Virus record (IMG/VR): IMGVR_UViG_3300035180_002574 | Location: 117,178 to 181,177 of that record | Length of the DNA: 64,000 nucleotides | Strand: one strand, 5' to 3' | Source: a virus | In this document: positions 1 through 64,000 of the stretch, one piece after another | How the letters are laid out: the number at the start of each line of letters is the position of its first letter | Numbering within the stretch: the stretch's first letter is position 1 | Notes under the pieces: model-generated | What the model saw: only the letters and a program-made list of their open reading frames with translations | Databases searched by the model: none | Told to the model about the DNA's origin: nothing | Position numbers and translations under genes: made by a program

Positions 1-3000
1 AGATTTTCTTGCCAACCTAATATTTTTACTGTTGGAGTATCCGTATCGTGAATCCATAATACTGGAGATTTATAAAGACCAATAATATCAGATGCAACTT
101 TATCTACACCTGGGGCACTTGTAACGAAGAAGGCTCCCGGGCTATATCCAGTGGTTGTTGAGAATCCAAACTCTCCAAATAAACCTGCATTGTTTGTGAT
201 TGGGATGGATAAATAACCAGTTTGATTAATATTTCTTTCGATAATCCATCTTCTAGCGTTACTGGTTCCTAAGAAAGTGATATTAACAGTTAATTCGCTA
301 ATATCGTTGTGTACAATATCAGTAATCCATGGGCTATCAAAGAAGTTTTCAGTAATAACACCATGAGAAGATGCTCCGTCCCAAGCTGGCATATCTACGG
401 TTCCGAAAGCAACGTAAGCTAAAATAGTCTTTCCATTTCTGTAGATTCTATTGTGGGTTACAATATTATTGGAGCCGGATACTAAAATTCCGATGTTAGC
501 AGGAATGCCAGATAATACGTTTTCATCCATACCTTTAACAGTATTATGGCTGATTTGACATGAGCCTTGTGAGAAAATTCCCCCATACTTATAAAGATAA
601 GTAATTGGAGTAATAGAGGTAGTATACCAATAACCCGCACCAATACTATTTCCAGTTATGATACATGGAGAATCTGGAACATCCGTGTCACTAGAAGACG
701 ATGCCGCTTGATGGATATTAGATGCAACTGTTATTGCATAGCCATAGGCATAGCCACCGGTAAATCCGTAACTTCCCGTTTCATTATCATTAAAATTATC
801 AAGATATGCTTGATCATATGCTACAAGTGAATTATTCACTACCTGTATAGAAGAGTCTGTGGTAGTAGTTATTGCGGCATGTATCCAATTTGATCTATTC
901 TTCGTGATAGTTACATGACCAGAAGCATATACGCACTTATTAACCGTTCTATCTCCAATAAGTGTATTAATCAGCTTGATTGGATACCAATAGTGGCCAG
1001 TGTGATCCATGGTTGCAATCAAGTGACACAAATTGTTTTCGATGATAAGATTTGACGTTTTATCATTTAATGAGTTAGGAACGATATTAATGAACTTAGT
1101 ATCGGCAGAAACCCAATATCCAATTGTTCCACAAATGTTATCTCTAATAACAACATTTTGCGCAATTAAACCTGATAGCATATTTCCGGTTGATGTTAGA
1201 TCAGTTTGAGAAGTTACCAATATCATTTGATTTCTATTGCATGTATTATTTGCAATTAATACATTAGCAACGGTTGGTCTTTGAGAGCCATCAATAGTTA
1301 CCGGCGCCTTATTAATAATAGCGATTGCTGCCGCAACATCATCCGCATTTGTTGAAACATTTAAGTTGTTGAACTTACAATTAGTAATTGTGACATTACT
1401 TAATATAGACGTATTGGTTGGTAGCTCAAAATTAATAAAACTTAATCTGAACTTGCTTCCCAATGGCGGATTATAATTAAATGTAACCCTATCTATAGTA
1501 ATATCTGTTATTGTACTAGCAACATTACAATAAATATATCCTCTTCCAGAATTAACAAAATCTCCAGGATTATAGGTAAATCCATTTGGCAAACCATTAG
1601 CCGGATCTGCTGCATAAATATCTGGTCCAATATTTGGATCATGTGTAGAGGTAACGCTCAATCTTGATAACACAAGGTTATTTGCGCTATTAACTAAAAA
1701 TTGAGAGAAATTTCCAATGAAAGAAGAATCAGTGATTCTAATTCCAGAATTTGGTACGTCAAATTCTGTTTGATGATTTATTAAGAATACGGTTCCCGGT
1801 GCTTGAGAGTCAACATATGCGAATTCAACTTCAACATGATTTCCTTCAAACCTAAAATCTTTATTATTTCCCAATTTGAATACGGCACCAGCATCGGCGG
1901 GAACTGTATAATTAACAAAGATTGTACAATCTTTAAAAGAAACATTTTCTGAATTAGTCAAATCAATAGCTATATTTCCAGACGGAGTAGTATCTACCTG
2001 CAAATGAATTTCGCAATTCTCGAAAGATAAATTTTTTGAGCTTGGTAAAATAGCTAGTTTTTTAAGGAAATCCACCCTCATGTTTCTGATGGTGAGATTA
2101 GATCCTAAGGTAACTAATGCATTGAATGTTAATTGCGCGTTATTTTCTCCTTCAAAAATTGTTGAGTGACCAAAATCCAATATCGTATTGCTGCTGATAG
2201 TTCCTGTAAGAGAATTTGCTCCATTAAAATTTGCAAAACTATTAAATGAATTATTATACTTAACCCAATTTATTATGGCTAGAGGATTCCTAAAATTACC
2301 CTGAGATTGTGCTAGGGTTAATTTCAATGGTAAATTACTATCAGCGTCATTAACATATCTTCTAGCATCTGTAGTCATTGAGAAAGATACATATGCTGGA
2401 AGTGGGGATGTTGTTAGCGTAGCTCCCACGATGTATAATATTGTTAAATCTTTTCTAGTATTGACGATATCTGAGAAAGTATTTGCATCAACAAAATAAG
2501 ATAGCCCGGTATTTGGATTAAATACCTTCATCATTCTGTTTGGATCATTTGGCGTGCCTAACGCAACATCATGGTCTAATAATGGTTGGAATTGATATTC
2601 TCCCTTTGAGTTAACACAAAGAGCCCAGTTTATACTGTAATATGTTCCGGAATAAAACTCTTGTAGAACTGGAATTGCTAATTTAGCATCATTCATTTGA
2701 ATGATCTTTCCATCTACTAGAACTTTACCACCATTAATATGAATTTGATCGTTATGAACAATAAATGGTGATGCCGACAAATCAAAACCAGAAATTACTC
2801 CATTCATATGCAATAATTTCTCTGGCAAAGAAATATAATTCAATGCAGAAGTGCTGAGATCTTTTTCTGAAGTATTTCCAAATTGACGGGCATCTTGAAG
2901 GTATGTGATTTTGTTTGTCACGTCATTTAATTGACATGTGCTAATCATCATTACTTCATCATCTAATGATAATGAAGGAAATAATTGAATATCAATATCT

Positions 3001-5642
3001 TGGTTCGTGAAAGAGCTTAATACGTCATTAGGATCAACATAAAAATCTATATAGTCATTTCCTGTGCTGTCATAGAATCTGGTGATTTCACCTTTTCTGC
3101 CGGTAGTATATTGACCATAAACAGTGTGTAGAGACCCGTCCCACTGAGTTAGCCAACCAGTATATACTCCGGTGGTATCATTATAGCTAGAAAGAGTAAG
3201 TGTAGTTTTTTGGATTTGTCCAAACTGAAAGCCTCTTAATTTTGGAGAAACTTTGATGATATTAAATTTCGCCAATTCTGAGTGAGAATATAATGGAATT
3301 GTACCGTTCACTGTGTTAGTTGAACCGCTAATATTCATTCTGGCGCGTTCATGAGTGAATGTTTTTCCATCCTGAGTAATGTAAACCTCTATATGTCTTT
3401 TAAATGCTGGTGGATTTGAAAGAGAAATATCGGATGCGTTTTCTTTATTAAAAGACACTGAACTGCTATCAAAATATAATGCCACACTACTTCCAATTGG
3501 AAGAGTAGCATATGGAGATAGTCCGGTAGCATGTATAGCATCATACACTACGACATCTGTAGTGGGTGTTGGCGTGCATCCAGAAAATGTTACTGATTTT
3601 ATAGTAAATCTTCCAAAATCAGTTAATGACCCACTTTTATTTAACGATTGAATTACTAAAGTCTTTCCAGCTTTCAAATTAGATGCAGAAAGATCTAGAG
3701 GTATTGAGTAGGTAACTTCTACGTGCCCAGATGGTGATGGCGCGGGAACCGGGTTAATTGCAGTCACGGTTGCTGTCCAATAAACATCACCATATCCATC
3801 AATGACTTGACCAATATCTGGGGCTAGCTGATCTCTTTCGGCTCCATTTACATAATAATTGTTTCTCTTTAAAGGAACAAATAATTTGGTTGCTTGAACG
3901 GCAGCGGCTGGAGAGCCATAAGAAGTCATGTATGGAGGACTTGCAATATTAGCTCCTGTCACACCAAATCCTAACGCATCTTTTATCAATCCTGTACTTC
4001 CAGCAAAAACGTCAACAACATTATTTGGGAAGTTTGATCTGGTAGCTGAAGTATCATATGATCCATCAGATGGATTAACAACTGCATTTAAAATTGAGAA
4101 AGCGGCATTGTTGTATGAGTCTGCTAGTTTTATTCCAAAATTACCATTATAAGAGAATGCAATGAATCTATAATTAAATCCTGGTACTCTAAAAGCATTG
4201 TTAGTTGTATTGACAATATAATCAATAGTATACTTACCTGGTGTTGTTCCTTGATTTCCAGTAATATCAATTGCTGGAAGAATAGTATATCCATCACTTG
4301 GATTACCAGTTGGATAAATTGCAAGATATAAGTTATAGTGACTACTATCTAACTGATCAGGATCAAACCAAACTCCTAGCACTTCGGCGCCTCTTGGAGA
4401 GCCGATAATTAAACTTGGAATTTCTGAGAAAGAATTGTTTGCTGGCGCAACTGCCAATACTCCATATTTATTTGGATTGACTAATGAACGATCAATTCTA
4501 GCAGTTGCGTTGGCTGTATATTGTAAATTCTTTCCGTTTATTCTAATAAGGAACTTTTTAATTAGTCCATTTTGAATATATTTTTTTTCTTTTATTAAGA
4601 AAGGAACTTCTACAGTTCCATAATTGACTCTTATGACGTCGCCAATTTTAACCAAAGCAAATTGTGCATCAAAAGAATTGGATGACAATAAACCTGCTGG
4701 TGGCAATAGTTCTACAATATCATCTCCCTTATCAATATCATCAAATGGCGAACTCATAGTTCCAGTGCTTAATAAGTAGGCTACTGCCGGAACAGTTTGC
4801 ACCAATGCCTGACCATAACCATCCGCTGTTAAAGAAGATGATCTTGATATCTTTGAAATGCCATTACTATATAAATTTTGAATTCTGCTACCAAGCAAAA
4901 AGATACTGGAACTATCGATGAAATCAGCAAATAATTGCAAATCATTCATTGTTTGAGGAATAGTATTAAATCTGTTCGTATTTAAAAATACTCCACTTGC
5001 AGTGTGAGCATAATTAGATGGATAGGTAGACCCATTGTTTGTTTTAATCTTACCTATTGTTCCGAAAGGAGAGCCATCTGCAAATTGATGCGCCAATAAC
5101 TCATTATTTATATCGTTTATTAACGAATAAGATTCAGCATTGTCTCTCAATAAGCCAAATTTATTCTTTAGATATCCAGATGGATCCGAAACTAAAATAT
5201 GTCTTAATTCATGGAAAAAAGAAAATCCAGAAATATGTGGCTCTAATTTTATTCCAGAGTCAGAAATCCATCCAGTGTCAATATTGATTTCTCTTGATAG
5301 GTCTCTTATGTAATTAAACAAATCAGAAGTCCTATAATCAAGACGTAGCTTTGATTCTGGAATGCCTGCATTATCAGCAATTTGTAAGTTAGTTACAGGT
5401 AATGTAACCAATCCTAAACTGGTAATTTCTGATGGTTTAATATGACCATCTGGTTGAATAGCAACGCCAAGTCTTTCAGCGAGAGAATTCATAATACCAG
5501 GGGCACCAATTCCCATTTGCTCTTCTAAAGTAATTACACCTTCGCGAGTAGCATTGATCGCATCGCCACCAATTTCGTTGATGTTATCATTTACGACTGG
5601 AATGCTAGAGTCATCATCAATTGCTGCTGGAAATTTTATCAT
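1..5642 (-). CDS. giant tail spike/fibre protein with right-handed beta-helix (3' end outside window)
   Basis: An uninterrupted minus-strand frame runs from an ATG at 5642 (preceded by GGTGAG) to the window edge, so at least 1880 residues are encoded and the C-terminus is missing. The first ~1100 residues are beta-rich with no domain I can name and contain three DGY tripeptides. From roughly residue 1130 (plus coordinates 1-2260) the sequence becomes short repeats of the PbH1/pectate-lyase type, such as ISHNTVKGM, VTHNRIYRNGK and ITGNSIGAG, each with stacked Asn and small hydrophobics. This is typical of a parallel beta-helix used by phage tail spikes to bind or cleave surface polysaccharide. 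No catalytic residues are assignable. It is the last gene of the minus-strand tail series seen here. Adhesin or depolymerase is inference; the beta-helix is fairly clear. Confidence 0.8.
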   Translation of the reverse strand, partial: MIKFPAAIDDDSSIPVVNDNINEIGGDAINATREGVITLEEQMGIGAPGIMNSLAERLGVAIQPDGHIKPSEITSLGLVTLPVTNLQIADNAGIPESKLRLDYRTSDLFNYIRDLSREINIDTGWISDSGIKLEPHISGFSFFHELRHILVSDPSGYLKNKFGLLRDNAESYSLINDINNELLAHQFADGSPFGTIGKIKTNNGSTYPSNYAHTASGVFLNTNRFNTIPQTMNDLQLFADFIDSSSIFLLGSRIQNLYSNGISKISRSSSLTADGYGQALVQTVPAVAYLLSTGTMSSPFDDIDKGDDIVELLPPAGLLSSNSFDAQFALVKIGDVIRVNYGTVEVPFLIKEKKYIQNGLIKKFLIRINGKNLQYTANATARIDRSLVNPNKYGVLAVAPANNSFSEIPSLIIGSPRGAEVLGVWFDPDQLDSSHYNLYLAIYPTGNPSDGYTILPAIDITGNQGTTPGKYTIDYIVNTTNNAFRVPGFNYRFIAFSYNGNFGIKLADSYNNAAFSILNAVVNPSDGSYDTSATRSNFPNNVVDVFAGSTGLIKDALGFGVTGANIASPPYMTSYGSPAAAVQATKLFVPLKRNNYYVNGAERDQLAPDIGQVIDGYGDVYWTATVTAINPVPAPSPSGHVEVTYSIPLDLSASNLKAGKTLVIQSLNKSGSLTDFGRFTIKSVTFSGCTPTPTTDVVVYDAIHATGLSPYATLPIGSSVALYFDSSSVSFNKENASDISLSNPPAFKRHIEVYITQDGKTFTHERARMNISGSTNTVNGTIPLYSHSELAKFNIIKVSPKLRGFQFGQIQKTTLTLSSYNDTTGVYTGWLTQWDGSLHTVYGQYTTGRKGEITRFYDSTGNDYIDFYVDPNDVLSSFTNQDIDIQLFPSLSLDDEVMMISTCQLNDVTNKITYLQDARQFGNTSEKDLSTSALNYISLPEKLLHMNGVISGFDLSASPFIVHNDQIHINGGKVLVDGKIIQMNDAKLAIPVLQEFYSGTYYSINWALCVNSKGEYQFQPLLDHDVALGTPNDPNRMMKVFNPNTGLSYFVDANTFSDIVNTRKDLTILYIVGATLTTSPLPAYVSFSMTTDARRYVNDADSNLPLKLTLAQSQGNFRNPLAIINWVKYNNSFNSFANFNGANSLTGTISSNTILDFGHSTIFEGENNAQLTFNALVTLGSNLTIRNMRVDFLKKLAILPSSKNLSFENCEIHLQVDTTPSGNIAIDLTNSENVSFKDCTIFVNYTVPADAGAVFKLGNNKDFRFEGNHVEVEFAYVDSQAPGTVFLINHQTEFDVPNSGIRITDSSFIGNFSQFLVNSANNLVLSRLSVTSTHDPNIGPDIYAADPANGLPNGFTYNPGDFVNSGRGYIYCNVASTITDITIDRVTFNYNPPLGSKFRLSFINFELPTNTSILSNVTITNCKFNNLNVSTNADDVAAAIAIINKAPVTIDGSQRPTVANVLIANNTCNRNQMILVTSQTDLTSTGNMLSGLIAQNVVIRDNICGTIGYWVSADTKFINIVPNSLNDKTSNLIIENNLCHLIATMDHTGHYWYPIKLINTLIGDRTVNKCVYASGHVTITKNRSNWIHAAITTTTDSSIQVVNNSLVAYDQAYLDNFNDNETGSYGFTGGYAYGYAITVASNIHQAASSSSDTDVPDSPCIITGNSIGAGYWYTTSITPITYLYKYGGIFSQGSCQISHNTVKGMDENVLSGIPANIGILVSGSNNIVTHNRIYRNGKTILAYVAFGTVDMPAWDGASSHGVITENFFDSPWITDIVHNDISELTVNITFLGTSNARRWIIERNINQTGYLSIPITNNAGLFGEFGFSTTTGYSPGAFFVTSAPGVDKVASDIIGLYKSPVLWIHDTDTPTVKILGWQEN

Positions 5643-5693
5643 ATCTCACCATTTATGCTTGGTTTATTGTAGTTTATATATCTTATTTCAAGA

Positions 5694-6173
5694 TTATTGC
5701 TTGTTTTGGGTAGAATTATTTGCATCTGGTGCAGAAGGGGCGACATTTGTTACGTTCTGTGGCACAGGAATAGTTGTAACTACAGATGATACTGGGTCTG
5801 GAAGAATATTAGGGTCATTTATTTGAGCATTTGGAATTTTTGATAACACAAATGAAATAATAAATGAATTTACAATTCTATATCCTAATCCAGAAAGTAA
5901 TCCTCCTGCCAATCCCCAAGAAACTCGCGCACTTGTGGCACTCATATCCACCGGGTATGGATATTTCTTGGCAATTATAGCAAAAATAATTCCAATAATT
6001 ATTGGAAGAAGTGGAAGAATTAAATCTCTCCAAAGTTTTGATTCTTTAGCAACAAATTTGTTATTGACTAGCACATACTCGGCAATTCTTCTAATTATTA
6101 AAGTAATACCAAACACTGCAAGGCAAAAAAGGACAAACTGCCACGTAAAAAGGGCTAGCAATACATTATCCAT
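5694..6173 (-). CDS. three-helix membrane protein, unknown function
   Basis: The 159-residue protein has three hydrophobic segments (about residues 4-26, 50-66 and 84-108) followed by a ~45-residue Pro/Asn/Ser-rich soluble tail ending in STQNKQ. I start it at the ATG at 6173 because GAGGAG lies 7 nt upstream; an ATG 30 nt further out has no such site. It lies between tail-fibre genes. Multi-span proteins here are sometimes holins, but holins usually have a short charged tail and lie next to an endolysin, and none is adjacent. I therefore leave the function open. Confidence 0.75.
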   Translation of the reverse strand: MDNVLLALFTWQFVLFCLAVFGITLIIRRIAEYVLVNNKFVAKESKLWRDLILPLLPIIIGIIFAIIAKKYPYPVDMSATSARVSWGLAGGLLSGLGYRIVNSFIISFVLSKIPNAQINDPNILPDPVSSVVTTIPVPQNVTNVAPSAPDANNSTQNKQ

Positions 6174-6199
6174 CTGAATCTCCTCTTCAGTTATGCAAA

Positions 6200-6208
6200 A
6201 CAAGTAAT
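6200..6208 (-). promoter_or_regulatory. ATTACTTGT box upstream of 6173 start
   Basis: In the transcribed sense the 9-mer ATTACTTGT sits 27-35 nt upstream of the start codon at 6173. The same or a one-base variant recurs at a near-identical distance before three other minus-strand genes (10974-10982, 29736-29744, 33565-33573). It may be a phage promoter or leader element; this is inferred from recurrence only. Confidence 0.35.
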
Positions 6209-6221
6209 ATATGAGTAATTC

Positions 6222-6950
6222 TTATGTGGCATCAATATAAAAGCCAGCTATCCCATAATCTGTATTACATGGCGTTATACAACCATTCCCATGATAAAAA
6301 GCGGCTAAATAATATCTTTTACCTGCCGTCATAGTTCCTGCCGGAATTCTTGCAATTGCATGACCCTGATTTGTTAAATGTAACGAAAAACTCTGCAAAT
6401 TAACAAAAGAAAGATTGTCAGTATATAATTTAAAATCAACAATCCCATCAATAAAATTAAAAGAGCCTAAAGACTGTGTCAAATTAAATTGAAAATACCC
6501 ATCTGTTGCGGCTGATTGTGTATGACTGTTATAACCATCACTAATTATATTAGATATAGATTTTTGAACAATACACCTTTGAGTGGCACTATATGATGAT
6601 TTCCAAATATTGGATACACCAGAAAACAAAGCAAAAACGTTTCTATCTCCAAAAAAATATTCAGAACCATCCTCGCCCGGAATACCTCCCTGTAGATTTC
6701 CAGATACCATACTAATAGTAATATCCGTTATCCCAGTGGAATTATCTGCTTGTCCGAGAATTTCTTTTGTATCATTGTCAATAACAAAAACTGTACCACC
6801 ACTAATATAATCGCTTACATATTTTACGTGAATGGTAAATGTCATTGATTGACCACAATTAATTCCATTTGGATTATCCATAACAAATGTAGTTGTAGTA
6901 CCTCTAACATTTGTCATATTTATTTGCATGAATCCATTAATTATTGACAT
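6222..6950 (-). CDS. minor tail/structural protein, unknown
   Basis: This 242-residue protein is Ser/Thr/Asn/Gly-rich, lacks predicted membrane helices, and reads as all-beta. It carries two DGY tripeptides (ISDGYNS, ATDGYFQ) shared with other tail proteins in this window. Its start lies 7 nt after the stop of the upstream gene, with AAGG before the ATG, so it is translated as part of the same minus-strand run. I do not recognise a family. Position and composition suggest a fibre or fibre-attachment protein. Confidence 0.7.
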   Translation of the reverse strand: MSIINGFMQINMTNVRGTTTTFVMDNPNGINCGQSMTFTIHVKYVSDYISGGTVFVIDNDTKEILGQADNSTGITDITISMVSGNLQGGIPGEDGSEYFFGDRNVFALFSGVSNIWKSSYSATQRCIVQKSISNIISDGYNSHTQSAATDGYFQFNLTQSLGSFNFIDGIVDFKLYTDNLSFVNLQSFSLHLTNQGHAIARIPAGTMTAGKRYYLAAFYHGNGCITPCNTDYGIAGFYIDAT

Positions 6951-6957
6951 GTGAACC

Positions 6958-8331
6958 TTAAGCGTCTGCTATGCAGACGGCTTGTATAACCATAATCCAA
7001 TTAACATTAGGATAACTTCCGCCATTAGTATATCCAGATTTAACCGTAATTGTATTTCCGGAGGAAATTATTGTAGGAGCCCCAAATAAGAAGGTGCCAT
7101 GTATAGATTCACTTTCATTAACTATATTAACTCCACCTGGAAATACTTGTACTGCGCTTCCATTCCAATAAAATGTAGCGCTTACATTTGCAGTATAAGA
7201 ATCTGCCTGCCCAACAAGCTTACCAACTAAAATAGCATCAACACGGGTAGTGGAATTAGATGGCACAGTAAAACTGTGTGTAATTGGAGTATCGCAGCTT
7301 GCTGATAAACCATGTGCTCGATATGAATATACGTATTCTTTTGACTCTCCCCATGTGCTGGGATTTGGTATTGATCCAATTGTAAAATTGTTACCATCAG
7401 ATTGTTTTATATTTAGTTTGCCACTATTTGAGTATAGAATCGCACCACCTACTGGTGTTCCTGTAGTTGGCATGCTTGCAGCGTCTGCTATGAACATTAC
7501 TAAATCGCCAGTTCCAGCCGGCATATTAGTATTTGTTATTAAAGATGATGCGCAAAGAGAAACTATTCTACCAGAAGAGGTATCTGGTTGTATTAATTGT
7601 AAGGCTGGAGATTCACTATTAGATAATGATAAAATTACTCCGCCTCTTTTTCTCCCCAAGGCTCCCGGTTCGCCTCCTTTTAACCAAAGATTTCCTCCAG
7701 AACCAATACCAAGACCCGTTTGAGCTTTTATTGTAAAATCAACTCCGCTTACATTGTGAGCTGGCGGAAATCCAGAACCAACAGCATCTGCCTGTGTAAT
7801 TAAAGGGGTGATAAATCTTGGATTGAATTTTATATTGGAACACAATACAGTTACAGACCCGGCGCCAGCCAAATCACCAGTAATTTGTACAATTTGTTGA
7901 ACTGAATTGGTTCCTATTAAATCTCCACCAGCAGTGAAATTATTTACTGGCGCCAATGGCGACCAAGAAAAACCATCCCAAGTTAATACATTACCTACTC
8001 CTGGCGTTGAGGTATTAACTGGGTTTCCCTGTATACCAATTACCTTCTGAATGTCCGCAGTTCCTCCAAGGTCTCCGCCTAACTTTATAAGTCCTTTAAC
8101 GGTGGGAGAGGCATCGGGCAAGACCGGAGGGGAAACAAGGTATGAAATTGCTTGCACAGCTTCCTGAACGGTATGTTTTATGTGACCGTCAACCATGACG
8201 GGAGGGGACATGTCGATTTGATTTGCTGTGTGTCTAAAATTATTTCCTTGAATATGATTTTCAAAATCATATCTGTCAGTAACAAGTCTTCCTACACCTG
8301 GTTTAAAATTTGGGGACGATGGATTGCTCAT
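6958..8331 (-). CDS. tail fibre-like protein with GDL-type repeats
   Basis: The 457-residue protein has an N-terminal region (1-75) resembling a tail-attachment segment. Then come two repeats, GGDLGGTADIQKVIGIQG and AGGDLIGTNSVQQIVQITG, of a kind seen in many phage fibre shafts. A Gly/Ser-rich middle follows, with GGNLWLKGGEPG, and a compact beta-rich C-terminal domain (about 335-457) that could be the receptor-binding head. The start at 8331 has GAGGAAA upstream. It lies between two other structural genes with 7 nt gaps on both sides. Fibre assignment is by repeat style and context, not by a recognised named homologue. Confidence 0.72.
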   Translation of the reverse strand: MSNPSSPNFKPGVGRLVTDRYDFENHIQGNNFRHTANQIDMSPPVMVDGHIKHTVQEAVQAISYLVSPPVLPDASPTVKGLIKLGGDLGGTADIQKVIGIQGNPVNTSTPGVGNVLTWDGFSWSPLAPVNNFTAGGDLIGTNSVQQIVQITGDLAGAGSVTVLCSNIKFNPRFITPLITQADAVGSGFPPAHNVSGVDFTIKAQTGLGIGSGGNLWLKGGEPGALGRKRGGVILSLSNSESPALQLIQPDTSSGRIVSLCASSLITNTNMPAGTGDLVMFIADAASMPTTGTPVGGAILYSNSGKLNIKQSDGNNFTIGSIPNPSTWGESKEYVYSYRAHGLSASCDTPITHSFTVPSNSTTRVDAILVGKLVGQADSYTANVSATFYWNGSAVQVFPGGVNIVNESESIHGTFLFGAPTIISSGNTITVKSGYTNGGSYPNVNWIMVIQAVCIADA

Positions 8332-8338
8332 ATTTTCC

Positions 8339-9913
8339 TCAAGGAATTATTATTTTATGCGTATGACCAAGAGCAGGCTGAACAACACCATTTACAATTG
8401 AATGGTTATGACCCTGTGATACTGCTGTTGTTTGATTTATTTGAGATACTGATAAGATCTTCTCATTTATCACAATTTCATGTGTGTGCGGTGGTATTCC
8501 TAGAGAAAATCCTATTCCAGTATTTAATTTGGAAGGGAACATACTGGTGTCTCTGAAAATTCTAACCTGATAAGCCGGATCAGTCTTTCTAATTCTTTGG
8601 GCTCTAAACTTTTGTCCGCCCATTAGTGGTCCAAGAGTATTGTTTCTTGTAACTCCTAAAATTTCATATCTAAATTCTTCATTATTATCTTCGTCAAACA
8701 AAACAATAACATCTCTTTGCTTAATAATAGGTGCCGCCTGCATCCAACCATCTATTGTAAACTCTGATTCTAAACCAGCCTCATATACTTTTGTTTGTTC
8801 TTCAGCCGGGCTGACACGAACCATAATTCTACCATCAGATCTTCTTGGGTTGAAAAATTGCTCATATCCAATAACAAATTTTGTACCATGACATTTTGGA
8901 CATCTATCGTCTGGATTTTCTCCAGAAGCTAAGTAACAGGAACATATAATCCCAGTTCGTTCTCTTCTAATCAAAACTGCTGGACGACCATCAATGCTTA
9001 AGTGCAATTCTTGTCTTTGATTATTCTGGTCTTGTAATGACATGCCTCTTAAAATTTGCATATTTCCGTAACCATCAATACAGCCCATTTCTCCACCAAT
9101 GTAACTTCCGACACAAGTGCCATTCAATAATTGAACTGGATCTGTTCTATGATATCCTGCGTAATCATAAGCCGGATAATCAAGATTGCCTGGTTCACTG
9201 GCACTTAAATCGGTGCTCAAATAGTCTTTGGTAACTTGACGATAACCATCAACCAAAGTGAAAGAATTGTTAGGATATTCAAACCTGGCTTGACAAGCGA
9301 AAATTCTATCATAAATTTTAAATTCGGTTAATGTAAAAACGCTAACCGCTGGATCCCAAGTAAAATATCCATCATATCCGCCCACAGTATGTGAAGTTGC
9401 TATTGTATTGTGATAGCCTCTTTGAGCCAAAGATGCTAAAATCAAATTATTATTTACAGAGTCAACCGCAAGATATTGAATTAACTCCACTCCCACTTTA
9501 ATTATTCCAATAGTTGGGAATCCAGTAACATCCAACAAAGGAATGATGATGTCAGTTGCCGTAATATCATGTCTTAATAAACTAGTTGGATAAACTCTTA
9601 AATTATCATAAGCAATTGGAAGTAGCGATAGATCAGTTAAATTTTTATCATACTCTACTGGTCTAACTGCAAAAAAATATTCTTGCCCAGGAGTTAAATC
9701 AATAATGTTTGCCTCCAGAGAACCATCAATGGATACATATTTTACACCATCATAAAATACTCTATTTTTTTGGGTAGAATAATAAATATGATAAGCGATT
9801 CCATAGCCATCCGATGGAATCGCTTGAAACCACTTGACATTAATGGTCTGACCGTCGCCCAATGAGGAAACAGCGTCTGTGCCGACATTTACGTATTGCG
9901 GGTAATAAACCAT
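8339..9913 (-). CDS. minor structural protein: fibronectin-like N-terminus, zinc-ribbon-like Cys cluster, HxH C-terminus
   Basis: Residues 1-95 look like a fibronectin type III fold (ADGQTINVKW-type start, GQEYFFAVRPVEYD end). A central CSC-x11-CPKCHGT cluster around residues 323-345 looks like a zinc ribbon, as in some phage neck or tail-completion proteins. The last 50 residues hold spaced His pairs (PHTHE, GHNHS, GHTHK) like the metal-coordinating HxH motifs of trimeric tail-fibre tips. Four DGY tripeptides occur. The start at 9913 has no clear ribosome-binding site. The three parts are directly visible; whether it is a neck, baseplate or fibre component is not decided. Confidence 0.7.
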   Translation of the reverse strand: MVYYPQYVNVGTDAVSSLGDGQTINVKWFQAIPSDGYGIAYHIYYSTQKNRVFYDGVKYVSIDGSLEANIIDLTPGQEYFFAVRPVEYDKNLTDLSLLPIAYDNLRVYPTSLLRHDITATDIIIPLLDVTGFPTIGIIKVGVELIQYLAVDSVNNNLILASLAQRGYHNTIATSHTVGGYDGYFTWDPAVSVFTLTEFKIYDRIFACQARFEYPNNSFTLVDGYRQVTKDYLSTDLSASEPGNLDYPAYDYAGYHRTDPVQLLNGTCVGSYIGGEMGCIDGYGNMQILRGMSLQDQNNQRQELHLSIDGRPAVLIRRERTGIICSCYLASGENPDDRCPKCHGTKFVIGYEQFFNPRRSDGRIMVRVSPAEEQTKVYEAGLESEFTIDGWMQAAPIIKQRDVIVLFDEDNNEEFRYEILGVTRNNTLGPLMGGQKFRAQRIRKTDPAYQVRIFRDTSMFPSKLNTGIGFSLGIPPHTHEIVINEKILSVSQINQTTAVSQGHNHSIVNGVVQPALGHTHKIIIP

Positions 9914-10036
9914 ACTATTATTCTAGTTTATTAGCCTTTTTTAAGGAGATTTTTATTTCGTGTAATTTGAAAGAGTTTCTCGACAAACACATGGGGTATT
10001 ATATAGGGAGAGTGTATATACTATCCGGGTCTAGTG

Positions 10037-10555
10037 TCAGACTTTTGCCATTAGGACTTCTTTTTTCTCTTCAATTTCTTTCTTACTATCAACATTATGA
10101 TGATCTAATAAGTTATCAACATAATCTTCAGCTTCATCCTCTCCAAAATGATCAGAGATATATTCAATCTGATTTTGAAAGCCTTCTTGTTCTGCTGGAT
10201 TGTCTAAATAACTTCCATCATCAGAACTTTGGGTAGGTCTATTTCCCGTTGTTTGTTGCAACCAATGAGTCATCTCATGAACACCATAAGAAAAGTCTTT
10301 GAAAAAATCACCATCTGTCAAAAGCTTATAATTATAAATGATAACGCCATGATCTGTTTTGGCGGACACATCAAGATCATCAAACATCATTGGAATATGA
10401 TCAAGTTCAGCAATATCAACGCCATACTCATCAAACATATTTTGCACAACCTTATCTTTTTTGAGATAGTTTCTCAACTTTGAAATAAGTCGGCGCTTAG
10501 TTCCATAAGATAGTTTTTTTACTTTAGATAGTGGTATTTTTTCTTCTTTTTTCAT
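10037..10555 (-). CDS. putative zinc metallopeptidase (HExxH)
   Basis: The 172-residue protein contains HEMTH at residues 93-97, an exact HExxH zinc-binding and catalytic motif, within the hydrophobic setting YGVHEMTHWLQQ. About 25 residues later NPAEQEG (119-125) supplies a plausible glutamate third ligand in gluzincin style. The N-terminus is very basic and the C-terminus is a Lys/Glu helix; there is no signal peptide. Its ATG overlaps the stop of the upstream gene (ATGA), so the two are translationally coupled. Cytoplasmic processing of virion proteins or action on host components are both possible. Enzyme class fairly likely, target unknown. Confidence 0.7.
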   Translation of the reverse strand: MKKEEKIPLSKVKKLSYGTKRRLISKLRNYLKKDKVVQNMFDEYGVDIAELDHIPMMFDDLDVSAKTDHGVIIYNYKLLTDGDFFKDFSYGVHEMTHWLQQTTGNRPTQSSDDGSYLDNPAEQEGFQNQIEYISDHFGEDEAEDYVDNLLDHHNVDSKKEIEEKKEVLMAKV

Positions 10556-10950
10556 TTTGGATAATGTATCCAGCTTTTCATAAATGTATCATTATATTTT
10601 GTTAAATCTGGCTCTTTTATTTTTGCTTTTAAAGCATTTGTTAGAATGGCTGAACCTTCTGGGTCCGGAGTTGTAGAATTATTTATAAATACATTTCCAT
10701 ATGGAACTTTATTTTTAATTCCAGGAGATGCTGTAATTGTTTTAACATCTTCTATGGTTGTACCATTATAGATGTCTGTCATAATTTTGTTCTTATCAGC
10801 CGTTGAGAATAGCTTATTTAATAAATCTTCTAAATACAACATAGAAGTCTCCACTGGTGGTGTTTCCATTGGAGCAACCTGTGCGCGTTTATTTAATTTA
10901 TACTCAAACTTATCTGCCAATTTTTCTAACTGATCTACCGCTTTGCTCAT
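10552..10950 (-). CDS. small protein coupled to metallopeptidase gene, unknown
   Basis: This 132-residue protein starts with a charged helix (LEKLADKFEYKLNKRAQ) followed by a Pro-rich stretch and a mixed region. KRAQ at residues 21-24 matches the K-x-A-Q motif common in the head-module proteins of this window, although this gene lies among tail genes. A strong AAGGAG precedes the ATG at 10950. It shares a 4-nt ATGA overlap with the metallopeptidase gene, so the two products may act together. No family recognised. Confidence 0.65.
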   Translation of the reverse strand: MSKAVDQLEKLADKFEYKLNKRAQVAPMETPPVETSMLYLEDLLNKLFSTADKNKIMTDIYNGTTIEDVKTITASPGIKNKVPYGNVFINNSTTPDPEGSAILTNALKAKIKEPDLTKYNDTFMKSWIHYPK

Positions 10951-10973
10951 GAAATAATCTCCTTAAAAATCTT

Positions 10974-10982
10974 ACAAGTAAT
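10974..10982 (-). promoter_or_regulatory. ATTACTTGT box upstream of 10950 start
   Basis: This is an exact copy of ATTACTTGT, 24-32 nt before the start codon in the 195-nt gap 10951-11145. The rest of the gap is AT-rich. It also holds TTGACG followed 18 nt later by CATATT in the minus sense, a weak sigma70-like pair, and a 32-codon GTG-start frame without a ribosome-binding site that I do not call as a gene. Confidence 0.35.
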
Positions 10983-11145
10983 ACGAAGAAAATGATATGG
11001 TTAATTATTTTTAATAAACTTTTTTGCTTTCATTGCTAAATCATATTTGCGTTTAAGATAAATTGTAGCATCCTTGTAGAGATAATATGCATAGGTCACG
11101 ACAACTGCGTCAACTATTTAATTTTCATTCAAAATAACTATAAAA

Positions 11146-12045
11146 TCAGTATATTCTACGCGCGCGCAAGTGCCTCATACGACTAAATGCCGGATTAATA
11201 GCACTATTCATTGAGAAAACTCCCAAGCCCTTTGGAGCTGGTCGCAAACTGTTCTTTATATATTTCAATTTATCCCAATAATGAGTTAACAATGTACTAT
11301 ATTGTGTGTTTAATAGTTCGCTAACTGTTGGTGGAGTAAAATTGATGCTATTATCAGTAATTTGAAATTCGCGACCTCTTTCAATCAGTGCCTTGGATGC
11401 TAGGGCATAAAGAGTAGCTCCTTCAACGAGTATTTCTCCAAATTGTTCTACGAAAGCATCATCGTCATACTGGAAGAAAGTAAAATATGGGACCTGATTA
11501 AAATCCCAAAGGGCAGTTGCTAAAAATGTATATAGCATATCAATAGCAAAAATATCGCAATCTACATAAATAACATTTCCATATGAATCTGTAGATTTAG
11601 CTTTTCCAGAACTATTAAGTCTGGCTTTTAAAGACTTAATCAGTTTATTCATATTTTTTAAAGCCGCCTGGGAATAATTGAATCCAGGATCATCACCCAT
11701 ATGAACATAACCGTCAGTATTTAATGCCGGCGTTTGTGTATGAGAAACAATGAATTCAAATGGTGATTCAACCCTAAATCCATTAATATACGCAGTCCAA
11801 ATATCATTAAATACTCCATAAGGACCATTAATTGGCACTGTAAAAATATAAGAGTATTTTCCTATTCCAATTCTAGTAACTCCAGCTGAGGTAGCTGCTA
11901 ATAGAATAAGACCGCTGGGTTGAATAATAGAAATCTTAGGGAAGGAATCCGCGTCCACTGGATTTCCCGCTGTGTCCTTAAATTGAACCACTAAGTTAAC
12001 TTGATCTGTAACGTCGATCAATTCTCCGCGAGCTTTGATTGTCAT
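11146..12045 (-). CDS. structural protein with Ig-like N-terminal domain
   Basis: Residues 1-105 form an Ig-like beta-sandwich (VTDQVNLVVQFKDTAGNPV, then TRIGIGKYSYIFTVP). This is clearly related to the single domain encoded by the adjacent 12048-12386 gene, which has TRLDIGLYYFQFTLP at the equivalent place. The remaining ~190 residues are predicted helical (a KNMNKLIKSLKARLN helix, then YFTFFQYDDD and a basic end LRARRIY) and unlike the neighbour. It starts 3 nt after the upstream stop. It is probably a neck, connector or tail-associated structural protein; the family is not recognised. Confidence 0.7.
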   Translation of the reverse strand: MTIKARGELIDVTDQVNLVVQFKDTAGNPVDADSFPKISIIQPSGLILLAATSAGVTRIGIGKYSYIFTVPINGPYGVFNDIWTAYINGFRVESPFEFIVSHTQTPALNTDGYVHMGDDPGFNYSQAALKNMNKLIKSLKARLNSSGKAKSTDSYGNVIYVDCDIFAIDMLYTFLATALWDFNQVPYFTFFQYDDDAFVEQFGEILVEGATLYALASKALIERGREFQITDNSINFTPPTVSELLNTQYSTLLTHYWDKLKYIKNSLRPAPKGLGVFSMNSAINPAFSRMRHLRARRIY

Positions 12046-12047
12046 AT

Positions 12048-12386
12048 TTATCCTATCGGTGTGACGCTAAAATTACCATATGGAGCAGTGACTTCTATTT
12101 GATAGGCTTGTATCACATTAACACTATTTACTGGGTTAACATAAGAAACATCTACTAGGTAACTTCCAACTGATGAAGCACCAGAAGGTAAAGTAAATTG
12201 AAAATAATATAAACCAATATCTAATCTGGTCATATTTTGAGGATATCCACTCGCTAAAGTCATAGCAGGGAATATAATTCTAGAGACAACTGGAAGTGAA
12301 AGTGTGTCTGTACGAACACCATAACCATCTACAGTTTCTAGATAGATTGTAACTTTTTGTCCTGGGAAATATGATAAAACCTGCAC
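12048..12386 (-). CDS. single Ig-like domain structural protein
   Basis: The 112-residue protein is a stand-alone Ig-like domain: GQKVTIYLETVDGYG at the start, TRLDIGLYYFQFTLP in the middle, and a final strand YQIEVTAPYG. The middle motif aligns with TRIGIGKYSYIFTVP in the next gene, pointing to duplication. It is the first gene of a short minus-strand run, facing a plus-strand unit that starts 62 nt away. Ig-like domains commonly decorate phage tails and capsids for weak surface binding; that role is inferred. Confidence 0.7.
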   Translation of the reverse strand: MQVLSYFPGQKVTIYLETVDGYGVRTDTLSLPVVSRIIFPAMTLASGYPQNMTRLDIGLYYFQFTLPSGASSVGSYLVDVSYVNPVNSVNVIQAYQIEVTAPYGNFSVTPIG

Positions 12387-12432
12387 AGAAACACCTCTCT
12401 AGTTAATGTCCAAATATTAACCAATATTTTCC

Positions 12433-12438
12433 TATATT
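12433..12438 (+). promoter_or_regulatory. candidate -10 element for plus-strand unit 12449-13395
   Basis: TATATT lies 10 nt before the ATG at 12449, and no ribosome-binding site separates them. A transcript starting at the usual distance would have a leader of only a few bases. No convincing -35 is present. The plus-strand CCA gene at 29805 has the same arrangement. Confidence 0.3.
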
Positions 12439-12448
12439 AGTAACGACT

Positions 12449-12919
12449 ATGAGCAATGATTCATTTTGGATAACCAATTTAACAAATAGAAATGTTAGTT
12501 TAGCAGATCTAAACTTGACAATAAAGGCATTTTCAACTGTAAATTTGCTAGATTCTAAGCATTACAGTTACACGAGAGAGCAATTAGAGAAATCCAAAGA
12601 GAGCGGATCTCTTTTCATTAAAAGAAAAATGTTTGGATTTAGAACTGTTGCCCCGAAAATTATTAAAGAAGATATGCCAATAATTAGAACATTATATGAT
12701 GGAGATAATAAAGTTTGGTCTCAAGATGGCGCCTATCTTCCAAGTAGAGAAAAATCCGTATATAGAATTGCGGAAACTACTTACGAAGAATTAAGTTTTG
12801 CACCAGATCCTTCGCTGGATAATAAAACCGCGCAACAATTAGCGGATGAAAGATTCGCAGAAGAAAATGCGGAACTTGCAGAATTAGATGAACAAAAAAG
12901 CATAAAACACAAAGGATAA
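12449..12919 (+). CDS. conserved-type phage structural protein, unknown
   Basis: The 156-residue protein opens with WITNLTNRNVSLADLNLTIKA, followed by a region ending in LEKSKESGSLFIKR. That pattern (a short beta domain setting out a dissection of layers, then a helix and a basic turn) recurs in the first half of the 28273-29004 product, which has LLQIPGVQESDIRASLLKGEL. The C-terminus is acidic and helical. It is the first gene of a three-gene plus-strand unit, opposite to all neighbours. No ribosome-binding site precedes the ATG. Role unknown. Confidence 0.65.
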   Translation: MSNDSFWITNLTNRNVSLADLNLTIKAFSTVNLLDSKHYSYTREQLEKSKESGSLFIKRKMFGFRTVAPKIIKEDMPIIRTLYDGDNKVWSQDGAYLPSREKSVYRIAETTYEELSFAPDPSLDNKTAQQLADERFAEENAELAELDEQKSIKHKG

Positions 12920-12920
12920 A

Positions 12921-13091
12921 ATGAATCTGCGTACGCCTGTTAAAGCAAAAAATGTTGATGCTTCTCTAAGTGAGTCTTCTTCAGAAGAGCCCGTATCTAT
13001 TCAAGACGAATATTCTCGTCTTAATGAAAAGTGTGATGTTGTAATTAAAAAAATTAAGTCAAGAAAATCCAAAAAACAAAATAACAAATAA
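12921..13091 (+). CDS. small 56-residue hydrophilic protein
   Basis: A short frame starts at ATG 12921, one base after the stop of the upstream gene, with AAAGGAT positioned inside that gene's end as its ribosome-binding site. The product begins MNLRTPVKAKNVD and has a Ser/Glu-rich middle. It ends in a strongly basic tail (KKIKSRKSKKQNNK) that could bind nucleic acid or anionic membrane. The spacing, ribosome-binding site and same-strand neighbours support it as real. No family recognised. Confidence 0.6.
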   Translation: MNLRTPVKAKNVDASLSESSSEEPVSIQDEYSRLNEKCDVVIKKIKSRKSKKQNNK

Positions 13092-13107
13092 CTCTACTTG
13101 AGCGATA

Positions 13108-13395
13108 ATGTCTGAAAATGATAACGATCAATTAAACAAAAAAGATCTTGAGCTTATTCTTGAAGTAAACAAGAAAGCCATCGAGGTGGAGACAGGCGTT
13201 GCCGAACAAAACGAAGAAATACTTGATTTATTAAATAAATCTAAAGATTCTCATGATAAAATACATGAGAAACTAGATAAAATAGTTAAACAAAATGATG
13301 AAATCAATAAAGATATCTTCAAAATGCAAGTATTATTTGTTACAGGTTTAATTAGTTTGGTTATACAAGTAATTCAAATTTTCTTACGAAAATAA
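13108..13395 (+). CDS. coiled-coil protein with C-terminal membrane anchor, XhlA-like
   Basis: The 95-residue protein is a charged helical rod (about 10-70, with heptad-like Leu/Ile spacing around EILDLLNKSKDSHDKIHEKLDKI). It ends in one hydrophobic segment (VLFVTGLISLVIQVIQIFL) and two basic residues. This layout matches haemolysin XhlA-type phage proteins that assist host lysis, and also single-span membrane tethers in general. It ends the three-gene plus-strand unit. There is no endolysin next to it. A lysis-accessory role is plausible but unproven. Confidence 0.6.
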   Translation: MSENDNDQLNKKDLELILEVNKKAIEVETGVAEQNEEILDLLNKSKDSHDKIHEKLDKIVKQNDEINKDIFKMQVLFVTGLISLVIQVIQIFLRK

Positions 13396-13434
13396 TATTA
13401 ATAACAAACCAATTTCATTAGAAATTAAATAATC

Positions 13435-13668
13435 TTAATGTTTTAAAACTGTTACTTCGGTTCCTTTGGGGTCTCCGTGTTTATTTACGCCGAGACCAAA
13501 AGACACCTTTTGTCCTTTATAAAGAGTTTTAAACCCTTCACATGATACATCTGAAAAATGTACGAATAGATCCTTTTGTTTGACGCCATCTTTTTCCCAG
13601 CCAATGAATCCATAGCCTCGTTTAGAGTCAAACCACAATACTTCCCCAACAAATTTTCCATCGCTCAT
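13435..13668 (-). CDS. cold-shock domain protein (CspA-like)
   Basis: The 77-residue protein is a single cold-shock domain. VLWFDSKRGYGFIGW contains the RNP1 motif (KRGYGFI, about 16-22) and DLFVHF (33-38) is RNP2, with the expected FVGEVLWF first strand. Such proteins bind single-stranded RNA or DNA and melt RNA structure. Length is close to the bacterial norm (65-70) plus a small insert GWEKDGVKQ. AGGGAT precedes the ATG. It begins just downstream of a gene coupled to HNH endonucleases, and could be phage-carried to stabilise or regulate transcripts. Confidence 0.92.
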   Translation of the reverse strand: MSDGKFVGEVLWFDSKRGYGFIGWEKDGVKQKDLFVHFSDVSCEGFKTLYKGQKVSFGLGVNKHGDPKGTEVTVLKH

Positions 13669-13677
13669 TTTAATCCC

Positions 13678-13956
13678 TTAATCATCTTTACAAACAAGTT
13701 GACCATCTACTACTAATTCACCGCCGCCACCGAGCAACCTGTAAATCTCAACGGCTCCCAATTTGCCAATATCATTTCTTTCTTTTTCATTTGTGCAATT
13801 TCGTAATAGTTTATCGTATTTTGCAAAAATGAGCAACATTTCTTTTTCACAACCAATTAACCTGGCATGAGTTAATAATCTTTTCCTAGTTTCTTGTTCT
13901 GATAGGACTTTATCATTAAATCCAATAGTGCCAGTTGTATCCGTCTTAAAACTCAT
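13678..13956 (-). CDS. small protein, unknown
   Basis: The 92-residue protein is mostly helical (VLSEQETRKRLLTHARLIG, then EMLLIFAKYDKLLR) and ends in a Gly run and VVDGQLVCKDD. Its ATG overlaps the TGA of the upstream HNH gene by 4 nt, so it is coupled to that gene. GGAAG lies before the start. It is followed 9 nt later by the cold-shock gene. No family recognised. Confidence 0.6.
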   Translation of the reverse strand: MSFKTDTTGTIGFNDKVLSEQETRKRLLTHARLIGCEKEMLLIFAKYDKLLRNCTNEKERNDIGKLGAVEIYRLLGGGGELVVDGQLVCKDD

Positions 13957-14273
13957 GTATTACTTCCATAAATCTTGAATGATTTTGCCTGAATTTGAAC
14001 GTAAGGCTCATCAATATCAATATTCTTTTTCCCATCTAATTCATATACCAAGGTTCTATAATTTGGCAGCTTGGTTGAAGGATAAACTCCTATGATCCTA
14101 AGTAGATTTTTGTGTACAAAATTATGATGATTAGGGCACAAAATACATAAATTTAGATTATCATTAGATGTGTTTGGATCTGTTCTTGGAATAATGTGAT
14201 GAAGGTGTAAGCATTCGGTTATAACGCAATCATCAATTTCACATTTATTAAGAATCAACTTTATTCTTTTCAA
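13953..14273 (-). CDS. HNH endonuclease
   Basis: The 106-residue protein has CLHLHHIIPR (21-30) and CILCPNHHNFVH (43-54), the His-His and Cys-x2-Cys/His-His pair of a zinc-stabilised HNH nuclease, with Asn39/Asn41 between them. Translation begins with TTG at 14273, supported by AAGGA five bases upstream; no in-frame ATG is available. The start overlaps the end of the 14248-14784 gene by 26 nt in another frame. Likely a free-standing homing-type or packaging-associated HNH nuclease; the cluster of HNH remnants beside it favours mobile origin. Confidence 0.8.
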   Translation of the reverse strand: MKRIKLILNKCEIDDCVITECLHLHHIIPRTDPNTSNDNLNLCILCPNHHNFVHKNLLRIIGVYPSTKLPNYRTLVYELDGKKNIDIDEPYVQIQAKSFKIYGSNT

Positions 14274-14784
14274 TTAGGTCCTTATATAGATCTATAATTT
14301 TTTCTGCCCATTTTATCTTATCTTGAACTCTCTGTCCAGATGGCTGATTTACCGACCACAACTCTAAGTTATCAATATTATTGTTTAATCTGTTGCCATC
14401 TTTATGATGAACATTTTCATTATCCAATAAGTCCCTACCTATATGCCTTGACATTACCAGTCTGTGCTCAGGTATGTATCCGATTCCATTGGAATTGTTA
14501 TGTTCTGGAGCGTATACTAATTTATAACCACCCTTAGTTATTTGTGGTTTTCTTTCTTTGATTGGTAGGCTAGACGCTCCATATTTTTTAAACCTTAAAT
14601 AATGTTTGGCGCAAAATCCTCTTGCCTCATGAGTTTTATTGCAACCTTCAACACTACATAGACCAGTTTCACTTCTGCCAATTAATAGTTTATATGGATC
14701 GTTATATTTTAATTTCCTACGATAATGCTTATTGCATAGATCTAATCTATATCTAATATTAGAACAATTATCAATAATGCACAT
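14248..14784 (-). CDS. HNH endonuclease with zinc-finger repeats (downstream half of a fused tandem gene)
   Basis: The 178-residue frame has two Cys/His zinc-finger-like units (CxxxxC...C.KHY at about 2-21 and 43-62) and an HNH core: PEHRLVMSRH (105-114) then VHHKDGNRLNNNIDNLELW (125-143). The ATG at 14784 has no ribosome-binding site. The same reading frame continues upstream through a single TAA (14857-14859) into a second, homologous finger-HNH unit (see 14857-15120), so this is probably the 3' half of a once longer two-repeat protein. It may still be made by re-initiation. Nuclease fold certain, expression uncertain. Confidence 0.75.
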   Translation of the reverse strand: MCIIDNCSNIRYRLDLCNKHYRRKLKYNDPYKLLIGRSETGLCSVEGCNKTHEARGFCAKHYLRFKKYGASSLPIKERKPQITKGGYKLVYAPEHNNSNGIGYIPEHRLVMSRHIGRDLLDNENVHHKDGNRLNNNIDNLELWSVNQPSGQRVQDKIKWAEKIIDLYKDLIEKNKVDS

Positions 14785-14856
14785 TGTATTTTTTATTGCT
14801 AGTGATAAATTTTCTAGCCTATTATCAGCTGTATCGCCATTTATATGAGTTACTAT

Positions 14857-15120
14857 TTAATTATCATAAATTTGTCGTTTAATACTTTCAGACATCACGA
14901 ATATATGCTCTAAAACTTTTCCATTTTTCATAGCATTTGGATGTTCTGGCTTGTAAACATATATAAAGTTACTTGCAGATATAGTGCCAGATCCATTCTT
15001 TCTTCTTTTAACACAATTTACATTGCCATGTTTACGAAGTCTTGTATAATGTGCGGCACACAACCCTTTAGCCATTACAAACTTGATACAATCATCGATT
15101 TTACATTTTACTTTTACCAC
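14857..15120 (-). pseudogene. first HNH repeat, interrupted by an in-frame TAA
   Basis: The 87-codon GTG-start frame encodes a zinc finger (CKIDDCIKF, CAAHYTRLRKHG) and the first half of an HNH core (KVLEHIFVMSESIKRQIYDN), then hits TAA. Reading on in the same frame gives THINGDTADNRLENLSL, exactly the missing second half, before joining the 14248-14784 frame 112 codons from this start. The stop falls where the intact repeat downstream has Glu (LLDNENVHH), so a GAA to TAA change would explain it. The domain cannot fold completely as read. Readthrough or assembly error are alternatives. Confidence 0.7.
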
Positions 15121-15134
15121 ATATTAATATGATA

Positions 15135-15239
15135 TTATTGATAGTTTGCACAAAATTTAGCTAAATGTAGTAGGTTGACATCCGTTACATTGCATGTTTC
15201 GATTTCACATTTGTTTTTAAGTAGTTTTTGACGCCTCAT
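15135..15239 (-). pseudogene. HNH N-terminal remnant (34 codons)
   Basis: An ATG at 15239 opens a 34-codon frame MRRQKLLKNKCEIETCNVTD... that aligns with the beginning of the 13953-14273 HNH protein (MKRIKLILNKCEIDDCVITE) and then stops before any His-His motif. It is in a different frame from the interrupted HNH copy downstream. It therefore looks like a truncated duplicate, and marks at least a third HNH copy in 1.3 kb. Confidence 0.5.
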
Positions 15240-15273
15240 AACAAAAATATATCAGCTACATACGGCATGTAAA

Positions 15274-15636
15274 TTATCTAATACCCCAAGCTTCAATTCT
15301 TAAATTGACAGGTCCGCTAGATCCGGCTTTTAATCTAAACCAAATTAAACTAGCAACTCTATTATTGAATACAAGACTTGCGGATAATGTTCCAGGAATT
15401 AAATCTCCATGAACGTGTTGTCCATCAAAAGAATATTCAATAGTATTTGTTGCACCACTTCCTTCATTTATAAAAGAAAATGCTTGTGTAGAAAATGGAA
15501 TAATAATATCTGGACCATAACCATCAGTAGGAGTATACCCGTCAAGCGCGCCAAATTGAGACCAATTTACCGCTAATTTGGTAAAAAAATTGAAATCATT
15601 TGGACGATTTTTTTGTTTTACGCCAGGATGTGCCAT
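15274..15636 (-). CDS. small tail/structural protein, unknown
   Basis: The 120-residue beta-rich protein begins MAHPGVKQKNRP; I choose the ATG at 15636 because GGAG lies 6 nt upstream, whereas a start 39 nt earlier has no site. It contains two close DGY tripeptides (LDGYTP, TDGYGP). Its C-terminal half alternates strands (IEYSFDGQHVHGDL, LIWFRLKAGSSGPVNLRIEAWG) like a small jelly-roll or carbohydrate-binding fold. It follows the patatin gene by 41 nt. The exact role in the virion is unknown. Confidence 0.65.
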   Translation of the reverse strand: MAHPGVKQKNRPNDFNFFTKLAVNWSQFGALDGYTPTDGYGPDIIIPFSTQAFSFINEGSGATNTIEYSFDGQHVHGDLIPGTLSASLVFNNRVASLIWFRLKAGSSGPVNLRIEAWGIR

Positions 15637-15677
15637 ATTTGCTCCAAAATAAATATATTCAAATATATGTACCAATA

Positions 15678-16538
15678 TTACTTATATTGAGCACATGCAG
15701 CATCATAGCCTAATGATATCATGCGCAGAATATTTGCGTTGTCAAAATTTAAAGAATCACTAACTAAATCTTCTGTAGGTCTTATTACTTTTATATTAAC
15801 AGCCCTTTTATCGGGACATGCTCCAAGTAAAACCAGTTTATTATACATGTCAGCTATTTTTAAATCGTCAGTATTTATTTGATCTGTCATTAGATCAACG
15901 GTTCTTAACCCTAATGTTATTGTTTTGGAGGAGTCATCATATTTTGAGGTAGTTGATTCTGGACTGCACATAATTACATCAATATCGGTGGCTCCAAAAT
16001 CAATTGCTGATTTCAATGGCGTAATGTGCTTGACTCCGCCATCTGTCCACAATTGATTATCAATCTTAATAGGTTTCAACCCACCCGGAAATGCGGATGA
16101 TGCTAATACACCATCAACAAAAGAATCGTCATCTGGAGTAAATACTCTATATTCGCCCGTATCTAATGAGACGGCTCCCACAGAGATTTTTCTACCAGAA
16201 GATCTAATCTTGTCCAACTCTATTTGTTTATGTATTAAATCAATAAGTGGTTGACTGTTATATAGGCTTTTTTCCCACAAAGCATGTAACCTGCCAAATG
16301 GAAACCAACGCTTCCACACCTTATCATTATTTACAGTAATCCAAAATTCTTGTAATTTCTGAACTGCGATTTTTTCTTCAGACTTTGAATACATTGATAA
16401 GAATGAAGTATTTAATGCTCCTACAGAAACGCCACAAATAATATCATATGATAAACCGCGGTCATTAACCAAATGATTTAAGGCTCCAACCTGAAAGGCT
16501 CCTTTACATCCACCGCCTGATAAAACTAATGCTCTCAT
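15678..16538 (-). CDS. patatin-like phospholipase
   Basis: The 286-residue protein starts at ATG 16538 (GGAG upstream; an in-frame TTG 12 nt earlier is less likely). It opens MRALVLSGGGCKGAFQVGAL with the oxyanion loop GGGCKGAF (8-15). GVSVG (36-40) follows with nucleophile Ser38, then DGG with Asp166 as dyad partner. This is the complete Ser-Asp patatin dyad of bacterial lipid acyl hydrolases. There is no signal peptide, so it acts in the cytoplasm or as a virion-borne enzyme. It lies between two tail-type genes. It could hydrolyse membrane lipids during entry or lysis; the substrate is not known. Confidence 0.9.
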   Translation of the reverse strand: MRALVLSGGGCKGAFQVGALNHLVNDRGLSYDIICGVSVGALNTSFLSMYSKSEEKIAVQKLQEFWITVNNDKVWKRWFPFGRLHALWEKSLYNSQPLIDLIHKQIELDKIRSSGRKISVGAVSLDTGEYRVFTPDDDSFVDGVLASSAFPGGLKPIKIDNQLWTDGGVKHITPLKSAIDFGATDIDVIMCSPESTTSKYDDSSKTITLGLRTVDLMTDQINTDDLKIADMYNKLVLLGACPDKRAVNIKVIRPTEDLVSDSLNFDNANILRMISLGYDAACAQYK

Positions 16539-16555
16539 ATGTTTCTCCAATGATT

Positions 16556-18088
16556 TTATACTGGATTATTAGCATTATGAGATGTACAATAAAATGTTAG
16601 CGTAACACTTTCTCCACCGATAGCTCTATCATGAGATGTAGTTACTCTAAGCTCTAATCCATATGCTGATTGTAATGTTCTTAAAGTAGCGTATCTAAAT
16701 GGTACTGATTGAGTAGGTCCCATCATTCCCCTAGATTGTCTTCTAAATTCTTTTATTGGTAAATTTCGCTCAACATCAGAAGATCCGACAACTGGAAGAT
16801 TTGGATAAGCGCCAATAGCTTCCTGTATAATATTTGTAAGTCTTTTATATCTGGTTCTTGATAATGGGATTTTTGTCAAGGAAGGATATATTCCAGTATA
16901 TCCGTCACAATAAGCAATTGTGGCAGTACTAGATGTTCCAGAATATGGTGCGGCTAAAGTAAGCGAAGTATTAGATTGTACGGAAGCCACAATCATATAT
17001 GATTCTGGTCCATCAGTTTCTAATCTAATATATTTTCCAGGAGTAACTTCGGTTGAAAATAATGTTCCAGTTCCAGTAACTGTTTGCGCTCCATTTACAA
17101 ATGTTGCTGTTCCAGTTAATCTTTTATACATATATTGTGGCGCAAAAACATCTACATAACCGTAAACATTATATTCAATTCCATCAGTCATTACAATATC
17201 ATGTGTAAAATCTGATTCAGCGGCTTCTATATGCAAATCTTTGCCGGGTAAAGGTCTAAGATAAAATGTAGATGTTGTGGCATGACTATAAGAGCAGCTG
17301 ACGGTATCGGTTGGAGATAATGGTGTAAAAAATTTGACATAACCATCCTCCCAATATACTTCATAATCGCCGCCTGAAAGCTCAAATGGCTCTCTCATGG
17401 TTTTTGTAACACCATTTACTGCCACCACCACTTGATAACCATGCGGATCAGATGGGTTTAACATTCTTTGTTCTTCAACCAATCCATCATCATCTTGAAG
17501 TCTACCAGAAATCATATCAATCCAGTTATTATAAGTTCCTGAATATTTTATATGATCACCTGCATCAACCAAATTCTCACTTACCCTTACACTATCTCCA
17601 AACCAAGTACACGGATCACATAAATTATGTGTGGAATAAATAACCTCATCACCAATTCTGGGAGCCTCTGCAAAAACTGGGATATTATTTTGTTGAGTAT
17701 ATTGTAGTTGAACTGTTTGAGTTTGAGGATTAAGTGGAGCAGACACTGTCGACCAAGAAGTACCATCAAATGCTTGACCAACAAAACCATCAACTGAAGC
17801 CGCAATATTATTTAATTCCGCCTGCTTGATATCGTATAAGGATTGTAGGTCTGCTTGAACTTCAAGTAAAGTAGTTCCATAAGAAAATTGACCACTAACA
17901 AATGGTACTTCAACAAGACTCCCGCTCTGCAATAATGCCAATTGATCTTGTGTTACATTTGGAATTTGACTTTTAACATCTGGAAATGGAACTAGATTTG
18001 TAGTTTTTTCTAACCAAAACACTCCAGAAACATTAAAACTTCCATCTATATGGGTATTTGTATTTAGTATAATTATTTTTAATGACAT
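16556..18088 (-). CDS. large tail/minor structural protein, unknown
   Basis: The 510-residue protein has a beta-rich body. Residues ~325-395 form a module TATFVNGAQTVTGTGTLF... SNTSLTLAAPYSGTSS that also occurs in the 19609-22788 product (TFTNNSNIVTGSGTNF... SDTSLTLSSVYTGTTA), a small beta module frequent in phage tail fibres. A DGYTG tripeptide precedes a basic RTRYKRLTNIIQEAIGA helix. The C-terminus is ...TFYCTSHNANNPV. AAGGAA precedes the ATG at 18088. Likely a tail or baseplate-associated protein. Confidence 0.68.
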   Translation of the reverse strand: MSLKIIILNTNTHIDGSFNVSGVFWLEKTTNLVPFPDVKSQIPNVTQDQLALLQSGSLVEVPFVSGQFSYGTTLLEVQADLQSLYDIKQAELNNIAASVDGFVGQAFDGTSWSTVSAPLNPQTQTVQLQYTQQNNIPVFAEAPRIGDEVIYSTHNLCDPCTWFGDSVRVSENLVDAGDHIKYSGTYNNWIDMISGRLQDDDGLVEEQRMLNPSDPHGYQVVVAVNGVTKTMREPFELSGGDYEVYWEDGYVKFFTPLSPTDTVSCSYSHATTSTFYLRPLPGKDLHIEAAESDFTHDIVMTDGIEYNVYGYVDVFAPQYMYKRLTGTATFVNGAQTVTGTGTLFSTEVTPGKYIRLETDGPESYMIVASVQSNTSLTLAAPYSGTSSTATIAYCDGYTGIYPSLTKIPLSRTRYKRLTNIIQEAIGAYPNLPVVGSSDVERNLPIKEFRRQSRGMMGPTQSVPFRYATLRTLQSAYGLELRVTTSHDRAIGGESVTLTFYCTSHNANNPV

Positions 18089-18097
18089 AATAATTCC

Positions 18098-18775
18098 TTA
18101 TAGAATAAAGTTTTTACCGTGTGCCTGATATGTTGTTTGAAACAATGGTCCTGCCTGCAATGCCGTGCCGGCACCAACCGTAGTTAACGTTATGTTTTGA
18201 CCACTTTTATCTTGAGTTAGATTATCATCTAATAAATACCAGGCAGCTATATCTCTTGCTACGGGTCTTGAGGACTGCATTTCTCTTTTAATTTCGAATG
18301 GGTTCATGCAGTGTCTAAAAATTCGTACATCTCTTACGTTTCCAAATAAAGGATACGTATAATTACCACCACCGCCATAATTTCCCACAATTATATTTGT
18401 GGCGTCAACAAATGTCGTTGTATCAGAAGCATGAACTTGCTGAACGCCATTTAGATATCCACTAATAATTCTGCTAGTAGAGCTGATGTTTATAAATGTA
18501 GTTGCAACATGATACCAAGTTCCAGCGGTTAACAGAGATCCTAAATAATTATTGCTTGAAGTTCCAAAATCTAAAGTTAATCCATCATTATTAGTTGATA
18601 AAAACATACTGCTTCCAGTTGTAGTATTAACTAAATTAACAAATCCACGATGAGCAGCAGGACCACCCGCTGATAAATTAATCCACTGCATTATCGTAAT
18701 ATCTTTAGTTGTGACAGGATATGCAAATATTCCAGTCAAATATACACCAGATGTATTAGGAATAAATAATGACAT
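18098..18775 (-). CDS. LamG/concanavalin A-like lectin domain protein
   Basis: The 225-residue protein is a single LamG-type jelly-roll: TIMQWINLS, LTAGTWYHVATTF, ISGYLNGVQQ, NIIVGNYGG and FGNVRDVRIFRHCMNPFEI. The last piece is the typical ending of LamG domains, where the chain crosses to ...EIKREMQS. These bind glycans or proteins. It lies 3 nt upstream of the 18779-19609 stop region and 9 nt from the 16556-18088 start, in the same minus-strand run. Receptor or host-surface glycan binding is the natural inference. Confidence 0.85.
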   Translation of the reverse strand: MSLFIPNTSGVYLTGIFAYPVTTKDITIMQWINLSAGGPAAHRGFVNLVNTTTGSSMFLSTNNDGLTLDFGTSSNNYLGSLLTAGTWYHVATTFINISSTSRIISGYLNGVQQVHASDTTTFVDATNIIVGNYGGGGNYTYPLFGNVRDVRIFRHCMNPFEIKREMQSSRPVARDIAAWYLLDDNLTQDKSGQNITLTTVGAGTALQAGPLFQTTYQAHGKNFIL

Positions 18776-18778
18776 AAT

Positions 18779-19609
18779 TTACACCACTTGACCATTAATG
18801 CCTTGATACCAAATGGCAAAGTTACTAGCAGTGGCGTTAGCTGTACCAGTTGTGAGATTAGATACGACAAGTCCCCAATATAATGGTAATCTGTCCACTC
18901 CAAATGTTCTACAAAAACTAAAAGGACCCGCTATTTTTACGGTATTTGCGGTAGGAGTATTTACCTGTGCCAATAATGGTAAATTAGGAGGTGATGTTAA
19001 AGTCACCGCACTATCAGTTCCCGTAATACCTTCTGGATATGCAGTACCATCGCTAGCATAACCATATACGTTAAAATAGCTGGTAGCAACTACAGTAGAA
19101 CCCGGACAAACTTTAACCCAAAATAAAACATCTTCATATAGGGTTGTAGAATTATTTATTGCAGTACTAGCTCTTGACGCCGCAGCGCCTAAGCTCGCTA
19201 AAGTAATGGTTACGCCCTGATTAGCGGCGCCATATACTGGCTTGATTGTTCCACGCACGGTGGTGGCTACTAATTTAGAAAATGCAGTTACAGTTGTTCC
19301 AGAAAATGATGGAGTGGTGCCTCCCACTGTCCAAGATATTTTAGCAGTTGGAGAATTTACTAGCAACATTGTTACTACCTGCGTGCCCGCCGCATTGATA
19401 GTTGTGGAAGATTTTGAAATTCCAACTTGGGTTGATTCGTCTGCTGGATCAACCTCTGTTATTGTAAATACAATTGTTGGGGAGGTCCCTGTAGGAGCGT
19501 TAGCTATATGTATAACTATAGATACTTCTTGAGAGGCTCCGGCTCTAAAAACGTAGCTACCATTGGTAGTAACGGTGGCATTACTTAATACTGCATCTAC
19601 GGTTCCCAT
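18779..19609 (-). CDS. tail/structural protein, unknown
   Basis: The 276-residue protein is Ser/Thr/Ala/Val-rich and all-beta in character (VLFWVKVCPGSTVVATSYFNVYGYASDG and similar alternating strands). I start it at the ATG at 19609, which overlaps the TAA of the upstream gene by one base (TAATG) with AGAGG nearby. This coupling supports production with the large fibre-like protein. No family recognised. It may be a chaperone-free fibre subunit or decoration protein. Confidence 0.65.
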   Translation of the reverse strand: MGTVDAVLSNATVTTNGSYVFRAGASQEVSIVIHIANAPTGTSPTIVFTITEVDPADESTQVGISKSSTTINAAGTQVVTMLLVNSPTAKISWTVGGTTPSFSGTTVTAFSKLVATTVRGTIKPVYGAANQGVTITLASLGAAASRASTAINNSTTLYEDVLFWVKVCPGSTVVATSYFNVYGYASDGTAYPEGITGTDSAVTLTSPPNLPLLAQVNTPTANTVKIAGPFSFCRTFGVDRLPLYWGLVVSNLTTGTANATASNFAIWYQGINGQVV

Positions 19610-22600
19610 TATCTTACCTCTACCCAAGTAATATTTGCTCTGGCTCTAGTTTTGCCAACCGATTCACATGTTGCAACCAATGTCAATGTGTCTTGGCTCG
19701 TGTTGGATCCTAGACCGGCAAAACCAGGCATTCTTAATTTTCTTCCTAACATATCAAATAATGGCGATAAATCGACATAATCAGAATCTATGTCATTATT
19801 CAAAAATCCACGCAAAATTAATTCTCCGCCAGAATATGAAGTGGCTGACACATCATATTCAACTCCAGAAAGAGCTGATGCTGAAGTATATGACGCACCC
19901 GTTAACGTAGCATTATATATCAGTTTCCAGCTCATTTTATAACCTTCGGTACTGACGGTGAGTACTTTTGGTAAGATGACCATTCTATTGGTAATAGAAT
20001 TGTATAATGATTTTGGTCTAATAGTCATAATTGGAATTTCTGTTGTACCAACCAACAAATCACTTGCAGTAAATGCAGAGAATGACCACTCAAATGGTTC
20101 ATGAATTTGACCTTGTGCCCCAACACGAGCACAAATCATTGTCAATGAGCCCGCAGATGAAGCTCCAGAATTTGCAATTCTAAATTGAACCGGCAATTGA
20201 GCTGTAGCCGTATAAGGAACTGTCAAAGTATTTGCGTGTAATGATTCGTGAACTAATATATTGTCTATAAAATATCTTACAGTTCCAACTCCATACCACT
20301 GTACTTCAATTTCATATAAATTGCCCTTTGTAACATCTAGTGTAATTGAGCTAAGACCGGTGCCATCAAGCTTATCAACGTTCCATAAGTTTTGAGGAAT
20401 TATTGTATCAACAACAGATCCTGAAGTATTTGATCTTTCTACTATATTTAGAGCAGTTCCAGATAATCTAAAGAACAATCCGTTATATCCATCAAAATAT
20501 CCCCATTCACGAACCTGATTTGCTTGACCAGAATCTGAATTAATTATAGATAAGGCGATTAATTGAGTATAACCTGCCTGATATTTGAAATAAGTATTTG
20601 TGCAAATAGCTGCGGTGGACCCAGAAGTTCCAGTTACTGATACCCTTAATGCTGATAATGCTGGAACATGAACTGCAGTTCCGCCAGTTGCAGTTAAAGT
20701 ATCCCACTGCCTAGTGTCTAATTCATATTTATTTGTTAAATCAGATAGCGTATAAAGCCCAGCAACTTTTATTTCTTGAGAAATAGTTGCTCTGATGGTC
20801 CTATTATTAGTATCTTTTATACTAGATAATGTATTTAGTGGGTCTCCAATAAATGAATTTGCTACCTCTAAACGATCACTATTACAGAAATAAACAGAGT
20901 CGCAATAGAGAGTAGTGTTGCTTGCAGGTGTTCCAGTATTGGTTATTCCAACTACATAATTTAGTTGATCATATGGTCCTGGAATATGCAAATTATTAAC
21001 GGCAACCAAAGTTCCATTAATAGAAAGAGTTGCTTTTGCTCCAGTAATATCTATTTGAAATAAATTATTATTTAATAATGACGCACCTGCTGGCAAAATA
21101 ACATTCGTAATTTCAGTTGCATATGATGCATTTAAACTTGATGTAATAAAGCTTACTTGATTGTTATTAGTTCCGCTAATTTGAACCATAACTTGTTTTA
21201 TTGGATTAGCCGGCGTGCTTGCAGTATCAATAAATCCAAAAAACGCAGTTTGATTTGCAATGTTTTGCGAAATATTAACCCAGGCGCTACAACTAAATGG
21301 CAAATAATCAGCTTTTCTTTGAATATAAGTAGAGCTTCCGCTTGTTGTTCCAGAAGCTATCACAAGATTCGAATTTGATATTGTAAGACTTCCTCCAGAA
21401 CCAGTAAATGTTTTCCAATTACTTACTACGGCTGTCGTTGCCGCAGTAGTTCCAGTATATACGGAACTTAATGTTAAGCTTGTATCGCTATTTACAGAAG
21501 AAACTAACACATATAATGTTTCTGCGTCTGATGATTTTTTAATAAATTGACCAACAAGAACTGATTTTGTAAAGTTTGTTCCAGATCCAGTTACTATATT
21601 TGAATTATTAGTGAAAGTTACTGTTCCAGCCAGAGTTGTTGTTAAAGTAGTTCCAACAAAATCGTCTCTAAAACTACCCTCATCTGTAGTTATTGATCCG
21701 TGTGTTTCTAATCTTCCAGAAGTATCTAACGCAATTCCATTATTAACTAATGTGTCAGTGCTTGACGGATCTGGTTGATATGACGTATAAACAGCACCGG
21801 CTACAGGCTGGTATGTTGCAGTACCATCAATGCGTAATGCCCCCGCAGTTGTAAGTGATAGCGCGCTCATCTGCCCAGTCGTATAAGTTGGCGGCAAAGT
21901 TGTTACAGAACCACCAATGTATGTGGCAGAAGCGGGTGGAGCTGTACCAGTAGTTGATACAGATGGGTTGGATGTAGAAACAGATCCTGTAATTCTTAAA
22001 TTGCCGCTACCATCGACAGATAATGGCGCCATGTTACCATCGGTCCATGTTGGCGCCGATGTATTTGCCTTGGCTACTAAAACTGGTAATTTAGCGGTTG
22101 AATTTGCGGTGTTATCAGTACCCGTTCCAATTACAGTAAAATTTCCAGATCCAGAAACAGTTTGAGTTCCAGAGGGAATATTTCTAGTAATTAATCCATA
22201 TTCAGTTCCACCTGGTGCAGATGCGGAGGTGCGTAATGCTTGTATATTTACAGAATCGCTTCCACCAAGTAATACTGCTTGCGTTGGAAGATTAGATCCC
22301 ACGTTTGAAGCAAATGTAGAATTAATTGTTAATGGATTTGATCCAGTACCAAGTTCTACCGAGCCCCCAGATGAAGATTGCCTTAGATTGACGCCAAGTA
22401 CATATTGTGTTCCAGCTCCAGAGTCAACATCAAATACCCTTCCCATTTGCATGTTAGTTCCATCACTAAAGCCACTTGCACTACCGGCTGGTGGTGTTGC
22501 AGAACCAAACATAGATGTTAATGATGCTAATCCAGGAACTGAAACTGGTACCGGAGTTCCAGATGGCGAACCTTGAATAGTAATAACACCACCAGCAGGT

Positions 22601-22788
22601 GTTCCGGCAGTGCCGGCACCCACCACTAATTGCCTTCCTGTAGTATCTAGCGCAATTAATCTATTATTTGATCCATCTGATCCGGCAATCAGTAAAGCTC
22701 TATTTGATGCCGTTGTTGTTGAGGCATTGGAAATTGAAATTTCATAACCATCAGATGAATATAATATAGACGTCGGAGTATTTCCCAT
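19609..22788 (-). CDS. large fibre-like structural protein with lectin-like domains
   Basis: The 1059-residue protein has an N-terminal ~85 residues (SSDGYEISIS, GRQLVVGAGTAG) closely related to the N-terminus of the 22828-24834 product. A repetitive GTPVPVS region follows, then a TVTFTNNSNIVTGSGTNF beta module near residue 395, a concanavalin-type jelly-roll (about 440-620), and a C-terminal part. That part contains REWGYFDGYNGLFFRL, WNVDKLDGTG and TITWVEVR, a region I recognise from many phage structural proteins. The downstream gene is coupled by a 1-base overlap. Probably a major host-recognition or virion fibre. Confidence 0.75.
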   Translation of the reverse strand: MGNTPTSILYSSDGYEISISNASTTTASNRALLIAGSDGSNNRLIALDTTGRQLVVGAGTAGTPAGGVITIQGSPSGTPVPVSVPGLASLTSMFGSATPPAGSASGFSDGTNMQMGRVFDVDSGAGTQYVLGVNLRQSSSGGSVELGTGSNPLTINSTFASNVGSNLPTQAVLLGGSDSVNIQALRTSASAPGGTEYGLITRNIPSGTQTVSGSGNFTVIGTGTDNTANSTAKLPVLVAKANTSAPTWTDGNMAPLSVDGSGNLRITGSVSTSNPSVSTTGTAPPASATYIGGSVTTLPPTYTTGQMSALSLTTAGALRIDGTATYQPVAGAVYTSYQPDPSSTDTLVNNGIALDTSGRLETHGSITTDEGSFRDDFVGTTLTTTLAGTVTFTNNSNIVTGSGTNFTKSVLVGQFIKKSSDAETLYVLVSSVNSDTSLTLSSVYTGTTAATTAVVSNWKTFTGSGGSLTISNSNLVIASGTTSGSSTYIQRKADYLPFSCSAWVNISQNIANQTAFFGFIDTASTPANPIKQVMVQISGTNNNQVSFITSSLNASYATEITNVILPAGASLLNNNLFQIDITGAKATLSINGTLVAVNNLHIPGPYDQLNYVVGITNTGTPASNTTLYCDSVYFCNSDRLEVANSFIGDPLNTLSSIKDTNNRTIRATISQEIKVAGLYTLSDLTNKYELDTRQWDTLTATGGTAVHVPALSALRVSVTGTSGSTAAICTNTYFKYQAGYTQLIALSIINSDSGQANQVREWGYFDGYNGLFFRLSGTALNIVERSNTSGSVVDTIIPQNLWNVDKLDGTGLSSITLDVTKGNLYEIEVQWYGVGTVRYFIDNILVHESLHANTLTVPYTATAQLPVQFRIANSGASSAGSLTMICARVGAQGQIHEPFEWSFSAFTASDLLVGTTEIPIMTIRPKSLYNSITNRMVILPKVLTVSTEGYKMSWKLIYNATLTGASYTSASALSGVEYDVSATSYSGGELILRGFLNNDIDSDYVDLSPLFDMLGRKLRMPGFAGLGSNTSQDTLTLVATCESVGKTRARANITWVEVR

Positions 22789-22827
22789 ATGATTTCCTTA
22801 TTATCTTATTATATCAAGATAATATTA

Positions 22828-24834
22828 TTATGTAAATTCTGTAATTTTAGCAGAGCCAGCAACGGAGGTCCAGATAGCATCTATCTGTCCAGTATAATTA
22901 ACTGGAATATCCCAAGAACCCTGTCCAAAGATCTTTACAGTAAAACTTGTGCTGGAGGCAGTGGCTCCACACTTAACGAGAACGGTTCCATTATTAGAAT
23001 CATTATAAATTGTTCCGCCCAACCTGTTTGCATTAGAAGCTAGCAAAGTAGTATTTGTTCCAGTAGCTGCAACAGATGTTACTGTCGCAATGGAAGATTT
23101 AACTGGGGTTGCTGTAGTTGCTAATGCGCCAGTTGCATCAGTCTTAAGACTTCTTGCATTGGTTCCATCAGAACCTGCAATTAATACTGGGTTTCCAGCA
23201 ACGGCGGAACCATTTGCTGCTGCACCAATAACAATTTGTCTTCCAGATGAATCTGTAAGTAATGCTTTTAAATTAGAGCCATCTGAACCACCGGACAAAC
23301 TGGCAGAAGCTGGAGCGGCAGATCCAGTAGTTCCAATAGATGCGTTAGTAAAGTTTCCTGTACCAGCGTTGGCTGTTACTGTCCAAGTGCCAGATTGAGT
23401 GGCTAGAATATTTGAATCGCTAGATACCGTTACTCTTGGAATACCAGCACCAGAAGTTCCTGTACCAGTTACAACGTTACTTCCACCAAATTGTGTAACG
23501 TTTTGTGACCAAGGAGCACCACCTTGATTTGCTGTTACAGTTCCGCTTACCGGCTGAGTTACAGCGGAGCCGTCAACACGCAATGCACCGCCAGTAGTTA
23601 ATGATAAATAATTGAAAGTATTATTTGTATATGTTGGGGCTGAAGTTGTTACATAGCCGTCAATATTTGTTGCAATTGACGTATTTGGGCTAATAGAAAC
23701 AACCAATGCTGGATCGGTGGCGGTTGCTGCTGTAGATGCAGGTTTAACAGCCGCGGTATTTCCTCCGGCGTTAATAGATGTTAACCAAGGAGTGCTATTA
23801 GCAGTATTTCCTGGCTGAACAGTCCATGTACCAGATTGAGTTGCTAAAATGTTTGAGTCATTGGCAACAGTAACTCTTGGGATTCCAACTCCAGATGCGC
23901 CAGTTCCAGTTACAACGTTATTTCCGCCAAACTGAGTGATATTTTGGGTCCAAGGAGCGCCACCCTGGTTAGAGGTGACTGTTCCTGAAACTGGAATTGG
24001 TGTGCCAGAAGCATTACCTTGAACGGTTACTAATCCGGTAGAAGATCCAGATCCAGCAGCGGTTGTACCAACAATGGTAGCATTCAAGTTTGCGGCAGTT
24101 GCCTGAGAAACTTGAATTGGGGTCATGCTTGCAATACCCTGAACGGTTACAACTCCAGTTGCAGCAGATCCAGCAGAACCAGTACCAATAACATTGAAAT
24201 TGCCAGTGCCTGCATTTGCTGTTACCGTACCGGAAACTGGTTGAGTTACAGCTGATCCGTCAACCTTTAATGCTCCGCCAGCAGATACAGTTGCTGAATT
24301 TCCACCCTGATTAATTGTAAATAGCCATGGAGTGCTATTAGCAGTATTTCCAGGTTGAACTATCCACGTACCAGATTGAGTTGACGCAACGGTACCAGAA
24401 ACAGTTTGGGTTCCTGAAGGGATGTTTCTTGTAATTAGTCCAAATTCAGTTCCAGCAGGATTGGAGGTTGACCCTCTAAGAACTTGTAAGTTTGTACCAT
24501 CAGAAACACCTATTTGAGTTGAAGATCCTGGTATAGCAGAACCGTTTACTCCGATAGAAGCGTTGTTTGCGGTAATAGAACCGGAAATTGGAATTGGAGT
24601 TCCAGATGCTGAACCTTGAATGGTTATTACACCACCAGCCGGGGATCCTGCGGTTCCAGCACCCACCATAACTTGTCTGCCAGAAGAATCTACTGATAAA
24701 TATCTTGCGTTAGCGCCATCAGAACCAGCTAAAATTAGCGCTGAGGTACTTGCTGGTATTGCAATACCATTTTTTACTGTTACTTCATAGCCGTCTGAGC
24801 TATAAAGAATTGCAACTGGCGAATTAGAACCCAT
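22828..24834 (-). CDS. repeat-rich fibre-like protein, paralogue of 19609-22788
   Basis: The 668-residue protein shares its N-terminus (SSDGYEVTVKNG..., SSGRQVMVGAGTAGSPAGG) with the next gene's product. It then carries internal repeats: SGTPIPVSGTV, NQGGAPWTQNITQFGG, GIPRVTVANDSNILATQSG and PGNTANSTPWL occur two or more times. The last ~75 residues, with NRLGGTIYNDSNNGTVLVK and GQIDAIW, look like a compact beta domain. Repeated cassettes of this kind form phage fibre shafts and recombine easily. ATGGGG precedes the start. Role as a fibre is inferred. Confidence 0.72.
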   Translation of the reverse strand: MGSNSPVAILYSSDGYEVTVKNGIAIPASTSALILAGSDGANARYLSVDSSGRQVMVGAGTAGSPAGGVITIQGSASGTPIPISGSITANNASIGVNGSAIPGSSTQIGVSDGTNLQVLRGSTSNPAGTEFGLITRNIPSGTQTVSGTVASTQSGTWIVQPGNTANSTPWLFTINQGGNSATVSAGGALKVDGSAVTQPVSGTVTANAGTGNFNVIGTGSAGSAATGVVTVQGIASMTPIQVSQATAANLNATIVGTTAAGSGSSTGLVTVQGNASGTPIPVSGTVTSNQGGAPWTQNITQFGGNNVVTGTGASGVGIPRVTVANDSNILATQSGTWTVQPGNTANSTPWLTSINAGGNTAAVKPASTAATATDPALVVSISPNTSIATNIDGYVTTSAPTYTNNTFNYLSLTTGGALRVDGSAVTQPVSGTVTANQGGAPWSQNVTQFGGSNVVTGTGTSGAGIPRVTVSSDSNILATQSGTWTVTANAGTGNFTNASIGTTGSAAPASASLSGGSDGSNLKALLTDSSGRQIVIGAAANGSAVAGNPVLIAGSDGTNARSLKTDATGALATTATPVKSSIATVTSVAATGTNTTLLASNANRLGGTIYNDSNNGTVLVKCGATASSTSFTVKIFGQGSWDIPVNYTGQIDAIWTSVAGSAKITEFT
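23387..23986 (-). repeat. direct repeats of ~160 bp inside the fibre gene
   Basis: Two copies of about 160 bp (roughly 23387-23546 and 23828-23986), coding VSGTV..NQGGAPW... through ILATQSGTW, are near-identical at protein level with scattered synonymous changes. They mark tandem cassette duplication within the 22828-24834 gene, and offer sites for copy-number change by recombination. Confidence 0.7.
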
Positions 24835-24845
24835 AATTTACCCCA

Positions 24846-25370
24846 TTAAATAACAGTTCTTATCCTATTAATTTCGAAAACACCACTATAATTAATAGTA
24901 TCCACTGCTGTAACTAAAATTGTTGTACCGTCTGTATCATATACCTTCCAAGTAATAGTAGATATAGTTTTATTTGGATTATATACGTAATTTTCTTCTA
25001 AAATCTTATATGTTTTGGTAGCATCTGTATACCAAATTACAGATGTTGGAAATGGGCTAGCTGTAGGCGTAATCTCTCTATAAAGAGCAGGTCCAAATGA
25101 TTCATAAGGACCACCGCCATCCGCCAAATGTATAAGTTGTCTTAAACCTTTATGAGTATTTACGGTTACTTCATCCGCGCCGCCAACTCCAACCCATGCA
25201 GGAGTTACTGCAGTTAACATCCATAAACTGTTGTCATCTAATTGTCTAGCTAATTTACCAACATCGGATGATAAAAATCCGGTGGCACTAGTACGTTCCG
25301 AGGCATTATTATAAACAAACGCATACGGAAGATGTATATTTTCTGGCTGTAAGTTTTTATGCAAACTCAT
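24846..25370 (-). CDS. minor tail/structural protein, unknown
   Basis: The 174-residue protein begins MSLHKNLQPENIHLPYAF and is beta-rich, with Thr/Ile-alternating strands in the second half (TISTITWKVYDTDGTTILVTAVDTI). Its first base overlaps the end of the upstream gene by one. It is followed 11 nt later by the repeat-rich fibre gene, which suggests a tail-fibre base or adaptor. No family recognised. Confidence 0.65.
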   Translation of the reverse strand: MSLHKNLQPENIHLPYAFVYNNASERTSATGFLSSDVGKLARQLDDNSLWMLTAVTPAWVGVGGADEVTVNTHKGLRQLIHLADGGGPYESFGPALYREITPTASPFPTSVIWYTDATKTYKILEENYVYNPNKTISTITWKVYDTDGTTILVTAVDTINYSGVFEINRIRTVI

Positions 25371-25996
25371 TAAACCGCCTTTTTCAATGCGTCACCATCA
25401 TTGATATAAGTAATGCTTCCGTCTATATCTAAGATAAAACTATTAGCAGATAGTGTTAAAATGCCTCCAACTACTTTTGCATCAAGAAATCCATCAGTCA
25501 AAACATTTACCGTACCAACAGTGCCATAAGGAACGCCATCAATTTGCACACCTACACCAGATGGTAAGCTAACAATTTGCTTAATTGCATCTTCCACATT
25601 ATTGGCACTAAGTCCAGTACCTCTTGGGTCAAATCCTACTTTTTTTGCACCCGCTGGATATCTGAATTGAACTGTTCCACCAGTAGAACTGGTTATCGTT
25701 TCATTAATAGAAAATGATGTGTCACTCAAGACAGAATTGACGGTATAATATCCATCTGCAATTCCGCCGGGCAACGTTCCATAAATCCAAGCAATGTCAT
25801 TTGGCTCGACAGGATGATCAGTGCTATATAAAATGCCATTACCATCCGAAGCCACATTAATATTGATTATATTTGGCGTAATTGTAGAAACAATAGATGT
25901 AGATAAGTAGATGCTATTATCCCCATATCCATCTGAGGCTAACTCATATGCATCTACTATATCTGTATCAAATATGTCTTGTTTTCTAATTGGCAT
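25370..25996 (-). CDS. tail fibre-associated structural protein, unknown
   Basis: The 208-residue protein contains FDPRGTGLSANNVEDAIKQI, the motif frequent in phage tail-fibre proteins in front of collagen- or beta-type shafts. DGY occurs twice (ASDGYGD, IADGYYT). I begin it at the ATG at 25996; a TTG one codon earlier is also in frame, and the ribosome-binding site is weak. Its stop overlaps the next start by one base. Fibre assembly part is a reasonable guess. Confidence 0.68.
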   Translation of the reverse strand: MPIRKQDIFDTDIVDAYELASDGYGDNSIYLSTSIVSTITPNIININVASDGNGILYSTDHPVEPNDIAWIYGTLPGGIADGYYTVNSVLSDTSFSINETITSSTGGTVQFRYPAGAKKVGFDPRGTGLSANNVEDAIKQIVSLPSGVGVQIDGVPYGTVGTVNVLTDGFLDAKVVGGILTLSANSFILDIDGSITYINDGDALKKAV

Positions 25997-26026
25997 CAAA
26001 ATTTATGCCAAATTATTCATTTGAAA

Positions 26027-26446
26027 TTAAGATCTCTTCTTTTTGCTGGAAACTTTTTTGTCCTCAGAACGATCCTCATTTATTTGCTTTTCTAAAGATT
26101 CTTTTTCAAGTGCATCTTTTATTAATTTTTCTTTTTCAGATTGTTCATCAGCCAGCATTTGCTTCTCTTGTTCTGCCTTTTCAGCAAGTGTTACAAACCC
26201 GCTAAGTACTCCATATATAATACTGCTAACTGAAGCAAATGCACCGGCTTGACCATCAAAAACTGCGGCTTGGCGACGTAAATTTTCAGCTTGCGTCAAA
26301 CAGTTTTGTCTGTTTTTTTCGGCATCATTCATAATTTGAATAAGGGTTGCTTCAAAAATATCCCTTCCATCTTCAGCAATTACTCCCTTTAAAATTGCGT
26401 CTTGAAATTTTTGTCTTAATTTTGCAATATCTTCAGTAAATGACAT
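26027..26446 (-). CDS. coiled-coil protein with basic tail, unknown
   Basis: The 139-residue protein is almost entirely helical: IAKLRQKFQDAILKGVI, then a small hydrophobic turn VSSIIYGVLSGFV (possible short membrane contact), then KEKLIKDALEKESLEKQINED and a Lys/Ser tail KKVSSKKKRS. It lies between structural genes. This could be a chaperone or a peripheral structural rod. Not recognised. Confidence 0.6.
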   Translation of the reverse strand: MSFTEDIAKLRQKFQDAILKGVIAEDGRDIFEATLIQIMNDAEKNRQNCLTQAENLRRQAAVFDGQAGAFASVSSIIYGVLSGFVTLAEKAEQEKQMLADEQSEKEKLIKDALEKESLEKQINEDRSEDKKVSSKKKRS

Positions 26447-26466
26447 AATACTTTCTTTCTTTTATT

Positions 26467-26700
26467 TTATTTTATTAATCCTTGTTTTTTGCATTTAGCC
26501 ATATGATGCGCTACTATTAAGCACAATTCACAATAAATGCCATGTATACCGTGACCAGATACTTCGAAAAATTTTGTAGGTTCTTCTGGATTATCTGGAC
26601 CTTGCCTCTTAAAAAAAGGAGGCGCCTCATGACCACTGGCGCACCAATGATTATGAGGCGGATCAACTTCTTTTTGAATAAAATCTTCTTCCAAAAACAT
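26467..26700 (-). CDS. small putative zinc-binding protein
   Basis: The 77-residue protein has Cys/His pairs (HNHWCASGHE near 17-26, then CELC and AHHMAKCKK near 57-70) fitting one zinc site. The layout resembles small phage zinc-ribbon proteins, but the sequence is not one I recognise. There is no good ribosome-binding site before the ATG at 26700; GATGTAAG is weak. Its stop is 20 nt before the next gene. Confidence 0.55.
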   Translation of the reverse strand: MFLEEDFIQKEVDPPHNHWCASGHEAPPFFKRQGPDNPEEPTKFFEVSGHGIHGIYCELCLIVAHHMAKCKKQGLIK

Positions 26701-26719
26701 CTTACATCATATTATATCA

Positions 26720-28228
26720 TTAAGTCTTAATAAAGTAATTTATGTGGTCGTTTTTGTTTATCATTTGATAGAATGTTACTGAAGTCGTGCTTGTTTCTGC
26801 ATAATCATTTCCAGCAGCCACTGGTCCTGGATCTCTTAATAATCCACGAGTAAATATCCACAAATTCTGACCATTTCCAGTACCATCTAATGTGTATGAA
26901 ATTCCACCAGGCAATGTGTGGGCGGTATTTGCCGAAATATGTCCAGACAATCTTTCAATCGTACGGGTTACGTGAGAAGAGGTAATTGCGTTAGATAGTG
27001 CCTGTAAAGATGCCGTTATTGTCTGTCCACTTGTTAAAATAGATCCAGTATAAGTTCTATTTCCAATTTGGGAATTCAAAGTATTTAAAGCATCAACAAC
27101 GGTTGGTGTAGCATTAGGCAAATTATAGAATGGGAAATATGTTGTTGTATTTGTTAATAAACCATTAAGATTGGTAGTTGTACTAACCGTACCTAAAGTT
27201 TCTAAAATATTATTAACTTGACCACTCAAAGCTGCATCCGTCAAAACACCAAGTGCCGGAACAGTTCTAAAAGCGTTCTCATCTAATTGGTCTAGTCTTT
27301 CATTATAACCATACAATAAATTAATTGTTGTTGGCTGTCCAGCTTCCCAAGTATATGCTGTGTGTGTTCCGGTATAATCTGCCCAGAATGGAGATGAATA
27401 GAAATGAACTTCTACAGAGTTTGGAGAAGTAGATAATCCCGCATAGGTAACACCAAAAATTCTTTCACCGGCATGAGGTCCCGTAAGTACGGTTAATTCA
27501 CTTCCACTGGAATATCCATCTGTAATATGAACATAACATGAAGTCCAGTCCCCACTAAATGGGGCTGCATCGAAACAAGGAACTCCAGTATTATCAACAG
27601 CATCAGCATGTTTTAAATTTCCAACAGATGATAAAGTTACCAAAGTATTGGTTGCAGCTACAGAAACATTAAAAAATGCTCTGTTAACGTTATAAGCAAT
27701 GGCGTCTGTTGTTTTTCCTGCAATATTTGTTAAATTGGCGCTAACATTTGTACCAACTGCGGTTGGTCTTTGATATGTTGGAACAGCGTCATACCAATTT
27801 GTGGTACCTTTAATTCCTTTACGATCTGTTCTGGTATAATTGATGTCATCTTCTAAAGAATATGGCTGTCTTTCTGTCCATACAATGGCGCCGTTGTTGG
27901 CATCAGATGGTACGGCATTAACATTGTAAATATCAACAGAGGTTGATGAGTTAAAATTAGCAATTAAAAATGTTCCATTGTTTGCAGAAGATGCTGCGCC
28001 AGAAATAGTTAACATATTAGTTACGCTAGCTGCAGTCATTCCTGTTAGACCAGTTATTGTTGCAATTCCCGAAGAAACCGTGGTAATACTAGCAGCAGAG
28101 CCAGTTTGTCCGGCTATTGCCGCACCAAATCCAGCAGCTTCATCAGATAATGTTAATGTTTGAGATTGAGTGTATGAACCAGCAATATCAAGAGCTTGGT
28201 TTAGTGCATTTTGTCTAGAAAAACCCAT
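26720..28228 (-). CDS. large tail/structural protein, unknown
   Basis: The 502-residue protein opens with an N-terminal helix (SRQNALNQALDIAGSYTQ). A beta-rich region follows with SGIATITGLTGMTAASVTNMLTISGAASSANNGTF, a module often seen in phage tail proteins. The middle contains a DGYSSG tripeptide, and WADYTGTHTAYTW precedes a LDQLDENAF helical linker. GAGGAT precedes the ATG. Probably a tail-fibre or baseplate component; not recognised as a family. Confidence 0.66.
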   Translation of the reverse strand: MGFSRQNALNQALDIAGSYTQSQTLTLSDEAAGFGAAIAGQTGSAASITTVSSGIATITGLTGMTAASVTNMLTISGAASSANNGTFLIANFNSSTSVDIYNVNAVPSDANNGAIVWTERQPYSLEDDINYTRTDRKGIKGTTNWYDAVPTYQRPTAVGTNVSANLTNIAGKTTDAIAYNVNRAFFNVSVAATNTLVTLSSVGNLKHADAVDNTGVPCFDAAPFSGDWTSCYVHITDGYSSGSELTVLTGPHAGERIFGVTYAGLSTSPNSVEVHFYSSPFWADYTGTHTAYTWEAGQPTTINLLYGYNERLDQLDENAFRTVPALGVLTDAALSGQVNNILETLGTVSTTTNLNGLLTNTTTYFPFYNLPNATPTVVDALNTLNSQIGNRTYTGSILTSGQTITASLQALSNAITSSHVTRTIERLSGHISANTAHTLPGGISYTLDGTGNGQNLWIFTRGLLRDPGPVAAGNDYAETSTTSVTFYQMINKNDHINYFIKT

Positions 28229-28272
28229 TATATATCCTCGTGTAAGCTAATTTCCAAAACTATTACTATTTA

Positions 28273-29004
28273 TTATACTTTTTTAACGACATATGTGGCA
28301 AATAATATGCTATGATTGCTTGGAGTAAATGAAAATATATTGATAGTATCATATCCTGTACCAGCTCCGCCTGACTCAGCAATAGAATAATCTATTGCCT
28401 CATATAAATCTTTACCATTATGTTTTATATGAATATGAAACTGATCACCAGATGGTGTAAGACCATTTAAAAATTTTTCTGGAGTATAAAATGTTCTATT
28501 GGTACCATTTCTAAGTCCAATAAGCGGAATTTCTTCTCTCCACAAATAAGATACTCCGCCAGTTTGACTTTGAATATAAGCCTTCGTATCGTCGCCCAGC
28601 TCATCAACTCCAATATCAATTCCTTCTGTAAATCCGAAAGATTTCAAAAATTCTCGTTGTTTGTCGCTAAATTGAAGCAAATCTATATTGCTAGATACTA
28701 GAGCAATATCTCCGCATAAAAATTTATGTCTTAATTCGCCTTTAAGAAGTGATGCTCTAATATCTGATTCTTGAACTCCCGGGATTTGAAGCAAATCTCG
28801 CGTTTGACCAGCATTAATTGGATAATGAAAAATCTTTATTGTTTTTTGAGGCGACAAACGAAATACTTCAGATCTATATGGTGGAGGAATTTTAGGATCA
28901 TCATTTTCTATGTGAAGTTTTGAACTAGCAGTGCCAGTTATGTTTTTCACAATAAAATGAGTATTGTACTTCAAAGAATAAGCAAAATCACTTTCACTGC
29001 TCAT
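28273..29004 (-). CDS. structural protein with two-domain layout, unknown
   Basis: The 243-residue protein has an N-terminal half whose LLQIPGVQESDIRASLLKGELRHKF resembles the beginning of the plus-strand 12449-12919 product. Its C-terminal half (GTNRTFYTPEKFLNGL, HIHIKHNGKDLYEAIDYSIAESGG) looks like the short beta domain many phage tail proteins carry for trimeric attachment. GGAGAAG precedes the ATG. It starts immediately after the upstream stop (zero gap), so it is coupled. Likely part of a fibre-attachment complex. Confidence 0.66.
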   Translation of the reverse strand: MSSESDFAYSLKYNTHFIVKNITGTASSKLHIENDDPKIPPPYRSEVFRLSPQKTIKIFHYPINAGQTRDLLQIPGVQESDIRASLLKGELRHKFLCGDIALVSSNIDLLQFSDKQREFLKSFGFTEGIDIGVDELGDDTKAYIQSQTGGVSYLWREEIPLIGLRNGTNRTFYTPEKFLNGLTPSGDQFHIHIKHNGKDLYEAIDYSIAESGGAGTGYDTINIFSFTPSNHSILFATYVVKKV

Positions 29005-29709
29005 TTACTTCTCCACAAACTTATCTCTAATAGTGATTGTAACCGTTCTCTCAACATCTGGATTTTCGGCAGTTGCTTTTACTCCGCCAAATAATTTTTC
29101 AAGAAGTGTATCATATGATTCTTTTCCAATATCACTCTTCTTGATTTCTAATGCAGAGTTAATATCTTTTCTAGTTAGTTCTTCGTCTTTTGATAAAATG
29201 ACTCTTTTTAACTCACTAGCCCCCATTTTTTGTAAATCATCTGGAGTTAAACGATATCTCATATGTAAAAGCTCTTCAATATAATTCAAGCTTCCCATAG
29301 CCGGTTGTGCTTCAGTATAATCACCATCTAATTGCTCTACTCTCAACCCTTTATCAAGAGTAGATAATAATACACGGGCATTGCTATCTTGCCACTCTGG
29401 TTCTTTACCATAAATGGATTTTAAATCTCCAACAATAGTTTTTAGCTTATTAAGATTCTTTATCTTATTGGCAAATCCTTCAGAAATGAAGGCTTCACTA
29501 CGATTATAATTTTGCAGCCCACGTCTTGGATTATATTCTGTCTCTTGATCAATTCTGCGAGTATCAAATGCCAATTTTTTGAATCCAGAGCCATTAATAT
29601 AAGACTCAAATCCCTTTTTTCTAAGGAGCATACACATTTTTCTAGACGGAACATCTGCTGTCCCCCTAGTAATTAATGAATATAGATCCAAAACGGTATT
29701 TAATTTCAT
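29005..29709 (-). CDS. unknown helical protein at the start of a minus-strand run
   Basis: The 234-residue protein is largely helical (KNLNKLKTIVGDLKSIYGKE, SLNYIEELLHMRYRLTPDDLQKMGASELKRVIL). It has a basic, aromatic N-terminal third containing YNPRRGLQNYNRSEAF. GGAGAG lies before the ATG at 29709. An ATTACTTGT box sits 27-35 nt upstream, in a 95-nt gap that also holds the divergent CCA-gene promoter. I do not recognise it; assembly or chaperone functions are possible. Confidence 0.62.
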   Translation of the reverse strand: MKLNTVLDLYSLITRGTADVPSRKMCMLLRKKGFESYINGSGFKKLAFDTRRIDQETEYNPRRGLQNYNRSEAFISEGFANKIKNLNKLKTIVGDLKSIYGKEPEWQDSNARVLLSTLDKGLRVEQLDGDYTEAQPAMGSLNYIEELLHMRYRLTPDDLQKMGASELKRVILSKDEELTRKDINSALEIKKSDIGKESYDTLLEKLFGGVKATAENPDVERTVTITIRDKFVEK

Positions 29710-29735
29710 GCTGTTTCGCTCTCCGTATACTTATC

Positions 29736-29744
29736 ACAAGTAAT
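29736..29744 (-). promoter_or_regulatory. ATTACTTGT box upstream of 29709 start
   Basis: Exact ATTACTTGT in the transcribed sense, 27-35 nt before the start codon. It lies in the divergent intergenic region facing the CCA gene and is one of four such boxes in the window. Confidence 0.35.
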
Positions 29745-29770
29745 GCAGTAATATTGTCATCCGCCCGCCC

Positions 29771-29798
29771 TTGACTGTATTTTTTTACGATATATTGT
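29771..29798 (+). promoter_or_regulatory. candidate sigma70-like promoter for the CCA gene
   Basis: TTGACT (29771-29776) and TATTGT (29793-29798) are separated by 16 nt, ending 6 nt before the ATG at 29805. A transcript would begin at or next to the start codon, and no ribosome-binding site is present. The arrangement suggests leaderless translation or an alternative upstream start. Confidence 0.45.
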
Positions 29799-29804
29799 GC
29801 GTGC

Positions 29805-31025
29805 ATGTCGTCTATTCACATATCAAACGAAAAAATTAACCATTATGCAATTGATATTTGTTCCATTCTGCAAAAACACGGATACCAAGCCTATATTGTG
29901 GGAGGATGTGTTCGAGATTTGATCTTAGGCAAGCAACCTAAAGATTGGGACATTTGTACCGATGCAAAACCAGAAAAAGTGATGGAATTATTTCCTAAAC
30001 ATTATCCCACTGGTCTTAAACATGGCACTATAACTGTCGCCATGGCAGAAGGCGTTGAAAACAACTTTGAAGTTACTACTTTTAGAGTAGAGGGTAAATA
30101 TACTGATGGTAGAAGACCAGAAGAAGTTTCATTTGTCAGTAATGTTATTGAAGATTTAGCCAGAAGAGATCTAACCATTAACGCAATGGCATATGATCCT
30201 CTAGCTAAGATAATTCTAGATCCATTTTACGGTCAGCAAGATATAAAATGGGGATTTATTCAAGCGGTAGGTAATGCCAATGATAGATTCCAAGAAGATG
30301 GGCTAAGAATTATGCGCGCAGCGAGGTTTGCTGCTCGATTTGAATACATAATCGAATCAAAAACATTCGAAGCCATGTGCAATAACCTACCAACATTGGC
30401 AAAAGTCTCTGTTGAACGTATTAAAGATGAACTTTGTAAAACTTTAATGACCAACAATCCATACTTAGGAATAAAATATCTACAAGATTGTGGCGCTTTA
30501 CAACAAATCTGTCCAGAAATTACTCTTACTGAAGCTTTAGAGAAGTGTAAGGGCGGCTTAGAAACTAAAATTGCTTGTCTTTTCACTCATACAACCTTTA
30601 CCATCGCTGAACGGGCAATGATATCCCTTAAATTTTCCAATAATGAAATCAAAAAAGTTAAATTATTATTGCAACTTTTTGAATGGACAAGTGCCGACTG
30701 GAGCACCACAAAAGTTTATCGTAAATTTATGGCGTTTCTTAAGAATCAGGCACAGGAAGACTGGCAAGACATCTTAAGAGAATTTATACATTTGTCTGAG
30801 GCGTTTGGAAGGGACGTTAAAACGACCCTTGAGGCATGCAAAAACGAAATTGTCTGGGCTCGCAAAGAAATGGCAATCAATGGCGATGATTTGATTGAAC
30901 TTGGAATTAAACCAGGACCGGAATTGAAAAAACTTTTGGATAGATGTTATGAAGAAATTCTAGAGCATCCTGAAAAGAACACTCTAGAACATCTTTCAAC
31001 AATTGTTAAGACAATCTCTTTATAA
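29805..31025 (+). CDS. cca: CCA-adding enzyme (tRNA nucleotidyltransferase)
   Basis: The 406-residue class II nucleotidyltransferase adds or repairs the 3' CCA of tRNA from CTP and ATP. GGCVRD (33-38) and DWDI with Asp47/Asp49 (47-50) give the palm and metal-binding carboxylates. RRDLTINAMAYD (120-131) is the nucleotide-recognition region, and EDGLRIMRAARFAARF (164-179) the basic neck. Length and the helical C-terminal body match bacterial enzymes. It is on the plus strand, opposite to its neighbours, with its own promoter. Its end overlaps the stop of an opposing broken gene by 20 nt. It may keep host or phage tRNAs functional; the symbol is assigned by family. Confidence 0.93.
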   Translation: MSSIHISNEKINHYAIDICSILQKHGYQAYIVGGCVRDLILGKQPKDWDICTDAKPEKVMELFPKHYPTGLKHGTITVAMAEGVENNFEVTTFRVEGKYTDGRRPEEVSFVSNVIEDLARRDLTINAMAYDPLAKIILDPFYGQQDIKWGFIQAVGNANDRFQEDGLRIMRAARFAARFEYIIESKTFEAMCNNLPTLAKVSVERIKDELCKTLMTNNPYLGIKYLQDCGALQQICPEITLTEALEKCKGGLETKIACLFTHTTFTIAERAMISLKFSNNEIKKVKLLLQLFEWTSADWSTTKVYRKFMAFLKNQAQEDWQDILREFIHLSEAFGRDVKTTLEACKNEIVWARKEMAINGDDLIELGIKPGPELKKLLDRCYEEILEHPEKNTLEHLSTIVKTISL

Positions 31026-31341
31026 GAAGAGATGTTGCTTGAGAATGGATTAGACCGCCATCAGGATCAGAAATGTCAAAAGCAGGACTGTTTCCTGGGG
31101 GACTAATTACTTCTACTATAGAGTTGACGGTTGAAGTAGTACTCAATACATCATTAACAAGTTGTGATATTCCTATTTTTTCTTCCAACTACTGAATACA
31201 CCATTGATTCTTAACATTAGTTGTGCCGGCTGGCTTATAGATGCCTGCCAGAAATTTCATATGTGCCAATTGCTGACCAGTGCTAGAACGAGTTATTCCA
31301 ACTCCACTAGTTGGTCTCGCGTCTCCTTCGAGACCTGTTGG
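31006..31341 (-). pseudogene. 3' part of broken collagen-like fibre gene
   Basis: This continues the frame of 31342-31578 past a TGA at 31342-31344. It encodes PTGLEGDARPTSGVGITRSS..., then a TAG at 31189-31191, then a last stretch EKIGISQLVNDVLSTTSTV... ending at TAA. The first stop falls where the Gly-x-y pattern predicts Gly (GGA to TGA). The region reads as sensible protein throughout, including FLAGIYKPAGTTNVKNQW and ISPPGNSPAFDIS, so it was recently a single gene of about 190 codons. Recoding is an alternative to decay. Confidence 0.65.
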
Positions 31342-31578
31342 TCAAATTGGACCCATAGCACCCATAGCACCACCACACGCACCAGTTTGTCCAGGAACAC
31401 CAGTAGCCCCTATTGCTCCTGTAGGTCCAATAAATCCAGTTGGACCTCTCCTTCCAGTATGATCTTTAATTGCTAATGCAAGTAATAGATCAGTACCAAT
31501 AGAACTATTAGAGGTTCTAATTATTGGTTTTGGAATTGGTGGTATACAACAATATTTACTAGATTTACATGAGCGCAT
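31342..31578 (-). CDS. collagen-like protein, N-terminal fragment
   Basis: A strong AGGGGAA precedes the ATG at 31578. The 78-residue product has a Cys-rich head (CKSSKYCCIPP), a short globular part (NSSIGTDLLLALAIKDH), then collagen-like Gly-x-y triplets (RGPTGFIGPTGAIGATGVP). It ends abruptly at GAMGPI where a TGA replaces the next Gly codon. Collagen-like shafts trimerise in phage fibres. With the C-terminal part cut off this fragment cannot form the intended tip. See 31006-31341 for the remainder. Confidence 0.6.
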   Translation of the reverse strand: MRSCKSSKYCCIPPIPKPIIRTSNSSIGTDLLLALAIKDHTGRRGPTGFIGPTGAIGATGVPGQTGACGGAMGAMGPI

Positions 31579-31655
31579 AGATTCCCCTATGTAAACATAA
31601 TGAATAATTAATATAATTTAGTTGTAGCATACATTGCCTGCTATGATACAAAATG

Positions 31656-31681
31656 AAAAAGCCACCCGAAGGTGGCTTTTT
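31656..31681. terminator. bidirectional intrinsic terminator after the major capsid gene
   Basis: Stem AAAAAGCCACC / GGTGGCTTTTT with a CGAA tetraloop, 47 nt past the capsid stop in the minus sense. Both strands give a U-run after the stem, so it can also stop plus-strand transcription from the CCA side. A perfect 11-bp stem makes this the clearest terminator in the window. Confidence 0.92.
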
Positions 31682-31727
31682 CTTTATATTTTATCTACAC
31701 GCTAACTAGTAGGTGTATATGTTAGGA

Positions 31728-32741
31728 TCAGGCGCCTACGACGACTGATTTCCTTCCGGCTGCGACACCACGAGGATTGACGATTGCCAAACCAATGATT
31801 TCGCTTACAACCCAGCCTAATTTAAGCTGTTTTGGCTCATCGGCAGGAAGCACTTCAATGTCCTGACGGATTGGCATAACTCCAACGAATTCTGGGTCGG
31901 CTGCGCCATATATCGTTCCAGGTGGAACGATCTTGGATACCATAATATCAGTACCCCAAATATGAGCATAAAGACCAGTTTGAAGAACTTCACGCATGGT
32001 GACTGGATCGAAATCACCGCCACCAGTTCCTTGACCACCACCTGAACCCCACTTAAGGATATCAGTAAATTCATTGATGTTCATGAAGTACTTGGTTGTA
32101 ACTAAGTCCCAACGATCGATTTGTTGCTTGATTTCAACAAGGTCTCTCTTCAAAAGACCGGCGTCAGCAATGTCAGTCAAGGTGTTTTCGACTGATGCGG
32201 CAGCGTCTAATGCTGCGAAGATGTTAGCATCTTCCTGAGCCATAATTTCTTGACGAGCCTTCTGAACAGCTCTGTCGATTACGTTGAATCTACGACGCTT
32301 GACTTCGGCGATTCTAACAGTTGGGTTTGCAAAGATTTCAAACTCTGGAACAACAACACGGTCACCGAAAACACGGGACTCTGGTCCTGTACCGTTGCTA
32401 GAAATAACAACTGCTGCTACGTCGATATCGCGATCGTAGGTTGGCATTGCGCCCTGTGGAAGAGGGTCTACAACAAGTGCTCTACGTGCAATTCCGTGGT
32501 AATCTAAGTTTCTACGGATTGGGTTTGCCATTGCCTGAGCAAGAGCAATCTTTCCATCCTGAGTCATAATTGCGCGAGAAATTAATTCATCACGCTTGTC
32601 GTCACTTAATTGAGGCTGTCCTGCAAGACCAATATTTGATGGCGCATTTTCTTCCAAAATTGATGCATATTTAACAAGAGTTGTTAACGCATCCTTCAAA
32701 GATGAGGCGTTCATTTCGCCTTTGCTATTGAACATATTCAT
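31728..32741 (-). CDS. major capsid protein (HK97-fold type)
   Basis: The 337-residue protein has the features of an HK97-fold capsid subunit. There is an N-terminal helical stretch (KDALTTLVKYASILEEN) and an extended strand region (GAMPTYDRDIDVAAVV). A long helix follows with charged residues (VQKARQEIMAQEDANIFAALDAAA), and the axial-domain strands near the end include IVNPRGVAAGRKSVVV. AGGAG precedes the ATG. Codon use is richer in G and C than in most neighbours, as expected for a highly expressed gene. It follows a probable decoration gene by 142 nt. KYAS (24-27) could be near a maturation cleavage site; that is inference. Confidence 0.85.
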   Translation of the reverse strand: MNMFNSKGEMNASSLKDALTTLVKYASILEENAPSNIGLAGQPQLSDDKRDELISRAIMTQDGKIALAQAMANPIRRNLDYHGIARRALVVDPLPQGAMPTYDRDIDVAAVVISSNGTGPESRVFGDRVVVPEFEIFANPTVRIAEVKRRRFNVIDRAVQKARQEIMAQEDANIFAALDAAASVENTLTDIADAGLLKRDLVEIKQQIDRWDLVTTKYFMNINEFTDILKWGSGGGQGTGGGDFDPVTMREVLQTGLYAHIWGTDIMVSKIVPPGTIYGAADPEFVGVMPIRQDIEVLPADEPKQLKLGWVVSEIIGLAIVNPRGVAAGRKSVVVGA

Positions 32742-32803
32742 AAATTTTCTCCTAAATGGATTATTGCCAGTCTTACCAGCTTAAAGAACTTACTTTAAAA
32801 GAG

Positions 32804-32855
32804 CGAGGGATTCCCGATTAGGGGATTGAGACATCCAGTCTCCTCCTGTCCCTCG
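32804..32855 (-). ncRNA. predicted three-way-junction RNA in the capsid 5' leader
   Basis: In the minus-strand sense an outer 7-bp stem CGAGGGA/TCCCTCG encloses two hairpins: GAGAC-TGGAT-GTCTC and TCCC-CTAATC-GGGA. The element lies between the decoration gene stop (32884) and the capsid start (32741), ending 63 nt before the ATG. No U-run follows the outer stem, so it is not a standard terminator. Pairing is seen by eye only; function (stability, translation control, processing) is unknown. Confidence 0.5.
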
Positions 32856-32883
32856 GCAGGATTTTTAATTCAGATTACCCTAA

Positions 32884-33534
32884 TTAGGCAGCTGGTGGAT
32901 TGAAGTAGAAGGTTGCGAAGCCTAATACTGCAGTTCCAAGAGCAGATGCTAACTTGCTTGGGGTGTTTACCAAAGAACCGTTGGTCTCGAATTCAACGAA
33001 ACGTCCAACTACTGGAGCTGAACCAACAGCGTTTACTGAACCAACTGGAGTCAAAAGACCCGTTGCGGTATAGGTAAGTGCTGCGCCTGTGTCAAGAGTT
33101 GCATTGGTTGGAACCAATCCGGTTGCTGCAGTGTCAACTGCATCAAGTGATACAGCGTACATACCTGGTTTTTCCCAAAGAGTTACTTTGCCTGAACCAG
33201 TTGCGGTGTGAGGTCCAAGAACTGCGCCGCCAGTTGATACCTGACCAACAGTTCCACCGACTACTGTACCGAAAAGAGTACCGTACCCGGAAATACCATC
33301 ATCAGCTAACATCAATGGACGAGAGCTGGAGGTAAGAGTTCTAGTAGCTACGACTCTCTTGTTTGGATTTACATATCCATCAAATACGTCGAAAGCTGCT
33401 TTATCAGTTGCTGCACTTGCAACAATAGACTTAAAGGTAAGTAATTCTCCACCCTTAAGTGTCAAAACTTCTGTATCAAGACCATCAAATTGACCTAATG
33501 GTTGAGTACCTGGTTGTAATAGTTTTAAAGCCAT
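32884..33534 (-). CDS. putative capsid decoration/head-stabilising protein
   Basis: The 216-residue protein is Gly/Ala/Thr/Val-rich and beta-type, with no membrane helices. Its position directly upstream of the major capsid gene in the same orientation, and codon use similar to that gene, fit a decoration or cement protein made in large amounts. It has one DGYV tripeptide (VFDGYVN). A box ATTGCTTGT lies 31-39 nt upstream of its start. Family not recognised by sequence alone. Confidence 0.6.
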   Translation of the reverse strand: MALKLLQPGTQPLGQFDGLDTEVLTLKGGELLTFKSIVASAATDKAAFDVFDGYVNPNKRVVATRTLTSSSRPLMLADDGISGYGTLFGTVVGGTVGQVSTGGAVLGPHTATGSGKVTLWEKPGMYAVSLDAVDTAATGLVPTNATLDTGAALTYTATGLLTPVGSVNAVGSAPVVGRFVEFETNGSLVNTPSKLASALGTAVLGFATFYFNPPAA

Positions 33535-33564
33535 TTTGTTATCCTATGAATCTTCAATGCTTAT

Positions 33565-33573
33565 ACAAGCAAT
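33565..33573 (-). promoter_or_regulatory. ATTGCTTGT box upstream of 33534 start
   Basis: One-base variant of the ATTACTTGT box, 31-39 nt before the start of the decoration gene, in a 145-nt gap. The rest of that gap is AT-rich and includes an imperfect 10-bp inverted repeat of no clear role. Confidence 0.3.
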
Positions 33574-33679
33574 GTTGTCTTACACCTAACTTACAAATTC
33601 AAGTAACATATTTTCTTATGCGTATATTTAATGAAAAATATGTAAAACTTAAAAAAATATCTTGTTATGCCCAGATTTT

Positions 33680-34888
33680 TCAGCCACCTATCTGTTTTTT
33701 GATTTCATCTAGTTCTTCCTCATTCATTTTCATATCTGGAACTGCATTACCCGATCCGCCTTCGCGGAAAGAAGATACTAAAGACTGCCCAACTACAGCT
33801 GCTTGACTCTGTGAGTCATTTAATACTTTTATAATCTCATCTATGGATGAAATATATGCAGGAATTTCTGTAACAATACTCTCAAATTTATCAGCGAAGA
33901 GCAATGAAGTAGCTCCACCATATAAATGAACTTGTTCTGCAAGATCGGTCACATATCCCGTATCTTTGGTAACCATAGCCTTATATGAGGGCTTGGAGAA
34001 ATTAGCTTTCACTTGCATCATAAATGGTCTAAAATAATCCAACTTCTTCTTCAATAATTGAATTGCTTTAGATGCATTCTTTGCCTTCTCTTGATTATCT
34101 TGCTCGAATAATTCTTTTGCATCTAGTGGTTTTTCAAGAGCTACAATGATTGGATACAGACGATCATACGTGGTCTCAAAATCGTTTAGGTATTTTAAGA
34201 ACTTTGCCATGTCCGCTTTAACATTATCCGCCACTTCAATTCCAAAACCATAATCTACAGTACTTGTCATTAAAGAAGTAACAGCATCTTTTAATCTGGC
34301 GCTATCTTGTTTAAAACCTCTAGATATATTTGGCAAATGTTGCCAGGCATAAATTGCGCCAAAAGAGGCAGCAATTAATTCAGTAATAGCTAACATAGAT
34401 AAAGCAGTCTTAACTAAACTTTTTCTTTGAGCGAAATTAACCTGTTCTAAACAGGTATCAGCTAAAACCATTAACTCGTCTTTGTTTTGATTGTCTAAAT
34501 CATTGCCCAATCTTACAAGAGATAGAATTAATTCTTGTTCAGCATATCTTTTATTAGTTAATTGTCCGGTTGGAACCTTATCAATAATGTTGAGAATAAT
34601 ATTTTGTCTTTCGATATTATTTTCGACAAGACCATTCAAACGATCATAAGCGGGAGAAAGAACAACTGAGTCTGGATGAGCATCCTCCATAATGTTCTTT
34701 TTATATTCCATACTTTTGGGCATGTCTGGTTTAACACCATAAAGAGCCTCAATGTCTTTGATATCCAAAGAGTCAGCTCTTGGATTATTCTCTAACTTTT
34801 TCTTAGCTTTTTCAGGCGCATCTTCTGACACAAGACCTTTTTCTTGTGCAATTTTGATAAAGTTATCGAAAATTTCGCTTCTTCTCAT
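33680..34888 (-). CDS. large helical head-module protein, unknown (paralogue of 38826-40163)
   Basis: The 402-residue protein begins with a helix ending in KIAQEKGLV (12-20), the same motif as in the 38826-40163 product (KIAQEKGLV at 19-27). Further on, EDAHPDS and a helix before KVPTGQLTNKRYAEQELILSLVRLG match QAHPKGS and KTPKGKLASNHQIINAVKMALG of that protein, so the two are paralogues. A hydrophobic segment (ALSMLAITELIAASFGAIYAW) lies near 160-180. GGTGAG precedes the ATG. A virion-internal protein is the simplest reading. Confidence 0.66.
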   Translation of the reverse strand: MRRSEIFDNFIKIAQEKGLVSEDAPEKAKKKLENNPRADSLDIKDIEALYGVKPDMPKSMEYKKNIMEDAHPDSVVLSPAYDRLNGLVENNIERQNIILNIIDKVPTGQLTNKRYAEQELILSLVRLGNDLDNQNKDELMVLADTCLEQVNFAQRKSLVKTALSMLAITELIAASFGAIYAWQHLPNISRGFKQDSARLKDAVTSLMTSTVDYGFGIEVADNVKADMAKFLKYLNDFETTYDRLYPIIVALEKPLDAKELFEQDNQEKAKNASKAIQLLKKKLDYFRPFMMQVKANFSKPSYKAMVTKDTGYVTDLAEQVHLYGGATSLLFADKFESIVTEIPAYISSIDEIIKVLNDSQSQAAVVGQSLVSSFREGGSGNAVPDMKMNEEELDEIKKQIGG

Positions 34889-34936
34889 TAGACTCTCACC
34901 ATGGTTAATTTACATTAATATGTTAGTATATGCCCT

Positions 34937-36019
34937 TTATTGCTTTTTTGCAGCAACATCGTCAATAAAGAAATCCACCATTTGTTTCTTAGAAACAAAT
35001 TGCCTTGGTATGAAAACGTATGGATCTCCGACGCTCATCCTATTGAAGAATACAATTTGATCAACTAAAGTATTGAATACGGGAGACGATTTAATTACAT
35101 CCTCAACACCATCAAGTCCAGAATATACCTCTTTGGCAAAACCAATTACCATATTTTCAATAGATGAGCGATCATTCATTACATGTTCTGCCCATTCAAC
35201 ACCCGACTGGTTTCTCTTAATGTCAGTATATCCAGGTCTCTTGGGAAATTTGGTTTGGTTGGTAGAAACCATTGCCGATTGTGAAGGTTCGGTTTCTTTA
35301 GAACCGCCAAAAAATGATTTTTCTGGTTTAGTTGGCTTGCCGCCCTGCAAAGAAGAATCTAATGCATTAGATCTTCCTAATAACTTGTTAGCAACATCAC
35401 CTGCAGCCATTAATCCGGCAGACGCTAAAACCGTTTTAAATATCCAACCAATAATAGTGGTGAATATTTTTATTGCTTTTGCTGAAAGCATTGTAGTAAA
35501 AGCAGCGTTCTTTATTGTTCCTGTAGCATGATATTCCATCACAGCCAACTTTAACATACGTGCATCGCGCATTCTCTGAGCAACTGATTCAATATCGTCC
35601 GCAGATTCAGAATCAGTTGGAGTGTGCGCTTGAGCAGCTTCTGTAGTAGCCGCATCAACATCTGCGGATGTTATTGGTTTCCCACTACCTAATAAGCTAG
35701 AAATTTTACTGTGAATGCTCTTTAAAATTGAAGCCACATCTATATGCATTATGACGGTCAAGAACCCTAGTAAGCGCCCTGTCCAAGTAAATCCTAATGC
35801 TTGAAATAAAGTGACAATAGCACCCGGCGCAAGAAAATTGATAACACTATCAATTTTATTGTTTGGGTCTATATGACCAGACACATATGATTTTACTTTG
35901 TCAATTAATGACATAATAAAACCACTCCCAGCACCCATTTTGACGAATTTATCGTCAGCAAATGCCTGGACAACCATAGTGTCTACATATAAACTTATTT
36001 CACTATTACTTGGCTTCAT
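34937..36019 (-). CDS. putative membrane-associated head-module protein, unknown
   Basis: The 360-residue protein starts at ATG 36019, which overlaps the TAA of the upstream gene by one base (TAATG), with AGGA nearby. It has hydrophobic stretches (FLAPGAIVTLFQALGFTW near 55-75 and IFKTVLASAGLMAAG near 200-220), charged linkers and a Lys/Gln-rich end. Coupling to the preceding gene argues for joint function. Membrane-active entry or internal-head proteins can have such segments; the actual role is not known. Confidence 0.62.
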   Translation of the reverse strand: MKPSNSEISLYVDTMVVQAFADDKFVKMGAGSGFIMSLIDKVKSYVSGHIDPNNKIDSVINFLAPGAIVTLFQALGFTWTGRLLGFLTVIMHIDVASILKSIHSKISSLLGSGKPITSADVDAATTEAAQAHTPTDSESADDIESVAQRMRDARMLKLAVMEYHATGTIKNAAFTTMLSAKAIKIFTTIIGWIFKTVLASAGLMAAGDVANKLLGRSNALDSSLQGGKPTKPEKSFFGGSKETEPSQSAMVSTNQTKFPKRPGYTDIKRNQSGVEWAEHVMNDRSSIENMVIGFAKEVYSGLDGVEDVIKSSPVFNTLVDQIVFFNRMSVGDPYVFIPRQFVSKKQMVDFFIDDVAAKKQ

Positions 36020-37662
36020 TATTTCTGTCCTACTTGTGATGTTGGTAAAGAATTCCATTCTCTCAATGCGCCATCCAATAGCATATTATTATCACCTGCG
36101 GTTCTCATATTAGATGTTAGGTATGATAATTGTTCTGGAGTAAGTTTGGTTGATTGTGTTGGAGCCATGCCCCTTCCACCTTCGCCATATGTATCCATAA
36201 TGTCTTGAAGGATTGCGTATTCCATTCCAACAAGTTTTTTAAGTTCGGCTATCAATCTTCTAAAGTTTTGTCCAGGAGGGTCCTTGGTATAAAGAGTTGC
36301 AAGTTCCTCGGCAAAACCAGGCGTATTTTTAAGCGGATATGCTATTAGATCAGGGCGCTTAGAGAAATCATGTACAATAGCCATTTGAGAAAACACCTGA
36401 TCGATCATTTGTTTTACTCTAATTGCATGATCTCCAGTTGCATGAGCTCCAGAAGTGAAGCTTAAGTACGCCTCATTAAATTGTTGCATTCTTTGAAGAT
36501 TGATATCAATTTCTCTGAAAGGTAAGTTGTTCATTATATAATACAATGATCCTATACCTGCACCTGCACCACCAGCGCCAGTGCCACCTATTCCGGCTCC
36601 GGCTCCGGCTCCGGGAACTGAAATTGCACCGGTAATTGAACATACCTTTCCATCTGGTCCCGTATATTGAGACGAAAGTTCTTGCACTTTTCTTAAATAA
36701 AACCCAACGTTAGTTCTTTGTTCGGCATTGGTTTGACGCTGAATTAAATACTTAGCTCTCCAATATAAAGCATTAATCATGCTACAGAAGTTAACCTGTG
36801 CATCTGCCAACGGCAAATCTACTGAAGTAGTTCTTCCTGTTTTATCACCCTCAATTGGAATTTGGGTTCTAATTTTAATACCATTTTTAGAAAGCCAATT
36901 GTTTAAAGCGCCAGCATCTGTTAAATCGCCAGCAGTCAATTCTACCGCACCAGTTTCATATTTCTGGTTGGCAGGATCCAATATATAATTTGGTGGAAAT
37001 GAATCTACTTGGATATATGCTGGTAAATCAGCAGGAGCTGTTCCAGGAGCTGTTGTTGGCGTAGCTGTAAGTCCAGTATCATAGTATTGGTTTGTTGAAT
37101 TAATCAATTTACCAATCATAACTTGCAATACTTTATTGCGCTCGTTAAATGCTTTTCTCTGTAAATAGGCAAGATATTTTGTTACTTCGGGAAATAGCAA
37201 CTTATAGTCGGCTTCACCAAATCGTAAATCCTTGTCTGCTCCACCTTCTTGTGTACTAACTTTAACGCCAAGAGAGCCGTATCTTCTTTGAACCATAGGG
37301 TTTTTTAAAGCTGCCCAATCTTGCATAGAATAAGCCAATCTCTGACCATCAATTGTGATTTTACTTTCTTCCAGATATTTAGCAAATTGATCTATATTTT
37401 GAAGATCTTTTACCTCTGGTCCTTTTTCTACACCACCTTCACCATAAGCTAAATTTGGCATACCATTTAGATTTTGTCCTAATCTCATAAACAGGAATTT
37501 AGCAATATCTAAATCAGATACTGGTTTTGGAGCCTCTGTTGGGGTTGGCAATGGAGTTGGAGCCGTCGTAGGAGTTGGTAATGGAGCTAGCTTTGCCTGG
37601 CTCTCCTTAATAATTCTCTCAAACTCTCTCAATAATGCTGGATCTTTTGTAATAAAACTCAT
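36019..37662 (-). CDS. large head-module protein, unknown
   Basis: The 547-residue protein has a Pro/Thr/Ala-rich linker near the start (residues ~22-47: LAPLPTPTTAPTPLPTPTE) and a mixed fold after. A Gly/Ala run (GAGAGIGGTGAGGAGAGI near 345-365) separates two larger domains. No catalytic motif is seen. AAGGA precedes the ATG. Size, low-complexity linkers and neighbours fit a virion-internal or tail-associated structural protein. Confidence 0.62.
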   Translation of the reverse strand: MSFITKDPALLREFERIIKESQAKLAPLPTPTTAPTPLPTPTEAPKPVSDLDIAKFLFMRLGQNLNGMPNLAYGEGGVEKGPEVKDLQNIDQFAKYLEESKITIDGQRLAYSMQDWAALKNPMVQRRYGSLGVKVSTQEGGADKDLRFGEADYKLLFPEVTKYLAYLQRKAFNERNKVLQVMIGKLINSTNQYYDTGLTATPTTAPGTAPADLPAYIQVDSFPPNYILDPANQKYETGAVELTAGDLTDAGALNNWLSKNGIKIRTQIPIEGDKTGRTTSVDLPLADAQVNFCSMINALYWRAKYLIQRQTNAEQRTNVGFYLRKVQELSSQYTGPDGKVCSITGAISVPGAGAGAGIGGTGAGGAGAGIGSLYYIMNNLPFREIDINLQRMQQFNEAYLSFTSGAHATGDHAIRVKQMIDQVFSQMAIVHDFSKRPDLIAYPLKNTPGFAEELATLYTKDPPGQNFRRLIAELKKLVGMEYAILQDIMDTYGEGGRGMAPTQSTKLTPEQLSYLTSNMRTAGDNNMLLDGALREWNSLPTSQVGQK

Positions 37663-37671
37663 TTACAATCC

Positions 37672-38823
37672 TTATATTGACATTCCGCCACCAGATCCGG
37701 TAGGCATTGTTGTTGACGCAGGGGTTTGGGTTGGCGCTTCTTCTGTCATACGGAATAATTGTGCTTCTATTTGTTGATAGATTGGAAAAATTTGTTGATC
37801 GGCTAAGTTGGCAGGACATTTTAGCGTCTTGACAATAAAGTTTTTGAATCTTTCGCGATCCGTTAAGCTAACCATAAACAATTTCACAGATTGCGGAGCG
37901 CCTGGCGAAGTACCTTCCCATATTGGGAGTTCTACATTTATTGATTTATGACCAGAAATTGCATCATCAATATGCTGCTGAGTAACATTTGAGGCAACGC
38001 CTTTTGGCAATTCATCAAAAGTATGATCTCCTTCAATATAATTACGGTACATTGGTCGAGCAAAAATAGCCCTTCTTACTTCGCCATATAGTTTTGTAAT
38101 TGCCTTAAGATGCCTAGTTATTTCTGCAGCTCTTTTGTTTTGTTCATCTAATGGAAGACTAATAGTTTTATCATTTGTAGGATCTACGTCATATCCATTT
38201 AATGCATTGATAAACCAATTCCAATTATCTTTTCTGTAGATATTTGTCTTAATTCCAAAGTCTTCTTCTAATTGAAGAAGCGCATATGCGAATCCAGCCA
38301 TATTTCTTAATGCATTATCAGTTCTAAAACCCCAAAATCCATCAGCCTTGAACTCTCCGCTTTTAACGTTTCCAATTCTTCTGATGGTATCCATTACTAC
38401 ATCAAGTTCATATATGGCTGATTCAGTTGGAAGTTTTTTACTATAGGTATCTTTACCAGTATCAGTGGACCACTCTACACCTTTGTAATCGTCATCAAGT
38501 GTGCCAACGTATTGTTCAGCAATGAAATCGGCAAATCCTTTTTTCGAACGAGCTTTTGGCGTACCTGGCGCAACTTTCTTTGGATCTCTTATTTCTTGCG
38601 TTTTTTGCATAATATCAAGCGAAGAATCTCTAATAACCGTTTCTGCCAATTCTTGCATTGCTTTTTGCATATTGATGATCGGACCTTTAGATCCAGTTGG
38701 CGCGGCATATCCACCACCGCCACCCCCAGGCGCAGGTTTTGGAGCAGGTTTAGACCCTCCCCCACTTAAGTCGGTCTGAGCGTATTTTTGTATTTCTAAT
38801 ACTAGTTTCTTAAAGTTGCTCAT
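37672..38823 (-). CDS. large head-module protein, unknown
   Basis: The 383-residue protein begins MSNFKKLVLEIQKYAQTDL with KYAQ at 13-16, then a Gly/Pro-rich linker (PAPKPAPGGGGGG). A mostly helical body follows, containing QKAMQELAETVIRDSSLDIMQ, FAYALLQLEEDFGI and VVMDTIRRIGNVK. GAGGAA before the ATG lies inside the preceding gene's end, with a 2-nt gap. Not recognised. Confidence 0.62.
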   Translation of the reverse strand: MSNFKKLVLEIQKYAQTDLSGGGSKPAPKPAPGGGGGGYAAPTGSKGPIINMQKAMQELAETVIRDSSLDIMQKTQEIRDPKKVAPGTPKARSKKGFADFIAEQYVGTLDDDYKGVEWSTDTGKDTYSKKLPTESAIYELDVVMDTIRRIGNVKSGEFKADGFWGFRTDNALRNMAGFAYALLQLEEDFGIKTNIYRKDNWNWFINALNGYDVDPTNDKTISLPLDEQNKRAAEITRHLKAITKLYGEVRRAIFARPMYRNYIEGDHTFDELPKGVASNVTQQHIDDAISGHKSINVELPIWEGTSPGAPQSVKLFMVSLTDRERFKNFIVKTLKCPANLADQQIFPIYQQIEAQLFRMTEEAPTQTPASTTMPTGSGGGMSI

Positions 38824-38825
38824 TA

Positions 38826-40163
38826 TTATTCCTCTACATTAGGAGCTGGAGAACCGGCTTCAGTTAACCAATCTTCAATGATTCCAAGGTTTTTTCTATA
38901 CATAGCCACAACTTTATCGCACTTGGCAGATAAATCTTCTAAGCTTTTTACATTTTTTATTTGAGTAATTGGTGCTGCAAACAATCCGCCCAAAACATCT
39001 GCCGAAACTAATCCCATACCATCTTTCTTTCCATCCACAGCTTTATAAGCATTAGTTGCTGATGTAATAGATGAGTCAATCTCTCCAATTACTTTGTCTG
39101 CAAGTTCTTTCCTATTCACACCGTTAGCATTAGTTGGCAATTTTGATTTACGTTCCCCATAATTCATATTTGCAACGTCTGTTTTAATTTTTCCAAGTGG
39201 TCGCAGTAGTCTAATAACAATTACATTCTTAATATCGTCTGGATTTAATAATTTTCTTCTGTATTCTAAATCTCCAAGATTTCCATTAAGAGCATTTCCG
39301 CCAGCCCAAGATAATGATTGGGCTCTTAATACATTTGCTGCGGCAGCATTATATGCATTTATAAATGCCTGATCAATATTTTGTTTTTGCTTTTCTTCAT
39401 TATTTGCAGCCGAATTGGTAGCAAGCCAATTTTTATCTGATTTAGTTTTTTCTGCGGCATTAAAAATTGCGCCAGCTATTTTGCCAGGCAAATCAGTAGG
39501 GAATCCCGCATTTACATCTACTGCATCAATATCTTTTTGCAAGCCATTTAAAACAGAAATGAAACCACTAAATTGATTTCTGGCTCCCCACCAAGAGGTC
39601 TTATTATATAGGTCCACTATTTTTTGAAGAGATGGCACCATTAATTTAATGGCTTCAGAATACGCATCTTTAGCGGTTTGATTGGCTTCTGAGTCTACTA
39701 CCTGACCTAAAGCCATCTTCACAGCATTGATTATTTGGTGATTACTAGCCAATTTACCCTTTGGAGTTTTATTAACTACATCTAACATTTTTAAATGTCT
39801 GTCAACGATTGTTTCTACTGTCGCATCCCCATCCACACCTTCCAGCTTATGACTGCCTTTTGGATGGGCTTGATCAACTAGATCCTCGCCAGTTTCTTTG
39901 AAGGTCTCATATAATGTTTGAGCTTTTTTGTAATTTATGAATTTTAATTCAAGGTCTTCTGCAAACTTTGACATGCCTTGTGCCCTAAGACCGGCGCACA
40001 ATTTAATAATATTGTCCGTTAAATTGCTAGAAGGAGTTAAATCAAGAGTCTTGGCGGCAGTCTTAACAACTTCGGTATTTTTTACCAATCCCTTTTCTTG
40101 GGCAATTTTTTCTAGAGATCTAAAGACGGTAGAATCTTCAAATTTGGCGTGTTTCCAACTCAT
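38826..40163 (-). CDS. large helical head-module protein, unknown (paralogue of 33680-34888)
   Basis: The 445-residue protein is helical, with KIAQEKGLV at 19-27 and a second KKAQ motif near 75. QAHPKGS and the following helix match the 33680-34888 product. No membrane segments or catalytic motifs are visible. AAGGGA precedes the ATG. The two copies with a shared internal arrangement, separated by three unrelated genes, suggest duplication within the head-internal protein set. Confidence 0.64.
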   Translation of the reverse strand: MSWKHAKFEDSTVFRSLEKIAQEKGLVKNTEVVKTAAKTLDLTPSSNLTDNIIKLCAGLRAQGMSKFAEDLELKFINYKKAQTLYETFKETGEDLVDQAHPKGSHKLEGVDGDATVETIVDRHLKMLDVVNKTPKGKLASNHQIINAVKMALGQVVDSEANQTAKDAYSEAIKLMVPSLQKIVDLYNKTSWWGARNQFSGFISVLNGLQKDIDAVDVNAGFPTDLPGKIAGAIFNAAEKTKSDKNWLATNSAANNEEKQKQNIDQAFINAYNAAAANVLRAQSLSWAGGNALNGNLGDLEYRRKLLNPDDIKNVIVIRLLRPLGKIKTDVANMNYGERKSKLPTNANGVNRKELADKVIGEIDSSITSATNAYKAVDGKKDGMGLVSADVLGGLFAAPITQIKNVKSLEDLSAKCDKVVAMYRKNLGIIEDWLTEAGSPAPNVEE

Positions 40164-40209
40164 AGTGGTCCCTTCAACAAAATAATTTAGCTATATTTAT
40201 GCTCTAGTA

Positions 40210-40992
40210 TTAGTTATTTAATGCATCTAATCTCTGGTACCTAAGCATTCTCAAACCATGCTTGTTACAATAACGAATTCCATTAACTATTTTGTACTTC
40301 GCTTTTCCATGAACATCGCAATTTGGAGCTTCGCATTTTCTAGAATAATCTATACGATCTTCCCATGCCTTCTTGGCTTGCTCCGACTTCTTTTGCTTCG
40401 TTTCTTCGGAATCCTTTATTCCAATATGAGCCTCCGAAAATCTTTTTCTCACTTCTTCCGTATAAATAGCAGCATTATCTTTTGATTTTTGGATGGCACT
40501 CATTTTAGCTTTTTGCTCTTCAGTTCTTTTGGTTCCTTGAGCTGGATGACCTTTGTCAGCAATTTGTTTAAGAGTGGCTTGAGATAAATCTTCTGATCTT
40601 TTGGCTTTTTCTTCCGGAGTTAAAGAAGCATGCCAATCACTTAGTTTTTTCTTCCACTCCTCAGTTTTTGGTGCGTTCATGCCACCATGAGTTGCATTAT
40701 AACCATTATTTGAGATAAAACTGTCATATTGTGCAATTAATAGGGTTTCTAATTCGTTAGCATTATCTTGCCCTTTACATGTGGCAATTACTTCAAATTC
40801 GAAATTTTGGGCGCCATATTTTTTTATGGCGAAATGAAATGGAACTTTGGGATTTATCGAATCATTTCTATGTTGCCACCAACGAGCAGAAGGCTTAACG
40901 GTTTGCCCAATATAAACTTTATTATTTACAAGGCACCTCACACAATAAATGTAAATAATTCGATCGCTTTCATATGTAATGTCGTTTGTCAT
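40210..40992 (-). CDS. GIY-YIG homing-type endonuclease
   Basis: The 260-residue protein has an N-terminal GIY-YIG-type core: IYIYCVRCLVNNKVYIGQT with the conserved Tyr, Gly-Gln and an Arg in SARWWQHR, then KKYGAQNFEFEVI and ELETLLIAQYDS (Glu-based catalytic helix). A helical DNA-binding linker with NUMOD-like repeats (EEWKKKLSDWHASL, EEQKAKMSAIQKSK) follows, and a zinc-finger-like end CEAPNCDVHG...CNKHG. I start it at the ATG at 40992 because GGAGG lies 6 nt before it. It lies alone between two structural genes, typical of an invasive free-standing endonuclease. Confidence 0.88.
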   Translation of the reverse strand: MTNDITYESDRIIYIYCVRCLVNNKVYIGQTVKPSARWWQHRNDSINPKVPFHFAIKKYGAQNFEFEVIATCKGQDNANELETLLIAQYDSFISNNGYNATHGGMNAPKTEEWKKKLSDWHASLTPEEKAKRSEDLSQATLKQIADKGHPAQGTKRTEEQKAKMSAIQKSKDNAAIYTEEVRKRFSEAHIGIKDSEETKQKKSEQAKKAWEDRIDYSRKCEAPNCDVHGKAKYKIVNGIRYCNKHGLRMLRYQRLDALNN

Positions 40993-41035
40993 GCCTGACC
41001 TCCAAAACATTATATATCAGCGTATATTCAAATTT

Positions 41036-41722
41036 TTATAACCAAAGAGCTTCGATCATGGGATTCATTGGAGAAGGAGGGGCAGTTACCATTGCTACGG
41101 CTGGATGTAACAAACTTGGACGTCTGGTTGTTAATAAGCCCATTTCACTAACAAATAAATTAGCCCTAACAGGGAATTGCTGGTTGGTTTCAAATTGATC
41201 AGTTTGAAAAAACATTCTTTGAAACCAGACAGTAACTCTATTAGAGCCTAACGTGCTATCATCGCCAGGAACATTAGATACCTGATATGTATAATTTACT
41301 ACTGTTCTAATTGCATTCGGTTGTCCCGACCCAGTTAAATCAAAATTTAATGGAGTGCCAGCCACAAAAACAATAACTCCATTTACTGGATTTAATACAA
41401 CATCTACTGTTGAATTAAAACTAGAAGATACTATATTTGGCTTTTTTAATTCTGCTTTAATATCAACTGGAGTTACTAATTGATTATTTGATAATACTCC
41501 AACCGCTGGCACAATAACAACTTCATTCCAAGAAACATTAGTAAATGCTCTCGTCTTAATGTCGTCAATAATTCCAATAGGCGCCGTTCCGTTGCTAACG
41601 GTTGCCATAACCTGATTGCCAATAATGGTTAATTCAGCAATCATTCCAGGCTGAAATTCCGCACTTGGATCGCAAATAAAAGATGCAGGTAAAGCGTTTC
41701 CTGTTTGAACCAATCTTAACAT
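41036..41722 (-). CDS. beta-rich structural protein, unknown
   Basis: The 228-residue protein contains alternating strands (MIAELTIIGNQVMATVSNG, PLNFDLTGSG) and ends with FPVRANLFVSEMGLLTTRRPS, a segment reminiscent of phage capsid-associated proteins. AAAGG precedes the ATG. It lies upstream of the endonuclease in the head module. Decoration, vertex or head-completion protein are possible; not decided. Confidence 0.62.
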   Translation of the reverse strand: MLRLVQTGNALPASFICDPSAEFQPGMIAELTIIGNQVMATVSNGTAPIGIIDDIKTRAFTNVSWNEVVIVPAVGVLSNNQLVTPVDIKAELKKPNIVSSSFNSTVDVVLNPVNGVIVFVAGTPLNFDLTGSGQPNAIRTVVNYTYQVSNVPGDDSTLGSNRVTVWFQRMFFQTDQFETNQQFPVRANLFVSEMGLLTTRRPSLLHPAVAMVTAPPSPMNPMIEALWL

Positions 41723-41790
41723 AATGTTGCCTTTCTTACTCCACTATACTCACATATAGCTATATCAGTGCAACATATATTGTATATTAT

Positions 41791-42852
41791 TTAAGTTTCT
41801 TCTTCGAAAGTAGGTTCATCATCCAATAAATCATCGATTTCTTTGTCATCAATATCCATATTGTCTTCAGACATTTGACCATCATCAGAAAGATTGAAAA
41901 CCGTACCATGATGTTTAAGATTTTCGATCATTTTTTCCGAAGTTAATCCTTTGGTATGACGATCATGTTTCTTGTTTTTAGCTTCTATTTTGGGCAAATC
42001 TTTACCTAAAAAGTCTTTACCCCTAGAAATATCATCCATTAATTCTTGTGAACTGTTCTTGGGAGATAAATATCGTCTTAATTCATCGAGAGACATTGTA
42101 TATTTTTCTCCAAGCAAAGACTTCATTTTTTCTTTAATCTCTTTACCGCGCATTCCTAAATTACCCAATTTAGTGATTAAATGAGCATTTACTGCGGCAA
42201 TTACTTTTTTATCACCATAATACATTCTTAAAATGGCATCTGGAGAAACGCCTAATTCCAATAATTCTTCATCTAGGGTCGCATCAACGGGTGGACCTCC
42301 CAAAGCTTCTAAAAAATTGTCAATCGCAGCATCAATAACATATGGGTTTTTAGGAGTCCCCATATCTAGCATGGCAGGGGATTCGACCTTGATAGGTTCT
42401 TCAATTTCAATAGTATGAACTTCTTGAGAAGGCTTCTCTGCTGCAGGGGTTTCATGGTGAGCTTTCGGTGGAATTGCATAATCTTTGCCAATGAAATCTA
42501 CAATTTCATTATATGTAAATCCAGCATCATACAAATATCTATTCAATACTGCATTAACTATTTCACTGCGTTTATAATCTTTTAATAGCCACCCCAATTT
42601 CTCCAATAATTCTGGAGTAAGTTTGCTAAAATCTTTTCTTTTTCTGCCATGAACTTGTGCTACTTTGGCTAAAAGACCGAGAATTTTTTCAGATTGTTCT
42701 TGAAAATTTGCATTATCAAGAATTTCGGCAGCAGAATTCAAACACTCAATTGCATGAGCTAATTTTTCCATGGCAGATTCTTGTGTTTTTGACACAAGGT
42801 TTCTCTGCATGCTAGAAACAATATCTTCTTCAAATACTTTTTTGTTAATCAT
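41791..42852 (-). CDS. helical, acidic head-module protein, unknown
   Basis: The 353-residue protein opens with a helical module (residues ~25-66): MEKLAHAIECLNSAAEILDN, ending GLLAKVAQVHG with KVAQ at 63-66. A similar module (AIxxLxxAA) occurs in the next three related proteins, 42867-43073, 43180-43788 and 47663-48313. The C-terminus is strongly acidic (SEDNMDIDDKEIDDLLDDE). Ribosome-binding site weak. Scaffold- or core-like behaviour is plausible given its composition. Confidence 0.6.
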   Translation of the reverse strand: MINKKVFEEDIVSSMQRNLVSKTQESAMEKLAHAIECLNSAAEILDNANFQEQSEKILGLLAKVAQVHGRKRKDFSKLTPELLEKLGWLLKDYKRSEIVNAVLNRYLYDAGFTYNEIVDFIGKDYAIPPKAHHETPAAEKPSQEVHTIEIEEPIKVESPAMLDMGTPKNPYVIDAAIDNFLEALGGPPVDATLDEELLELGVSPDAILRMYYGDKKVIAAVNAHLITKLGNLGMRGKEIKEKMKSLLGEKYTMSLDELRRYLSPKNSSQELMDDISRGKDFLGKDLPKIEAKNKKHDRHTKGLTSEKMIENLKHHGTVFNLSDDGQMSEDNMDIDDKEIDDLLDDEPTFEEET

Positions 42853-42866
42853 GTTTACCCAAATAG

Positions 42867-43073
42867 TTATTTAGTTAGACTTTCCAAAATATCAGTAACC
42901 TCGGCAGCTTCTTCTGTCATTTCTGCGTCATCAAAAATGTCGGCGGCAGCAGCCAAATACTCGATAGCTTTGGCAATCTTGTTGAATTTATAAGTTTCTT
43001 CTAGCTCTTGAGAAACAAGGTTCTTTCCCATAATTTCCATGATTTCTGCTTCACTACTAGCGTTTTTGAACAT
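42867..43073 (-). CDS. small helical protein, core-like
   Basis: The 68-residue protein (MFKNASSEAEIMEIMGKN...) carries KIAKAIEYLAAAADIFDDAE, the short helical module shared with three neighbours. I start it at ATG 43073 (AAGGA upstream) and not at an ATG near 43160, because that longer frame would include the terminator hairpin. It lies directly after the terminator of the previous gene. Possibly a prohead core protein; not recognised by family. Confidence 0.58.
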   Translation of the reverse strand: MFKNASSEAEIMEIMGKNLVSQELEETYKFNKIAKAIEYLAAAADIFDDAEMTEEAAEVTDILESLTK

Positions 43074-43121
43074 AATTAATTCCTTTTGGCGGATTACACA
43101 AAAGATACTGTAATATTGACA

Positions 43122-43160
43122 AAAACATGAAACCCACAAGAAGAATCTTGTGGGTTTCAT
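43122..43160 (-). terminator. intrinsic terminator after 43180-43788
   Basis: Perfect 15-bp inverted repeat (ATGAAACCCACAAGA / TCTTGTGGGTTTCAT, 4-nt loop) followed in the minus sense by a GTTTTTG run. A TTGTCA / TGTAAT pair just beyond may serve the next gene; weak. Confidence 0.9.
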
Positions 43161-43179
43161 TATATCTTTTTATCAAGAA

Positions 43180-43788
43180 TTACTTCTTGCTCTTCTTTTC
43201 ATCTTTCTTAGGAGCTGGTTTCTTAGCAGAATATGAAGAGGAGGTGGTGGACTTGGAAGAGGATTTATCACTCTTCTTGTCTTTTGCGGAATTTGAGACA
43301 CCCTTACCAGATGACTTTTCAGATGATTTCTCATCTTTTTTCCCGCTCTTCTTCTCTTTTTCCTTCTTTTTTGCTTCTGCAACGAAGGAGGCAATTCTTA
43401 AACTAAGAGAAGCGCTCTTTTCGAATCCAACGGAATCTAATGCTGCGGAAGCAGTTAGCAATCCATCTATTGCGATGTCAAATGCGGATGAAATCTTATC
43501 GGAAGAGCCATCTTTTACATCATTAGAGTCCGATGATGAAGATGATCCGTCGGTGGATGAATCTTCTGCCTTATTTTTATCTCTTACCCAACCACAGGTG
43601 GTACATTGACCTCCTTGTATTATTCCGTCACACTTTGTATTAGGGTCTAAGTCTTTATGACGAGTAACCTTAAATCCCTCAAGTTGAGCTCGTTTATTGA
43701 AGTTTCCGAATAGTGATTTATGTTCATCACTTTCTAATACTGCATTCATTGTTGCAGCCACAAAATCTGATACACTTTTGTTATTCAT
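43180..43788 (-). CDS. Ser/Lys-rich protein with zinc-finger-like N-terminus
   Basis: The 202-residue protein contains KRAQ (32-35), a Cys cluster (KCDGIIQGGQCTTCGW, ~52-67), and then the shared helical module (SAFDIAIDGLLTASAALDS). It ends in a long disordered Lys/Ser/Glu tail (KKEKEKKSGKKDEKSSEKSS...) that could bind DNA. GAGGAT precedes the ATG. The basic tail suggests contact with packaged DNA or the scaffold. A strong terminator follows. Confidence 0.6.
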   Translation of the reverse strand: MNNKSVSDFVAATMNAVLESDEHKSLFGNFNKRAQLEGFKVTRHKDLDPNTKCDGIIQGGQCTTCGWVRDKNKAEDSSTDGSSSSSDSNDVKDGSSDKISSAFDIAIDGLLTASAALDSVGFEKSASLSLRIASFVAEAKKKEKEKKSGKKDEKSSEKSSGKGVSNSAKDKKSDKSSSKSTTSSSYSAKKPAPKKDEKKSKK

Positions 43789-43817
43789 AATATCCTCGGT
43801 TTTATGTTTTAATTGCT

Positions 43818-46800
43818 TTAGAACAACTTTTTAGAAGTCTTAGCAAATGCTGCTGACAACTGATCGTATAAGCTACCATCTGCCTGAGTGGAGGTGTTAA
43901 CTTCTCCGGATCCAATTACGCCAACTTGCGGCATGCGACCTGCGTCTTTGCGCATAAGAGGTGCGTGTTTTGCAACGACCTTCTTAAGTGAATCAAAACT
44001 TTCATCATTGAACTTCATGATTTCGTCAACCTGAGCAGAAACTGAGCTTCTGTCACTGTGGCAAAGACCGCGGTCAACCATATCATATGCTAATTCATAT
44101 GCTCTAGCCATCTTGATTCTATATGATTGAAGTTCTGCATCAATCTGGGCTTTAACGTGCTCTTTTACAAGCTCGCTTGCGAATTCAGATCCACCATCTG
44201 CTTCACCAAAATATTTCTTCCAATATGCGACGGCATCCTTATCTAAACCTTCTGCGACAAGAGCATCAAGATCAGATACGGCAATCTTTCCTTCACTAAT
44301 TAAGGCTTGAATTGCTTCTGCTTCTTTGCGAATCTTTGGAGGTGCATTAGCAAGATCCATCATTGCATCATGTGTCTCTTCAATATCTTCTACTTTGGCT
44401 AAATCACCAGTTGGCTTTACATCTAATTGAGTTGTAAATCCGCCCTTTGGATGAGCTTCGTGAAGGTGAGGAGAAACCTTAAGAGTTTCTGCTGCCAACT
44501 TAGCACGAAGAGCTGCGCGATCTGCCTTAGAAGCTGTTGCTTTAAATACGTCGGCTGGAAGCTGGGTTTCTGGCTTCAAATCTCCTGCCTTAAGATCATT
44601 ATCATCGGCAAGATCAAGTTCTGGTAGAACTTCATGATCAACTCCCTCAAGTCCTTCGTGATGTGGTTCTTCAACCTCATCGTCAAGCCCTGTTTCATCT
44701 TCTTCTAATAACTTTGCCAAGTGATCTACATCAGCATTTGAATCATTAACCAAATCCATTAAGTTGTTGTCATCTTCTCCCATTGAGGTCTCCGTTGATT
44801 CTTGTTCTGCCAATGCTTGAAGTTCAGCTTCAATTGCTGCGCGCTTCTCGATAGCCTTGGTTCCACGAGCATACTTAACGAATGCCGTCATTAGTTTGAA
44901 TCCATCGGCAATGGCTGCCTTTGCCTCAGCGATTGCATCTTGTGCAATTGAGCTTACTACATCAGTGTTTGAAGGAGTAATTGCTCCAGTATCGTACATA
45001 CCAGAAATCATCTCTAATTCTTCTTTGTGATCGTTAAGTTCTGCAACTGATTCTTTCATTGCGTGAATCAATGCTCCATTCAACTCTTTTCTAAGAGTAT
45101 TAAGAGTAGAATCTCCGGCAGAAGCTGCGGTACCCATTTCTGGAGCTGGTTCTGAACCCATTTCTTTTTGATCACCAAACAATTTGTTAATTGCTTCTTG
45201 TAAATCTGATGATTGTTCGACAAGCTGAGGAACAATAGATTGTATTTGTTCTTTTGGATCACCTGATTTACCAGAGTCTCCAACTGGTGGCTCGGTTCCC
45301 GTTGCAGGAGCTGGTTCAGCGGCTGGTGAAGCTGCATCGGCTGGAGGAGCTGGAGGAGCTGGAGGAGCTGGAGGAGCTGCTTCTTGTGCCTTCTTTACCA
45401 TAGCGCGAACTCTATCCGCACCCTGAATTTTAATCTTTTCAATTAATCTTGCACCGAAATCGGCGGTTGCAACTTTATCATAGAACAAGTCAGAATTACC
45501 GTTTGTCAACTCATTAACAGTTGCGGTCAAAATTAACTTGTCACCTAAAAAGACGTTCCAAACGTGATCGCCTAATGATTCGGCTGACTTGTGGAAAGTT
45601 GCTTTAAGAGTATTTGCTCTACGAAGAAGTTCTTTACGCTTTAATTCATCAGAAGTATCTGCTGAATTTGGACTTGGGTGAAGACCATCTACGGAACCAA
45701 CACCAGGGAATGGTTTTTGACCAACCATGTGCTTATCTTCATCACGAAGATCAACGTTCATCTTGTCAACTTGATACTTTGGCTTACCAGGAGTTGGTGT
45801 ATTAGGATTATTTGGTCCCTCGCCATTTTGAAAGTATCCTAATTTCTTTTGCTCAAGAGTTTCTTTGGCAAGATTAACAATAGCATTACGACGCATTGCT
45901 CTCTCTTCAGAGGTTGCGCGAGCCAACATTTTCTTACGTTCTAATTCGCTCATGCCAACAGAATCTGGACCTGGATGCATGCCATCAACAGGACCGGTGT
46001 CCATTTGACCGACCATTTGTTTGTCTTCATTCCTCAACTTCTCATTAGTTGGGTCTTTTTGGTATTTTGGTTGACCAGGAGAAGGCTCCTCTGTTCCTTG
46101 ATAGTAAGCCTTCTTGTTGATATTATCTTTTGATCCAGACATATTTTCCTCTTGTTTGTTTAATTTATTAAGGGTTTCTAACTTATCCAAGCTTTCTTTC
46201 ATTTGACTCAATTTAGCCTCGATAGCAGAAGCTACGGCTCGAAGCTCGGTAAGAGAGTCTGCATCAAAAGTGGCAGACGCGAATTTGTCAGTTGATGGAA
46301 GAGCCAATCCAAAATCAGTACTTACTGTGGTCCCTTCTGCCATAGCAGAAGTTCCCGACGATTGATTAGATGCAAGATCATTGCCAGATTTTGGATTATT
46401 TTCATCTTCATCATTAAATGAAGATTGTAATTTTGCAAAATCAGCAATTGCCTTGTTAACATCCTCGCGGAATGTTTCTAAATCTTTAGAAGTTACTGTA
46501 ATGCTAGTGACAGCACCAGTTCCTTCTTCCACAAATTGGTTAGGGTTACCAGTTGTAAAAGTAATAGAAGCTTGATAATTATCTGCTAATTTCTTTAGCT
46601 CCCGAGTCTTACTATCTACATATGCATTTAATGTATTGGCAGCCGCAATAATATGTTTAATGTGAGCTTTTGGATCCGCACCATTAACAACAATTGAAAG
46701 TTCAATTGGATTTAAATCTACGTTAATTTCACCATAACCACTTTTTCTTCTCATGTGGTCACAGAAATCAGATTCTGTTCTAGCCACTCTAGCACAATCA

Positions 46801-47381
46801 CTACAAATTGCTCTACCAACGGCTGTGCCCATAGATACGGAGTGGGAATAACCTGTCGCAACTTTTCTGGCTAAATCTGGGTAATTTTGTTTATCAAGAG
46901 CACAAAGCGCGATGACACGTTTCAAATTACGATCATAATAGGTATCAACTATAAAACCTCTAACATGATCTACCGAACTGGATTTATGATCTATGCAAAG
47001 AGGTTTACCGATCCATTTTTTGTGCGCTTTAATCAACTCTTCTTCTGGGAAGATATCTCCGTTGGAATTCTTATAAGGTCTGACATTATTGTCATTACTG
47101 GTCCAGCGCCATGTATTATCACTTTTATCCCAACCAACCTTTACAGGTTCACCGGCGGGTGTTAATCGAGGAGTTCCATCATCATTGAGAGCAGACGCTT
47201 CCGCAGCGTGCATCATTACAGCAGAGAAATATAAAAAGTCTTCAGCTTTAGGAGCTACCTTCTTTAAATTGCTGGCAAACTTCTTAAAATTATCTAGAAT
47301 CTCTTGACTAACAACAGGAATACAAGAAGCAACGTCCTCTATCTTGTTAATCTCTATAGACTCACCAATTTTTTTAAACAT
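43818..47381 (-). CDS. prohead maturation protease with long scaffold-like extension
   Basis: The 1187-residue protein starts with a maturation-protease core. It contains GKPLCIDHKSSSVDHVRGFIV with His132, a glycine-flanked serine segment GYSHSVSMG (~177-185), a Cys set CSDCARVARTESDFCDHM (193-210), and IELSIVVNGADPKA (~226-239), like the EvSlV.nPA element of phage prohead proteases. After ~residue 260 come helical linkers and two copies of a QGTEEPSPG-type module (near 46060-46115 and 45768-45847). An Ala/Pro-rich stretch with KKAQ (near 45300-45390) and an acidic region follow. A 52-residue gene directly precedes it. Fusion of protease and scaffold is common in large phages. Confidence 0.8.
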   Translation of the reverse strand: MFKKIGESIEINKIEDVASCIPVVSQEILDNFKKFASNLKKVAPKAEDFLYFSAVMMHAAEASALNDDGTPRLTPAGEPVKVGWDKSDNTWRWTSNDNNVRPYKNSNGDIFPEEELIKAHKKWIGKPLCIDHKSSSVDHVRGFIVDTYYDRNLKRVIALCALDKQNYPDLARKVATGYSHSVSMGTAVGRAICSDCARVARTESDFCDHMRRKSGYGEINVDLNPIELSIVVNGADPKAHIKHIIAAANTLNAYVDSKTRELKKLADNYQASITFTTGNPNQFVEEGTGAVTSITVTSKDLETFREDVNKAIADFAKLQSSFNDEDENNPKSGNDLASNQSSGTSAMAEGTTVSTDFGLALPSTDKFASATFDADSLTELRAVASAIEAKLSQMKESLDKLETLNKLNKQEENMSGSKDNINKKAYYQGTEEPSPGQPKYQKDPTNEKLRNEDKQMVGQMDTGPVDGMHPGPDSVGMSELERKKMLARATSEERAMRRNAIVNLAKETLEQKKLGYFQNGEGPNNPNTPTPGKPKYQVDKMNVDLRDEDKHMVGQKPFPGVGSVDGLHPSPNSADTSDELKRKELLRRANTLKATFHKSAESLGDHVWNVFLGDKLILTATVNELTNGNSDLFYDKVATADFGARLIEKIKIQGADRVRAMVKKAQEAAPPAPPAPPAPPADAASPAAEPAPATGTEPPVGDSGKSGDPKEQIQSIVPQLVEQSSDLQEAINKLFGDQKEMGSEPAPEMGTAASAGDSTLNTLRKELNGALIHAMKESVAELNDHKEELEMISGMYDTGAITPSNTDVVSSIAQDAIAEAKAAIADGFKLMTAFVKYARGTKAIEKRAAIEAELQALAEQESTETSMGEDDNNLMDLVNDSNADVDHLAKLLEEDETGLDDEVEEPHHEGLEGVDHEVLPELDLADDNDLKAGDLKPETQLPADVFKATASKADRAALRAKLAAETLKVSPHLHEAHPKGGFTTQLDVKPTGDLAKVEDIEETHDAMMDLANAPPKIRKEAEAIQALISEGKIAVSDLDALVAEGLDKDAVAYWKKYFGEADGGSEFASELVKEHVKAQIDAELQSYRIKMARAYELAYDMVDRGLCHSDRSSVSAQVDEIMKFNDESFDSLKKVVAKHAPLMRKDAGRMPQVGVIGSGEVNTSTQADGSLYDQLSAAFAKTSKKLF

Positions 47382-47384
47382 GAA

Positions 47385-47543
47385 TTATCTCCCTGACTTC
47401 TTATTAGAAGAATCAGTCTGTCCCTCTTGAGAGGCAACTTGTTGTGATATCTTTTTAACAGACTTCTTTTGTTCCTCTGTTAATTCTTCATCCGTATCTA
47501 ATACGGACACTATTTTTCCATCACCGTGTTTAATAAAACCCAT
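47385..47543 (-). CDS. small 52-residue protein before the maturation protease
   Basis: A short frame begins at ATG 47543 with GGAGAG seven bases upstream. The product MGFIKHGDGKIVSVLDTD... is charged and helical, with TEEQKKSVKKISQQVASQEG. It stops 3 nt before the protease start, and its final codons hold that gene's ribosome-binding site (GGGAGA). The layout resembles small prohead-core proteins next to phage proteases. The position and coupling support it; function inferred only. Confidence 0.55.
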   Translation of the reverse strand: MGFIKHGDGKIVSVLDTDEELTEEQKKSVKKISQQVASQEGQTDSSNKKSGR

Positions 47544-47662
47544 TTAACGCTCTCCAATTATGAGAGAAATACAACATATTCTGTTAGTATAATGAAATAT
47601 TGCTACAAATTATGTAAACCTACTAGTATATAGTAATATTCCCAGTATTTGTTATATTGTAT

Positions 47663-48313
47663 TTATTTTCTCCCGCCCTTTTCATTGACCAAGACATCAT
47701 TAAGCTGATTTTGTCTTTGATTAAAGAGTTCCAATAATAATGGCTTTTTCTTTTCAATTTTAACCTGCAGCTCTTTACTGACTGAATCAACCCAATTTGT
47801 TGCTAAAATATTTGATTGTATGTGATTTTTAATTCTATCATCCAATATTTCAGAGATACTATCACATTGTTTTTGAATATCATCCATCGACTTAGTGACA
47901 TTGCCTATAAAATCTTTTGCCTCTAGATTATCAAATAAATCTACAAATTTATTTACTTTTACTTCCAAATCATTAATTGAAGAAATAAGCGATTTAGTTA
48001 ATTTTATAGTCTGAGTGTCAGATGAAAATAATTGCATTAGATTTACGCATTTAAATGCTAAATGTTTAAATTCATTGAAATTATCTACTGCTTTATCCCT
48101 AAATCTACGAATAGCGACTCTTGCATCCATAACTTCTTTTGGCTTAATATCAGGATTATCTGTAAAAGGAGTCTTCATAATATCTAAATGAAGAGATGCT
48201 CTTTCTAGAGACTTATTTGCGCTATTCAAACACATAATAGCGCGTTCAGCCTGACGTTTTTCTTCGTCAGTCACGCTGTATGTCATTTGAATGGTATAAG
48301 CCCTTTTAATCAT
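47663..48313 (-). CDS. coiled-coil/helical protein of the head module
   Basis: The 216-residue protein is helical throughout. Its early module AERAIMCLNSANKSLERASL resembles AIECLNSAAEILDN of 41791-42852. Later helices FNEFKHLAFKCVNLMQLF and SISEILDDRIKNHIQ continue a rod. It overlaps the phosphatase gene by 8 nt (ATGATTAA) and is coupled to it. No enzymatic motif. Possibly a core or scaffold component. Confidence 0.6.
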   Translation of the reverse strand: MIKRAYTIQMTYSVTDEEKRQAERAIMCLNSANKSLERASLHLDIMKTPFTDNPDIKPKEVMDARVAIRRFRDKAVDNFNEFKHLAFKCVNLMQLFSSDTQTIKLTKSLISSINDLEVKVNKFVDLFDNLEAKDFIGNVTKSMDDIQKQCDSISEILDDRIKNHIQSNILATNWVDSVSKELQVKIEKKKPLLLELFNQRQNQLNDVLVNEKGGRK

Positions 48314-49070
48314 ATATAAACCCGCCTGGATTTAATACCGGACCAAATCCTTGGACTCCAGCATCATTATTATATTGACCAACTGGTGGTATCTTACCAG
48401 CAGTCTCCTCTTTATCATGTTCTTTTATTGACTTATAATTTTGATAATTTTGACGGGTAGGAGATTGATCATTAATAAAATTATCTACAGAATCCATTGG
48501 GTACTGTCTTGTTTCGTCTAGGAATGGCGCAAAAGATCCCTGATGAGCCTCATCCAATATCCCGGTACGATTATCGCTGATGTATTCACGCGTATTTGAA
48601 ACTATATCAGCTGCATTCTCATCTTTCATCGGCTGACATGATTTAATTATTTTTTTGTATAGGTCTACAACTTTAGGATCAACCCCTATACCAAAACCAA
48701 AAGACATAGCTTCTTCAATGGCTGCTTCTGGTTTCATATTCATGTATTTGCATTTATACATTGCAACTACTAATCCAGTTCTATCTTTACCAAATTTACA
48801 ATGTACGAAAGTAGGTCCGCCTTTTATTAATAAATCATGCAAATTCTGATTTAAGAGTTTAAGAATAGATTTCCTATCCATTTCTAACGGAAACATTACG
48901 TGGTCTATCCCCAATAATTTGCAAACTCTATGTATTCTTTCTCCAGCATCTTTATCCAAACTAACAATTTTTTTAATACCCAAACGATCTTTTAACCATT
49001 TCACTTCTTTAGGGCTGGGAGCGGATCCTCGATACAATTTATTATTTACTTTGTCTAGATTCCTAATCAT
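48306..49070 (-). CDS. Cys-based protein phosphatase (dual-specificity/tyrosine type)
   Basis: The 254-residue protein contains HCKFGKDRTG (90-99), the P-loop C-x5-R with nucleophile Cys91 and Arg97, preceded by LYRGSAPSPKEVKWLKDRLGI, typical of small dual-specificity or Siw14-like phosphatases. A Phe and an Asp (PLEMD, 61-65) sit where the general acid is expected. The last ~100 residues are an unrelated Asn/Gln/Asp-rich extension. AGGAG precedes the ATG. It is coupled to the gene after it. Substrate (protein, inositol phosphate or nucleotide) not known. Confidence 0.85.
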   Translation of the reverse strand: MIRNLDKVNNKLYRGSAPSPKEVKWLKDRLGIKKIVSLDKDAGERIHRVCKLLGIDHVMFPLEMDRKSILKLLNQNLHDLLIKGGPTFVHCKFGKDRTGLVVAMYKCKYMNMKPEAAIEEAMSFGFGIGVDPKVVDLYKKIIKSCQPMKDENAADIVSNTREYISDNRTGILDEAHQGSFAPFLDETRQYPMDSVDNFINDQSPTRQNYQNYKSIKEHDKEETAGKIPPVGQYNNDAGVQGFGPVLNPGGFIYD

Positions 49071-49805
49071 TTATAGGCTCCTGACTAGATTATTAATTAC
49101 GTTTCTAATGTATCTTGGATCATGATTGAATAATACATTCTTAACTAAGGTTATTGATTGTCCCATAGCTGAAGAAGATGGTAGGTTTTTATTGGAAATA
49201 TCTGTTTCATTAAGATAGTATAGTTTATTTTTAACTTTTTCTATAGCTGATTGTCGTTTCTCTGGAGATATTCTAACTAAAATAAATCTAATCATATCTG
49301 CTAAATATCTACCTACCAAAGCGGCATCTCCCAATTCAGTAATTGCTGCATTTTTAACAAGATCATTATCTAAAATTAACTTGTGATTTTTCCCGAACTG
49401 GACAAGTGAATTTTGCAATGATACCTTTTCAGGTTCTTGTAATTTTTTCTTAACTGCTTTCTCGAAATTAACATTGAATAATTTTAAGAATTCTCTCACT
49501 TGCTTAGGAGAGGCTTTTTCTCTCATCCGTCTCATAATAGCAGAAAAGGAAAAATCGTCCGTTTTAGATAAGTCAATAGAAGAATCATTGGCAGAAGACT
49601 CATCTTTATGTTTGAAATATTCAACCTCTTTTAATCTTTGCTTAGCCTTTTCTCTAGAATCGCAAGTTCCTAGATTTTTTCCCTTTTCTGATAAAACACG
49701 ATATTTCCCATTGGGCAACTTTTTAATAAAAGCAAATTTTTCTAATGCGGCAGCCCGACTGTAATAGTCATTAGCTTTTTTTAGAATATCATCTACGTTT
49801 ATCAT
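49071..49805 (-). CDS. head-module protein with LPNGKYRVLS domain, unknown
   Basis: The 244-residue protein has a short beta module near 27-65: KKLPNGKYRVLSEKGKNLG followed by CDSREKAKQRLKEVEYFKH, a pattern that recurs in phage virion proteins I have seen. The rest is helical (VKKKLQEPEKVSLQNSLVQF, LADMIRFILVRISPEKR). The ribosome-binding site is weak. Its stop abuts the phosphatase start. Possibly a virion-associated protein; not an enzyme by sequence. Confidence 0.6.
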   Translation of the reverse strand: MINVDDILKKANDYYSRAAALEKFAFIKKLPNGKYRVLSEKGKNLGTCDSREKAKQRLKEVEYFKHKDESSANDSSIDLSKTDDFSFSAIMRRMREKASPKQVREFLKLFNVNFEKAVKKKLQEPEKVSLQNSLVQFGKNHKLILDNDLVKNAAITELGDAALVGRYLADMIRFILVRISPEKRQSAIEKVKNKLYYLNETDISNKNLPSSSAMGQSITLVKNVLFNHDPRYIRNVINNLVRSL

Positions 49806-49810
49806 GTTTT

Positions 49811-50203
49811 TTATTTTTTATCAAAATACTCTTTAACTTCTAATGACTCTTTGCTTCTTAGGAACATTTCTTCCATAATTCCGTCACCATCAACTTCGTT
49901 GAGTGCCCTAATAGCTCTTTCGTTAATAAACATTAAATTGCCTAATTTTAGAACCTTGTCTTTTCCAATATAGGCGGCACTTATTACCAAACACTCTTTA
50001 AATGCGGTGACTACCTTACCACAAAACACAGCCGGATAATCAGTAGATATTTGTTCTGTGCTGACATTTTCATATGTATCACCGACATAGATTTCAATAA
50101 ATCTATCCTTAAAAACAGTCGCAATAAATTCTGCAAAAGTTTTTGTTCTATCTTGATTCATTTCTGATACTTTGTCTTTGATTTCTTGTTCTGTATAAGC
50201 CAT
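49811..50203 (-). CDS. small protein, unknown
   Basis: The 130-residue protein begins MAYTEQEIKDKVSEMNQDRTKTFAEF and reads as a mixed fold (IATVFKDRFIEIYVGD, VFCGKVVTAFKECLVISAAYIG, LMFINERAIRALNEVD). AAGGAA precedes the ATG. It sits between the transglycosylase and the LPNGKYR protein with small gaps. Head-tail joining or chaperone roles are possible; I do not recognise it. Confidence 0.58.
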   Translation of the reverse strand: MAYTEQEIKDKVSEMNQDRTKTFAEFIATVFKDRFIEIYVGDTYENVSTEQISTDYPAVFCGKVVTAFKECLVISAAYIGKDKVLKLGNLMFINERAIRALNEVDGDGIMEEMFLRSKESLEVKEYFDKK

Positions 50204-50210
50204 TGGTTCC

Positions 50211-51320
50211 TTAAATGAATTTGAGCAAAAACTTGCGGTAATTGATATCGGCGGTTTTCCAACTGATTTGTTGATATGATGACTTTTTATTCATAAAAAT
50301 ATTGGTTTTAACTGAAATTGATCCAATTTTTTTAGTTGCTAAAACAAATGCTTCTTCTATTGCTGCGGTCAACTCTTTCACTGTATCTAAACAAATTTTT
50401 TCTGGACCAGCAATTGAACACTCGATCTCAACGTCAGCACCGTTTGAACACGTATATGCTGATGCCCCTAGCTCTTCATCTAGAGCTGCGCATAATATTC
50501 TAGAAAATTCTAATTCGTTTTCTAGACTGTCGGCATTGACTTTGATTAAAATATTGTGAGATGGCAAATAACGTCTAAAAAGTTTTTTATCATTAGATGA
50601 CATAGTTTGAAGTTTTTCATTCAACATATTTACTAGATCATCAACCTTAATATCAGAATTAGTTATATCTGGCTCTTTTGGTTGCTTGGGGGTGACAGAT
50701 GTACTAGTATATCCTGAACCATGCAATTCCTCTAAAGCCTTTTTATAAATTGGATTAGAAGCATTCTTCTCAACTTGTTTTAACATATCGCCATAAGTTA
50801 TTACTCCGGGAATGTCTCCATGAAATAATGGATTGGATTTGTAAGCGGAAGATTCCGTTGCCACCTCAACATGATTGTTTCCATATTTTTTAGAATATTT
50901 TTTGCCATTTTCAATGAATGATTCTGGATTTTCTTCTAATATTGGAGTAGATGGATCGCCGCGCTTAACGCCTGCCAATTTTAAAGCCGCGGGAAAAAAT
51001 ATGCCAAGATAAACTAGTGCGGGAGAATCTAATGGTTTTCCATAAATTCGTGATATGCCCTGAAATAATTGCTTTACCAATGGCAATTGTTCTACACCAG
51101 ACATACGTCTTAAATCTTCTGGAGTTCCTTGAAATTTCAAACCTTTAAGAGTGGCAGGCATAAATTGAATTAAACCAGATGCCCCACCGTGCGCATTATG
51201 TGCGCTTGGATCAATACCAGATTCTGAAACCATGACATTTAATATGTCTTCTGGCTTCATTCCAAGTTCCGATGCGATCTGAACTAATTTTGGATAGAAT
51301 CCCTCTCCCAAATTAGACAT
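50211..51320 (-). CDS. lytic transglycosylase-like (lysozyme-like) protein
   Basis: The 369-residue protein opens with an SLT-type catalytic domain: VMVSESGIDPSAHN with catalytic Glu33, then ASGLIQFMPATL (47-58), the Gly-Leu-x-Gln-hydrophobic pattern of the lysozyme-like fold. A second, unrelated domain follows (LDTVKELTAAIEEAFVLATKK and a beta part KTNIFMNKKSSYQ). GAGGTG precedes the ATG. Position near the portal gene suggests it is packaged in the virion to open peptidoglycan during DNA entry and is not the lysis endolysin; that is inference. Confidence 0.82.
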   Translation of the reverse strand: MSNLGEGFYPKLVQIASELGMKPEDILNVMVSESGIDPSAHNAHGGASGLIQFMPATLKGLKFQGTPEDLRRMSGVEQLPLVKQLFQGISRIYGKPLDSPALVYLGIFFPAALKLAGVKRGDPSTPILEENPESFIENGKKYSKKYGNNHVEVATESSAYKSNPLFHGDIPGVITYGDMLKQVEKNASNPIYKKALEELHGSGYTSTSVTPKQPKEPDITNSDIKVDDLVNMLNEKLQTMSSNDKKLFRRYLPSHNILIKVNADSLENELEFSRILCAALDEELGASAYTCSNGADVEIECSIAGPEKICLDTVKELTAAIEEAFVLATKKIGSISVKTNIFMNKKSSYQQISWKTADINYRKFLLKFI

Positions 51321-51321
51321 A

Positions 51322-52653
51322 TTACACCTCTATTCTATTTACAATCTCAATTAATGATTGAGCAAGTTTTGCGTCTTTTTTTTGTATCATTGCTGCATAT
51401 TTTGCCAAATACCTCTTTACGATTAGCGGGCTTTCATTTGACAATGATTCCAATGTAGATATCAATGCGGCTTGTGCTTGACCAAAACCACTAACCTGAG
51501 TTTTTTCATCTGTAGGAATTGGAATTTCCAATGCTCCCGGTTGAGAGCTAATAGCTTCTGGTGCTGGTGGGAAAAGTGTTTGTGAACGCGGAGATATTTG
51601 TATTTTTCCTTCCGGCAAACTAAATGTCTTATCAGTATCGTGAGGTAAAGAAACTGATGGAGACGACGATGGAGGTGGAATAATTGATGTTTGTTCTTTA
51701 AGAGTTTTTGCAGGGACAGATACGCTAGGAGCGCTCATCGCTGGAGGAGAAAATTCTTTTGAAGTGCTTTGCTCAGAAGAAAGGGGCGCTGATATTGGCA
51801 AATTTAAACTTTGAACTTTTTCTTTAGAAGATGGTTTTCCAGATTCTTCTTTAGAAGAAGGAGGTGTAACTTCTAATGGTTTGTCTACCAGTTTATCTGC
51901 ATACGCTTTGATATTCTTGGCATAAAAATTTCTAAAACTAGCGTCATACTTAGGGAATGACTTCAAAATTGTACTCAAAATAGCTTCATACTCGCCAACC
52001 AATCTTTTATTTCTTGCTTTAGATAAATCTTTAAATGATCTCGACAAAGCATTAAACATACTATTAGAAATTGACAAAATGTTTTTTATATCTGCCTTTA
52101 ATGTAAATCCATTTTTATTGTATATTCTTTCCCAAGCAGCTAATGCACGACCACGGTCGTCTGAAAATAAATTAACAAAGAAATCTTTGATTCCGGCTTC
52201 CTTTACAAAATTATATTGCTTATAAGCAAGTCTTCCTCTTAAGGAAGAAATATGTTCTCTTGTTTCTGGATCTAATCCTTCCAACAAAAACTTTTCGTGA
52301 ATATCGGAAAGATTAGATTTGAATGAACTAAAAACGTTAACAATATCTTCCATTTTTTTATGGAAACGACCCAAATACGCAGCCGCACGCATATATTCGT
52401 TTTTGCCAAGAGATTCTTCCGCACCTTTTAGCATGTCTTTTAAGCTCATCCCATCTGTTGGAGCAGTCCCATTACCAACTGCTTTGCCTAAAGCGATTGA
52501 TCTAGCATTATCATCTACCTCTCTCAAATTATCCATGACATCTTTAAATCCAGGATGATTTAAGAAAGGCACTCTCTCAGTAGCAATTCCGCCAAGGTCA
52601 GTCTTTTCGCTAATCCAATCAAGCAATCCTCTTTTTTGAGCGTTTTTTTGCAT
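51322..52653 (-). CDS. large helical head-module protein with Pro/Ser-rich C-terminal half
   Basis: The 443-residue protein starts at ATG 52653 (AGGG upstream; a frame 48 nt earlier lacks it) with MQKNAQKRGLLDW carrying KNAQ at 3-6. Residues ~30-270 are helical (LSNIHEKFLLEGLD, NMFNALSRSFKDLSKARN). The region ~280-400 is a low-complexity Pro/Ser/Lys linker. The end is helical (LIVKRYLAKYAAMIQKKDAKL). Between portal and transglycosylase, it may be a virion-internal protein. Confidence 0.62.
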   Translation of the reverse strand: MQKNAQKRGLLDWISEKTDLGGIATERVPFLNHPGFKDVMDNLREVDDNARSIALGKAVGNGTAPTDGMSLKDMLKGAEESLGKNEYMRAAAYLGRFHKKMEDIVNVFSSFKSNLSDIHEKFLLEGLDPETREHISSLRGRLAYKQYNFVKEAGIKDFFVNLFSDDRGRALAAWERIYNKNGFTLKADIKNILSISNSMFNALSRSFKDLSKARNKRLVGEYEAILSTILKSFPKYDASFRNFYAKNIKAYADKLVDKPLEVTPPSSKEESGKPSSKEKVQSLNLPISAPLSSEQSTSKEFSPPAMSAPSVSVPAKTLKEQTSIIPPPSSSPSVSLPHDTDKTFSLPEGKIQISPRSQTLFPPAPEAISSQPGALEIPIPTDEKTQVSGFGQAQAALISTLESLSNESPLIVKRYLAKYAAMIQKKDAKLAQSLIEIVNRIEV

Positions 52654-52725
52654 AAATCCCTCTATCAACGTATTATTCGAAAATAATACGAGATTATACA
52701 TAAGTTAAATAACTATTATATTGAA

Positions 52726-54540
52726 TTAAACTGGTGGAGGTGGCGGAGGCGGTCCTCCACCTGGGAGTCCACCTGCTGGTGGAGCGCCCAAATCTAATCC
52801 AGGTAATCCGCCTGGTGGTGGTCCTTCACTTGGCATTCCTGGTGCGCCTGGGGCTCCCGGTGCTCCTGGCGTTGCGCCCGCTGCTGTGACGGCTGCCTCA
52901 GATATTTCATCTTCTTCATCCAAAGATCTCAAAGCGTTTAAATCCATTGCTTGCAATACAATTTTTTCTTTTTGCACAATTGCGGATTGTACAGCTTCTC
53001 TACGCATCTTACGAACTTCATCTTCAAATTCTAAACCTAAAGCACGATACAATGTATGTAAAGAAACTCTCTTCTGAGACTCATCACCTTGTGTTAAGGT
53101 TACTAATGTGTTAATATAGTCTCCAGCATCAAACAAAGACATATGGTTCCAATCAACCTCTGGAACAATTAATTGTTTTTCTCCGCCAGAATAATCATAA
53201 AATCCTTGGATTTTAGATATTGGTGCAAAGATTTTTCTCTTCAACCATTGAGATAACATATTTCTAAATTGCATATATCTCTGACGTAATACGTCAAGAG
53301 CTACGCCACCGTTAGCATAGGTAGTATCGGCTCCACCATCCATTAATACGGATGGTACTTGCAATCCAACATAGATCTCTTTGATAATTTGTGTGATATC
53401 GTTACCAATATCAAAAATTCCTTGACCATATCCTACGCGCTCAACAGCTACACCTTCATGAGTAAATATCTTGAAATCTTTATCATACTGTGCTTCTTCA
53501 AATACGCTTCTCCAAGCCTCCAAGTCGGCATGGGTTGGTTTAAAATCTGCCGAGCCTATCTTAACCAATGTCAATGGATTGATCATATTATCAGCTTGAG
53601 CGTATTTGGATTCTCTTAACTTATCAAATAACATCAATTGTCTAAAAATACAAACTGGCAAACCAGTTCCTCTTATTTCATAAGGACTAATTCTTCTAGC
53701 TAAATGAGAAACTTGGAAGTTATCCAGTTGAATATTATCGCCACGCTTAACAGAATCAATAATATATTGATTTAATTGTTTTCTTTGTTCAATATCGCTT
53801 GGTTTATTGGAGAAAACGATACGTTTCAAATTTTCATCTGGACGCATCATAATAACTGGCTCATTGGCAGCCACGGTACGTTTAACTACCATATAGTCTG
53901 GATTTTGAATTAATAAGCGACTCCACTTTCCCTTACTTTCATCAAGCTCAGCAAACACAAATGCTTCGCCCAAAAGCCAATACTCTTGCGCTATTTGCAC
54001 GGATATATTCATTAAATCAATTTCTTCAATCATATCATTGAAGAATTTTTCAATATCCTTATTAGGGCACTTGATGTTTAATTTGCTAATCGGGTATGTA
54101 CTATGCAAATTAATAGCATTATGAACGAATGGGTTTAAGGCATAGAAGCTACGACACCAGGCGTTAATAGTGGCTCTGTCTCTTGGAAGATTTATATTGC
54201 TGTTGAGCCATAATGGAGAGTATACTTCCGGAGTTTGTTTTACAGAATCTCCACTTCCGCCACGATAATTACTACTGCTAACAACTTGCGCAAATTTATT
54301 CAATCCAATGGAAGATGTTACATTGGAATTAGAAGTCATTATATTTTCTTTGGTGGGAGAAGAGGATCCATCTCTAAATAATCCGTTTTCTACCTCTGTT
54401 CCTAACACTTCTCTTCGATGTTGAGAAACACCATATGCCATTAATGCGCTAACTTGAGGGACAGCCGACCTATTTGTAAGAAATTTTTCAGAATTGGAGG
54501 GACCGACCCACTGACTCTGTTTTTTGTTATTATTAGACAT
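52726..54540 (-). CDS. portal protein
   Basis: The 604-residue protein reads like a phage portal: NPFVHNAINLHSTYPISKL, IAQEYWLLGEAFVFAELDE, then a long helix region with QIIKEIYVGLQVPSVLMDGG and DVLRQRYMQFRNMLSQWLKRKI, the typical wing and crown order. KFAQ lies at 82-85 in a Ser-rich N-terminal region. The last ~55 residues are a collagen-like and Pro-rich tail (GATPGAPGAPGAPGMP, then a PPPPPP run), unusual for portals. GAGG precedes the ATG. It follows the terminase gene after a 64-nt gap, in the expected order. Confidence 0.85.
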   Translation of the reverse strand: MSNNNKKQSQWVGPSNSEKFLTNRSAVPQVSALMAYGVSQHRREVLGTEVENGLFRDGSSSPTKENIMTSNSNVTSSIGLNKFAQVVSSSNYRGGSGDSVKQTPEVYSPLWLNSNINLPRDRATINAWCRSFYALNPFVHNAINLHSTYPISKLNIKCPNKDIEKFFNDMIEEIDLMNISVQIAQEYWLLGEAFVFAELDESKGKWSRLLIQNPDYMVVKRTVAANEPVIMMRPDENLKRIVFSNKPSDIEQRKQLNQYIIDSVKRGDNIQLDNFQVSHLARRISPYEIRGTGLPVCIFRQLMLFDKLRESKYAQADNMINPLTLVKIGSADFKPTHADLEAWRSVFEEAQYDKDFKIFTHEGVAVERVGYGQGIFDIGNDITQIIKEIYVGLQVPSVLMDGGADTTYANGGVALDVLRQRYMQFRNMLSQWLKRKIFAPISKIQGFYDYSGGEKQLIVPEVDWNHMSLFDAGDYINTLVTLTQGDESQKRVSLHTLYRALGLEFEDEVRKMRREAVQSAIVQKEKIVLQAMDLNALRSLDEEDEISEAAVTAAGATPGAPGAPGAPGMPSEGPPPGGLPGLDLGAPPAGGLPGGGPPPPPPPV

Positions 54541-54604
54541 TTAGCCTCGTTCTCATTACAATTATACTATCCCTACATAGTAATATATCCAATATCACCT
54601 TATT

Positions 54605-57508
54605 TTATACCCTACGTTTAATATATCCCGTGATCGCTAGCGGTTTATTTTGATCTTTCAATGATTGCTGAAAGTTTAGAGGATTATTGCTAGTAAACCC
54701 TTTAGTTATGATGAATTTATATGCAATATATGCATTCAATAAAGCCATAAAACCATCGTTAGGGGTGCTTCCTTTGACATAATGAATCGTTGGATCTCCG
54801 CCCCTAGAAATGGAAGGTTTAATTTCCATACTTGCACAATGATCTATTAACCATGCTATTTTTTCATAGTCTCCATACGGAAATCTAATCATACCTTTTT
54901 TCATCTGCTCATATAATTCGCCAATATAATAATCTCTTTCAAAAACCAATTCTTTTGGAAATGAATCAGCAGAGAATTTTACATAACCATTAACTTTAGG
55001 ATGAGCGCGAGAAACTAGATATTTATCTCCATATGAATTATGAAGAATGATAGAGAAATCGTTAGAGTATCCAATATCTCCGATCGCCAGATTTACAGAG
55101 TATTGTCTCATTATTTGGTCAATAACCCCCTTTTTACTTTCTGGGTCATTGCGTTTGAATTTTGTTGCAAACTCAATTGATAATAATCCTGGACCCTTAG
55201 CAACCAATACTACTGCGGTACTGTATGATTGACCGCCTTTAGATTTTTCTGGATCAGCCAATTGTTCTAAATCAGCCCTAGCTCCATAGTCAATTCCAAC
55301 AACAACTATTTGTTCTTCGCCAGGTAAAATCTTAGGTCTAAATTTTCTGCCAAAATCTGCACAAAATTGTCTAATTTCTTCTGGAGTGATCGGGCTAGAA
55401 TCTCCTTGAAAGAACTCTCCTAGAACTTCGTTCTGATAAACTCTTTCAGTATTAACTGGGTGCTTGCCTGGTTTTTCATTCATAATGTCTTCCTTAGTAA
55501 AAAAAGGCATGTATAACTGATTAATATGAAAACCAATCAAATCAGACTCAGATTCTGGTCTTGAAGAAATCCATTTCCCTCTTTCTGCCGCATCTCTTTT
55601 GTCTTGCTGATGATTACAGTGAGTACATTGGACGGTAAATCCAGTAATCCAAATTTTTTCCCAATCATCTGATCCGGGCGTATAAAGTGGGAAATGTTTG
55701 CCACACTTTTCACAACCCAAATAATAATATTGCTGAGTTGACATTGCCCATCTCTTATAAAACCCCGAACCTTTTTTACGAGGAGTTCCAAAGAATACTT
55801 GGATTCCTTTATTACCATATTTGGCAGTGGTTAAAATTTTAAGAGCATTACCAATGGCTTGATCAGATGTTTTTTGAACTTCATCAAAGAAAATTCCATC
55901 AGCAGTATTATGTGTAGCAATATATTTTTTTGTAACTAAAAATAAATGAGAAGGGCTATCTACAGTAATACACCTCATTGGAATTGGATTTATTTTTTTA
56001 ATATCTGTAATGAATCTATGGGTGCTTTTTGTTGAAATATTATTTTTTATTCTATCTAATTTTCTTTTCATGCGAAAAACTGGTAAATTTGTGATAAATC
56101 TAATTCTATATTTATCAGCGTATTTTTTTCCATATCTTTTGCTATCTCTTTTATAAAAATATGCTTTAATACCTAAGCTTAATACTAAGTCATAAACTTG
56201 TTTCGCTAAATCCTCACGTACTTGTACAAATTCTATATTTCCATTTTTATCACAATGCCCGTCAGTATCTAATAAACCTTGTAATAAAGCAAGCCTTTGA
56301 TTAAAGGAACTTTTCATATAAATTTCTGGAATATATTTTTTATATAGATTATGCTCTATATTCTTGCCATTAACCAATAAATTAAGAGATCTTAATTTTG
56401 TAGTTAATCCTTTTATTCTATATGAGCATGATTTTGATGGTATTGAATTAAAATTTCCTATATGATTTATTGAAGATTTAATTACATGATATTCATATCC
56501 ATTAAAAATTTCTGGATCTGCTGACTCAATTCTACCATTGCCATCACCATTTCCTAACCATAATCCAAGTAAATATGGATCTAATAATAAATTTTTATCA
56601 GAATAATTAAGTGGTTTAGTACACAAAATTGAATGATTTGCTTCACCAGATTTTTTTAATGTTTCGAATAATTCTTTAGTATTTTTTACTGTTGGTTTTC
56701 TTTTTTTATTACGATCTGATTTAGTATACGTTAACCATAAATGATCTGCGCAAGCATCTATTGTCGTATCATCATCAAAAGTAATTTTATATGATTCGGG
56801 ATTAAAATCTATAGGATGTAATTTAGTAACAGTGCAAATATTTCCATTTTCATCAAATAGTTGATCTCCTTCTTTTAACTCTTTTAATTTGACGAATCCA
56901 TTTATTGTAGGAATATCAGTCTCAAGAGATAGCATTCGCCCCATGATACGGTCAGCATCAAGCCCAGTAGATTCAATCCATAAATGGTTTCCTCCAATGA
57001 ATTGTTTAAAATGCAACGAATCATTTGTAGTAGTAGATTGATCTAACAATGTTTGCATAAATGTTTTTGGTTTGGCGCCCTTTTTATCAGTATCTGAATT
57101 GATTGCTACAGATGAATTAATCATTTGATTAAGCTTAGTTTTTGAATAAGCAGCAGCCAATTCCAATTGAGGAAATGTATGAATAATACGAATGGGCGGT
57201 TTATCGCCAACTCCAAAAAGACCTGAACCCATGAAATACATCTCAAGAACGCTTGCCATAGTGGTTGCTCCCACCTGACGTCCTTTAACGATGATTATGG
57301 GCTTAGAATTTGGCTCTAAAGCTTTAATACCAATGTAACGATAAATGTCTGCAAATGGTCGATAACCATTTCCATGTAAACGAAATGGCTTGCCATCTAA
57401 TGTTAGATATTTCTCAGCGAAGCTGACTGGGTCCAAGGACAATAATTGTTGTTTTAGTTTTTCAAATAAATCTTTATCGGTTGCTGCCGACGAATTTATA
57501 GTTGGCAT
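54605..57508 (-). CDS. terL: terminase large subunit, containing an in-frame intein
   Basis: The 967-residue precursor, 624 residues without the intein, is the packaging motor. The ATPase domain has a Walker-A-like GRQVGATT (76-83) and Walker B GIFFDEVQ (538-545), with Asp542/Glu543 as catalytic acids. A zinc ribbon follows, Cys599-x2-Cys602 and Cys628-x2-Cys631. The C-terminal nuclease has GIDYG (Asp740), AIGDIGYSND (Asp811) and PNDGF (Asp918), an RNase H-type metal set. Residues 192-534 are an intein inserted between the signal DRIMGR and Walker B. GGAGC precedes the ATG. Without splicing, the ATPase would be disrupted. Confidence 0.93.
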   Translation of the reverse strand: MPTINSSAATDKDLFEKLKQQLLSLDPVSFAEKYLTLDGKPFRLHGNGYRPFADIYRYIGIKALEPNSKPIIIVKGRQVGATTMASVLEMYFMGSGLFGVGDKPPIRIIHTFPQLELAAAYSKTKLNQMINSSVAINSDTDKKGAKPKTFMQTLLDQSTTTNDSLHFKQFIGGNHLWIESTGLDADRIMGRMLSLETDIPTINGFVKLKELKEGDQLFDENGNICTVTKLHPIDFNPESYKITFDDDTTIDACADHLWLTYTKSDRNKKRKPTVKNTKELFETLKKSGEANHSILCTKPLNYSDKNLLLDPYLLGLWLGNGDGNGRIESADPEIFNGYEYHVIKSSINHIGNFNSIPSKSCSYRIKGLTTKLRSLNLLVNGKNIEHNLYKKYIPEIYMKSSFNQRLALLQGLLDTDGHCDKNGNIEFVQVREDLAKQVYDLVLSLGIKAYFYKRDSKRYGKKYADKYRIRFITNLPVFRMKRKLDRIKNNISTKSTHRFITDIKKINPIPMRCITVDSPSHLFLVTKKYIATHNTADGIFFDEVQKTSDQAIGNALKILTTAKYGNKGIQVFFGTPRKKGSGFYKRWAMSTQQYYYLGCEKCGKHFPLYTPGSDDWEKIWITGFTVQCTHCNHQQDKRDAAERGKWISSRPESESDLIGFHINQLYMPFFTKEDIMNEKPGKHPVNTERVYQNEVLGEFFQGDSSPITPEEIRQFCADFGRKFRPKILPGEEQIVVVGIDYGARADLEQLADPEKSKGGQSYSTAVVLVAKGPGLLSIEFATKFKRNDPESKKGVIDQIMRQYSVNLAIGDIGYSNDFSIILHNSYGDKYLVSRAHPKVNGYVKFSADSFPKELVFERDYYIGELYEQMKKGMIRFPYGDYEKIAWLIDHCASMEIKPSISRGGDPTIHYVKGSTPNDGFMALLNAYIAYKFIITKGFTSNNPLNFQQSLKDQNKPLAITGYIKRRV
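55907..56935 (-). mobile_element. class 3-type intein with LAGLIDADG endonuclease domain in terL
   Basis: A 343-residue intein from Met192 to Asn534. Block A is MLSLETDIPT. Block B is CADHLW with His256 and Trp258 two residues later. Block F is RCITVDSPSHLFL with Cys513. Block G is IATHN followed by Thr+1. Trp, Cys513 and Thr532 are where a class 3 intein has its WCT triplet, and such inteins lack the Cys/Ser at position 1, as here. The middle has LLGLWLGNGDGN (313-324) and LLQGLLDTDGH (408-418), the paired LAGLIDADG motifs of a homing endonuclease. Insertion is just before Walker B, a usual terminase site. Confidence 0.85.
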
Positions 57509-57520
57509 ATAAAATGCTCC

Positions 57521-58144
57521 TTATATCTTGGCGGGATTCAAGGCATAAAAAGCATCAGTGTTTGTTGGATCAATATCCAAGTTGTTGTTAGAATCACTCT
57601 TGCCTAAATTTTGACTCTCTTCATTACGCGCGTGAATTCTCTTTTCTTTTAAATTGAGACCACTAACATAAATAATAAGATCATCACCATCCCATAATTT
57701 ATCATCAGAAATATCATTATGATGAATTGATTTTACTTTTTCTATAATTGCAATTACAGGAAGGTTGCCTTTCGACTCCCTAACAATATTGTCAATGGTT
57801 TGAACAATATTTTTATTTTTCTTTAATAATGCAGGTAATTGTTCCTCTTCTGCGGAAGCCGTCTTTGTCTGTCCTCTATCACCTTCTTCTGATAATGTGA
57901 CTTTACTCAAATAAGCTGTTAAACCGCTTCTATTCTTCATATCTTCAACAGCTGCTTCGACAGAAGTATATTTTGGCTTACCATTCATAATAGTGGTTAT
58001 CTGCTCAAACAATGAACGATCTACAGCGCGCGGTTGCACGGCTTCTTTTTGCATTTTTTCAAATTGTTTTAACCAATGATCTCCTTCTATCGACTCATCA
58101 GCCTGTCTAGAAATTACCGATTGGTGCCTGACATATTTTGACAT
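57521..58144 (-). CDS. pre-terminase protein, unknown
   Basis: The 207-residue protein has a basic start (MSKYVRHQSVISRQADES), then mixed helical segments (WLKQFEKMQKEAVQPRAVD, LFEQITTIMNGK, KKNKNIVQTIDNIVRESKG). AGGGAT precedes the ATG. It lies between the terminase gene and an acidic partner with 3-12-nt gaps. Regulators of packaging are often in this position; I recognise no family. Confidence 0.58.
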   Translation of the reverse strand: MSKYVRHQSVISRQADESIEGDHWLKQFEKMQKEAVQPRAVDRSLFEQITTIMNGKPKYTSVEAAVEDMKNRSGLTAYLSKVTLSEEGDRGQTKTASAEEEQLPALLKKNKNIVQTIDNIVRESKGNLPVIAIIEKVKSIHHNDISDDKLWDGDDLIIYVSGLNLKEKRIHARNEESQNLGKSDSNNNLDIDPTNTDAFYALNPAKI

Positions 58145-58147
58145 TAG

Positions 58148-59107
58148 TTATCCCTTGAAGTTTTGATTCCAGTCCATTCCATCTTCTACTTCGATATCAT
58201 CATCGGGCATAAAACCCCTATCTTGACGAAGTGGATATCCCATATCTGCAAGAAGCTGCATAGTTTCAGCCTGCTCTCTTTCAGTAAGTTTATATCTCTT
58301 AACTAGTCTATTATAAGTATCTTCAATGTCATGACCGGCAGAAACAGCGCTATTTACACAAATTCTAGCAATTCTAGAGATGAATAATGGTGCCATAATG
58401 TAAATACCACTAACTCCGGTAACTTTTTGAGCCTCTTTAACAAGAGAAGAAGTTTCGGCGTCGGCTTTTTTGCCCTTTCTTTTCTTTTTCTTAGTATCTT
58501 TAACCTTATTAATTCGGTCCTGAAGCATATCCAAACCTTTTTCGATCTGAGATCTTACATGCTCTATTTGGTTAGAGTCTAACTCACCATCCAAATCAAG
58601 TCTCATTGCTTTTGAAATCTCATTATCTAATCTCTCAAGATAAGAGGACGCCCTCTCCAGCCCGGCGGTATCATAGCCGGAATGTCTTGGAACATCTCCC
58701 AATCTCTCTTTAACCCAAGATAAAAAGCCCTTGGCACCTTTGGATTCCCAGTCCCACTTGTCATTCTTCTTGGACTTGCGAGCATCGTTATTGTCTTCTG
58801 TCTCGTCCTCTTTATCGTCTTCATCATCTTCATCATCTTCATCAGTGACAACAATTGCTTCTTGAGCAGCTACGTTTGGATCAAAATCAGGAGCGCCCAA
58901 TAATTGACCATCCAAATTAACTTCTAATATCAAATTTGGCTCTCCCGCTTTTGGGTCATCCACCGTAATAATTGGTTCATGAGACTCAACAACCTCAATT
59001 GGAGCCTCTTGGATTGCGGGCATAGGAGGCGTAATTGGAACCAAGTGAATTGGTCCACCCATTCCCTGTTGTTCATCAACAATTATTTGTGCTGTTGTCT
59101 CTAACAT
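58148..59107 (-). CDS. protein with acidic linker and helical C-terminal domain, unknown
   Basis: The 319-residue protein has a Pro/Val-rich beginning and a highly acidic run (EDDEDDEDDKEDETEDN near 90-107). The C-terminal part is helical with DTAGLERASSYLERLDNEIS and a lysine cluster (KKKKRKGKKADAE), then KEAQ at 224-227 and IYIMAPLFISRIARICVNSAV. GAGGTA precedes the ATG. The acidic segment is typical of interaction linkers in packaging or scaffold proteins. Role unknown. Confidence 0.58.
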   Translation of the reverse strand: MLETTAQIIVDEQQGMGGPIHLVPITPPMPAIQEAPIEVVESHEPIITVDDPKAGEPNLILEVNLDGQLLGAPDFDPNVAAQEAIVVTDEDDEDDEDDKEDETEDNNDARKSKKNDKWDWESKGAKGFLSWVKERLGDVPRHSGYDTAGLERASSYLERLDNEISKAMRLDLDGELDSNQIEHVRSQIEKGLDMLQDRINKVKDTKKKKRKGKKADAETSSLVKEAQKVTGVSGIYIMAPLFISRIARICVNSAVSAGHDIEDTYNRLVKRYKLTEREQAETMQLLADMGYPLRQDRGFMPDDDIEVEDGMDWNQNFKG

Positions 59108-59167
59108 TGATACCTCTAAAGCTACGAATTTGTGCTTATATACATTATTATGTAATAATAGTCATTG

Positions 59168-60010
59168 TTAATACGACATATTATCGTAAATAGTGGTTCC
59201 TGATTCGGATTTTCCATATGGATTATCCGTTACTCTATCTAATCCATCTTCTCTAGCATCCATGCCTTCAAGACCATCAGGAAGTCCGTAAAAAGGCTCT
59301 TCTCCATAATTTAGATATTTTTCCAATAAAGACTGTAAGTAATCATGCATATCTTCTTTATTTTCAAAAGAATAATCTCTGCCATAATTTAACTCGGAAG
59401 GTAATTTACCTTCCTCATCTGGTCCAGGAAGATATTCATCTAAATTGCCGCCAATCTGAGCAGCTCCAGATACAGAAGAATCATCTTCTTTTATCATACC
59501 AGAATTTATCTGGTCATCAATTGGGAAATCTATATTATTTACATCTGAACAATTATAGCACGAATCAACTTCAATGGTTTTCTTTGGACCGGGGCATCTG
59601 CATGTTGTTATTTTTCCGCAGTTCTTACAATGTTTATTAAAATGTTCTCCAGCTGTTTTAACTAATCCAGTTAGTATTTCCATTCTTGCTTTAATTTTCT
59701 TTTGAGATTTGGTTAAAGAACCATCATCTTGAATCCAAGAATCATCTGCTTTATATTTATCCTTTAATTTTTTACGCCTATCTTTTAAGAAATCAGATAT
59801 GCTCTTATAATTTTGCATAGAATGCCAGCCCGCTCCTGGTCCATGTTTTGGATGGTCGGTTATACCTGGCGCATTATATAAGTCATAATTTCTATATAAA
59901 GGCTCTTCAAAACGAGGCTGTACTACAATAGCAGGCTCCGCTTTGTATTTTCTTTTTCCTGGAGTTGGCTCTTCTGTTCCTTGAAAATATCCTTTTTTAT
60001 TTGGCAACAT
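59168..60010 (-). CDS. protein with QGTEEPTPG module and zinc-binding motif, unknown
   Basis: The 280-residue protein begins MLPNKKGYFQGTEEPTPGK, closely matching modules in the maturation protease (43818-47381). A Cys cluster (HFNKHCKNCGKITTCRCPG near 123-141, with SCYNCSDV near 151) looks like a zinc site. The rest is low-complexity and acidic. Its ATG overlaps the upstream nucleotidyltransferase gene by 14 nt, with a strong AAAGGGG inside it. It is probably part of the packaged or assembling head; the link to the protease is the main clue. Confidence 0.6.
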   Translation of the reverse strand: MLPNKKGYFQGTEEPTPGKRKYKAEPAIVVQPRFEEPLYRNYDLYNAPGITDHPKHGPGAGWHSMQNYKSISDFLKDRRKKLKDKYKADDSWIQDDGSLTKSQKKIKARMEILTGLVKTAGEHFNKHCKNCGKITTCRCPGPKKTIEVDSCYNCSDVNNIDFPIDDQINSGMIKEDDSSVSGAAQIGGNLDEYLPGPDEEGKLPSELNYGRDYSFENKEDMHDYLQSLLEKYLNYGEEPFYGLPDGLEGMDAREDGLDRVTDNPYGKSESGTTIYDNMSY

Positions 60011-60770
60011 TAATGTTCCCCTTTACATGTTTAGCATAATATGGTCTCATTGGCTCTGTAATTGGAACATAATTCCATAAACCCATTTGTGTTAATAAAT
60101 AACTTGCTTTATCAGCATCTTTTGCAAATGCTTCATTTAATTTTTCCGCAAGTGACTTCTCAGAAGATATTTTGATAGAGTCAGGATTTTTTTTAACAAA
60201 TTCAATGATGGGTTTATCAACATCAAAATCTAACTTAGCTGCGAGATAAATTGCTCTCACCACTCTATTTTTATTTGATGTCAATGTTATTTCTGGAGCT
60301 AAACAAGTTTTTATTTTCTTTTCTTTTAGATCAGCAAATGCTCTTCCTGTAGGATCATATACCGTTTTCAAATCAAAATCTAACAATAAAGCATTGCAAG
60401 TAAAATCTCTGCTGAATATTTCTTTTTTTATGTCCGATGGATTTTTAATGCCCATTTTTGCAAGAATTTGCTCTATGTTTGGTACAATAAAATTGGATGA
60501 AAAATCCAACTTAAATTGACCTATATAAATAGAGCTATGACCGTCTGACATTGTTTTTCTAACTATATTATATTCCCTTTTGAATTTTTCAGCAAATTCT
60601 TGTGAAAGATAATCTATAGTATTATCACCGGTGGTGATGTCCAAATCTGATAGATCTTTTAATCTATCCAAATACCTATCTCTGGGCGTACCTCCGCAAA
60701 TATACGGCTTAGAAGAGCCAATACTTTGTTGAACTTCCAATATTTGTTGCAGCAATTCGCGAAGTTTCAT
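59997..60770 (-). CDS. CCA/poly(A)-polymerase-type nucleotidyltransferase, single head domain
   Basis: The 257-residue protein has GGTPRD (26-31), SDLDIT (41-46) with Asp42/Asp44, a third acid near Asp89 (QFKLDFS), and RDFTCNALLLD (121-131). These are the order and spacing of class II CCA-adding enzymes and poly(A) polymerases. It also has FADLKEKKIKTCLAP (145-159) and a neck-like NKNRVVRAIYLAAKLDF. The C-terminal body is far shorter than in the complete CCA gene at 29805, so substrate handling may differ. AAGGGAT precedes the ATG. It is embedded in a head/packaging operon, an odd place for a tRNA enzyme. Confidence 0.82.
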   Translation of the reverse strand: MKLRELLQQILEVQQSIGSSKPYICGGTPRDRYLDRLKDLSDLDITTGDNTIDYLSQEFAEKFKREYNIVRKTMSDGHSSIYIGQFKLDFSSNFIVPNIEQILAKMGIKNPSDIKKEIFSRDFTCNALLLDFDLKTVYDPTGRAFADLKEKKIKTCLAPEITLTSNKNRVVRAIYLAAKLDFDVDKPIIEFVKKNPDSIKISSEKSLAEKLNEAFAKDADKASYLLTQMGLWNYVPITEPMRPYYAKHVKGNINVAK

Positions 60771-60777
60771 TTATCCC

Positions 60778-62625
60778 TTAAACTGCTGGTTTTGGAGGAG
60801 GCGGTGCAGGAGGTGCAGGAGGTGACGGAGCTTCTGGAGCTAAATCTTCGGCAACCTCTATTTCTGGAGTTTCCTTTGACTTCTGTTCTAGCTCTTCATT
60901 CTCCTGTTGCTTTCTCATTTCTTTTCGAACCTTTTCTTTATCAGCATCCTGCTGAAGTTTGTTCTTAACGGCATCCACTTCTGGATTTTGTTCAACTTCA
61001 TTTCCCTTCAAATCAATATCATGAGTGGTCATGGCTCCACGAAGTTTAGAAATGATATCTTCAATACGAGTAGAAATATAGTTGTTAGACTCTAACGCCT
61101 TATTAGTGGCTTCTGATAAAGATGGAAAGAAAGAAGCTAATCCAAGACTATCTAACATCATATCAACAATAGCTAATTGTCTTGGTATTTCTCTTGTTTT
61201 GAAAACCTTGGCTAAATCTTCTAGTTTAATAACAACATCATCTACGGTAATATTAGCGAAAACAACATCTATTTTTGAATCGAAAGATTCTGGAGATTTT
61301 GTTGTAGGCTGATTTGGAGATGGAGATTTATTTTCTGTAACCTCAATTGGAGCTTCTTCTGGAACTTTTGATGGCGATGTAGCTTCTGGAGGTGGCGTCA
61401 TTTCTGTTGGAGGTGGTGGCGCCTCTGGCGCTAACTGAGCTTCAACAACAATATCTCCCGGATCTTGGACCTCTAAAATATCATCTACTGATCCTTTATC
61501 AGCCGATAATCCTTTATTAAGATTTTTCATGAATTGATTGATACCAACAGAAGTTGTTTTTGTTGGGGTGGGAGGATTATTTGGAGCACTATCCGGAGGA
61601 TTTTGAGGCATTCCTGGTCCAGTTGATGGTAATCCACCAACAGACCCACTTCCTTGCATTGGTGGGGCAGGGGAGGCGGGAGGAGGCATTTTATTGCTTT
61701 GTGGAGACTTTTTTGGATCTTGTGGCTTGTTAGGAACAGGTTGCGCTGGCTCGGGGGCGGATTGTAATTTTGTATCTTCCTCCGCAATTGAATGTAAAGC
61801 TTGCGCAGCTTTGTAAAAACCATTTTTTGACAAAATGTTTGCTTGTCTCACAATTAAATCTTCGTAAGAACGAGTAGATAAACTTTTCTTATTAATCAAT
61901 TGAATTCTTTTCTTTAAATCATAGATTGCGTCTAATAATGATTCAAGCTCTTTCCCAGAAAACAATTGACCATCATCTGATCTTAATAATTTTTCAGCAG
62001 AATCAAGCCTGCCAATTATTTTATTTCTTTGTTTTTCGATGAGTTCTTTTCTGGAAGAATCTCCATCTACTGGTAGATCTTTACTAAAATCTATGTCTGT
62101 TGTGGGGTTTGATTCTTCGCGATTTCTTCCAATAGGAAGCATATATCCCCTATCAGCATCGCCATAGAAGAACTGAGCAAACTTATATTTCAAATGAACC
62201 CCTTCCTGGTAGTATCTTACCCAATTCATAAAATCAAAGATTTCCATCTCGCGCCATCCTCTTGTGGCTTGAGCGATAGCTACTTTTCTATCCACTCCTT
62301 GATGTTCGCTGGCAAGAATATCTCTAATTGCTGTTAGCCATTTTTCAATATTATGCTGACCCGGAATGTGCATGTATTGACTATCATTATTTGGATAGGC
62401 AGTTACATCATCTAAAGCGGTCTCCATATCCACCGGAGAACCCTCTCTAGTTTTAATTTTTTCTAACCACTTCAACATATTTTTTATTTGAGGGCTATCT
62501 AGTAAAACAGCCAGCTCTTCCTCACTATATGGTTTGATATAGTCTGGAATTTTAACTTTTTCTAATGATTCTACGTTTACCGGATCGGTAATATGAGATA
62601 TTTTGGTGCGCTCTTTGTTACTCAT
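60778..62625 (-). CDS. large head-module protein with disordered Pro-rich region, unknown
   Basis: The 615-residue protein has a helical, ordered N-terminal half with YKFAQFFYG and FYKAAQALHS, two K-x-A-Q-type motifs. A long Pro/Ser/Gln-rich region follows (~290-430), then a helical end (LVTRIEDIISKLRGAM and a Lys/Glu coiled coil) and a short Pro-rich tail. Ribosome-binding site GAGTAA. It lies before the nucleotidyltransferase gene. Probably a scaffold-like or tethering protein; not recognised. Confidence 0.6.
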   Translation of the reverse strand: MSNKERTKISHITDPVNVESLEKVKIPDYIKPYSEEELAVLLDSPQIKNMLKWLEKIKTREGSPVDMETALDDVTAYPNNDSQYMHIPGQHNIEKWLTAIRDILASEHQGVDRKVAIAQATRGWREMEIFDFMNWVRYYQEGVHLKYKFAQFFYGDADRGYMLPIGRNREESNPTTDIDFSKDLPVDGDSSRKELIEKQRNKIIGRLDSAEKLLRSDDGQLFSGKELESLLDAIYDLKKRIQLINKKSLSTRSYEDLIVRQANILSKNGFYKAAQALHSIAEEDTKLQSAPEPAQPVPNKPQDPKKSPQSNKMPPPASPAPPMQGSGSVGGLPSTGPGMPQNPPDSAPNNPPTPTKTTSVGINQFMKNLNKGLSADKGSVDDILEVQDPGDIVVEAQLAPEAPPPPTEMTPPPEATSPSKVPEEAPIEVTENKSPSPNQPTTKSPESFDSKIDVVFANITVDDVVIKLEDLAKVFKTREIPRQLAIVDMMLDSLGLASFFPSLSEATNKALESNNYISTRIEDIISKLRGAMTTHDIDLKGNEVEQNPEVDAVKNKLQQDADKEKVRKEMRKQQENEELEQKSKETPEIEVAEDLAPEAPSPPAPPAPPPPKPAV

Positions 62626-62630
62626 GGTTA

Positions 62631-63389
62631 TTACTCGTTTATCTTCTTATTAATAGTTTCACTGAGAATTTTAGCATCAGCCAAACGATCCTCATAAGAT
62701 TGACTATCTGGAGATGGCATTTTTAATCTGCTAATTCTTTCATTAACTTTTTCCATAAAATGCAAAGATTTTTCGTTATCAAATTCTGCAATTACTTCTT
62801 TTAAAGCATTATGTAAAATTGAAACCTGCTGATCCACAATTTGAATGGCAACATTATGTTGAACTATTTGATCAGATTTTTCTTCAGTAAATTTATAATA
62901 CCTATCAAGTAATGTGCCAAGAAGCTCACCATACTCTTTTAACATACGATCAACGCGGGTATTGATATTTCTAGGATCAGATTGAATTTCATCGAATACT
63001 TGTGCAAATCTAATCTCGATTGCTGCACATAATCTAGATACCATCTGACGTACATCTAAATTTTCACTTGCTATTTCAATCATCTTACTATTATATGTAG
63101 GATTGCTTTGAACAGCTAACTCAAGCTGATCTTCAATCGATCCCGTCTTAGTTAATGCGGCTTTAGTTTTGGAAATGTCTTCCAGCATATAATTATACAT
63201 ATCAAGATAGTTGTCTTGAAATGACTTAATAGATTTTTCAGAGATAACGAATTTTGATTCACTTACATTTGTATATTTAAGGGCAAGCCAATCGTGAATG
63301 TCTTTGGTAGGCGTACCAATGACCAATTTAGATATAATTTCATCCTTGTCGGGATGTTCCAATATTTTTTTGAATGACGTTTTGTTCAT
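62631..63389 (-). CDS. putative DNA-binding/small-terminase-like protein
   Basis: The 252-residue protein (ATG 63389; an ATG at 63401 is also in frame) begins with LVIGTPTKDIHDWLALKYT, a helix-turn-helix-like beginning followed by a helix SEKSIKSFQDNYLDMYNYML. The remainder is a long helical body (EIRFAQVFDEIQSDP, KFTEEKSDQIVQHNVAIQIVD). The layout of an N-terminal DNA-binding domain plus oligomerisation helices, a few genes before terL, fits a small terminase subunit. The evidence is layout and position only. Its start abuts a terminator hairpin. Confidence 0.5.
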   Translation of the reverse strand: MNKTSFKKILEHPDKDEIISKLVIGTPTKDIHDWLALKYTNVSESKFVISEKSIKSFQDNYLDMYNYMLEDISKTKAALTKTGSIEDQLELAVQSNPTYNSKMIEIASENLDVRQMVSRLCAAIEIRFAQVFDEIQSDPRNINTRVDRMLKEYGELLGTLLDRYYKFTEEKSDQIVQHNVAIQIVDQQVSILHNALKEVIAEFDNEKSLHFMEKVNERISRLKMPSPDSQSYEDRLADAKILSETINKKINE

Positions 63390-63406
63390 AAACACCCACA
63401 TAGATG

Positions 63407-63439
63407 CAAAAAAATTGGCTTGCTAATAGCAAGCCAATT
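63407..63439 (-). terminator. intrinsic terminator after the 63461 gene, abutting the next start
   Basis: In the minus sense a 12-bp stem AATTGGCTTGCT/AGCAAGCCAATT with a 3-nt loop is followed by TTTTTTT. The run ends at 63407, only 6 nt before the ATG at 63401 and 18 nt before the one at 63389. There is no room for a separate promoter after it. Confidence 0.88.
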
Positions 63440-63460
63440 AAGATTATATCAGAATTTTGA

Positions 63461-64000
63461 TTAATTTGAACCTAATCTACCTTCTCTAGTGTCAAATATG
63501 GCTTGTTCTTGAATTCCTAATCCTTTTGTCTGTTCTGAAACATCGCCTCCAGGAACTTTACTACCATTAATTAAATCGAATCCAGTATCGAAATTATATG
63601 TTTTCTTATCTAATTCACACTGCCAGACATGCTCACCAATACGGTAAATTTGTGTACCAGGATGATCTGGGCAATATCTTGTGCTCAATGGAGCCTCAAG
63701 TATTCTATATTCTTTTGTCATATCACTTTTATCAATTGCTTTTTTAGTATCAGCTATTTTGTTAGTGTCTTCTAAATTTTTACGAGGAGTTTCGTACTTC
63801 CTTTTTATTTCGTCTATTTTTTTCTCATCGGCAGCTTTTTTATTAGCTAATGTTTCTGGATTTGCTGCAATTGTTAATAATAATTCGTCAATAACTGATG
63901 CTTGTTTTTTGAGATTAGGGTCGTCTGACGAATCAAGCGCACTGGCTAAATTAGCCAATTCTTCTAATGATTCTGGCGTAATGTGAGACTCTTCTGGTGG
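63461..64000 (-). CDS. zinc-binding helical protein, N-terminus outside the window
   Basis: The frame is open to the window edge (about 179 codons seen). PESLEELANLASALDS and LKKQASVIDELLLTIAANPE form a helical module like those of the head proteins (LxxAxxLDxxx). A Lys/Glu linker follows, then YCPDHPGTQIYRIGEHVWQC, a small zinc ribbon. The 3' end has a strong terminator. Head-associated by similarity of its helical module. No specific family recognised. Confidence 0.6.
   Translation of the reverse strand, partial: PPEESHITPESLEELANLASALDSSDDPNLKKQASVIDELLLTIAANPETLANKKAADEKKIDEIKRKYETPRKNLEDTNKIADTKKAIDKSDMTKEYRILEAPLSTRYCPDHPGTQIYRIGEHVWQCELDKKTYNFDTGFDLINGSKVPGGDVSEQTKGLGIQEQAIFDTREGRLGSN

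Follow-up and report, generated by a model that had tools for sequence, protein, structure and literature searches.

An insert with class 3 intein features in a phage terminase gene

The terL gene of a large tailed phage very probably carries a class 3 intein, itself interrupted by a LAGLIDADG homing endonuclease, just before the Walker B motif of the encoded large terminase subunit (TerL). The DNA analysed, which we call the window, is the final 64 kb (64,000 nucleotides) of a 181-kb IMG/VR virus record. Its terL gene adjoins the portal protein gene, and TerL matches PF05876 (GpA_ATPase) with a value of 1.8e-11, the best stretch being residues 535–646. The predicted splicing would leave 624 amino acids. 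Relatives of terL are ~68–83% identical over the extein. The features, numbered along the window, are as follows.

54605–57508, minus strand: terL, GpA-type terminase large subunit (967-aa ORF with the intein; PF05876 match)
56936–57508, minus strand: N-extein, residues 1–191, ending ...DADRIMGR (empty-site relatives)
55907–56935, minus strand: predicted class 3 intein of 343 aa (Met1 to Asn343; TerL residues 192–534; intein-free relatives and family alignment)
54605–55906, minus strand: C-extein, starting TADGIFFDEVQ with Walker B (empty-site relatives)
56933–56935, minus strand: Met192, the non-nucleophilic A:1 (empty sites; Met in 8 of 108 relatives)
56735–56743, minus strand: His256 (B:10), Leu257 and Trp258 (B:12, the W of WCT); H and W in 108 of 108
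56549–56551, minus strand: Asn320 in LAGLIDADG motif 1 (LWLGNG), in place of the catalytic Asp (family and PI-SceI alignment)
56261–56263, minus strand: Asp416, the catalytic Asp of LAGLIDADG motif 2 (LLDTDG), intact (alignment; PF14528 match)
55970–55972, minus strand: Cys513 (F:4, the C of WCT), predicted nucleophile and branch point (C in 108 of 108; 6rix/6bs8 alignment)
55907–55915, minus strand: Thr532 (G:5, the T of WCT), His533 and the C-terminal Asn534, predicted to cyclise (T in 108, H in 107 and N in 108 of 108)

The original prediction placed the insertion immediately ahead of the terminase Walker B (TADGIFFDE) and took Met192 as position 1, and both placements held up when intein-free relatives were compared. 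In these relatives, with extein identity of up to 83%, the sequence ...DADRIMGR^TADxxFFDEVQ (^ marks the junction here and below) runs unbroken in the protein and in the flanking DNA. The uninterrupted GR^TAD establishes Met192 as position 1, Asn534 as the last intein residue and Thr535 as +1. A shift of the N-terminal junction by one residue is ruled out by the same contiguous sites.

Residues characteristic of class 3 inteins

We based the class assignment on published descriptions of class 3 inteins (PMC7664689, PMC7891396, PMC3196547), in which the combination of Trp at B:12, Cys at F:4 and Thr at G:5 (WCT) is class 3-specific (PMC7664689). Block A of the insert opens MLSLETDIPT, so that A:1 is Met rather than Cys, Ser or Thr. 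Block B, TTIDACADHLWLT, contains Cys253, His256 and Trp258; block F, PMRCITVDSPSHLFLV, contains Cys513, which aligns with the VRC Cys of 6rix and 6bs8; and block G reads YIATHN^T, with Thr532, His533 and Asn534 followed by the +1 residue Thr535. As had been proposed, Trp258, Cys513 and Thr532 occupy exactly the class 3 positions B:12, F:4 and G:5.

Searches with the intein as query found 20 IMG/VR loci, 698 phage records contained a match, and a profile gathered 108 full-length relatives from IMG/VR, phage records and genomes; these matches are far beyond chance. None of the 108 aligned inteins deviates at Trp B:12, Cys F:4, Thr G:5, His B:10 or the C-terminal Asn. A broader set of 223 inteins, which had been chosen beforehand by the HxW pattern, had the Cys in 223 members and the Thr in 220.

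Two residues previously regarded as odd are in fact common states, as the family counts demonstrate. Position 1 in the 108 relatives is Ala (57), Gln (18), Leu (9), Met (8), Arg (6), Gly (5), Pro (4) or Asp (1), a freedom expected if A:1 is chemically idle. Further inteins with Met1 occur at the GR^T site (L084/L076 and L115) and at other sites (L095, L096, L122, L133 and L137); we found no in vitro test of a Met1 class 3 intein in the literature examined. Cys253 lies at B:7, where the same alignment has Asp in 55 and Cys in 37 members, followed by Gly, Ser and others.

In a profile search, the class 3 DnaB inteins 6rix, 6riy and 6bs8 ranked first among solved sequences, with E values of 7e-27 to 7e-26 as against 3e-10 for PI-SceI. 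An AlphaFold2 model of the intein (pLDDT 90.2, pTM 0.89) was compared with solved structures by Foldseek. The splicing domain alone was matched by 6riy, 6rix and 6bs8 (target TM 0.80–0.88, six of the seven chains listed), and PI-SceI matched over the full length of the model (query TM ~0.7); by model and comparison, the intein has the HINT fold. From the alignment to 6rix we infer that Cys513 lies beside the N-scissile bond in three dimensions. The lack of a nucleophile at A:1, the WCT residues, His B:10, the HN end, the +1 Thr, the profile match and the homology to phage TerL inteins with demonstrated splicing, taken together, support the class 3 assignment. Judged by these features, the insert appears to be a genuine class 3 intein, cleanly inserted and ordinary in kind.

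A catalytic Asp of the endonuclease is replaced by Asn

The intein matches the LAGLIDADG_3 domain (PF14528) with an E value of 5e-11, exceeding the gathering score. Of the 1701 class 3 inteins that had been listed in nr up to 2020, 82.5% have LAGLIDADG motifs (PMC7891396). The LAGLIDADG pair of the window intein had been described as intact, which is correct for motif 2 (LLDTDG, with Asp416) and wrong for motif 1, because Asn320 stands where 98 of 105 relatives and PI-SceI have Asp. Motif 1 reads LGLWLGNGDGN, most relatives have LWLGDG, and PI-SceI has LLGLWIGDG in the same columns, with the Asp of GDG in the column of Asn320. The remaining relatives have Asn (6 of 105) or Ser (1 of 105). An active double-strand LAGLIDADG endonuclease is expected to have Asp or Glu in both motifs. 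As one of the two catalytic acids is Asn, double-strand cleavage by the window intein endonuclease is probably weakened or lost. A simple assembly error at Asn320 is unlikely, since a second IMG/VR contig, which may share a sample series with the window record, is identical over 6901 bp. Our literature search found no report of the loss of a LAGLIDADG catalytic Asp.

We scanned viral sequences with a back-translated pattern for LWLGNG and obtained 80 stretches, 69 of them distinct (loci L198–L277). These are mostly class 3 by context, and motif 2 retains its Asp in 51 of the 54 that were readable. Since this sample was selected for Asn, the true frequency of the substitution is to be read from the family alignment (6 of 105). 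The motif 1 Asn could reflect repeated decay of the endonuclease, or else a form that is tolerated and perhaps nicks DNA. That the Asn is a tolerated state in which the enzyme nicks one strand, enough for homing, is a possible but rather unlikely reading, and one that concerns the endonuclease part only. It is favoured by the number of distinct viral inteins with LWLGNG, 69 or more, and by the retention of the motif 2 Asp, which among aligned inteins is found in 52 of 55 members with Asn in motif 1 (N-type) as against 159 of 164 with Asp (D-type). Moreover, the intein tree has eight pure N clades, some of which are only ~47–50% identical internally and yet keep motif 2 in all members. On the other hand, the 55 N-type members need ~34 changes between Asn and Asp, and 28 of them, the window intein included, are singletons on the tree, a pattern that also fits recurrent recent loss. 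In PI-SceI, substitution of either catalytic Asp impairs cleavage, which likewise argues against a functional nicking state. The stronger proposal, that the recurring Asn, combined with a conserved motif 2, is the sign of a naturally nicking or otherwise asymmetric endonuclease still mobilising phage class 3 inteins, that of the window among them, strikes us as improbable. The substitution could nevertheless make nicking by intein endonucleases testable, and it is the sole point of some independent interest in the window intein.

Predicted splicing pathway and its alternatives

In the pathway that we propose, Cys513, helped by His256 and Thr532, would attack the Arg191–Met192 bond to form the branched thioester of class 3 splicing, with Met192 chemically uninvolved. 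The N-extein would then be transferred to Thr535, cyclisation of Asn534 would release the intein, and an O-to-N shift would yield a continuous TerL. The endonuclease would have spread the element, or would still spread it, to related terL genes in which the GR^TAD site is empty. The window intein is most likely active in splicing, a reading supported by its intact catalytic residues, the intact host ORF and the essential nature of the host gene.

A decayed class 3 intein that has lost splicing, a pseudo-intein like Arth_1007, is very unlikely. Such a non-splicing class 3 pseudogene has been described (PMC3196547), and the missing Asp of endonuclease motif 1 would be in keeping with decay. However, Arth_1007 has lost Cys F:4 and His B:10, whereas the window intein keeps all of its splicing residues; the host ORF is open through all 967 codons, and the second contig carries the same sequence. 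Packaging cannot proceed without TerL, so that a failure to splice would be expected to be lethal. Class 2 chemistry, with a direct attack of the +1 residue on the N-junction and an incidental Cys F:4, is scarcely credible: a non-nucleophilic position 1 is common to class 2 and class 3 (PMC7664689), but class 2 inteins lack WCT, which is present here, and have been reported in KlbA genes only (PMC3196547), and Cys F:4 is invariant in the 108 relatives despite their differing exteins. Equally far-fetched is a class 1 intein whose junction has been misplaced by one residue, for which we found no support and which is refuted by the empty GR^TAD sites and by the flanking residues Arg191 and Leu193, neither of them Cys, Ser or Thr.

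Relation to characterised inteins

The structurally solved class 3 DnaB inteins MchDnaB1 (6RIX/6RIY) and M. smegmatis DnaBi1 (6BS8) share with the window intein the WCT residues, His B:10, the HN end, a start of the form xLaLxTpLPTP and a position 1 without a nucleophile. Unlike these two mini-inteins, which interrupt DnaB and have Ala1 and Asp B:7, the window intein includes an endonuclease and has Met at position 1 and Cys at B:7. PI-SceI (the VMA1 intein) has the same two-domain arrangement of splicing and LAGLIDADG parts, but uses class 1 chemistry (Cys1) and has both catalytic Asp residues.

Phage terminases and DnaB are well-documented hosts of class 3 inteins, and splicing has been demonstrated for several of these, among them the terminase inteins of mycobacteriophages Bethlehem (gp10, TerL1-c) and Gaia (gp2, TerL1-e), which spliced in the MIG assay (PMC5050341). 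Both resemble the window intein in being class 3 inteins in the ATPase domain of a phage terminase, but they reside in a different TerL family and are ~28–32% identical to it. The TerL inteins of Gaia and of Violet, a phage that we assume to be Bethlehem-like, can be aligned with the window intein and begin with Ala1 and Pro1, respectively; their insertion sites, FIILNE^SHH in Gaia and SQDQ^TKN in Violet, differ from GR^T. With GR^T, located ahead of Walker B in the GpA-type TerL of large phages, the class 3 phage inteins gain one more terminase insertion site; as to splicing, the window intein offers nothing new.

The nearest counterparts are inteins that share the GR^T site in GpA-type terL genes of IMG/VR phage contigs (L084, L086, L093, L085, L087, L088, L094, L115, L117, L119 and L120). 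They are ~50–66% identical to the window intein and all have WCT; they differ from it in having mostly Gln1 and, in nearly all cases, the motif 1 Asp (Ser in L084).

Composition and distribution

The intein has a GC content of 25.9%, as against 35.6–37.3% in the exteins, and a GC3 of 0.12, as against 0.25–0.28; most inteins at the GR^T site are likewise AT-richer than their host genes. A tree of 70 distinct exteins, 12 of them with the insert, requires at least 5–6 gains or losses. This AT-richness and the patchy spread among related terL genes are as expected for a mobile element. Other genes, too, carry close relatives of the intein, inserted after GK in what look like P-loops (L090/L091, L092, L121 and L122). 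A search of genome contigs found only three relatives, all distant, so that in the collections searched the group is mainly viral. We looked for other copies of the intein in the 181-kb record and found none.

Related terL genes showed further arrangements. The gene in L076/L084 (a 1337-aa frame) has two inteins ~9 extein residues apart, a class 3 intein at GR^T and a class 1-like intein, starting CFPYQQ, at the Walker B site DE^C; L073/L074 have an insert at the second site (DE^C) only. Both endonuclease motifs of the L084/L076 class 3 intein are altered (LGSG and LLDSSG). In L065 (frame from 4974, plus strand), Walker A is interrupted by a short class 3-like intein that lacks endonuclease motifs and begins with Asp (GRQVGK^DLAID...THN^TTLLS).

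Other genes in the window

Free-standing GIY-YIG and HNH_3 endonuclease genes lie in the structural gene region (40210–41010 and 14248–14784, respectively, both minus strand). Two different genes, at 29805–31025 (plus strand) and 59997–60770 (minus strand), have tRNA nucleotidyltransferase/PolyA_pol matches, the second being short and divergent. A patatin-like phospholipase gene (15678–16550, minus strand; PF01734, 6e-29) is situated amid structural genes, and a protein with a tyrosine/dual-specificity phosphatase domain is encoded amid head-region genes (48306–49070, minus strand).
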